From: Lacrimispora sp.
GTDB taxonomy: Bacteria > Bacillota > Clostridia > Lachnospirales > Lachnospiraceae
Assembly (NCBI GenBank): GCA_029256305.1
Contig: JAQSYE010000073.1
Span: forward strand, 1 to 33,673
Direction: 5' to 3'
Length of the DNA: 33,673 nt
Shown: positions 1 through 33,673 of the stretch, in pieces
Position numbering within the stretch: position 1 is the stretch's first letter
Layout: every line of letters begins with the position of its first letter
Notes under the pieces: model-generated
The model's input: the letters and a program-made list of their open reading frames with translations, nothing else
The model's database searches: none
What the model was told of the DNA's origin: nothing
Program-made: the position numbers and the translations under genes

Positions 1-1
1 T

Positions 2-1072
2 ACAGATAACAGTCTCTGGATCAAAATCCAGCAGGGTTTGAGGGAAACCGAGGCACTTATGAACCAGAAGCAGTATAACATGGTCATGATCAAAGCTCGC
101 CAGACTCTGGAATATATGATTCATTTTCTTGCCGAAAAGGCGTTGATTGTGGAAACCGATCTGGCAGACAGCATTGACCAGTTATATGAAGGCCGATTTA
201 TTTCCCCGGCTGTCAAAGACCACTACCATCGGATACGGGTACTTGGCAATAAAGCAGTACATGAAGGCAATGACAGCCCCTATGATGCTTCTGAAGCCAG
301 CAAACTGATTGCTGCGGAAGTCACTGCCTTTACAAACGCATTTCATAAAAGCCGTCAGGGCGCACAACCCCAGAAACCACGCACTGCGAGTGTACAAGCC
401 GCTCCCATGTCATCAAGAGCATCTTCTCAGAGAGTCGCTACAACCTCAGAGGAGCCCAGAAGAACAGGAACACCACAAAGATCGGCTCCCGGTTCATCCC
501 ATAGAGCAGCTCAGGGTTCCGGTTCCGGCTCCAGATCACCGCAAAGGCCTGCACAGGGTTCTGCCCCAAGGAACGACAGACGTCCGGCTCCTCAAAACAG
601 AAGCAGGCGCCGTAACAAAAAAAGGAAGAATGATTTATCCGGATTATTAAAACCGTTTCTTATATTTATGCTTCTTTTTGTAATCGTGCTGATTATCGTA
701 AAGCTGATACCAGGGAAAGATAAAAAGGACGAGACTGTACCTACTCAAGTTTCCACTGAGATCACTTCAGAAGCAGTATCCACCACTGCAGAAGCTGCCA
801 CCGAGCCTACCGAAGCAGAGACAGATCCTCCTAAAGTTTATACAACTAAGAGCAAACTTAACGTTCGGTCTAAACCTGCCACCGACGGCACAAAGCTTGG
901 AAGCCTGGCTTCCGGTACCGTTGTGGAGTATGTGGATACCTATGATGATAAATGGACTGTTGTCATGTTTGAAGGCAAACAGGCCTATGTAGCAACTGAA
1001 TTTTTAACGGTAACAGAAGGAACCGAAGAATCAAAAGCAACTTCAGAAAGCACAAAAGCCACCAATCAATAA
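2..1072 (+). CDS. DUF4145-like N-terminal domain + basic low-complexity linker + single TM + extracellular SH3 domain protein (5' partial)
   Basis: The listed ORF starts at a TTG at 38, but the frame stays open to the window edge (TDNSLWIKIQQGLRETEAL...). 'RVLGNKAVHEG' is DUF4145-like; TM 'FLIFMLLFVIVLIIVKLI'; SH3 'KLNVRSKPATDGTKLGSLASGTVVEYV'. Confidence 0.75.
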   Translation, partial: TDNSLWIKIQQGLRETEALMNQKQYNMVMIKARQTLEYMIHFLAEKALIVETDLADSIDQLYEGRFISPAVKDHYHRIRVLGNKAVHEGNDSPYDASEASKLIAAEVTAFTNAFHKSRQGAQPQKPRTASVQAAPMSSRASSQRVATTSEEPRRTGTPQRSAPGSSHRAAQGSGSGSRSPQRPAQGSAPRNDRRPAPQNRSRRRNKKRKNDLSGLLKPFLIFMLLFVIVLIIVKLIPGKDKKDETVPTQVSTEITSEAVSTTAEAATEPTEAETDPPKVYTTKSKLNVRSKPATDGTKLGSLASGTVVEYVDTYDDKWTVVMFEGKQAYVATEFLTVTEGTEESKATSESTKATNQ

Positions 1073-1079
1073 TATTATA

Positions 1080-1124
1080 AAGCGAAGAATCAAAAGCTAA
1101 TAACTTTTGATCTTCGCTTTTTTT
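1080..1124 (+). terminator. Rho-independent terminator after the DUF4145/SH3 gene
   Basis: AAGCGAAGAATCAAAAG / CTTTTGATCTTCGCTT stem (one bulge) followed by a T run. Confidence 0.85.
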
Positions 1125-1293
1125 ATGTATATAATGCATAAGTAAAGTACCGTTGGCATACCTTATATTTATGTCAAAATTCGATCATAATATGATTTTT
1201 TCCAAATTACTATGGAATTTTTTTTTAATTGTAGTATTATTATTAATTAGAACCTTTTCATTTAGTTCACAATTCACATAAGGAGGGCAAAAA

Positions 1294-1605
1294 ATGGATG
1301 CTGTGATTGATAAAATATCTGAGATCGAATCAGCTGCCACTTCCATCATGGAACATGCCAATGAACAGAAGAAGGCGTTTGCAAAAGAAATGGAAGAACG
1401 AACTGCTGCATTTGATGCCCAGTTGGAAAATGAAACAGAAACAGAAATAGAGAAACTGAAAGCAGGTATGGAAACCAAAATGAACCAGCGCCTAAAAAAG
1501 CAACGGGATGAATTACAGAAAATTTTAGAGGCCATGGAGAAAAACTTTGAAGTCCATCATACCCAATATGCAGAAGAACTATTTAATAACATGATAAAGG
1601 AGTGA
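1294..1605 (+). CDS. V-type ATPase peripheral-stalk coiled-coil subunit (subunit H/G, NtpF-like)
   Basis: 103 aa charged coiled coil at the head of the V-ATPase operon; RBS AAGGAGGG upstream. Confidence 0.75.
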   Translation: MDAVIDKISEIESAATSIMEHANEQKKAFAKEMEERTAAFDAQLENETETEIEKLKAGMETKMNQRLKKQRDELQKILEAMEKNFEVHHTQYAEELFNNMIKE

Positions 1606-1609
1606 ATCA

Positions 1610-2656
1610 ATGGGAAACCTGTTATCCTACAGCGGTTTAACAACCAAGGTACGGGCGATGGAAAGCCATCTGATCTCCGACAGCCAGTTTAGGGATATGG
1701 CAGCTCTTGAAACAGCTTCCGATGCAGTGGAGTATTTAAGGCATTTAAAGGCCTATGATGGCCTGTTCTCCGATCTGGACGACGAAAAACTTCACCGGGG
1801 TGCCATTGAACAGCGTCTTATCCTGTCTCTGTATCAGGATTTTGCAAAGCTCTACCGTTTTTCTAACTTAACACAACGTAAATTTTTAGACTTATATTTT
1901 ATGCACTTTGAAATCGATATTCTGAAAAAATGTTTCCGTAACGCCATGGGACAAAACCGGCTGGATATTGATCTTTCTGTATTCAGTGACTTTTTTTCCA
2001 GACACTCTTCACTGGATTTGATGAAGCTTTCCTCTTCCTCTAATTTACATGATTTTATAGCAAATCTGGATGGCTCCATTTATTATGAACTTCTGGCACA
2101 TTTAGAAGAGGAAACTGAAACTACCCTGTTTGATTATGAAATGCATTTAGATCTTCTTTATTTTAAAACAATATGGAAAGTAATGAGTAAATATCTAAAC
2201 AAAAAGTCACAGCAACTTTTGATTCAGAGTTTTGGCAGTAAACTGGATTTACTAAATATTCAATGGATTTACCGTTCCCTTAAATATTACCACTTGCAAT
2301 CTGCCGATATTTATGCACTTCTTATTCCTTTCCATTATCACTTAAAAAAAGAGCAGACTACGAAGATGGTAGAGGCCGGGACTATGGATGAATTTTTTTC
2401 TGTTCTAAAAACTACTTATTATGGTCAGAAGGCCGATATGGACGTAGGGGAGAAACCAGATTTAGAACAGCTTACCAGTGAAGTTCTTGATAAAATATAC
2501 CGTTCCACAAGCAGACAGAATCCTTATTCCATCGCAACATTAAATTCCTATCTTTATTTAAAGGAGGAGGAAATTCAAAAAACAATAACACTCATAGAGA
2601 GTATCCGGTATCAGCTGAAACCGGAAGAAATCATCTCCTATGTAGTGAAACAGTAA
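1610..2656 (+). CDS. ntpC: V-type ATP synthase subunit C
   Basis: 348 aa; 'NLLSYSGLTTKVRAMESHLIS...' N-terminus and position between H and I subunits. Confidence 0.85.
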   Translation: MGNLLSYSGLTTKVRAMESHLISDSQFRDMAALETASDAVEYLRHLKAYDGLFSDLDDEKLHRGAIEQRLILSLYQDFAKLYRFSNLTQRKFLDLYFMHFEIDILKKCFRNAMGQNRLDIDLSVFSDFFSRHSSLDLMKLSSSSNLHDFIANLDGSIYYELLAHLEEETETTLFDYEMHLDLLYFKTIWKVMSKYLNKKSQQLLIQSFGSKLDLLNIQWIYRSLKYYHLQSADIYALLIPFHYHLKKEQTTKMVEAGTMDEFFSVLKTTYYGQKADMDVGEKPDLEQLTSEVLDKIYRSTSRQNPYSIATLNSYLYLKEEEIQKTITLIESIRYQLKPEEIISYVVKQ

Positions 2657-2673
2657 AGGGGGTAGCTTTTCCT

Positions 2674-4602
2674 GTGATTGAAAAAATGAAGTTTTTGAGT
2701 ATCACCGGCCCGAAAGAAGATATTGACCGGGTTATAGATACCTATCTGTCCAAATATGAAATTCATTTAGAGAATGCGTTGTCCGAACTAAAAACAGTTA
2801 AGGATTTAAGACCTTATATCGAAACCAATCCATATAAGGACACGTATCAGCGCGCCCAGGAGCTGTCCAAACTTCTTCCTGATAACAACACAGATTTAAG
2901 TGTAGCGAATATATCCATTGAAGAAGCTGCAAAAATCGTTGAGGAGATCGGCTCTCAGGTAGAAGAACTTACTGCCTCCCAGACAGCGATTCAGGAGAAG
3001 CTTAATGCATTAGGCCAATCTCTGGAAAAAATCTTTCCGTTCACGGGACTGAATTACGATTTGAGCTCCATATTACATTTTAAGTACATTAAATTCCGTT
3101 TTGGGCGTATTTTACATGAATACTATAACAAGTTTGAAAGCTATGTTTATGACACCATAGACACAGTCCTTTATAAATGCCGTGAGGATGAGGAATACGT
3201 CTGGCTGGTTTACTTTGTTCCCGAGACATTATCAAACCAGATTGATGCCATCTATTTGTCCATGCATTTCGAACGGTTCTTTGTGCCTGACGAATATAAG
3301 GGGACACCTTCCGATGCCATTCATTCCCTTCAAGATAAAATAAAGGTGCTTGAGACGGAACAGAATACAATTAAAAAGAAATTGTCCCAGATACTGGAAA
3401 CAAGACGGGGTGAGCTTTTATCAGGGCTGCAGCGTCTGGAAATCTTCTCTACCAATTTTAATGTGAGAAAGCTTGCTGCATGTACCAAACAGAATATCAA
3501 TACCTTTTACATCCTCTGCGGCTGGATGAGCTGCCGGGATGCCAAAGCGTTTCAGAAAGAGATCTCCGATGATGAGAAGACCTTCTGCATTGTGGAGGAT
3601 GATCACAGCAACATTATGAGCGATCCGCCCACCAAACTCCTAAACCCCCGGCTGTTTCAGCCATTTGAACTGTTTATAAAGATGTATGGACTCCCGGCAT
3701 ATAACGAGATTGACCCCACTATTCTCATTGGAATTACTTACTCATTCCTATTTGGATTCATGTTCGGGGATGTTGGTCAGGGACTTTGCCTTCTCTTTGG
3801 AGGATTTCTTCTTTTCCATCTGAAAAAAGCAAGCATGGCTGCCATCATCTCCTGCTGCGGATTCTTTTCCACAATATTTGGATTCCTATTTGGAAGCGTC
3901 TTTGGATTTGAAGATGTGATACATGCCGTATGGCTGCGGCCCATGGAACATATGACCAACCTGCCGTTTATCGGTAAGCTTAATACCGTATTTATTGCTG
4001 CAATCTGCATTGGTATGGGAATCATACTTCTTTCTATGATTCTGAACATTATAAACAGTGTCCGGTCGCACGATCCGGAAAGAACGTTTTTCGATACCAA
4101 CGGCGCTGCCGGACTGATCTTTTATGCAAGCCTTGTCCTTACCATTGTACTTTATATGACAGGCAATCCCATTCCAGCATCCGCAATTTTATTTTTAATG
4201 TTCGGTCTTCCGCTTGTAGTTATCTTCTTTAAAGAACCGCTCACCGCCCTGTTAGAAAAGAAGGCTGCGGTACTGCCAGAAGGAAAAGGTATGTTTGTAA
4301 TACAAGGATTTTTCGAACTCTTTGAAGTTCTTTTAAGCTATTTTTCCAATACGCTGTCCTTTGTCAGAGTGGGGGCGTTTGCAATCAGCCATGCCGCTAT
4401 GATGGGAGTCGTATTAATGCTCTCCGGTGCAGAGGCTGGTAACCCAAACTGGATTGGCGTGATCTTCGGCAATTTATTTGTCTGCGGTATGGAGGGACTG
4501 ATCGTAGGAATTCAGGTCCTTCGTCTGGAGTATTATGAATTATTCAGCCGTTTCTACCGTGGAACCGGTCGTGCATTTAAACCTTACGGAAAGAAAAATT
4601 AA
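2674..4602 (+). CDS. ntpI: V-type ATP synthase subunit I (a-subunit homologue)
   Basis: 642 aa with soluble N-terminal half and multi-TM C-terminal half ('GITYSFLFGFMFGDVGQGL', 'SNTLSFVRVGAFAISHAAMM'); GTG start with GGGGG RBS. Confidence 0.92.
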   Translation: MIEKMKFLSITGPKEDIDRVIDTYLSKYEIHLENALSELKTVKDLRPYIETNPYKDTYQRAQELSKLLPDNNTDLSVANISIEEAAKIVEEIGSQVEELTASQTAIQEKLNALGQSLEKIFPFTGLNYDLSSILHFKYIKFRFGRILHEYYNKFESYVYDTIDTVLYKCREDEEYVWLVYFVPETLSNQIDAIYLSMHFERFFVPDEYKGTPSDAIHSLQDKIKVLETEQNTIKKKLSQILETRRGELLSGLQRLEIFSTNFNVRKLAACTKQNINTFYILCGWMSCRDAKAFQKEISDDEKTFCIVEDDHSNIMSDPPTKLLNPRLFQPFELFIKMYGLPAYNEIDPTILIGITYSFLFGFMFGDVGQGLCLLFGGFLLFHLKKASMAAIISCCGFFSTIFGFLFGSVFGFEDVIHAVWLRPMEHMTNLPFIGKLNTVFIAAICIGMGIILLSMILNIINSVRSHDPERTFFDTNGAAGLIFYASLVLTIVLYMTGNPIPASAILFLMFGLPLVVIFFKEPLTALLEKKAAVLPEGKGMFVIQGFFELFEVLLSYFSNTLSFVRVGAFAISHAAMMGVVLMLSGAEAGNPNWIGVIFGNLFVCGMEGLIVGIQVLRLEYYELFSRFYRGTGRAFKPYGKKN

Positions 4603-4623
4603 TTATTTCAGGAGGAAACCACT

Positions 4624-5055
4624 ATGTCAACATTAGTAAAATTCACATTAGCAGCTGCATTACTTTTAAGCATCGCAATCCCGTTCGGAGCATTCGCCAT
4701 TGGGGAGAAATCTAAAGGGCGCTACAAGAAAGCGCTTGGAATTAACTTACTCCTCTTCCTTGGAACAATCGCCGTTTCCGGTATTTTTCTCTTTAACGGA
4801 CAGGCGGACGCTGCAGAAGCCGCAGGAAGCACCGCGGCAAGCGTTGCAGGAATGGGATATTTAGCTGCCTCTCTTTCCACTGGTCTTGCCTGCATCGGCG
4901 GCGGAATCGCTGTCTCCGCAGCCGCAAGTGCTGCACTGGGCGCCATCAGTGAGGATAGCTCCATACTTGGTAAATCACTGATCTTCGTAGGTCTTGCCGA
5001 AGGTGTTTGTCTCTATGGCCTGATCATATCCTTTATGATCTTAGGTAAATTATAA
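4624..5055 (+). CDS. ntpK: V-type ATP synthase membrane rotor subunit K (4-TM, one carboxylate)
   Basis: 143 aa; C-terminal hairpin 'GLACIGGGIAVSAAASAALGAISED...GLAEGVCLYGLIISFMIL' is a typical c/K-subunit hairpin. Confidence 0.92.
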   Translation: MSTLVKFTLAAALLLSIAIPFGAFAIGEKSKGRYKKALGINLLLFLGTIAVSGIFLFNGQADAAEAAGSTAASVAGMGYLAASLSTGLACIGGGIAVSAAASAALGAISEDSSILGKSLIFVGLAEGVCLYGLIISFMILGKL

Positions 5056-5327
5056 TGACCGGTATGAGACTGGCGGGTGTGGAAGGCGCTGTCGTTCATG
5101 AAAAAGCAGAATTGAAGAGCCAGCTTGATAAGGTTCTGGCCGACAAAGAGATCGGGATCATCCTCATGACGGAGAAATTCGGAAAAGAATTTCCGGACAT
5201 CATCAATGATGTGAAATTAAACCGCAAGCTGCCGTTAATTATTGAAATCCCTGACCGCCACGGTACCGGCCGCAAGCCCAACTTTATCACGGACTATGTC
5301 AACGAAGCAATCGGACTAAAACTATAA
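5055..5327 (+). CDS. ntpG: V-type ATP synthase subunit F, apparently N-terminally short
   Basis: 90 aa; 'GMRLAGVEG...IGIILMTEKF...LPLIIEIPDRHG' matches the F subunit; ATG overlaps the ntpK stop by 1 nt (taATG). Confidence 0.85.
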   Translation: MTGMRLAGVEGAVVHEKAELKSQLDKVLADKEIGIILMTEKFGKEFPDIINDVKLNRKLPLIIEIPDRHGTGRKPNFITDYVNEAIGLKL

Positions 5328-5343
5328 GAAAGAGGTGGTCATC

Positions 5344-5946
5344 TTGACAACTGAGGAAAAATTGCAGCACTTCCTTGAGTTTTGCATGGAAGATGCCAGA
5401 TCCCGCAGTGCAAAGATGCTTGATGAATATACTGCTGCCTTAGAGCAGACCTTTTCAGAACATCAAGAGGATGCAAAGCGCAGATCAAAACAGCAGATGG
5501 CATCAGAAAGCGAACAGATCGAACGGGAGATTAATAAACGTCTCTCCTTAGAGCAGATCGGCACAAAACGTGAATTTGGAAAAAAGCAGGATGAGTTAAA
5601 AGAAAAACTGTTTTTGGAATTAGCAGATATTGTGAAAAACTTTATGGATACCCCCCAGTATACACAGCTTCTTCAAAAAGAAGTCAAAGAAGCAAAAGAG
5701 CTGGCCGGAAAAGAATTTATCACCATTTATATTGATCCTGCTGACGAGGAGAAAATCCGGGGCTTATCCTTACCAGAAAGCGCTGATATCCGGGTCAGTG
5801 AGTATTCCTTCATGGGAGGAACCCGGGCTGTGATTCCCTCCAGACACATTTTAATCGACAACTCCTTCCAGACTAAGCTGGCAGAAGCCAAACGGGATTT
5901 CCGGTTTAATATCAAAGATCTGATGGGAGGAACGGAAAATGACTAA
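5344..5946 (+). CDS. ntpE: V-type ATP synthase subunit E
   Basis: About 200 aa helical stalk protein with an E-type C-terminal region; TTG start at 5344 preferred over GTG 5335 because AGAGGTGG is then correctly spaced. Confidence 0.85.
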   Translation: MTTEEKLQHFLEFCMEDARSRSAKMLDEYTAALEQTFSEHQEDAKRRSKQQMASESEQIEREINKRLSLEQIGTKREFGKKQDELKEKLFLELADIVKNFMDTPQYTQLLQKEVKEAKELAGKEFITIYIDPADEEKIRGLSLPESADIRVSEYSFMGGTRAVIPSRHILIDNSFQTKLAEAKRDFRFNIKDLMGGTEND

Positions 5947-7705
5947 TACAGGCACCATTTCCGGCATTAACGGCCCTGTCATCTATTTAAAGGGCGATCC
6001 TGGATTCCAAATGAATGAAATGGTCCATGTGGGAAAGGATCATTTAGTGGGCGAGGTCATCGGACTTACGGACCGTCGGACCATCGTTCAGGTATACGAA
6101 GAGACCAGCGGTATAAAACCAGGGGAAACGGTTACTTCCACAGGTTATCCTGTTTCCGTAACTCTGGCCCCTGGAATTCTCAACAATATTTTTGACGGTA
6201 TTGAGCGCCCCTTAAGCGAGATTGCAAAGACAGGTGGAGCTTATATTGACAGGGGAATACACGTAGATTCCCTTGATGCCCAAAAGCTCTGGCAGACTCA
6301 TATTATAGTAAAAAAAGGCGACCATCTGCTTCCCGGCGCAATCATTGCAGAAGTGCCGGAAACACCCGCCATTGTTCATAAAGTAATGATTCCTCCTGAT
6401 GTGGAAGGTATTATTCTCGATGTAGTAGAAGACGGGGCTTATACCATCTCTCATCCGCTTATTACGCTAAAGCTTTCTGACGGAACAGAGAAGCAGCTGA
6501 CAATGACACAGAAGTGGCCCATCCGGGTTCCGAGACCTACTTTAAAACGTTATCCCGCAACCAAGCCGCTTATTACCGGGCAGAGAATTATTGATACACT
6601 CTTTCCACTTGCCAAAGGCGGTACTGCCTGTATTCCAGGAGGCTTTGGTACAGGAAAAACCATGACCCAGCATCAGATTGCCAAATGGTCCGATGCGGAT
6701 ATCATCATTTATATCGGCTGCGGAGAACGCGGCAATGAGATGACTCAGGTACTGGAGGAATTTTCACAATTAATCGATCCTCGTTCTGGCAACCCGTTAA
6801 TGGACCGAACCACCCTGATCGCCAATACTTCTAATATGCCGGTAGCCGCCCGTGAAGCCAGCCTTTATTCTGGCCTTACCTTGGCAGAATACTATCGGGA
6901 TATGGGATATCACGTAGCGATTATGGCAGATTCCACCTCGCGGTGGGCAGAGGCCCTGCGGGAATTATCCGGCCGTCTGGAAGAGATGCCTGCAGAAGAA
7001 GGATTTCCTGCCTACTTAGCCTCACGCTTATCCGCTTTCTACGAGCGCGCTGGCATGATGCAGAATATCAACGGAACGGAAGGCTCCGTTACTATTATCG
7101 GCGCAGTATCTCCTCAGGGAGGCGATTTCTCCGAGCCTGTTACACAAAACACCAAGCGCTTTGTCCGCTGTTTCTGGGGTCTTGACCGAAATCTAGCCAA
7201 TGAGAGGCATTTCCCTGCAATTCACTGGCTTAGCAGCTATTCCGAATATTTAACTGATCTTGCTCCATGGTATCTGGAGAAAGTTGATAAAAAATTTGTA
7301 GATTACAGAAACCGCATGGTATTTATCCTGACCCAGGAAAGCAGCCTGATGGAAATCGTCAAGCTGATTGGCGGAGATATGCTTCCTGATGATCAAAAAC
7401 TGATTTTAGAGATTGCAAAGGTCATCCGAATCGGATTCTTACAACAGAATGCCTTTCATAAAGAAGACACCTGCGTTCCTATGGAAAAGCAGTTTAAAAT
7501 GATGGACTTGATTCTCTATCTGTATAAAAAGTCCCGCTCCCTGGTTTCAATGGGTATGCCCATGTCCGTATTAAAAGAAGATCCTGTTTTTGAGAAGATC
7601 ATATCTCTTAAATACGATGTGCCAAACGATAGGCTGGATATGTTTGATGATTATAAAAAACAGATCGATGACTTTTATGATTCCGTCATAGAACGAAATG
7701 CATAG
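5939..7705 (+). CDS. ntpA: V-type ATP synthase catalytic subunit A
   Basis: 588 aa; P-loop 'GGFGTGKT', '[16 protein letters not shown]', '[31 protein letters not shown]'. Confidence 0.98.
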
Positions 7706-7719
7706 GAAGGAGGCAGACA

Positions 7720-9123
7720 ATGGCAATCGAATATTTAGGCTTAAGTGCAATCAACGGACCCCTGGTTGTTTTAGAAGGAGTCCAGAATGCTGCCTTTGAC
7801 GAAATCGTGGAAATGACAGTAGCAGGAAAAACACAAAAACTGGGACGTATTATTGAAGTTTATGAAGATAAGGCAATTATTCAGGTGTTTGGCGGAACCG
7901 ACGGACTGGCACTTAGAAACGTCCACACCCGGCTGACCGGACACCCGATGGAACTTGCCGTTTCAGAAGACATGCTGGGAAGAACTTTTAACGGCATAGG
8001 AGAACCCATTGACGGACTTGGCGATATCAACTCAGATATCTATCTTGATATTAACGGAAAACCATTAAATCCCGTAACCAGGGAGTATCCAAGAGATTAT
8101 ATTCGTACCGGAATCTCAGCCATTGACGGCCTGATGACTCTAATCCGCGGCCAGAAGCTCCCCATATTTTCCGGAAACGGGCTTCCCCACGATGAATTGG
8201 CGGCACAAATCGTACAGCAGGCATCTTTAGGTGATGATTCTAAATCAGAGGAAAAATTCGCCATAGTATTTGCAGCTATGGGCGCGAAATACGACGTGGC
8301 AGATTTTTTCCGCCGTACCTTCGAGGAAAGCGGCGTATCCGATCACGTGGCAATGTTTATTAATCTGGCCAATGACCCGGTGGTAGAACGTCTTATCACA
8401 CCAAAAGTGGCTCTTACTCTGGCAGAATATCTGGCCTTTGAAAAAGGGATGCATATTCTGGTTATTTTAACGGATATGACCGCCTATGCCGAGGCACTTC
8501 GTGAGGTATCTTCCTCCAAAGGAGAAATCCCCTCCCGAAAAGGATATCCCGGCTATCTCTACAGTGAGCTGGCTTCCATCTATGAGCGTGCAGGTATCGT
8601 CAAGGGAAGGCATGGATCAGTTACCCAGATCCCTATTTTAACCATGCCAAATGATGACATAACCCACCCAATCCCAGACCTTACCGGTTATATCACAGAG
8701 GGACAGATCGTTTTAGACCGGAACTTATACGGGCAGTCCGTTTATCCGCCCATTAACGTGCTCCCCTCCTTAAGCCGTCTGATGAAGGATGGCATCGGAG
8801 AAGGCTTCACCAGGGCCGACCACCAGGGCGTAGCTAACCAGCTGTTTTCCTGCTATGCCAAGGTAGGTGATGCAAGAGCGCTGGCTTCCGTAATTGGTGA
8901 AGATGAGCTTTCTCCCATCGATAAGAAATATCTGGTATTCGGCAAAGCGTTTGAAGGCCGTTTTGTTGGACAGGGAAATCACACCAACAGAAATATTATT
9001 GAAACATTAACCGTCGGTTGGGACCTTCTTGGTCTTCTCCCAAGAGCAGAGCTGGACCGTATCGACACCAAAGTATTAGACCAGTATTATAAGGAAACCA
9101 CCGCTGAAGCTTTAGGCGAATAG
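7720..9123 (+). CDS. ntpB: V-type ATP synthase regulatory subunit B
   Basis: 467 aa; '[36 protein letters not shown]', '[17 protein letters not shown]'. Confidence 0.98.
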
Positions 9124-9134
9124 GAGGGGTCAGA

Positions 9135-9755
9135 ATGAATCCGAATACATTTCCAACCAAGGGAAATTTAATCCTTGCGAAGAACTCCCTGACATTAGCC
9201 AGACAGGGCTATGAGCTGATGGATAAGAAGAGGAACATCCTGATCAAAGAACTGATGAGCTTAATTGATGAGGCAAAGGGAATTCAGTCGGAAATTGACG
9301 TGACGTTTACCGCTGCGTACAAAGCTCTTCAGAAGGCGAACATCGAACTGGGAATTAATTACGTCCAGGACATCGCAATTGCCGTACCCATTGACGACAG
9401 GGTGCGGATCAAGACCCGAAGCATTATGGGAACTGAGATTCCGTTAGTGGAACACGAAGAAATGCCTCTGAATTTAACCTACGCTTATTACAGCACCAGA
9501 GAATCCCTTGATGAAGCCCGTTACCATTTTGAACGGGTTAAAAAGCTTTCCATAAAACTTTCCATGGTCGAAAACTCTGCTTATCGTCTGGCTAACAGTA
9601 TTAAAAGGACACAAAAGCGGGCCAATGCATTAAAGAATATTACCATCCCCCGATACGAGACTCTTACCAGAAATATCACCAATTCTCTGGAGGAAAAGGA
9701 TCGGGAAGAATTTACAAGGCTTAAAGTTATTAAGCGTACCAAAAAAAGTATGTGA
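9135..9755 (+). CDS. ntpD: V-type ATP synthase central-stalk subunit D
   Basis: 206 aa; 'NTFPTKGNLILAKNSLTLARQGYELMDKKRNIL' and 'RANALKNITIPRYETLTRNI'. Confidence 0.96.
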   Translation: MNPNTFPTKGNLILAKNSLTLARQGYELMDKKRNILIKELMSLIDEAKGIQSEIDVTFTAAYKALQKANIELGINYVQDIAIAVPIDDRVRIKTRSIMGTEIPLVEHEEMPLNLTYAYYSTRESLDEARYHFERVKKLSIKLSMVENSAYRLANSIKRTQKRANALKNITIPRYETLTRNITNSLEEKDREEFTRLKVIKRTKKSM

Positions 9756-9760
9756 TGAAA

Positions 9761-9809
9761 ACAGAGCTGCGATGCCAAATATAATGGCTTCGCAGCTCTG
9801 TTGTTTTTC
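9761..9809 (+). terminator. Terminator at the end of the V-ATPase operon
   Basis: Perfect 12-bp stem ACAGAGCTGCGA / TCGCAGCTCTGT then TGTTTTT; a weaker U tract on the other strand could also serve the convergent LOG gene. Confidence 0.85.
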
Positions 9810-9811
9810 TA

Positions 9812-10402
9812 TTAATTCTTACGTTCTGATAACTGCTTCCACTTGACGCCCAGGACAGGGGAAGAATATATCTTCATTTTTTCAATCAGACCCTGCGGTT
9901 GTGTATCCACCAGTAAAAGTTCCTTATTGGAAGGATTCATAAATCCTTCCGCAATGGCCACATCTATCATATTCAGCAGTGGATCAAAAAAGCGGCATAC
10001 ATTTAAAATTCCTACCGGTTTTTTATGAATACCAAGCTGTGACCAGCTGAGAACCTCAAACAGCTCCTCAAAAGTCCCAACTCCGCCGGGCAGTGCAATA
10101 AACGCATCTGCCAAATCAGCCATGGTCTTCTTTCTTTCATGCATATCATTTACTTCTATCAGAAGCGTCAGATCCTGATTGATGATCTGGCTGGGGAACA
10201 GTCCTGTTGGTATGACACCTGTCGCCTTACCACCATTTTCCAGCACTTCCTTTGCCAGTTCTCCCATTAATCCCACATTGGAACCTCCGTAAACTAACTC
10301 CATACCATTTTTACTTAGAATCTTACCCAGCTTTCTGGCACAGTCTTTATATTCCTCTCTGTTTCCAAGATTTGACCCTGAATAAACACAGACTTTTTTC
10401 AT
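9812..10402 (-). CDS. LOG family protein (TIGR00730-type, cytokinin riboside 5'-monophosphate phosphoribohydrolase-like)
   Basis: 'YGGSNVGLMG' and 'ALPGGVGTFEELFEVLSW' motifs; start at MKKVCVYSG (10402) supported by GGGAGG upstream. Confidence 0.92.
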   Translation of the reverse strand: MKKVCVYSGSNLGNREEYKDCARKLGKILSKNGMELVYGGSNVGLMGELAKEVLENGGKATGVIPTGLFPSQIINQDLTLLIEVNDMHERKKTMADLADAFIALPGGVGTFEELFEVLSWSQLGIHKKPVGILNVCRFFDPLLNMIDVAIAEGFMNPSNKELLLVDTQPQGLIEKMKIYSSPVLGVKWKQLSERKN

Positions 10403-10440
10403 GCGGTACCTCCCATTTGTTTTTCTAATTATTAATCCCA

Positions 10441-10469
10441 TTGACGCTGTGATCTGAAACCATTATAAT
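10441..10469 (+). promoter_or_regulatory. Predicted sigma-A promoter of the LysR gene
   Basis: TTGACG-N17-TATAAT. Confidence 0.75.
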
Positions 10470-10527
10470 CAGCTTAAGCTTATAAGTAAAATAGAGATTA
10501 AGTATGGGAGGTATATTAAAATTTTAT

Positions 10528-11415
10528 ATGTTGATTCCATTTGAACTTTACCGCATCTTTTATACCACAGCCAGGCTTGGGAGCATTTCAAAAGCTTCCA
10601 AAGAGCTTTTTACCTCTCAGCCAGCTGTCAGCTATTCCATAAAACAGTTGGAGGAAAAGCTGGGTGGCCAGTTATTTTTCAGGAATGCAAAAGGAGTTTC
10701 ATTAACTGCTGAGGGAGAAATACTGTACCAATATATTGAAAAGGGATGCTCTCTGATTCTTTCCGGCGAACGCAAATTCGGAGAATTAAAAGATATGACT
10801 TCTGGACAGCTGCGAATTGCTGTCTGCTCTGCCGTCTGTAAAAACGACCTTCGAAAGCCTATTACCCTTTATCATCAGCTGTATCCGAATATCCGCATCC
10901 ACGTCAGAGATGAATCCAGTTATGAAATCTCCAGACTTCTTGGCATAGGAGAAATTGATATTGGAATTATTAATTTTCAGGAAAATACGAAAGAACAGTT
11001 ACATATCGTCAAAAGAATAAATAAAGAAATGTGCTTTGTTGCAGGCAAGAAATACGAGGCGCTAAGCTTTGCCCCTATCTCACTTCGCACCCTCACAGAG
11101 ACGTGCCCTTTGATTGCGCTTCATAAAGGTGGCAGCACAAGGAATAATCTGGATCAATTTCTGCTCTCACATGAAATTTATAAAAATCCCCAGATAGAGT
11201 TAAACACACTGGAGCTGATTGTGGAGTTCGCCATAAACGGTTTAGGATCCGCCTGCGTAACAAAAGATTATGTAGCAAATGAATTGGCCGGTGGGCAGCT
11301 TTTTCTTATTCCTCTTTTAGAACCTCTTCCAAAGAAAAATCTGGCGGTTGTAATAAAAAAGGACATGCCGGTTTCCACTGCATCAGAAAAATTCTTAGAA
11401 CTGGTTCTCCAATAA
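10528..11415 (+). CDS. LysR family transcriptional regulator
   Basis: N-terminal HTH 'FELYRIFYTTARLGSISKASKELFTSQPAVSYSIKQLEEKLGGQLFFRNAKGVSLTAEG'. The ORF track starts at 10504; the exact start is uncertain. Confidence 0.93.
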   Translation: MLIPFELYRIFYTTARLGSISKASKELFTSQPAVSYSIKQLEEKLGGQLFFRNAKGVSLTAEGEILYQYIEKGCSLILSGERKFGELKDMTSGQLRIAVCSAVCKNDLRKPITLYHQLYPNIRIHVRDESSYEISRLLGIGEIDIGIINFQENTKEQLHIVKRINKEMCFVAGKKYEALSFAPISLRTLTETCPLIALHKGGSTRNNLDQFLLSHEIYKNPQIELNTLELIVEFAINGLGSACVTKDYVANELAGGQLFLIPLLEPLPKKNLAVVIKKDMPVSTASEKFLELVLQ

Positions 11416-11446
11416 GAGCGCTGCCATTCAAAAAGCTGCTGCTCTC

Positions 11447-12088
11447 CTAATACCCCAGACTTTGATCTACAATAATTACTTTAATCCGGTCTTTTATAAA
11501 CTGACCTGTTATTAAAACAAAATCATTGCAGATCCTTTCTTTGTGACTGCAGTCAATGCACCGTCCCAAATGCGTACACGGGGTTGACTTGCCCAGCCTC
11601 TTTGCATCGATGGGCGCTGCAATTTGCCGGGTTCTTTTAATTGCTTCGTCCAGATTTTCGGTGATTTTATTAACTCCTGCAATGGCGATCACCTGCCCTG
11701 GTCCATATAACATAGGGGCTACTCTGCTCCCATTTCCATCTATATTAAACAATTCACCTTTTTTAGTAATTGCATTCACTCCGGTAACAAACGTATCTGC
11801 CCGAAAATTCTGCAAATGCACTTCCCTTTTATCCTTTGCCGTCAGAGACGGCTGAAACTTATCCAGAAAATTAAGCTTCCGAATTCTTAAATAATCGAAA
11901 ATCCCCAGTTGATCCAATGTCACTGAATCGCCGCAGCCTACAGTTTCTCCATCTTTAATTAACTCATCCAAGAGAGAAATCAGTAAACGCTGATCATTGA
12001 CGTAATAGCCCGCCATTTTATTTTTATTAAGGTGATCAATGACCTCCATTACATGCTCAGGAACATTCTCGTTATTAAAATACATCAA
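11447..12088 (-). CDS. LUD-domain (lactate utilization/DUF162-like) protein
   Basis: 'VGCGDSVTLDQLGIFDYLR', 'ADTFVTGVNAITKKGELFNIDGNGSRVAPMLYGPGQVIAIAGVNKI', Cys-rich C-terminal segment. Confidence 0.88.
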   Translation of the reverse strand: MMYFNNENVPEHVMEVIDHLNKNKMAGYYVNDQRLLISLLDELIKDGETVGCGDSVTLDQLGIFDYLRIRKLNFLDKFQPSLTAKDKREVHLQNFRADTFVTGVNAITKKGELFNIDGNGSRVAPMLYGPGQVIAIAGVNKITENLDEAIKRTRQIAAPIDAKRLGKSTPCTHLGRCIDCSHKERICNDFVLITGQFIKDRIKVIIVDQSLGY

Positions 12089-12182
12089 TAAACTCCTTTC
12101 TTACTATCAATATGTTGTCTTTTGCTGCAGTTCATAAAACAGATTTTTAAATAATTGTAAATCCCAAACCACAAAAAAGCAA

Positions 12183-12217
12183 ATAAAAAACTGCCGGAGC
12201 ATACAACTACCGGCAGT
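12183..12217 (-). terminator. Terminator of the putP-type gene
   Basis: Minus strand ACTGCCGG-N12-CCGGCAGT followed by TTTTTTA. Confidence 0.85.
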
Positions 12218-12235
12218 CCTCACTATTCTGTTTTG

Positions 12236-13771
12236 TTATTTACTTACAGAATCAAATTCCTTATAGATTTCCCGATCAGGCTCCGGTGTCAACAGCGATA
12301 CAATAATAATTGCTGCACACGCTACAGTAAAAGCCGGAAGGAGCTCATATATATTAAAGATTCCGCCCAGAGGACGCACCAAGTATTTCCATATAAACAC
12401 CATTGCTCCTCCGGATACCATTCCTGCAACTGCCCCATAGAAATTACTTCTTTTCCAGAACAGGGCAAACAGCATTACAGGGCCAAAGGAGGCTCCAAAG
12501 CCAGCCCATGCAAAGGATACAATGGCAAATACCGAGCTATCTGGATCCCAGGCAAGAAACACTGCGATTAATGCCACTCCGATTACAGTCAGTCTGGCCG
12601 CCAGCATAGAAGTTTTATGACTTACCTTAAGCTTTAGGAAGTCCTGCATAAGATTCTGGGACACGCCCGATGCAGCTGTTAAAAGCTGAGAGTCAGCGGT
12701 AGACATGGTACATGCAAGAATGCCTGCAAGCACAATACCTGCCAATATGGAAAAAGCAAAACCATGACTTCCCAAAAGTCCTGCCAACCGGATAATAACG
12801 GTCTCCGCTTCCGATCCCGATGCGAATACCGGAATATGACCTGCGATAGAAACACTATAACCGATGATTCCAATGAGAATTGCCACAATCATGGATATCA
12901 CAACCCAGGTAGATGCAATTCGGCGGGAAGTCGTAAGCTTATTTTCATCACTGATTGCCATAAAACGAAGTAGAATATGAGGCATACCAAAATATCCCAA
13001 TCCCCATGCCAGTGTTGACACTATATTTAATATACCGTATGGGACGGATGTCTGACCTGCCATATTATGGGTTCTGCTCATGCTTAGATAACCTTCCAAA
13101 GCACCAGCATTCTCCATGACTTTGTCCCAGCCGCCAGAGACTGATATCCCGTAGAATACGATAATAATTAGTGAAATGCTCATAACAATACTCTGAACAA
13201 GATCCGTAGTGGAAACCGCCATGAACCCACCCATTACGGTATATCCAACCACTATAATTGCTCCAATAATCATTACCATGTGATAATCTACATGATACAG
13301 ACTGTTAAACAGCGTACCAATTGCCTTAAAACCGGAAGCAGTATATGGAATAAAGAAAACCAGAATGATTACAGCAGAGATGCACATCAAAATGTTTTTC
13401 TCATCCCGATAGCGTCGGGAGAAAAAATCCGGAATCGTAATGGTATTGCACACTACCGAATATCGGCGAAGACGTTTTGCAACCAAAAGCCAGTTTAAAT
13501 AAGTACCTGCTGCCAGACCAATAGCCGTCCAACCAGCATCAGCAATACCAGTCATGTAAGCAACACCCGGAAGTCCCATCAGCAGCCAGCTGCTCATATC
13601 AGATGCCTCCGCGCTCATGGCGGTTACTAACGGCCCCAGCTTCCTTCCTCCAAGATAAAACTCATCAGACGAGTCACCCCCGCCCTTCTTGCTGTAATAA
13701 AACCCGATATAGACCATTGCCGCCAGATAAACCAGAATGGCAGACAAAATACCAACTTGCCCTATACTCAT
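12236..13771 (-). CDS. putP: Sodium:solute symporter, PutP (sodium/proline) type
   Basis: 511 aa multi-TM SSS family; 'GGRKLGPLVTAMSAEASDMSSWLLMGLPG', 'STADSQLLTAAS'; RBS AAGGAGG. Confidence 0.9.
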   Translation of the reverse strand: MSIGQVGILSAILVYLAAMVYIGFYYSKKGGGDSSDEFYLGGRKLGPLVTAMSAEASDMSSWLLMGLPGVAYMTGIADAGWTAIGLAAGTYLNWLLVAKRLRRYSVVCNTITIPDFFSRRYRDEKNILMCISAVIILVFFIPYTASGFKAIGTLFNSLYHVDYHMVMIIGAIIVVGYTVMGGFMAVSTTDLVQSIVMSISLIIIVFYGISVSGGWDKVMENAGALEGYLSMSRTHNMAGQTSVPYGILNIVSTLAWGLGYFGMPHILLRFMAISDENKLTTSRRIASTWVVISMIVAILIGIIGYSVSIAGHIPVFASGSEAETVIIRLAGLLGSHGFAFSILAGIVLAGILACTMSTADSQLLTAASGVSQNLMQDFLKLKVSHKTSMLAARLTVIGVALIAVFLAWDPDSSVFAIVSFAWAGFGASFGPVMLFALFWKRSNFYGAVAGMVSGGAMVFIWKYLVRPLGGIFNIYELLPAFTVACAAIIIVSLLTPEPDREIYKEFDSVSK

Positions 13772-13837
13772 AACGTTCCTCCTTGTTACTCTCTTATTTC
13801 TGCTGTTATTAGTAAAAGCCCCAGCAACAATGGGTGT

Positions 13838-13866
13838 ATTATAGCATCAACAAAAATAGAACGCAA
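13838..13866 (-). promoter_or_regulatory. Predicted promoter of the putP-type gene
   Basis: Minus strand TTGCGT-N17-TATAAT, about 60 nt upstream of the start codon. Confidence 0.65.
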
Positions 13867-13988
13867 CGCAGAACAAAGTATAGACTAAATACTGTACTAT
13901 TCTTAAGATAATAAGTATTTCTCTTTAATTTACAATGGTTTTTGACTGAACTCATATTAATTATAATATTAATACAAGTATATTTAAA

Positions 13989-14579
13989 TTATTTTTTCGG
14001 CAGAAACCCGCTTAGAAACGATGGCAGAACGGATGAACTATACTGTCTAAGCGAATATTCTCCCCCACACAGGCACCAGTCATATAAAAGCGCCCGTTCA
14101 CAGAGAGCATATAGTTTCACCATTTCGCTCACGCTCATTTTAGTTCCAAGCTGCCCAGCCTCCTGTCCCTGGGCAATAATCTTTCTTAACAACTTATAAT
14201 AGGTTCGGTTATGGTCCAGCAAATGCTTCTCCCCATTTGTTATAAGCTGCGTGGACAAAAGTCTTGCCAGAAGATCAATGGAAATGCTGTTCTCTATCAT
14301 TGTAAATAACTCGCTGTTTAACATCAGTAATTTCTCCATAGCCGGAAGCTCCGGCTCCAGCTGCGTTTTCAATTCTTCGTATTTATCATCAAACAAAACA
14401 CTAAGAGTACTAAGAAGCGCATCCTTTCCATCAAAATAATGATAGAACGACCCTTTTGACGTCTTGGAAAGCTCTATGATTTCTTCCACTGTTGTATCTT
14501 CATATCCCTGTTCATAAAACAGCTTCCAGGCCGCGCTTACAATTTTTCCCCTGGTATTGCGCACACTTTTCTTCGCCAC
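13989..14579 (-). CDS. TetR/AcrR family transcriptional regulator
   Basis: 'RGKIVSAAWKLFYEQGYEDTTVEEIIELSKTSKGSFYHYFDGKDALL' HTH. Confidence 0.94.
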   Translation of the reverse strand: MAKKSVRNTRGKIVSAAWKLFYEQGYEDTTVEEIIELSKTSKGSFYHYFDGKDALLSTLSVLFDDKYEELKTQLEPELPAMEKLLMLNSELFTMIENSISIDLLARLLSTQLITNGEKHLLDHNRTYYKLLRKIIAQGQEAGQLGTKMSVSEMVKLYALCERALLYDWCLCGGEYSLRQYSSSVLPSFLSGFLPKK

Positions 14580-14692
14580 GAGACAATTCCTCCTTAATTT
14601 TCATCCTGAGATGAAATCACACGATTTAGTATATCATAGGATAGGAAAAATCGTCCATGAGTTAAATCCGTGAGCGCAGATCTGTACTCGTA

Positions 14693-14721
14693 GTGACATA
14701 GCCAAAACACTGTGGTACAAT
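14693..14721 (+). promoter_or_regulatory. Predicted promoter of the phosphotransferase gene
   Basis: GTGACA-N17-TACAAT. Confidence 0.5.
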
Positions 14722-14764
14722 GATTAGAACAAACAGATAGCACCTTAGAAAGGAACGGTGACAG

Positions 14765-15748
14765 ATGAACAGTCTGACAAAAAACACTCAATCAGAAGAG
14801 ACACTTCTTAGCCTTATTCATCACGCATTTCCACACGCAGTCTGTACCGGGATTGAAGAACTGACAGAAGGTTATTTTAATGTAGCCTACAAAATATCCC
14901 TGGAACATGCTCCATCCTGCATACTAAAGATTGCACCGCCTAAAGACGCCCTTGTAATGTCATATGAAAAAAATATAATGATGAGCGAAGTCCTGGCAAT
15001 GCACACAGTAAAGGAACAATCTGATGTACCAGCTGCAAAAGTGCTGTTTTATGATGACACCCTAAGCCTGATTCATGCTCCGTATTTTTTCATGGAGATA
15101 CTGGAAGGCGCCAGCTTCCACTCCATTCTTTCCAGTCTCTCCCCTGATGTTCAGTCAGCCTTACGAACAGAAGCCGGCACTTTAAACAGAAAAATAAACT
15201 GCATTAAAGGAAGTAAGTTCGGTTATCTGGGGCAGCCGTCTTTGCAGGGAAATGACTGGTTCCAGGTATTTTCCAATATGATAAAGCTTGCTTTTTCAGA
15301 TGGAGAACGTTTATCCATTGACTTAAAGATATCCAAAAAACAACTGTTTGAGAATTTAGAAAGATCCAAAGAACTTTTTGATGATATTAAAACCCCCGTA
15401 CTTGTCCACTGGGACTTATGGGATGGGAATATCTTTGTGAAAGACAATCAGATTACAGGTTTGATAGACTGGGAACGAAGTCTTTGGGCAGATCCCCTGA
15501 TGGAGGTGGGATTTCGAACCTATGGCTCAGACAGAGATTTTTACAAAGGTTACGGTATTGAACGTCTTTCAGAAAAAGAATACTTACGAGCTCTCTGGTA
15601 TGATGTCTACACCATGCTCCTGGTTTCTCAGGAATGTGATTACCGCCAATACGATACGCGAGATATGTATCACTGGGCCACCGGCCATCTGATTGATAAA
15701 TTCGAAGAGCTTCACCGCATCATACCTTCCACACAGGTAATTAAATGA
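14765..15748 (+). CDS. Aminoglycoside phosphotransferase (APH)-family enzyme, substrate unknown
   Basis: 'LVHWDLWDGNIFVKDNQITGLIDWERSLWADPLMEVGF' kinase catalytic/DxD region; RBS AGGAACGG. Confidence 0.88.
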   Translation: MNSLTKNTQSEETLLSLIHHAFPHAVCTGIEELTEGYFNVAYKISLEHAPSCILKIAPPKDALVMSYEKNIMMSEVLAMHTVKEQSDVPAAKVLFYDDTLSLIHAPYFFMEILEGASFHSILSSLSPDVQSALRTEAGTLNRKINCIKGSKFGYLGQPSLQGNDWFQVFSNMIKLAFSDGERLSIDLKISKKQLFENLERSKELFDDIKTPVLVHWDLWDGNIFVKDNQITGLIDWERSLWADPLMEVGFRTYGSDRDFYKGYGIERLSEKEYLRALWYDVYTMLLVSQECDYRQYDTRDMYHWATGHLIDKFEELHRIIPSTQVIK

Positions 15749-15749
15749 A

Positions 15750-16913
15750 TCAACGGTTTATCTTCCATCTTACAGCTGTAAAAGATGCCATCAGGGATAC
15801 AATCGGAATCGTCATCACAACTCCCAGGCTTCCCGAAATTCCCTGCATGATTTCGATTACCATGTTATTGGAATTGATAATCTGCAGATAAGGCAGTTCA
15901 TAGGCATAGTTTAACAACAGCGTGCTGACCCCGCTGCCCACAAATGCAAGAATCAAGGTGTTTACCATGGTTCCCATGGCATCTCTGCCTACATTCATTC
16001 CAGAGCGAAACAGCTCTTTTGTCCCCAGTTCAGGATTATTGGCATGTATCTCAAAAACAGTGGAAGATATGGACATTCCCACGTCCATGACTGCACCCAG
16101 AGCAGAAATCAGTAATCCGGAAAAAAGAAGTTCCCCCACCCGGATCCCGCGGATATTTTCCAGTACTGTCAATGACTCAATGTCAGATACATTGTACCCT
16201 GAGATATGGGATACCGCACCAAATAGATAGGCTGATACACCGGCAATGATAACTCCGCTCACGGTTCCGGCCACAGCACACAAAGTTTTTCCGGACCAGC
16301 CTCCCAGCAAATACATCGTGACAAAGGTAGTGATCGATGCAACCAGGACTGCTGCAAAAAATGGAGAATATCCCTTATAAATCATTGGTATGTAAAGCCA
16401 CACGATGCAGACAAAAGTAAAGATAAGTCCTACACAGGAATAAAAACCTTTCCAGCCCCCGATCACGCAGACCACCGCCAAAAATAGTAGTACAAATCCA
16501 AGAACAGCCCACTCCCGGTCCACGCTGTATACCGTATGGATGGCGATATCACCTGATACGCTTTGAATCACAATTACATTCATCCCCGGTTCACAGGCTG
16601 CGCCAAACAGATAACCATTGTTGCTGGTTGCCTCAACCATCTTGCCTTTCAGAGAACCGGAACGGATTTCAACTAAAACATTCTGCTGACCAGTCCTGCT
16701 GCCGTCTTCCTGCAAATTATCCGAAAGAACCTCCATAACCCGTCCACGTTCAAACGTTCTTCCTTGTGTGGATATCAGACTGGCTATATCTATCTGATTA
16801 AAACCAATTAGAAAAAGAATAAATACTGCCATAAATATTACAAATACGATCCACTGAAGCCACCTCTTTTCCTGCGTCATCCATGTGTGTTTTCCCTGCT
16901 GCTCAGATTCCAT
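15750..16913 (-). CDS. YibE/F family membrane protein
   Basis: 387 aa multi-TM; 'GAVMDVGMSISSTVFEI', 'GMNVGRDAMGTMVNTLILAFVGSG', 'SGSLGVVMTIPIVSLMA'. Confidence 0.9.
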   Translation of the reverse strand: MESEQQGKHTWMTQEKRWLQWIVFVIFMAVFILFLIGFNQIDIASLISTQGRTFERGRVMEVLSDNLQEDGSRTGQQNVLVEIRSGSLKGKMVEATSNNGYLFGAACEPGMNVIVIQSVSGDIAIHTVYSVDREWAVLGFVLLFLAVVCVIGGWKGFYSCVGLIFTFVCIVWLYIPMIYKGYSPFFAAVLVASITTFVTMYLLGGWSGKTLCAVAGTVSGVIIAGVSAYLFGAVSHISGYNVSDIESLTVLENIRGIRVGELLFSGLLISALGAVMDVGMSISSTVFEIHANNPELGTKELFRSGMNVGRDAMGTMVNTLILAFVGSGVSTLLLNYAYELPYLQIINSNNMVIEIMQGISGSLGVVMTIPIVSLMASFTAVRWKINR

Positions 16914-17007
16914 ATATGGGAGGCTCCTTTCTCACCTGTTACTTTTCCGGTTATACCCCCGGGACATTCAGACTCAGCCCTATGCCCCGGAGATTTTCAA
17001 ACCTCTA

Positions 17008-18519
17008 TTACCTTCTGGATGCGTTGGTCTTTTTTAGCTCGTAGGTATCATCAATTTTCTGAACCTTCCCGCCCGCAATCTCATAGGTATCAATTGCGAA
17101 GGTATTGCTGCTAATATGGATTACGGAATAAGTTGGATTCCAGTTCTGGCTTCTTGCTGCAATATAATCCTGTTTGCTTGGAATCAGTTCATAGAATTTG
17201 CTTCCTGTTGCAGAATTGGCTTCCATATAGAGTGTTCCATCCCCATTTGTTACACCCCCCGCCATTGTATTAGCAATGGTGTAACAATTGTTCTGGGCCT
17301 GATAAGCAGCGTCTGTATAAGGAAATACATTACCCGCCTCATCCTTTACATTATCCCAGTCAAAAAAATTATAATTGGAATGGGTCTTAGAATCAGACTT
17401 TAATAAATAGCTTCTGGAATAGGTATGGTCATGACCCTGCAGTACCACATCCACATCATATTTATCCATAAGGGGAGTAAGCTGGGTCCTGAGGACGATT
17501 CCGTCAGAATCAGAGTGATCAAGACCGCTTCCATAAATATCCTGGTGAATCATGACAACTCTCCAATTTGTTTTGGGATACGCTTCCACTGCCTGGCGAA
17601 TGGCCTGTTCATGCTCCGCACAATTGTAATTGTTCGTATTAAGTACGATATACAAAGCAGGACCATACTTATAAAAATAATCGCCTCCTGCAGTTGTTTT
17701 TCCCAACTGGGTATCATTGGGATTATTAAAATGCAGACTATAGCTTTCATTGGTGGAGTCATGGTTTCCGATTGTTGTAGAAACAGGAAGGGATTTCATC
17801 CAGTCTGCATTTAAAAATCCTGCATACTCCGTTTCATTTCCCATATCTCTTCCTTCTACATTTTTATTAATCTGGTCTCCGGCAGAAAGTATAAAACTGA
17901 TATCTGGATTCGCATTCATGGCAGTATTTAATGTCTTGTTCCAGCTAAAAGCATCATTGCGTGCTGCCGTATTTATCTCTGATTTGTTTTCCAGTTTATC
18001 TCCTCTGGAAGTGGTCTGCCCCTTTGAAGCACCGATTTGAGGATCTCCTACATAGAGCATGGAATAGCTGTTAAAATTATGGGTCTTAAAAGAAGAGGTT
18101 TGGGCAGGCTGACCTTTTTTAAAATACCGATAATAATATGTTGTGTTTTCAGAAAGAGAATCCACGGTTACCCGGTTGCTTAGATATCCCTCTACCGCCT
18201 GTACCGCATTTCCCTCATATGTAACGGACTGACTGAAATCACTGTTTTTTGATAATTCAATTCTGGGAGTTGCTGCTCCTTCATCCGTTTTTGAATACCA
18301 GGCAAAATTCAACTTTGACTCATCTGCTCCCGGTGTAAGAGCTATTTTTTCGTAATCACGACTCACTTCCCCTTCCCACTTCTGAGTCCATGCATCCCAT
18401 GCCTGATCAGTGGTAGCATCAGAAAAGTGCTCCGTTGCCGCATATACGTATCCCCCCGCTAATGCCGTTGCTATGGCAGCTAAAATAAAAGCAGCCGCAT
18501 AATTCTTTCTGCTCTTCAT
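17008..18519 (-). CDS. Secreted/anchored metallophosphoesterase with purple-acid-phosphatase-like N-terminal domain
   Basis: Metallophosphatase motifs 'VGDPQIG', 'SAGDQINKN', 'TIGNHD', 'MIHQDIYG', 'LQGHDHTYSRSY'; N-terminal signal/anchor; start at 18519 supported by AAGGAGG. Confidence 0.92.
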   Translation of the reverse strand: MKSRKNYAAAFILAAIATALAGGYVYAATEHFSDATTDQAWDAWTQKWEGEVSRDYEKIALTPGADESKLNFAWYSKTDEGAATPRIELSKNSDFSQSVTYEGNAVQAVEGYLSNRVTVDSLSENTTYYYRYFKKGQPAQTSSFKTHNFNSYSMLYVGDPQIGASKGQTTSRGDKLENKSEINTAARNDAFSWNKTLNTAMNANPDISFILSAGDQINKNVEGRDMGNETEYAGFLNADWMKSLPVSTTIGNHDSTNESYSLHFNNPNDTQLGKTTAGGDYFYKYGPALYIVLNTNNYNCAEHEQAIRQAVEAYPKTNWRVVMIHQDIYGSGLDHSDSDGIVLRTQLTPLMDKYDVDVVLQGHDHTYSRSYLLKSDSKTHSNYNFFDWDNVKDEAGNVFPYTDAAYQAQNNCYTIANTMAGGVTNGDGTLYMEANSATGSKFYELIPSKQDYIAARSQNWNPTYSVIHISSNTFAIDTYEIAGGKVQKIDDTYELKKTNASRR

Positions 18520-18690
18520 ACTTAAATCCTCCTTATACTCCACGTTTTGATATTCCGTCTAGATATTTTTTGAATGGAGGCGCCTCTCATTTTCTAAAGC
18601 ATAAAACGGCAGGTTATAATATTCAAGATACTTTGCCAAAGCTTTACAAACTATATCTGAAATTTACATGTAAACGCCGAAAATATCCAC

Positions 18691-18716
18691 AAAAAAAACA
18701 GGCTTTTCAGCCTGCT
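18691..18716 (-). terminator. Terminator of citrate synthase
   Basis: Minus strand CAGGCT-GAAA-AGCCTG followed by eight T. Confidence 0.88.
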
Positions 18717-18730
18717 TTTTAATTAGCAGA

Positions 18731-20089
18731 TTATCTAAGATCCAGGGGATTGTACTCCTCTTCCTGCATAACACTCACATAAGCCGGACGTATGATCTTA
18801 TCCATGTTAATAAGTTCCTCAATCCGGTGAGCACTCCAGCCCACGATTCTTGCAAATGCAAAAATGGGGGTAAATAATTCATTTGGAATGTCTAACATGC
18901 TGTAAACAAATCCGCTGTAGAAGTCAACATTGGCGCTGACTCCTTTGTAAATCCGGCGCTCTTCTCCGATGACTTTGGGTGCCAGCCGTTCTATGGCCGC
19001 GTAAAGGTTAAAATCTTCCATGCGGCCCTTTTCTTCTGAGAGCTGTTTCACAAATCCTTTGAATATTTCCGCACGTGGATCTGATTTGGAATAGACTGCA
19101 TGTCCCATTCCGTAAATCAGTCCCTTCCGGTCATATGCTTCCTTATGAAGCAGCTTCTTTAAGTACTCCTCTATTTCTTCTTCATTCTTCCAGTCATGTA
19201 CCTCTTTCCGTAAATCATCCATCATCTCAACTACCTTGATATTCGCACCACCGTGTTTTGGCCCTTTTAACGATGCAAGAGCAGCCGCCACCACGCTGTA
19301 CGTATCCGTTCCGGAAGAGGTCACCACATGGGTTGTAAACGTGGAGTTGTTGCCGCCGCCATGCTCCATGTGAAGAATAAGCGCCAGATCAAGAACATGA
19401 GCTTCTACTTCAGAATATTTCATATCCGGTCTTAGGAGTCTTAAAATATTTTCAGCCGTGGACAACTTTTCATCTGGTCTGTGGATATACATACTTCCGC
19501 CCCTCTCATAGTGATTAAAGGCATGGTACCCATAGACAGCCAGCATTGGCATGACACTGATTAACATCAGGCTCTGACGAAGCACATTTGGCACCGATAT
19601 GTCTCCTGCTTTTTCGTCATAGGCAGACAATGTGAGAATACTCCTTGCAAGAGTGGACATCATGTCATGGCTTGGTGCCTTCATCACCACGTCTCGAACA
19701 AAATTGGTAGGGAGAGTTCTACTGAAGCCTAATGTCTGTGAGAAACTATCCAGCTGTTCTTTATTGGGTAAATCTCCGAACAAAAGGAGATAGGCGATTT
19801 CTTCGAATCCGTATCTACCCTCTTTCACTACTCCATTTACCAGATCATAAATATTATATCCCCGGTAATAAAGTTCTCCTTCGCAAGGTACCTTCTCTCC
19901 GTCTACGGTTTTACTCGACAAGATCTTTGACACTTTGGTCAGACCGGCAACCACTCCGTTACCGTTCCTATCTCTAAGCCCCCTCTTTACGTCGTATTTG
20001 TCGTAGGATTCTAAGTCAATCCGTTCATCATTTAAACAGATTTCCGACCATTCCTGAACATTTTTTTCAAATTCTTTCTGATCAATCAT
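18731..20089 (-). CDS. gltA: Citrate synthase
   Basis: 'LALILHMEHGGGNNSTFTTHVVTSSGTDTYS', 'GPKHGGANIKV', 'GMGHAVYSKSDPRAEIF'. Start MIDQKEF at 20089 with AGAGGTG RBS chosen over 20203. Confidence 0.95.
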   Translation of the reverse strand: MIDQKEFEKNVQEWSEICLNDERIDLESYDKYDVKRGLRDRNGNGVVAGLTKVSKILSSKTVDGEKVPCEGELYYRGYNIYDLVNGVVKEGRYGFEEIAYLLLFGDLPNKEQLDSFSQTLGFSRTLPTNFVRDVVMKAPSHDMMSTLARSILTLSAYDEKAGDISVPNVLRQSLMLISVMPMLAVYGYHAFNHYERGGSMYIHRPDEKLSTAENILRLLRPDMKYSEVEAHVLDLALILHMEHGGGNNSTFTTHVVTSSGTDTYSVVAAALASLKGPKHGGANIKVVEMMDDLRKEVHDWKNEEEIEEYLKKLLHKEAYDRKGLIYGMGHAVYSKSDPRAEIFKGFVKQLSEEKGRMEDFNLYAAIERLAPKVIGEERRIYKGVSANVDFYSGFVYSMLDIPNELFTPIFAFARIVGWSAHRIEELINMDKIIRPAYVSVMQEEEYNPLDLR

Positions 20090-20203
20090 GCAAACACCTC
20101 TTTCTGAAAACAGATCATCAAGTTTCGCCGTTTTACCAAATGCCTTACCCCGCCTTTCCCCTTTGTAAGTATATTCCAATTGTTCACTTTTGAACTTTTT
20201 CAT

Positions 20204-20232
20204 ATAATATATAATTTCAGGAAAAAAAGCAA
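20204..20232 (-). promoter_or_regulatory. Predicted promoter of citrate synthase
   Basis: Minus strand TTGCTT-N17-TATTAT. Confidence 0.5.
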
Positions 20233-20274
20233 GTTAATTTTTATGACAACTGCATTTCTCACAGTTTTTGTATA

Positions 20275-20303
20275 TTGACAAACACTCCCCCAACTCTTAT
20301 ACT
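20275..20303 (+). promoter_or_regulatory. Predicted strong promoter upstream of the TRIC-like gene
   Basis: TTGACA-N17-TATACT. Confidence 0.75.
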
Positions 20304-20329
20304 TGCCTTAATTTACCTGTTGGGAATAA

Positions 20330-20902
20330 TCGGAGGATATCCATGAAAATCTTGGAGTCATCGTTCTCGGCGTTACAACGGCTGTGGGCGGCGGTATGCT
20401 GCGCGATATAATTATCGGTAATGTCCCTCCTGCGCTGTTTAAGGAACCGATTTACGTATTACTTGCCTTTATTACGGTTATGCTTCTATTTATAACAGTA
20501 AGGCTGAATCAAAAATTTATTTCCGGACGTTACATGGAGACCTTCGAAAAAGTCATGAACATCTTCGATGCAATCGGACTTGGTGCATTTACAGTAGTTG
20601 GAATTGATACGGCCGTTTTAGCCGGTTATGGAACCTATCATTTTCTTATTGTATTTCTTGGTGTTATTACTGGTGTGGGCGGAGGTATCCTGCGCGATAT
20701 TATGGCAGGCCAGACTCCTTATGTTCTTAAAAAACACATCTACGCCTGTGCTTCCATTGCAGGCGCCATGCTCTATGCCGGTCTGATGAACCACATCAAT
20801 GAAGACATCGCCATGCTGTCAGGTGCCGCAACTGTTATTATAATTCGTCTGCTGGCTACCCGTTTTTGCTGGAATCTGCCTACGGCCGTTAAAAAACAAT
20901 AA
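20330..20902 (+). pseudogene. TRIC/UPF0126-family (YadS-like) cation channel, 5'-truncated or frameshifted
   Basis: Frame open from 20330: SEDIHENLGVIVLGVTTAVGGGMLRDIIIGN...; both GGG-LRD repeats present ('VGGGMLRDIIIGN', 'VGGGILRDIMAGQ') but about 30 N-terminal residues are absent. The only listed start (GTG 20384) lies inside the first conserved motif. Confidence 0.65.
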
Positions 20903-20918
20903 AATCTGGAGGTTACTC

Positions 20919-21614
20919 ATGAACCGTTTACTGCAATATACTGTTGGTATTATTTTTTCCATCTGCCTTATGGTGGTGCTGTTATTTACAGCAGTCGAGG
21001 CCGCCGTTTACTGGACGCCCGGCTATTTTGAAAAGGAATATAAAAAATATAACGTGACTCAATCCGTCTCCATGAAAATGGATGATCTTATGGATGTTAC
21101 AAATCAGATGATGGCATATTTAAAGGGTAACCGGGCAGAGCTTCAGGTAACGACCACAATGGGAGGAGTTCGCAGAGATTTTTTCAGTGCCAGAGAAATC
21201 GCTCATATGGAAGATGTTCAGGGGCTGTTTTTAGGCGCCATGTCTATCCGGAGAGGCTGCCTTATGGTAATGGTACTATGCCTGATAATTCTTATGTTAT
21301 TGAAAATATGCTGGAATAATACCTTTCCCAGATCAGTTCTAATGGGGAGCGGATTGTTTTTCCTTGGATCCGCCATAATAGCCGGAATTATTTCTACAGA
21401 TTTTACAAGATATTTTATAATGTTTCATCATTTATTTTTCAAGAATGATTTTTGGATGCTTGATCCATCTACTGATATGCTAATCAATATAGTTCCGGAA
21501 GGTTTTTTCAGGGACACTGTTTTTTATATTGGTTTTCTCTACTTTTTCTCGGTCGTGATACTATTGGCTTTATGCGCGTTTCTTATGCGTAAAAAGGGGG
21601 AAAATAGCAAATAA
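20919..21614 (+). CDS. TIGR01906/DUF1461 family integral membrane protein
   Basis: 231 aa with N-terminal TM, soluble loop and C-terminal TMs; 'FFSAREIAHMEDVQGLF'. Confidence 0.82.
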   Translation: MNRLLQYTVGIIFSICLMVVLLFTAVEAAVYWTPGYFEKEYKKYNVTQSVSMKMDDLMDVTNQMMAYLKGNRAELQVTTTMGGVRRDFFSAREIAHMEDVQGLFLGAMSIRRGCLMVMVLCLIILMLLKICWNNTFPRSVLMGSGLFFLGSAIIAGIISTDFTRYFIMFHHLFFKNDFWMLDPSTDMLINIVPEGFFRDTVFYIGFLYFFSVVILLALCAFLMRKKGENSK

Positions 21615-21699
21615 ACTTTACTTGTCGCTCAAAATCACCTATACTGTAGAGTGAAATATTATATCAAACCGAAACATAACTATGGAGAGATTATTGAGT

Positions 21700-23247
21700 A
21701 TGACCCAATTTACGAAAAAAATATTAAGCCTGTTTCTGTGCCTGTTTCTGTTTGTCTTTTCCTTTACAGGAACTGCGAAAGCGGCTGCTGACTGGCCGGA
21801 CAACATATCGGTGCAGGCAGATGGTGCGATCCTGCTAGATGCGGATACCGGAACAATTCTATGGGGACAAAATATACACAACCAGTATTTTCCTGCCAGT
21901 ATTACAAAAGTAATGACTGCATTGCTGGTTATTGAAAACTGCAAACTGGACGATACTGTCACATTTTCTCATGATGCTGTCTTCAACGTGGAATCCAAAA
22001 GCAGCAATGCTGGGATCAACGAAGGAGACCAGCTCTCTGTTAAAGACTGCCTTTATGCCCTTTTACTAAAATCTGCCAATGAATCTGCCAATGCACTTGC
22101 AGAACATGTTGCAGGAAGCAGAGAAGCGTTTGCAGATATGATGAATGCAAGGGCTAAGGAACTTGGCTGCACAAATACCCACTTTGCCAACCCCAGCGGT
22201 TTAAATAATCCGGAACATTATACTTCCCCCTATGACATGGCACTCATTGCCAGAGCGGCCTTTAAAAATCCTATCTTTGAAGAGATCGATTCCACCACTT
22301 ATTATAAACTTCCACCTAATTCCATTAACAAAGAGGGACTAACCATCTATCCAGGACATAAAATGATGAGAAAAGGTTCCCCTTATTACTATCCTGAGAT
22401 TGTCGGAGGGAAAACCGGTTATACCACACTTGCCGGCAATACGCTGATTACGTGCGCCGAAAAGAACGGCATGAAGCTCATCGCCGTTATACTTAAGGGA
22501 TCCACTCCCCAATACTGGTCTGATACTAAAAATCTTCTGGAATTTGGATTTAATAATTTTACCTCTTTAAAAGCTGCCGAATATGAAAAAACTTATAGTT
22601 CCATTACCAATGATTTAAACTTCAGCGGGCTTTCCATTACCAAACCGGAGGCGCTGGTACTGGACCCTGACAGCCGCATCATATTACCAAAAACTGCAGA
22701 CTTTTATGATGCACAACCAGAATTAAGTTATGACATCTCAAGCGATGATCCGGAAAATGCAATTGCCAAAATTAATTATCGTTACCAGGACCGTGTCGTT
22801 GGATCTACCTTTCTGGAAATCAACGATTCTCTGGTTGAAACTGCAGTAAAATCAAAACTTGAAGATGCACCTGCTACCAACGCTTCCGAAACTTCTCCAG
22901 CGGCAGTTGATGCTTTGGCCGGGAAGGACGCAGCGAAACTGAAAGAGGACCGGGCGGCACAGGCTTATAGAGAAAAAGCGTTAAGACCCTTTGAGATCCC
23001 ATTGTCAGCCTGGCTTATCCTTGGCAGCGTTGGAGCGGCTATTATCGCCGTAGGTCTGATATTTCTTGTGATCTACAGAAAACACAGAGAAGAGCAGGAC
23101 TCTATGCTGCGGAAGGAACAAAGACTGAAACGTCTGAAGGACTCAGGCGTCTCCGCAGATGAATTTGACTCACTCCTACAACAGCGCCGCGGCGTCTATA
23201 CTTCAAGAAAAAAGGGCTGGAGAAAAGGAAAATTTAAATTCCGGTAA
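21700..23247 (+). CDS. dacF: D-alanyl-D-alanine carboxypeptidase (PBP5/DacF type)
   Basis: SxxK 'ASITK', 'SAN', 'KTG' ('VGGKTGYTTLAGNTL'); signal peptide; C-terminal TM. Start at 21700 preferred (GGAGAG upstream); track start is 21682. Confidence 0.93.
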   Translation: MTQFTKKILSLFLCLFLFVFSFTGTAKAAADWPDNISVQADGAILLDADTGTILWGQNIHNQYFPASITKVMTALLVIENCKLDDTVTFSHDAVFNVESKSSNAGINEGDQLSVKDCLYALLLKSANESANALAEHVAGSREAFADMMNARAKELGCTNTHFANPSGLNNPEHYTSPYDMALIARAAFKNPIFEEIDSTTYYKLPPNSINKEGLTIYPGHKMMRKGSPYYYPEIVGGKTGYTTLAGNTLITCAEKNGMKLIAVILKGSTPQYWSDTKNLLEFGFNNFTSLKAAEYEKTYSSITNDLNFSGLSITKPEALVLDPDSRIILPKTADFYDAQPELSYDISSDDPENAIAKINYRYQDRVVGSTFLEINDSLVETAVKSKLEDAPATNASETSPAAVDALAGKDAAKLKEDRAAQAYREKALRPFEIPLSAWLILGSVGAAIIAVGLIFLVIYRKHREEQDSMLRKEQRLKRLKDSGVSADEFDSLLQQRRGVYTSRKKGWRKGKFKFR

Positions 23248-23259
23248 ATGGGAGGGGTT

Positions 23260-24345
23260 ATGAAGAAGTCCATGTCAAAAAAAGAACTGGTGTGGAACAT
23301 TTTGGTCACTTTCTTCGCACTGACCATAGCAACCATTGTTTCCTATTTGCTGGTCTTTGTCGGCGGACACACCGCGAATGTAAGTATCGTATATATGATG
23401 GCGGTCGTTCTGATCTCCCGTTTTTCAAATGGATATATACCGGGAGTCATCGCCTCTTTCATCAGTGTAATCTGCGTAAATCTGGTATTTACGTACCCTT
23501 TTATGCACTTAAATTTTACCTTGGATGGGTATCCCATAACCTTTATTGCTTTGATGGTCATATCCAGCATCACAAGTGCTACAACCACCCATTTAAAATA
23601 TCAGAATAAAATTATCCATGAACGAGAAAAGCTTTTAATGGAAGCAGAAAAAGAAACAATGCGGGCGAATCTGCTGAGAGCTATTTCTCATGATCTGAGA
23701 ACACCTTTAACCGGAATCATTGGTGCAAGCAATTCCTTTATTGATGATCACGATTCCATGGCGGAAGAGGAAAAAGTAAATCTGGTAAACGGGATACGGG
23801 AAGATGCAAACTGGCTTCTTAACATGGTGGAAAATTTGCTGACCGTCACCAGAATCCGGGGTATGAAAACACAGATAACAAAATCTCTGGAACCGGTAGA
23901 GGAGGTGGCTGCGGAAGCAGTCATGCGTTTTCATAAACGTTTTCCTGATTCAGAGATAAAGGTAACCGTGCCGGAAGAATTGGTTATGGTTCCCATGGAT
24001 GCCACGCTGATTGAGCAGGTTATTATCAATCTTCTGGAAAATGCTGTGTACCACTCAAATTCCAAAGATCCTGTCAGTTTAACCATCTCGATTACGGGAA
24101 GAAATGCCCGCTTTGACATTCGTGATCACGGTATCGGTATCTCACCAGACAGACTTAATAACATCTTTGACGGATATACCCCTTCCCCAAATAGCAGCGG
24201 AGATTCTCATAAGGGTATGGGAATTGGTTTATCTATCTGCAAGACAATCATAATCGCACATAACGGAACTATAACAGCGGGTAATGAGTCACTTGGGGCA
24301 ATTTTTACTTTTACATTACCATTGGGAGAGAATACTTGTGAATAA
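23260..24345 (+). CDS. Sensor histidine kinase with DUF4118 membrane domain (KdpD C-terminal-like, lacking the KdpD/USP N-terminal domains)
   Basis: 'FVGGHTANVSIVYMMAVVLISRFSNGYIPGVIASFISV', H-box 'AISHDLRTPLTGIIG', N/G boxes; start at 23260 preceded by GGGAGGGG. Confidence 0.92.
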   Translation: MKKSMSKKELVWNILVTFFALTIATIVSYLLVFVGGHTANVSIVYMMAVVLISRFSNGYIPGVIASFISVICVNLVFTYPFMHLNFTLDGYPITFIALMVISSITSATTTHLKYQNKIIHEREKLLMEAEKETMRANLLRAISHDLRTPLTGIIGASNSFIDDHDSMAEEEKVNLVNGIREDANWLLNMVENLLTVTRIRGMKTQITKSLEPVEEVAAEAVMRFHKRFPDSEIKVTVPEELVMVPMDATLIEQVIINLLENAVYHSNSKDPVSLTISITGRNARFDIRDHGIGISPDRLNNIFDGYTPSPNSSGDSHKGMGIGLSICKTIIIAHNGTITAGNESLGAIFTFTLPLGENTCE

Positions 24346-25048
24346 ATTTACAATAGCAATTATTGAAGACGAAAAGAATATTTCGAGTTTTATTGAAAGC
24401 ACATTGCAAAGACATGACTATAAGGTGATCAATGCAGTGAATGGAAAAGACGGGCTTGCTATAATCAGTTCCAACTGCCCTGACGTAATTCTGTTGGATT
24501 TGGGACTGCCTGATATAGACGGATTGGATATCATTAAGAATGTAAGAAGCTGGTCAGCCATTCCTATTATCGTCATTTCCGCCAGAACCCAGGAACACGA
24601 GAAGGTAACAGCTCTTGATTACGGCGCTGACGATTATATTACCAAACCATTTGGCACCAGTGAACTTCTGGCCAGAATCCGTACAGCACTGCGTCACGGC
24701 AAGTCTACCGTCAGTACAGTTGACGGGTCTGTGATACAGACCCCTTATCAATGCAGGGGACTTGTTATTGACTTCGCCAAGCGCCTGGTTACTTTAAACG
24801 AACATGTGATACATCTGACACAGATCGAATACAAACTAGTATCCCTTCTGGCAGAAAACTCCGGGAAAGTACTTACTTATGACTTCATGATCAATCATAT
24901 CTGGGGGCCTTATGCCGATAGCAACAACCAGATTCTAAGAGTCAACATGGCACATATTCGGAGAAAAATTGAGATAAATCCTGGCGAACCAAATTATATT
25001 TTTACAGAAATAGGAGTTGGCTACCGGATGAGGGAAAGCGAATGTTAA
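24338..25048 (+). CDS. OmpR-family response regulator, KdpE-like
   Basis: 'DVILLDLGLPDIDGLDIIKNVR', 'DYITKPF', winged-helix C-terminus; GTG start at 24338 overlapping the kinase stop. Confidence 0.93.
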   Translation: MNKFTIAIIEDEKNISSFIESTLQRHDYKVINAVNGKDGLAIISSNCPDVILLDLGLPDIDGLDIIKNVRSWSAIPIIVISARTQEHEKVTALDYGADDYITKPFGTSELLARIRTALRHGKSTVSTVDGSVIQTPYQCRGLVIDFAKRLVTLNEHVIHLTQIEYKLVSLLAENSGKVLTYDFMINHIWGPYADSNNQILRVNMAHIRRKIEINPGEPNYIFTEIGVGYRMRESEC

Positions 25049-26037
25049 GAAGGGGGAGTCATCCCCTTCTTTTTGTTTTGCTTTCGAACCTTTATTTTTT
25101 CCACACGTTTCTTTTTTGCCTCATCATTTTTCACATAGATTCCGCCTATCTCACCCTCGTCTATCAGTTTTATGGTCTTTACCACATAAACCATTCCCTC
25201 ATCGTTTCGCCTCAACCGGATCTTACCTTTTACATTACCGTGAGCAGGACAGGTTCCCAGTGCGGTATATACTTTTTGGTTTACAGAAAACCACCGGATT
25301 TTCTTTTTCAGCATCCGATTGCATTTACAGCAAATTAAATCTGTTACCGTCTTATCCTCGATGGCTGCCTGCTTTGATTCAAACGGTCTTGAGATATACT
25401 TGGAGTATCTAGGGAAAATCAGATATACCTCTTCCTCTTTACTCGCTGGAAGACAGTAATAGTCCGTTGACCAGTATTCCTCAACCTTTTTAAAATCCAT
25501 TTTACTCATAACCCGCCCCGTATAATGGGCATCATCAAGCGCTCTGTGAAATGGACGCGCTTCCATAACTCCTGATTCAAAAACAGCCACATCAAGAGAT
25601 ACCCGGTCTTTCCCATCCCCCTCTAAAAGACTGTAAAGTTTTTGGATATCATAGTAAAGAAGGGGTTTTTTAAAGGGATCTGGCAATCGATAATAGGCGA
25701 TGTTTCGCTGAAGCTCCGTTAAATCCATGGAGCCCCAGGTACAAAACACCGGATCGTCTTTGCACCAGAGGAAGAACTCTTTTATCGCCTCCTCAAAACT
25801 GATTCCCTCTTCCATCAACGTCTGTTGATCCATATGGGTCACTTCTAAAATCTTTTCATGAAGCTCCGTGTATACTCTGGGCTTAATCAGTCTCCTGTAT
25901 TCTCCTGTTTCTTCCATGGCCTCATTCAACCTTACTGCTCCAATTTCAATGATCTCGAAGGGAAAATGGTCGACTGCTTCCTCCTTCCCTCCCGCATTCT
26001 GGTTCCACTCCAGATCCAGTACAATGTAGTTTTTCAT
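25045..26037 (-). CDS. DEDDh 3'-5' exonuclease domain protein with C-terminal Cys-containing region
   Basis: 'YIVLDLEWNQ' (DxE), 'CTWGSMDLTEL', 'RPFHRALDDAHYT' (HxxxxD). Confidence 0.88.
   Translation of the reverse strand: MKNYIVLDLEWNQNAGGKEEAVDHFPFEIIEIGAVRLNEAMEETGEYRRLIKPRVYTELHEKILEVTHMDQQTLMEEGISFEEAIKEFFLWCKDDPVFCTWGSMDLTELQRNIAYYRLPDPFKKPLLYYDIQKLYSLLEGDGKDRVSLDVAVFESGVMEARPFHRALDDAHYTGRVMSKMDFKKVEEYWSTDYYCLPASKEEEVYLIFPRYSKYISRPFESKQAAIEDKTVTDLICCKCNRMLKKKIRWFSVNQKVYTALGTCPAHGNVKGKIRLRRNDEGMVYVVKTIKLIDEGEIGGIYVKNDEAKKKRVEKIKVRKQNKKKGMTPPS
25048..25074 (+). terminator. Terminator of the two-component operon, embedded in the exonuclease 3' end
   Basis: AGAAGGGG-N7-CCCCTTCT then TTTTG. 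Confidence 0.75.
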
Positions 26038-26050
26038 ATATTCAAATCCT

Positions 26051-26263
26051 TTATTTTATAAGTCTGCTCAGTTTCTCACGCATCTTCTTTCTGCGCTGAT
26101 TGGTTTCTTCTTCATCAATTTGAAACGTTCCGTTTATTTTCAGCAGGACGTCCCCTTCTCTGGCACCCATTGGAAGTTCCTCTAAAGAAAACGTTACCGT
26201 TCTCCCGCTTTCCTCCTCACAGATAGCAATCTCCTGTTCAATCCGGTCTATGATATATTGCAT
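26051..26263 (-). CDS. DUF3006 domain protein
   Basis: 70 aa 'YIIDRIEQEIAICEEE...LPMGAREGDVLLKIN', downstream of an MBL hydrolase, which is a common neighbourhood for this family. Confidence 0.82.
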   Translation of the reverse strand: MQYIIDRIEQEIAICEEESGRTVTFSLEELPMGAREGDVLLKINGTFQIDEEETNQRRKKMREKLSRLIK

Positions 26264-26292
26264 GGCACTTCCCCCCTTTATGCCGGTCTTGT

Positions 26293-27435
26293 CTATGGAT
26301 TACAGCTTTTGCACGGCTCAAAACCTTCATTTATCAGTTCTTCTCTTGTTCCTTTATATAGTTTCCGGTTTTCCTCTTTTATGGATTTTGCAAGTTTGCA
26401 ATCCGGCAGATGGAATTTCCCCGTATTTGTGTTTATAATATACTCTCTGCTGGTATCCGTCTCTTTTGCCTGATTTTGTGCATCCAGACTGCTTCCCATC
26501 TGGTCCGTATTCTGTTCCGTACTCTGTCCCGGAATCCGAAGTCCGGTTCCGTCACTCTCTATGACAATGGTTCCAAGCTGGTCGGTCCGCAGAACCTTGA
26601 TTCCCTGTTTGTTTAATAAATCCATTGTCTCTTTATGAGGATGGCCGTAATCGTTATTCTTCCCGCAAGAGATAACCGCATACCGCGGACTCACTGCTTT
26701 TATAAATTCGGGTGACGATGAAGTGCTGCTACCATGATGGGATACTTTTAAAACGTCCGCTTTTAATGGAAGCCCGCTTAACAGCATATCCTGTTCTGCT
26801 TCCTTTTCAGCATCTCCGCATAAAACGAAGCTGGTTTTTCCGTATTCCAGCCGTATGCCGATGGACCAGTTGTTTAGATTATCTCCATAATCCCGGTTGG
26901 GTGAGATAATCTGAAAAGAAGCATCACCCAGGCTGTAGCTTTCTGCAGCCTTTGGTATGGTGACTTTTAAGTTCTTATCTGCAATGGCATCAAGTAGTTT
27001 CTCATAAATTCTGGTAGTATGCTCTTTTTCCGGCAGCATAACATTGGTTACATCGAATTCACGAATGACTCCTTCCAGACCTCCAATGTGGTCCGAATGG
27101 GGATGTGTGCCAATCACATAATCAAGCTTTTTTACTCCCTGTGCCTTTAAATAATCAATAACAGTGCCCGTCTGATCCTTTTCACCTGCATCAATAAGCA
27201 TAAAATGACCGTTTGCCTCAATGAGGGCGCTATCTCCTTGACCTACGTCAATAAAATGTACATCCAGGCCAAAGCCTGCTTTTTGATTATCAGTACCACC
27301 CTGTACGGCAGTATCCGAGACGTCTGATCCTGTTGCTTTGTACGCGCAACCAGTCAGACAAATCACACACAGAACAGCTGCCAGTGCCAGAATCCTCTTT
27401 ATCTTGTTTCCGGCCATATTTGTTGTCATATCCAT
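26293..27435 (-). CDS. ComEC/Rec2-like metallo-beta-lactamase-fold lipoprotein with C-terminal Ada-like Cys motif
   Basis: Lipobox 'CLTGC'; 'GTHPHSDHIGG', 'VSHHGSSTSSS'; C-terminus 'FHLPDCKLAKSI...GFEPCKSCNP'. Confidence 0.92.
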   Translation of the reverse strand: MDMTTNMAGNKIKRILALAAVLCVICLTGCAYKATGSDVSDTAVQGGTDNQKAGFGLDVHFIDVGQGDSALIEANGHFMLIDAGEKDQTGTVIDYLKAQGVKKLDYVIGTHPHSDHIGGLEGVIREFDVTNVMLPEKEHTTRIYEKLLDAIADKNLKVTIPKAAESYSLGDASFQIISPNRDYGDNLNNWSIGIRLEYGKTSFVLCGDAEKEAEQDMLLSGLPLKADVLKVSHHGSSTSSSPEFIKAVSPRYAVISCGKNNDYGHPHKETMDLLNKQGIKVLRTDQLGTIVIESDGTGLRIPGQSTEQNTDQMGSSLDAQNQAKETDTSREYIINTNTGKFHLPDCKLAKSIKEENRKLYKGTREELINEGFEPCKSCNP

Positions 27436-27524
27436 CTGCTCCTTTGTGTTATTATATGATAGAATTCTTCATACTACAAGTATTTTCCGTCGCACCCTAA
27501 CCCGAAAATCCTTTTCCATTACAT

Positions 27525-27553
27525 CAAAAACGGACTGCTAAAAGCAGCCCGTC
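27525..27553 (-). terminator. Terminator of the cell-wall-binding-repeat gene
   Basis: Minus strand ACGGGCTGC-TTTTA-GCAGTCCGT followed by TTTT (one G:T pair). Confidence 0.8.
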
Positions 27554-27565
27554 CATATAAGACCA

Positions 27566-28516
27566 TCATTCAGGAAGCCGTGCTCCGTCAGATCCGACTT
27601 TCGCGCCGTCAGGTGTAGTACCATCAGCAAGCATCTCCCCGGTCTGCGTATCGCAGTAATACTTCTTCCCATTCCAGTCGACCCAACCTGTTGCCATGTA
27701 TCCCTTTTCATTAAAGAAATACCATTTTCCACTAATATTCTGCCAACTGTTTTTTGAATAGCTGCCATCTCCATTCTCATACCAACGACCAGTCTGATCC
27801 TGCTTCCAGCTTCCGGCATAATTTATAAAGTTTGACTTAGCCTGGTCATTACTGACGAAAATAGGAGAAGACTCTACCCAATCCCCTTTTTTCTCCGGAT
27901 TCTTAGCATTCACCGTACGAACCTGGAATGTATAGTTTCCTTCTTTCGTCATGATGCCTCCCAGCTCCATACTTGTCTTGGCCGTTGCCTTTGCAACTCC
28001 TACCCCTTTTCCATCACGATAAAGCTTCACTTCATAGCTTCCTGCTCCCACACTCTGCGACCAGTTTGCCACATGACTGTCGGTCCAGCTTAAAGAACTG
28101 ACTGGCTGTGTAAATTCACCTGCAGAAGGTAAGTCTATGGTAACAGTTACAGTCTGATTATAATCTTCTTTTTTCTGCTTCACATAAGTCCCGCCTTCAA
28201 TGGTATAACTTCCATCCTTAGTGTCAAAATAGTAATCATCTTGACAATGCAGGGTTACTTCCAGTCTGGGCACATCATTTTCATACCACTGGAATCCATC
28301 ATTGACAAACTCACACTGGTCAACCTCGATTTTATCGCTTTTTACCGTAACTTCTGCCTGCTGATCAGAAACGTTACCTCCCAGTACAATGTCCGCGGTT
28401 ACCGTCATCTTTACTGTTGTGATCTTCTTTCTGGAAGCGGCTGATGCAGTGGTGCAATTCATTCCTGCTGCCAGCGTTGCGGTAAGCATCAGTGCCATAA
28501 TTTTTTTCATATTCAT
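27566..28516 (-). CDS. Secreted protein with C-terminal cell-wall/choline-binding repeats
   Basis: Signal peptide 'MALMLTATLAAGMNCTTASA'; repeats 'GRWYENGDGSYSKNSWQNISGKWYFFNEKGYMATGWVDWNGKKYYCDTQTGEM'. Confidence 0.88.
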   Translation of the reverse strand: MNMKKIMALMLTATLAAGMNCTTASAASRKKITTVKMTVTADIVLGGNVSDQQAEVTVKSDKIEVDQCEFVNDGFQWYENDVPRLEVTLHCQDDYYFDTKDGSYTIEGGTYVKQKKEDYNQTVTVTIDLPSAGEFTQPVSSLSWTDSHVANWSQSVGAGSYEVKLYRDGKGVGVAKATAKTSMELGGIMTKEGNYTFQVRTVNAKNPEKKGDWVESSPIFVSNDQAKSNFINYAGSWKQDQTGRWYENGDGSYSKNSWQNISGKWYFFNEKGYMATGWVDWNGKKYYCDTQTGEMLADGTTPDGAKVGSDGARLPE

Positions 28517-28635
28517 GCAGAATCCCTCACCTTTCCATATCTTTTTTACAATTCCAAATTATGTATATTGTACCTTATTATAACTCATATAAGTGCATTT
28601 GTGAATGGTGATGAGCGTTATTTACCGGAAAGCCA

Positions 28636-28687
28636 GAAAAACAGGGCGGGTAAGAAGAGATCCAATGGATTTTTTCTTACCGCCCTG
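28636..28687 (-). terminator. Terminator of the alpha/beta hydrolase gene
   Basis: Minus strand CAGGGCGGTAAGAAA...CTTCTTACCCGCCCTG (one bulge) then TTTTTC. Confidence 0.82.
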
Positions 28688-28705
28688 CCTTATACGCTAT
28701 CACGT

Positions 28706-29530
28706 TTACTTTGCAAAATCCGCCAGTGCCTGATTGAATTCATCTTTCTGATCATAAAAGGTTGCGTGTCCGCTGAATTCAAACGGCATAAGAACTGAAT
28801 TTTTTATATACTGATGTTGAATTTCTCCTAATTCAAACGGTACTACCTTATCATGGATTCCGTGAATAATTAAAGTTGGCACACAAATTTCCGTCAGATC
28901 CTGAAACAGGACCTCCTGGATCCATGTATTAGCAACCTTTGCAGTTGCCCAGCCAGCCGCCTGCAATCCCACCTGCAAAAACCATTCTGCAAAGGGTCCG
29001 GTTATATGCTGGAAAAAGAAAATATCTCCGAAATTCCTAAGCATATTGGGCCGGTCTTCATAAGTTCCGTTAATAATATCCGTTACTGTTTCCACATCAA
29101 TCCCATAGGGGAAATCCTGCCGTTTAATCAGGCTTGGTGCTGCCGCTGCAAACAAAGCCAGCTTTGATACCCCATGACATTTATGCCTTGCCATATACCT
29201 GATTGCAATGGCACCTCCTGTAGAATGGCCTGCCAGTGTAATATTTTTCAATCCCAGCGCATCAATTACTTCTCTCACATCATCTGCAAGTCTGTCATAG
29301 TCGTATCCGCAAAAAGGCTTATCTGAATTACCAAATCCTCTTGTGTCAATTCCGATGCAACGAAACCCCATGCTGGGCAGCACATCAAACTGATACTCAA
29401 ACAGCTTCCGGCTGCCTGGCCAGCCATGAAGAAACAGGATGGTTTTTTCGCAGTCCGGATTCAAATCCTCCACGTATATATTGACATTTCCGTCAACAGT
29501 GATATAATAGCCCATAATCTCAATTCTCAA
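28706..29530 (-). CDS. Alpha/beta hydrolase
   Basis: 'LFLHGWPGSRKLFEYQ', nucleophile elbow 'AGHSTGG', 'GIHDKVVPFELG', catalytic-His region 'FSGHATFYDQ'. Start may be 29530 (TTG) or 29515 (ATG). Confidence 0.92.
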   Translation of the reverse strand: MRIEIMGYYITVDGNVNIYVEDLNPDCEKTILFLHGWPGSRKLFEYQFDVLPSMGFRCIGIDTRGFGNSDKPFCGYDYDRLADDVREVIDALGLKNITLAGHSTGGAIAIRYMARHKCHGVSKLALFAAAAPSLIKRQDFPYGIDVETVTDIINGTYEDRPNMLRNFGDIFFFQHITGPFAEWFLQVGLQAAGWATAKVANTWIQEVLFQDLTEICVPTLIIHGIHDKVVPFELGEIQHQYIKNSVLMPFEFSGHATFYDQKDEFNQALADFAK

Positions 29531-29664
29531 CCTTTTTGGTTTATACTATTCAAAAAACGCCAGTCCGGTACATGATTATGCCATAGTTTCAGAATTTTTG
29601 TAAATCTCTTCAATTTCCCCTTTGGATATTATTTTCTCCTTAGCCTGATTGTAGGAACTCCCAA

Positions 29665-30414
29665 TCAGGAAAAATCCTTCTGCTTTAAAAAATCAGTCTC
29701 CCAGATATTCATCGCATTTGATGTTGAGGGGATTTCGGTTTCAAATAAATCCGGATATCTGTTTAACAGGGATTGGAACTCCGATTCTTTATTGGTGATA
29801 TGTTCAAGAATCAGTCTCTTCAGACTGGTGGAATCTTTTTTTATTATTAATTCAATCATAGTCATATGCTGTTCCATCGTCTGGTGCAGCGTCGCCATAT
29901 CAGATAAAGACAAAAGCCTGATTCGTGAATAATGACCTGACATATTTAATACGGTATTAAGACAGAACTGATGCCCTGTGACCTTAAATGGAACACTGTG
30001 CATCGTATCATCCCAAATCAAAAACTCTCTGGCATCGAAAAGTTTGATAGCCCTCTCCTGCGCTTTTATTGCAGTCTTCATCTCTTCAATATCTGAATCC
30101 TGGTAAATCTCCAGAAATTCTTCAACAACACGTTCTTCAATACAGGAACGCAAAAATCTCTCATCTTTTACACGTGCAGCATTTATTTTTGATACAATAG
30201 TACCTTTTTTAGGCATTGTAACAACCAGCCCTTCTTTTTCAAGCTGTATTAATGCATCACGGATCGGAGAACGGCTTACATTTAAAAATTTTTCTAGTTC
30301 ATTTATATTAATAGTCTCCCCTGGCTTAATATGAAGATCAAGAATTTTTCTGCCTATAAAATCATACACCGTTTTATCTGTAGATAAGCTTGTCTGGCTT
30401 TCCTGTTTTCCCAT
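29665..30414 (-). CDS. GntR family transcriptional regulator (FCD type)
   Basis: 'PGETININELEKFLNVSRSPIRDALIQLEKEGLVVTMPKKGTIVSKI' HTH; all-helical C-terminal domain; GGGAGGG RBS. Confidence 0.94.
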   Translation of the reverse strand: MGKQESQTSLSTDKTVYDFIGRKILDLHIKPGETININELEKFLNVSRSPIRDALIQLEKEGLVVTMPKKGTIVSKINAARVKDERFLRSCIEERVVEEFLEIYQDSDIEEMKTAIKAQERAIKLFDAREFLIWDDTMHSVPFKVTGHQFCLNTVLNMSGHYSRIRLLSLSDMATLHQTMEQHMTMIELIIKKDSTSLKRLILEHITNKESEFQSLLNRYPDLFETEIPSTSNAMNIWETDFLKQKDFS

Positions 30415-30439
30415 CTTTACTCCCTCCCACCATATATAC

Positions 30440-30486
30440 TAATTAAAATACATGTTAATTATATAACAACTCTTTTTTATTTTCAA
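30440..30486 (-). promoter_or_regulatory. Predicted gntR promoter with overlapping dyad
   Basis: Minus strand TTGAAA-N17-TATAAT (30486-30458); dyad TAATTAA-N8-TTAATTA at 30440-30461 covers the -10 and predicted +1. Confidence 0.6.
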
Positions 30487-30556
30487 ATTCTATTTATTAT
30501 CCGCTTTTGGATATTATTCACAAATTTTTGCCTTAAGTTTTGGTATATTTGATAAA

Positions 30557-30585
30557 TTGACACTTCTTCTTAATAGTGATATAAA
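30557..30585 (+). promoter_or_regulatory. Predicted strong promoter of the dehydrogenase/TRAP operon
   Basis: TTGACA-N17-TATAAA. Confidence 0.75.
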
Positions 30586-30670
30586 ATTAGTATAGTCTGA
30601 TATATTTCACTTATATATTAATGTAATATATCAAATATGAAACATTAAGTATTTTACAAAGGAGGGTTAT

Positions 30671-31699
30671 ATGAAACAAATTTCAGTTAAGGCTCCATTC
30701 CGTTACAGCATTGAGGAAACAGAGTGTCCAAAACCATCAAAAGGGGAAGTGCTGATAAAAATGAAAGCGGCCGGTGTGTGCGGCTCGGACTTTCATTTAT
30801 TCCTGGGTGAGAACCCAATGGCAGAGTTTCCCCGTATTCCTGGTCATGAAAATGCAGGTATTATCGAAGACGTTGGCGAAGGCGTGACAAAAGTTAAGAA
30901 GGGGGACCACGTAGTTGTAGATCTGGTAGTTGCCTGCGGAACCTGCAAACAGTGCAAAAGCGGCAGACGAAACATCTGTAAAACTGTAAAAGCACGGGGT
31001 GCTGCTGTAGATGGAGGTTGGCGAGAGTATTTTATTGCTGCAGAGCATGAAGTTTATCTCCTGCCCGAAGATCTGCCATTTCGGGAAGCCGCACTGATTG
31101 AGCCCTTTGCAATCGGCGGTCACTGCACCAAAAGAGCCGGGGTGCAGGGAAGTGATGTGGTTCTGGTTTTAGGTATGGGGACAATCGGAACCATTATCCT
31201 GCAGGTTTGCAAAGAAAAAGGCTGTACCGTCATATGTGCTGATATAAAAGACAACTTTTTAAAACGGGCTGAGGATTTCGGAGCTGACTTTATTATTAAC
31301 ACCAAAACAGAGGATTTAAATGACAGGATACAGCAATATACAAATGGGGAGGGCGCAGACGTGATATTTGATGCGGCCGGCTATCCAGGATCACTGACCT
31401 TGCTTCTTCAAAAAGGAATCCCTGCCAATGGTGCCCGCATCGTGCCTCTGGGTTTCTGCACATCGGAAGAACGTATTACCCAAAGCATGATTAACGGGAG
31501 AGAACTTTCTATTATCGGAACCCGCATGTCTTCGGGCCAGTTTGAGCCAACAATAGAAAAATTCCGTCAGAAGACCTATCGGCTGGATGGAATCGTCAGT
31601 GATACCATTTTATTTTCCGAAATTGACCAGGTGTTTAAAAATATGCAGAACCCGCCAGAGGGTATGGCAAAAATGGTGATTTTGTTTGAGGAATCATAA
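30671..31699 (+). CDS. Zinc-dependent alcohol/polyol dehydrogenase (MDR family; sorbitol/threonine/aldonate dehydrogenase-like)
   Basis: 'GVCGSDFH', 'PGHENAGIIEDVGEGVTKVKKGDHV', structural-Zn Cys cluster 'CGTCKQCKSGRRNIC', Rossmann 'VLGMGTIG'; AAGGAGGG RBS. Confidence 0.93.
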   Translation: MKQISVKAPFRYSIEETECPKPSKGEVLIKMKAAGVCGSDFHLFLGENPMAEFPRIPGHENAGIIEDVGEGVTKVKKGDHVVVDLVVACGTCKQCKSGRRNICKTVKARGAAVDGGWREYFIAAEHEVYLLPEDLPFREAALIEPFAIGGHCTKRAGVQGSDVVLVLGMGTIGTIILQVCKEKGCTVICADIKDNFLKRAEDFGADFIINTKTEDLNDRIQQYTNGEGADVIFDAAGYPGSLTLLLQKGIPANGARIVPLGFCTSEERITQSMINGRELSIIGTRMSSGQFEPTIEKFRQKTYRLDGIVSDTILFSEIDQVFKNMQNPPEGMAKMVILFEES

Positions 31700-31730
31700 A
31701 TTATTAAAGTACGTATGAGGAGGAGTTATC

Positions 31731-32783
31731 ATGAAAAAAAGAATTACAGCTATTATTTTATCCGCAGTCACAGCAATTTCACTCACAGCCTGTCAGAGCC
31801 CGGGGGGAAACGGGACTGGCACTTCCGCAGGAACTGCTGCGAAGGCAGAAACCTCCGATAAACCGGTGACAATCAAGGTTGGAGACAACTGGAGTTCAAC
31901 GCATCCGATGGCTGCTGCTCTGGACAATGTTTTTAAACCAATGGTTGAAGAAAAAAGTAACGGCAGCATCAAAGTAGAGCTTTATCATTCCGGAACATTG
32001 GGTAACGAGGGCGACTTATGGGATGGGGTCCGAAATGGGACAATTGAAGTAGCAATTGTAGGAACGCCAATGAACCAGGAATTTACAACTATGCTGATTT
32101 CCGACTGGCCTTTTTTATACCGGGATTTAGACCATGCAAAAAAAGTATGGACAGGCAGTATTGCAGAAGATATAAGCGGAGAATTCCACGAAAAATTTCC
32201 AACCACCTATCTGCTGGGATGGGGGCCAAACAGCGCCAGAACATTTACCAGCAACAAGCCGCTTACCAGTGTTGACGATTTTAAGGGACAGAAGTTCCGT
32301 ATGCCCAGCAATCCAATTCATGTGGGAATAGCCGAAAACCTTGGCGCTTCCGCTCAGGTAATACCTCTTGGTGAACTGTTCTCTGCTCTGGAGACCGGAG
32401 TGGTTGATGGACAGGATAATGGGATGGTAACGGTTATTAGTGAGGCTTTTTACGAAGTACAGAATTACATCTACGAAACAAATCATATTATTTCAACGCT
32501 GGAAATTGTTGCTTCTGCCAGCTTTATGGATGGTTTAAGCGAGAACCAACAGCAGATAATCCGGGATTCAGCTAAGTCTTCCTGTGAGACAGCCTGGGAT
32601 GAGTACATAAAAAGTGTTGACACTGACCGTCAGTTTTTAAAAGATCACGGCGTAACCGTAACGGAATGTACTGCAAAAGACAAAGAAAAAATCATTGAGC
32701 GAATCAAGCCTCTGACGGATAAGCTTTATTCTGAGAATCCATGGGCAAAAGATTTAACAGAAAAGATTAACGCAGTTCAATAA
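31731..32783 (+). CDS. dctP: TRAP transporter solute-binding protein, DctP family (lipoprotein)
   Basis: Lipobox 'SLTAC'; 'SSTHPMAAALDNVFKPMVEEKSNGSIKVELYHSGTLG', 'FKGQKFRMPSNPIHVG'. Confidence 0.94.
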   Translation: MKKRITAIILSAVTAISLTACQSPGGNGTGTSAGTAAKAETSDKPVTIKVGDNWSSTHPMAAALDNVFKPMVEEKSNGSIKVELYHSGTLGNEGDLWDGVRNGTIEVAIVGTPMNQEFTTMLISDWPFLYRDLDHAKKVWTGSIAEDISGEFHEKFPTTYLLGWGPNSARTFTSNKPLTSVDDFKGQKFRMPSNPIHVGIAENLGASAQVIPLGELFSALETGVVDGQDNGMVTVISEAFYEVQNYIYETNHIISTLEIVASASFMDGLSENQQQIIRDSAKSSCETAWDEYIKSVDTDRQFLKDHGVTVTECTAKDKEKIIERIKPLTDKLYSENPWAKDLTEKINAVQ

Positions 32784-32816
32784 CATAACATTAATACACA
32801 TTCGCAGGAGGTGCCT

Positions 32817-33335
32817 ATGAGCCGGCTATTAAATGCCCTCTTTAAAGGAATTGAAGTTTTAATATCCATTGCCCTGGCGGTAATGATTATACTTGTTTTT
32901 ACAAATGTAATTCTGCGTTTCGTTTTTGATACAGGCTTTGCCTGGTCAGAGGAGGTTGCACGGATCAGTTTTATCTATCTGGTCTATTTAGGATCAATAG
33001 AAGCCATGCGCGACAACCGTCATCTCCTTATTGACTCTGTTCTAATCCGGTTACCGTCCACAGCTCAGAAACTGCTTTACACGCTGATACAGGGACTTAT
33101 CATATGGCTGATGATCTCTCTCACTGCTGGAAGCTATGGACTCATGCTGCAAAACTCCCATAACAAATGGGTTGCAACGGGTCTCCCTGTATGGGTTGTA
33201 TACCTTTCCGGCTTTATCATGGGAATATCTATCTTACTACTGGCCGCAGGGAATATTTTTAAATTATGGGTATTAAAACGTACGGTAAAAGATCTGATAA
33301 CCCCGCAGGATGAAAGCGTGGCAACGCTTGAATAA
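32817..33335 (+). CDS. dctQ: TRAP transporter small permease, DctQ family
   Basis: Four TMs; 'NVILRFVFDTGFAWSEEVARISFIYLVYLGS'; start at 32817 supported by GGAGG. Confidence 0.93.
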   Translation: MSRLLNALFKGIEVLISIALAVMIILVFTNVILRFVFDTGFAWSEEVARISFIYLVYLGSIEAMRDNRHLLIDSVLIRLPSTAQKLLYTLIQGLIIWLMISLTAGSYGLMLQNSHNKWVATGLPVWVVYLSGFIMGISILLLAAGNIFKLWVLKRTVKDLITPQDESVATLE

Positions 33336-33344
33336 GGAGGATCT

Positions 33345-33673
33345 ATGTCAATCTTAATTTACTTTTTAGTCTTTCTCATCGGAGGAATTGCTATTGGTCT
33401 GCCCATCGCATATGCACTTATACTTTGCGGTGTTGCCACTGCAATGGTACTGGGTGGAAATAATGTTAATCCGCAAATTATTGCAGCTCAGCTCATGCGG
33501 GGAACTGACAGTGTCACCATGATGGCTCTTCCCTTTTTTGTTCTTGCAGGGGAACTGATGAACAGAGGCGGACTCACTAACCGGATCATTAAATTCTGCA
33601 ATATCTTCGTGGGACGTTTTCGTGGAGGCCTTGGATATGTGACCATATTAGCCTGTCTGATGTTTGCAAGCCT
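33345..33673 (+). CDS. dctM: TRAP transporter large permease, DctM family (3' partial, runs off the window)
   Basis: ATG at 33345 after AAGGAGG; MSILIYFLVFLIGGIAIGLPIAYALILCGVATAMVLGG...MALPFFVLAGELMNRGGLTNRI. Confidence 0.92.
   Translation, partial: MSILIYFLVFLIGGIAIGLPIAYALILCGVATAMVLGGNNVNPQIIAAQLMRGTDSVTMMALPFFVLAGELMNRGGLTNRIIKFCNIFVGRFRGGLGYVTILACLMFAS

Follow-up and report, generated by a model that had tools for sequence, protein, structure and literature searches.

We found that 94 bp were missing near the start of the TRIC-family membrane channel gene in the window (the whole stretch of 33,673 nucleotides of Lacrimispora sp. that was analysed), and we believe that this loss is very probably an assembly artefact of the draft, caused by a bad join between contigs. 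Contigs would have broken off where the reads or the assembly graph failed, for example where co-occurring relatives have the same sequence; neighbouring contigs would later have been joined directly, with the loss of whatever lay between them and no N put in its place. The assembly join was favoured because eight clean losses clustered in one contig class of the draft and three of them, including one in the window, carried a 99-bp contig-end signature. In the organism itself the TRIC-family channel gene is presumably ordinary and full-length, with expression driven by the conserved promoter and ribosome binding site (RBS).

The TRIC-family gene and its missing 94 bp

The window was compared with 24 genomes of the same genus, and the coordinates of the features are shown in Table 1. 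The missing stretch was exactly 94 bp (3 × 31 + 1) against all 24 congeners. The loss was clean and was unique to this draft among the genomes compared (0/24 shared it). In every congener the TRIC-family protein was intact, with 216–225 aa, and started at an ATG homologous to that at 20343. The first-pass annotation had estimated a deletion of roughly 90–100 bp not divisible by three, which agrees with the measured size; it had also considered that relatives might have a full-length reading frame starting at a homologous GTG, and the relatives were found to start at the homologous ATG. It had left the choice between an intragenic deletion and an assembly or sequencing deletion. Size and phase were right in that description, and a join that dropped sequence is the better supported of these causes. 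When the missing 94-bp segment was searched for elsewhere in the same draft genome, no match was obtained, and relocation of the piece within the genome was therefore rejected. The same junction was sought in viral contigs and none was found. A search of the window for tRNAs and RNA families also returned none.

The promoter, RBS and ATG of the TRIC gene were conserved in the alignment with the congeners; therefore, they are not chance matches. As assembled, the frame from ATG 20343 reads MKILESSFSALQRLWAAVCCAI and then stops, while the TRIC frame opens after the TAA at 20327–20329. The first start codon in the TRIC frame is GTG 20384, from which an ORF of 172 aa (20384–20902) runs to the normal stop, and a second in-frame start, ATG 20396, lies within the GGGMLRD motif. 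Direct reading reproduced all the coordinates given earlier for the promoter, RBS, ATG and closed TRIC frame, as well as the early stop of the ATG frame. GTG 20384 had been described as the only standard start: it is the first in the frame, but ATG 20396 is also available. The "HEN" in the peptide quoted earlier comes from translating leader DNA in the wrong frame, and the genuine TRIC sequence restarts at CTTGGAG (LGV). Upstream of the TRIC gene there is a divergent citrate synthase gene (18731–20203), and downstream there is a gene for a Lit-family protein (PF07314, lipoprotein intramolecular transacylase; 20919–21614).

Table 1. Features of the window (contig C241) and clean losses in other sampled contigs, relative to congeners
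Contig	Feature	Position	Strand	Missing (bp)	Basis or remark
C241	True 5' end of contig, same exact 99-bp shared run	1..99	+		Contig-end test
C241	Perfect 99-bp match to congener G023 that stops right at the second junction	4958..5056	+		Mark of former contig end
C241	Second junction, clean loss; V-type ATPase subunit F gene loses its ATG and first 13 codons	5056..5057	+	40	Alignment of window with four congeners
C241	Sigma-70-type promoter of TRIC-family gene, TTGACA (20275–20280), 17-base spacer, TATACT (20298–20303)	20275..20303	+		Read directly in sequence; conserved in congener alignment
C241	RBS GGAGG (20332–20336) and start codon ATG (20343–20345)	20332..20345	+		Intact gene of 24 congeners starts at the homologous ATG
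C241	TRIC junction, clean loss; stretch present in all 24 congeners	20350..20351	+	94	Comparison with 24 same-genus genomes
C241	Remainder of TRIC-family gene (PF03458, both glycine-motif helices), without TM1	20351..20902	+		In frame, intact to normal stop
C239 (L109)	Clean loss	1996		58	
C240 (L107)	Clean loss	8428		202	
C8 (L159)	Clean loss	2033		16	
C152 (L175)	Clean loss	9834		49	
C13 (L164)	Clean loss	10245		128	
C10 (L161)	Clean loss	1447		23	

Two stretches of the window copy matched the PF03458 repeat with 61.1 and 77.4 bits, above the family cut-off of 23.5, and the whole protein scored 127.1 bits; these profile matches bear out the earlier remark that the second repeat is intact. 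The GGG motifs of TM2 and TM5, which are a feature of TRIC channels (PMC5477506), were present in the translation as VGGGMLRD and VGGGILRD. The full-length congener protein matched the solved TRIC chains 5wuc (6e-31), 5wtr, 5h35 and others over almost all of its own length. The window copy does not encode a complete protomer, as the missing 94 bp include TM1 and the ATG is out of frame; the 24 congeners have both TM1 and an in-frame start.

Clean losses across the draft

The window is the entire contig C241 of a metagenome-style draft of 4.13 Mb in 319 contigs, which is 82% complete. A 418-kb sample of this draft was compared with two reference genomes per contig where possible, and eight clean losses of 16–202 bp were found in it. 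When the window was aligned with four congeners, its coding sequence had only one further clean loss of this type, which affects the beginning of the V-type ATPase subunit F gene. The junction of this loss created a new in-frame ATG at 5055, where an annotated-looking ORF (5055–5327) begins. Most of the six losses in other contigs affected conserved genes, either internally or at their beginning.

The contig list of the draft was mostly ordered by length, and some contigs stood out of order; the latter look as if they had been assembled later from pieces. In the sequence covered by both references, all eight losses fell in the 154 kb of out-of-order contigs, whereas the 143 kb of length-ordered contigs had none. 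This division was noticed partway, after three contigs, and the binomial p was approximately 0.005 for all eight losses and approximately 0.017 for the five found after the idea arose. The 418 kb contained no N or other ambiguous base; therefore, any gaps were dropped and not marked.

Several other patterns were considered. The loss sizes of 40, 58, 94 and 202 bp all equal 4 modulo 18, which we regard as chance, because the pattern was broken by the later losses of 16, 49, 128 and 23 bp. A chimera between species at the joins was rejected, as no step in identity was seen across the junctions in 500-bp bins, and general gene decay was rejected, as G000 had no pattern of small frameshifts. Two larger differences from the congeners, 481 bp missing at C13 (L164) 3400 and 1327 bp at C7 (L158) 16879, could be real or made by the assembly; they were set aside from the count because non-homologous sequence was present at their junctions. 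In the complete-chromosome record of congener G023 (CP070896.1; loci L098, L099 and L127–L141), 36 of 107 and 41 of 102 tested genes were split or had stops. The split genes mostly followed a small-frameshift pattern that looks like long-read sequencing error, and G023 was therefore unsuitable as a reference for reading frames.

The 99-bp run at junctions and contig ends

The sequence to the left of C241:5057 and of C8:2033 matched a congener without any difference over exactly 99 bases, beyond which the two diverged. At C13:10245, the shared run was 98–100 bases, as the junction could be placed only to within two bases. Among the 76 contig ends examined, six also had the exact 99-bp run, one of them being the 5' end of the window, compared with 0.005% of random positions. 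In de Bruijn assembly, when a unique contig reaches sequence that a co-occurring relative also has, its last k-1 bases are common to both. Therefore, the k of the assembler would be 100, and the junctions that carry the 99-bp run are best read as former contig ends. The run was sought at the TRIC junction and was absent, as 26 bp were shared to its left and no appreciable run to its right; it was also absent at C239:1996 and C240:8428. The TRIC junction is therefore classed by association, and it was grouped with the other losses because it lies in the same contig, is equally clean and is of the same kind.

Alternative explanations

The absence of the 99-bp mark from the TRIC junction is also what speaks for a real, very recent strain-level deletion of the 94 bp, which would have turned the gene into a pseudogene that still yields, from its promoter and RBS, a nonsense peptide of 22 residues. 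The clean junction agrees with such an event, and the TRIC product is probably dispensable. However, seven more clean losses of the same kind occurred in the sampled draft, all in out-of-order contigs, and one of them cut off the beginning of the gene for a V-type ATPase subunit; when comparable frame-breaking losses were sought in the same regions of congener G004, none was found. The dN/dS of the retained TRIC coding sequence was approximately 0.03 against the nearest congeners, not above the values between intact congeners. As judged from the sequence comparison, this shows strong purifying selection on the retained part, and it would be consistent with an unbroken gene or a very recent break, but the relaxed selection that a pseudogene might display was not seen. 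We consider a real deletion improbable.

It is harder still to believe that the gene truly exists and works in its truncated form, with translation from GTG 20384 or ATG 20396 giving a shorter channel. The frame from 20384 runs uninterrupted to the normal stop and has a conserved sequence, but both starts lie in or beside the glycine motif of TM2 without a good RBS. Such a protein would lack TM1, whereas the solved TRIC protomers have seven TM helices in two inverted triple-helix bundles (PMC5477506), and the short form was found in 0 of the 24 congeners. We give this reading hardly any weight, and the bad contig join remains our preferred explanation.

Implications and comparison with known systems

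These results are mainly a warning that one contig class of the draft loses short stretches at joins without N. Such losses lead to false pseudogenes and false gene starts, as in the TRIC gene, the V-type ATPase subunit F gene and others. Exact k-1 shared runs, compared between true contig ends and internal junctions, are a cheap test that requires no reads.

Among prokaryotic TRIC channels (Pfam PF03458 "Gly_transporter"; PDB 5wuc, 5wtr, 5wuf, 5h35 and 5h36), the window copy is alike in its two PF03458 repeats with GGG motifs. Unlike them, as assembled it has no TM1 and no usable start, while the congener proteins are ordinary members of the family. In comparison with the gap-loss artefacts at contig joins of short-read metagenome assemblies, the TRIC junction differs in having no k-1 mark, and the k value used here is one that we infer. 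The losses are similar to these artefacts in being clean, unrelated to reading frame and confined to out-of-order contigs, and some of the junctions carry the same k-1 shared runs as true contig ends.
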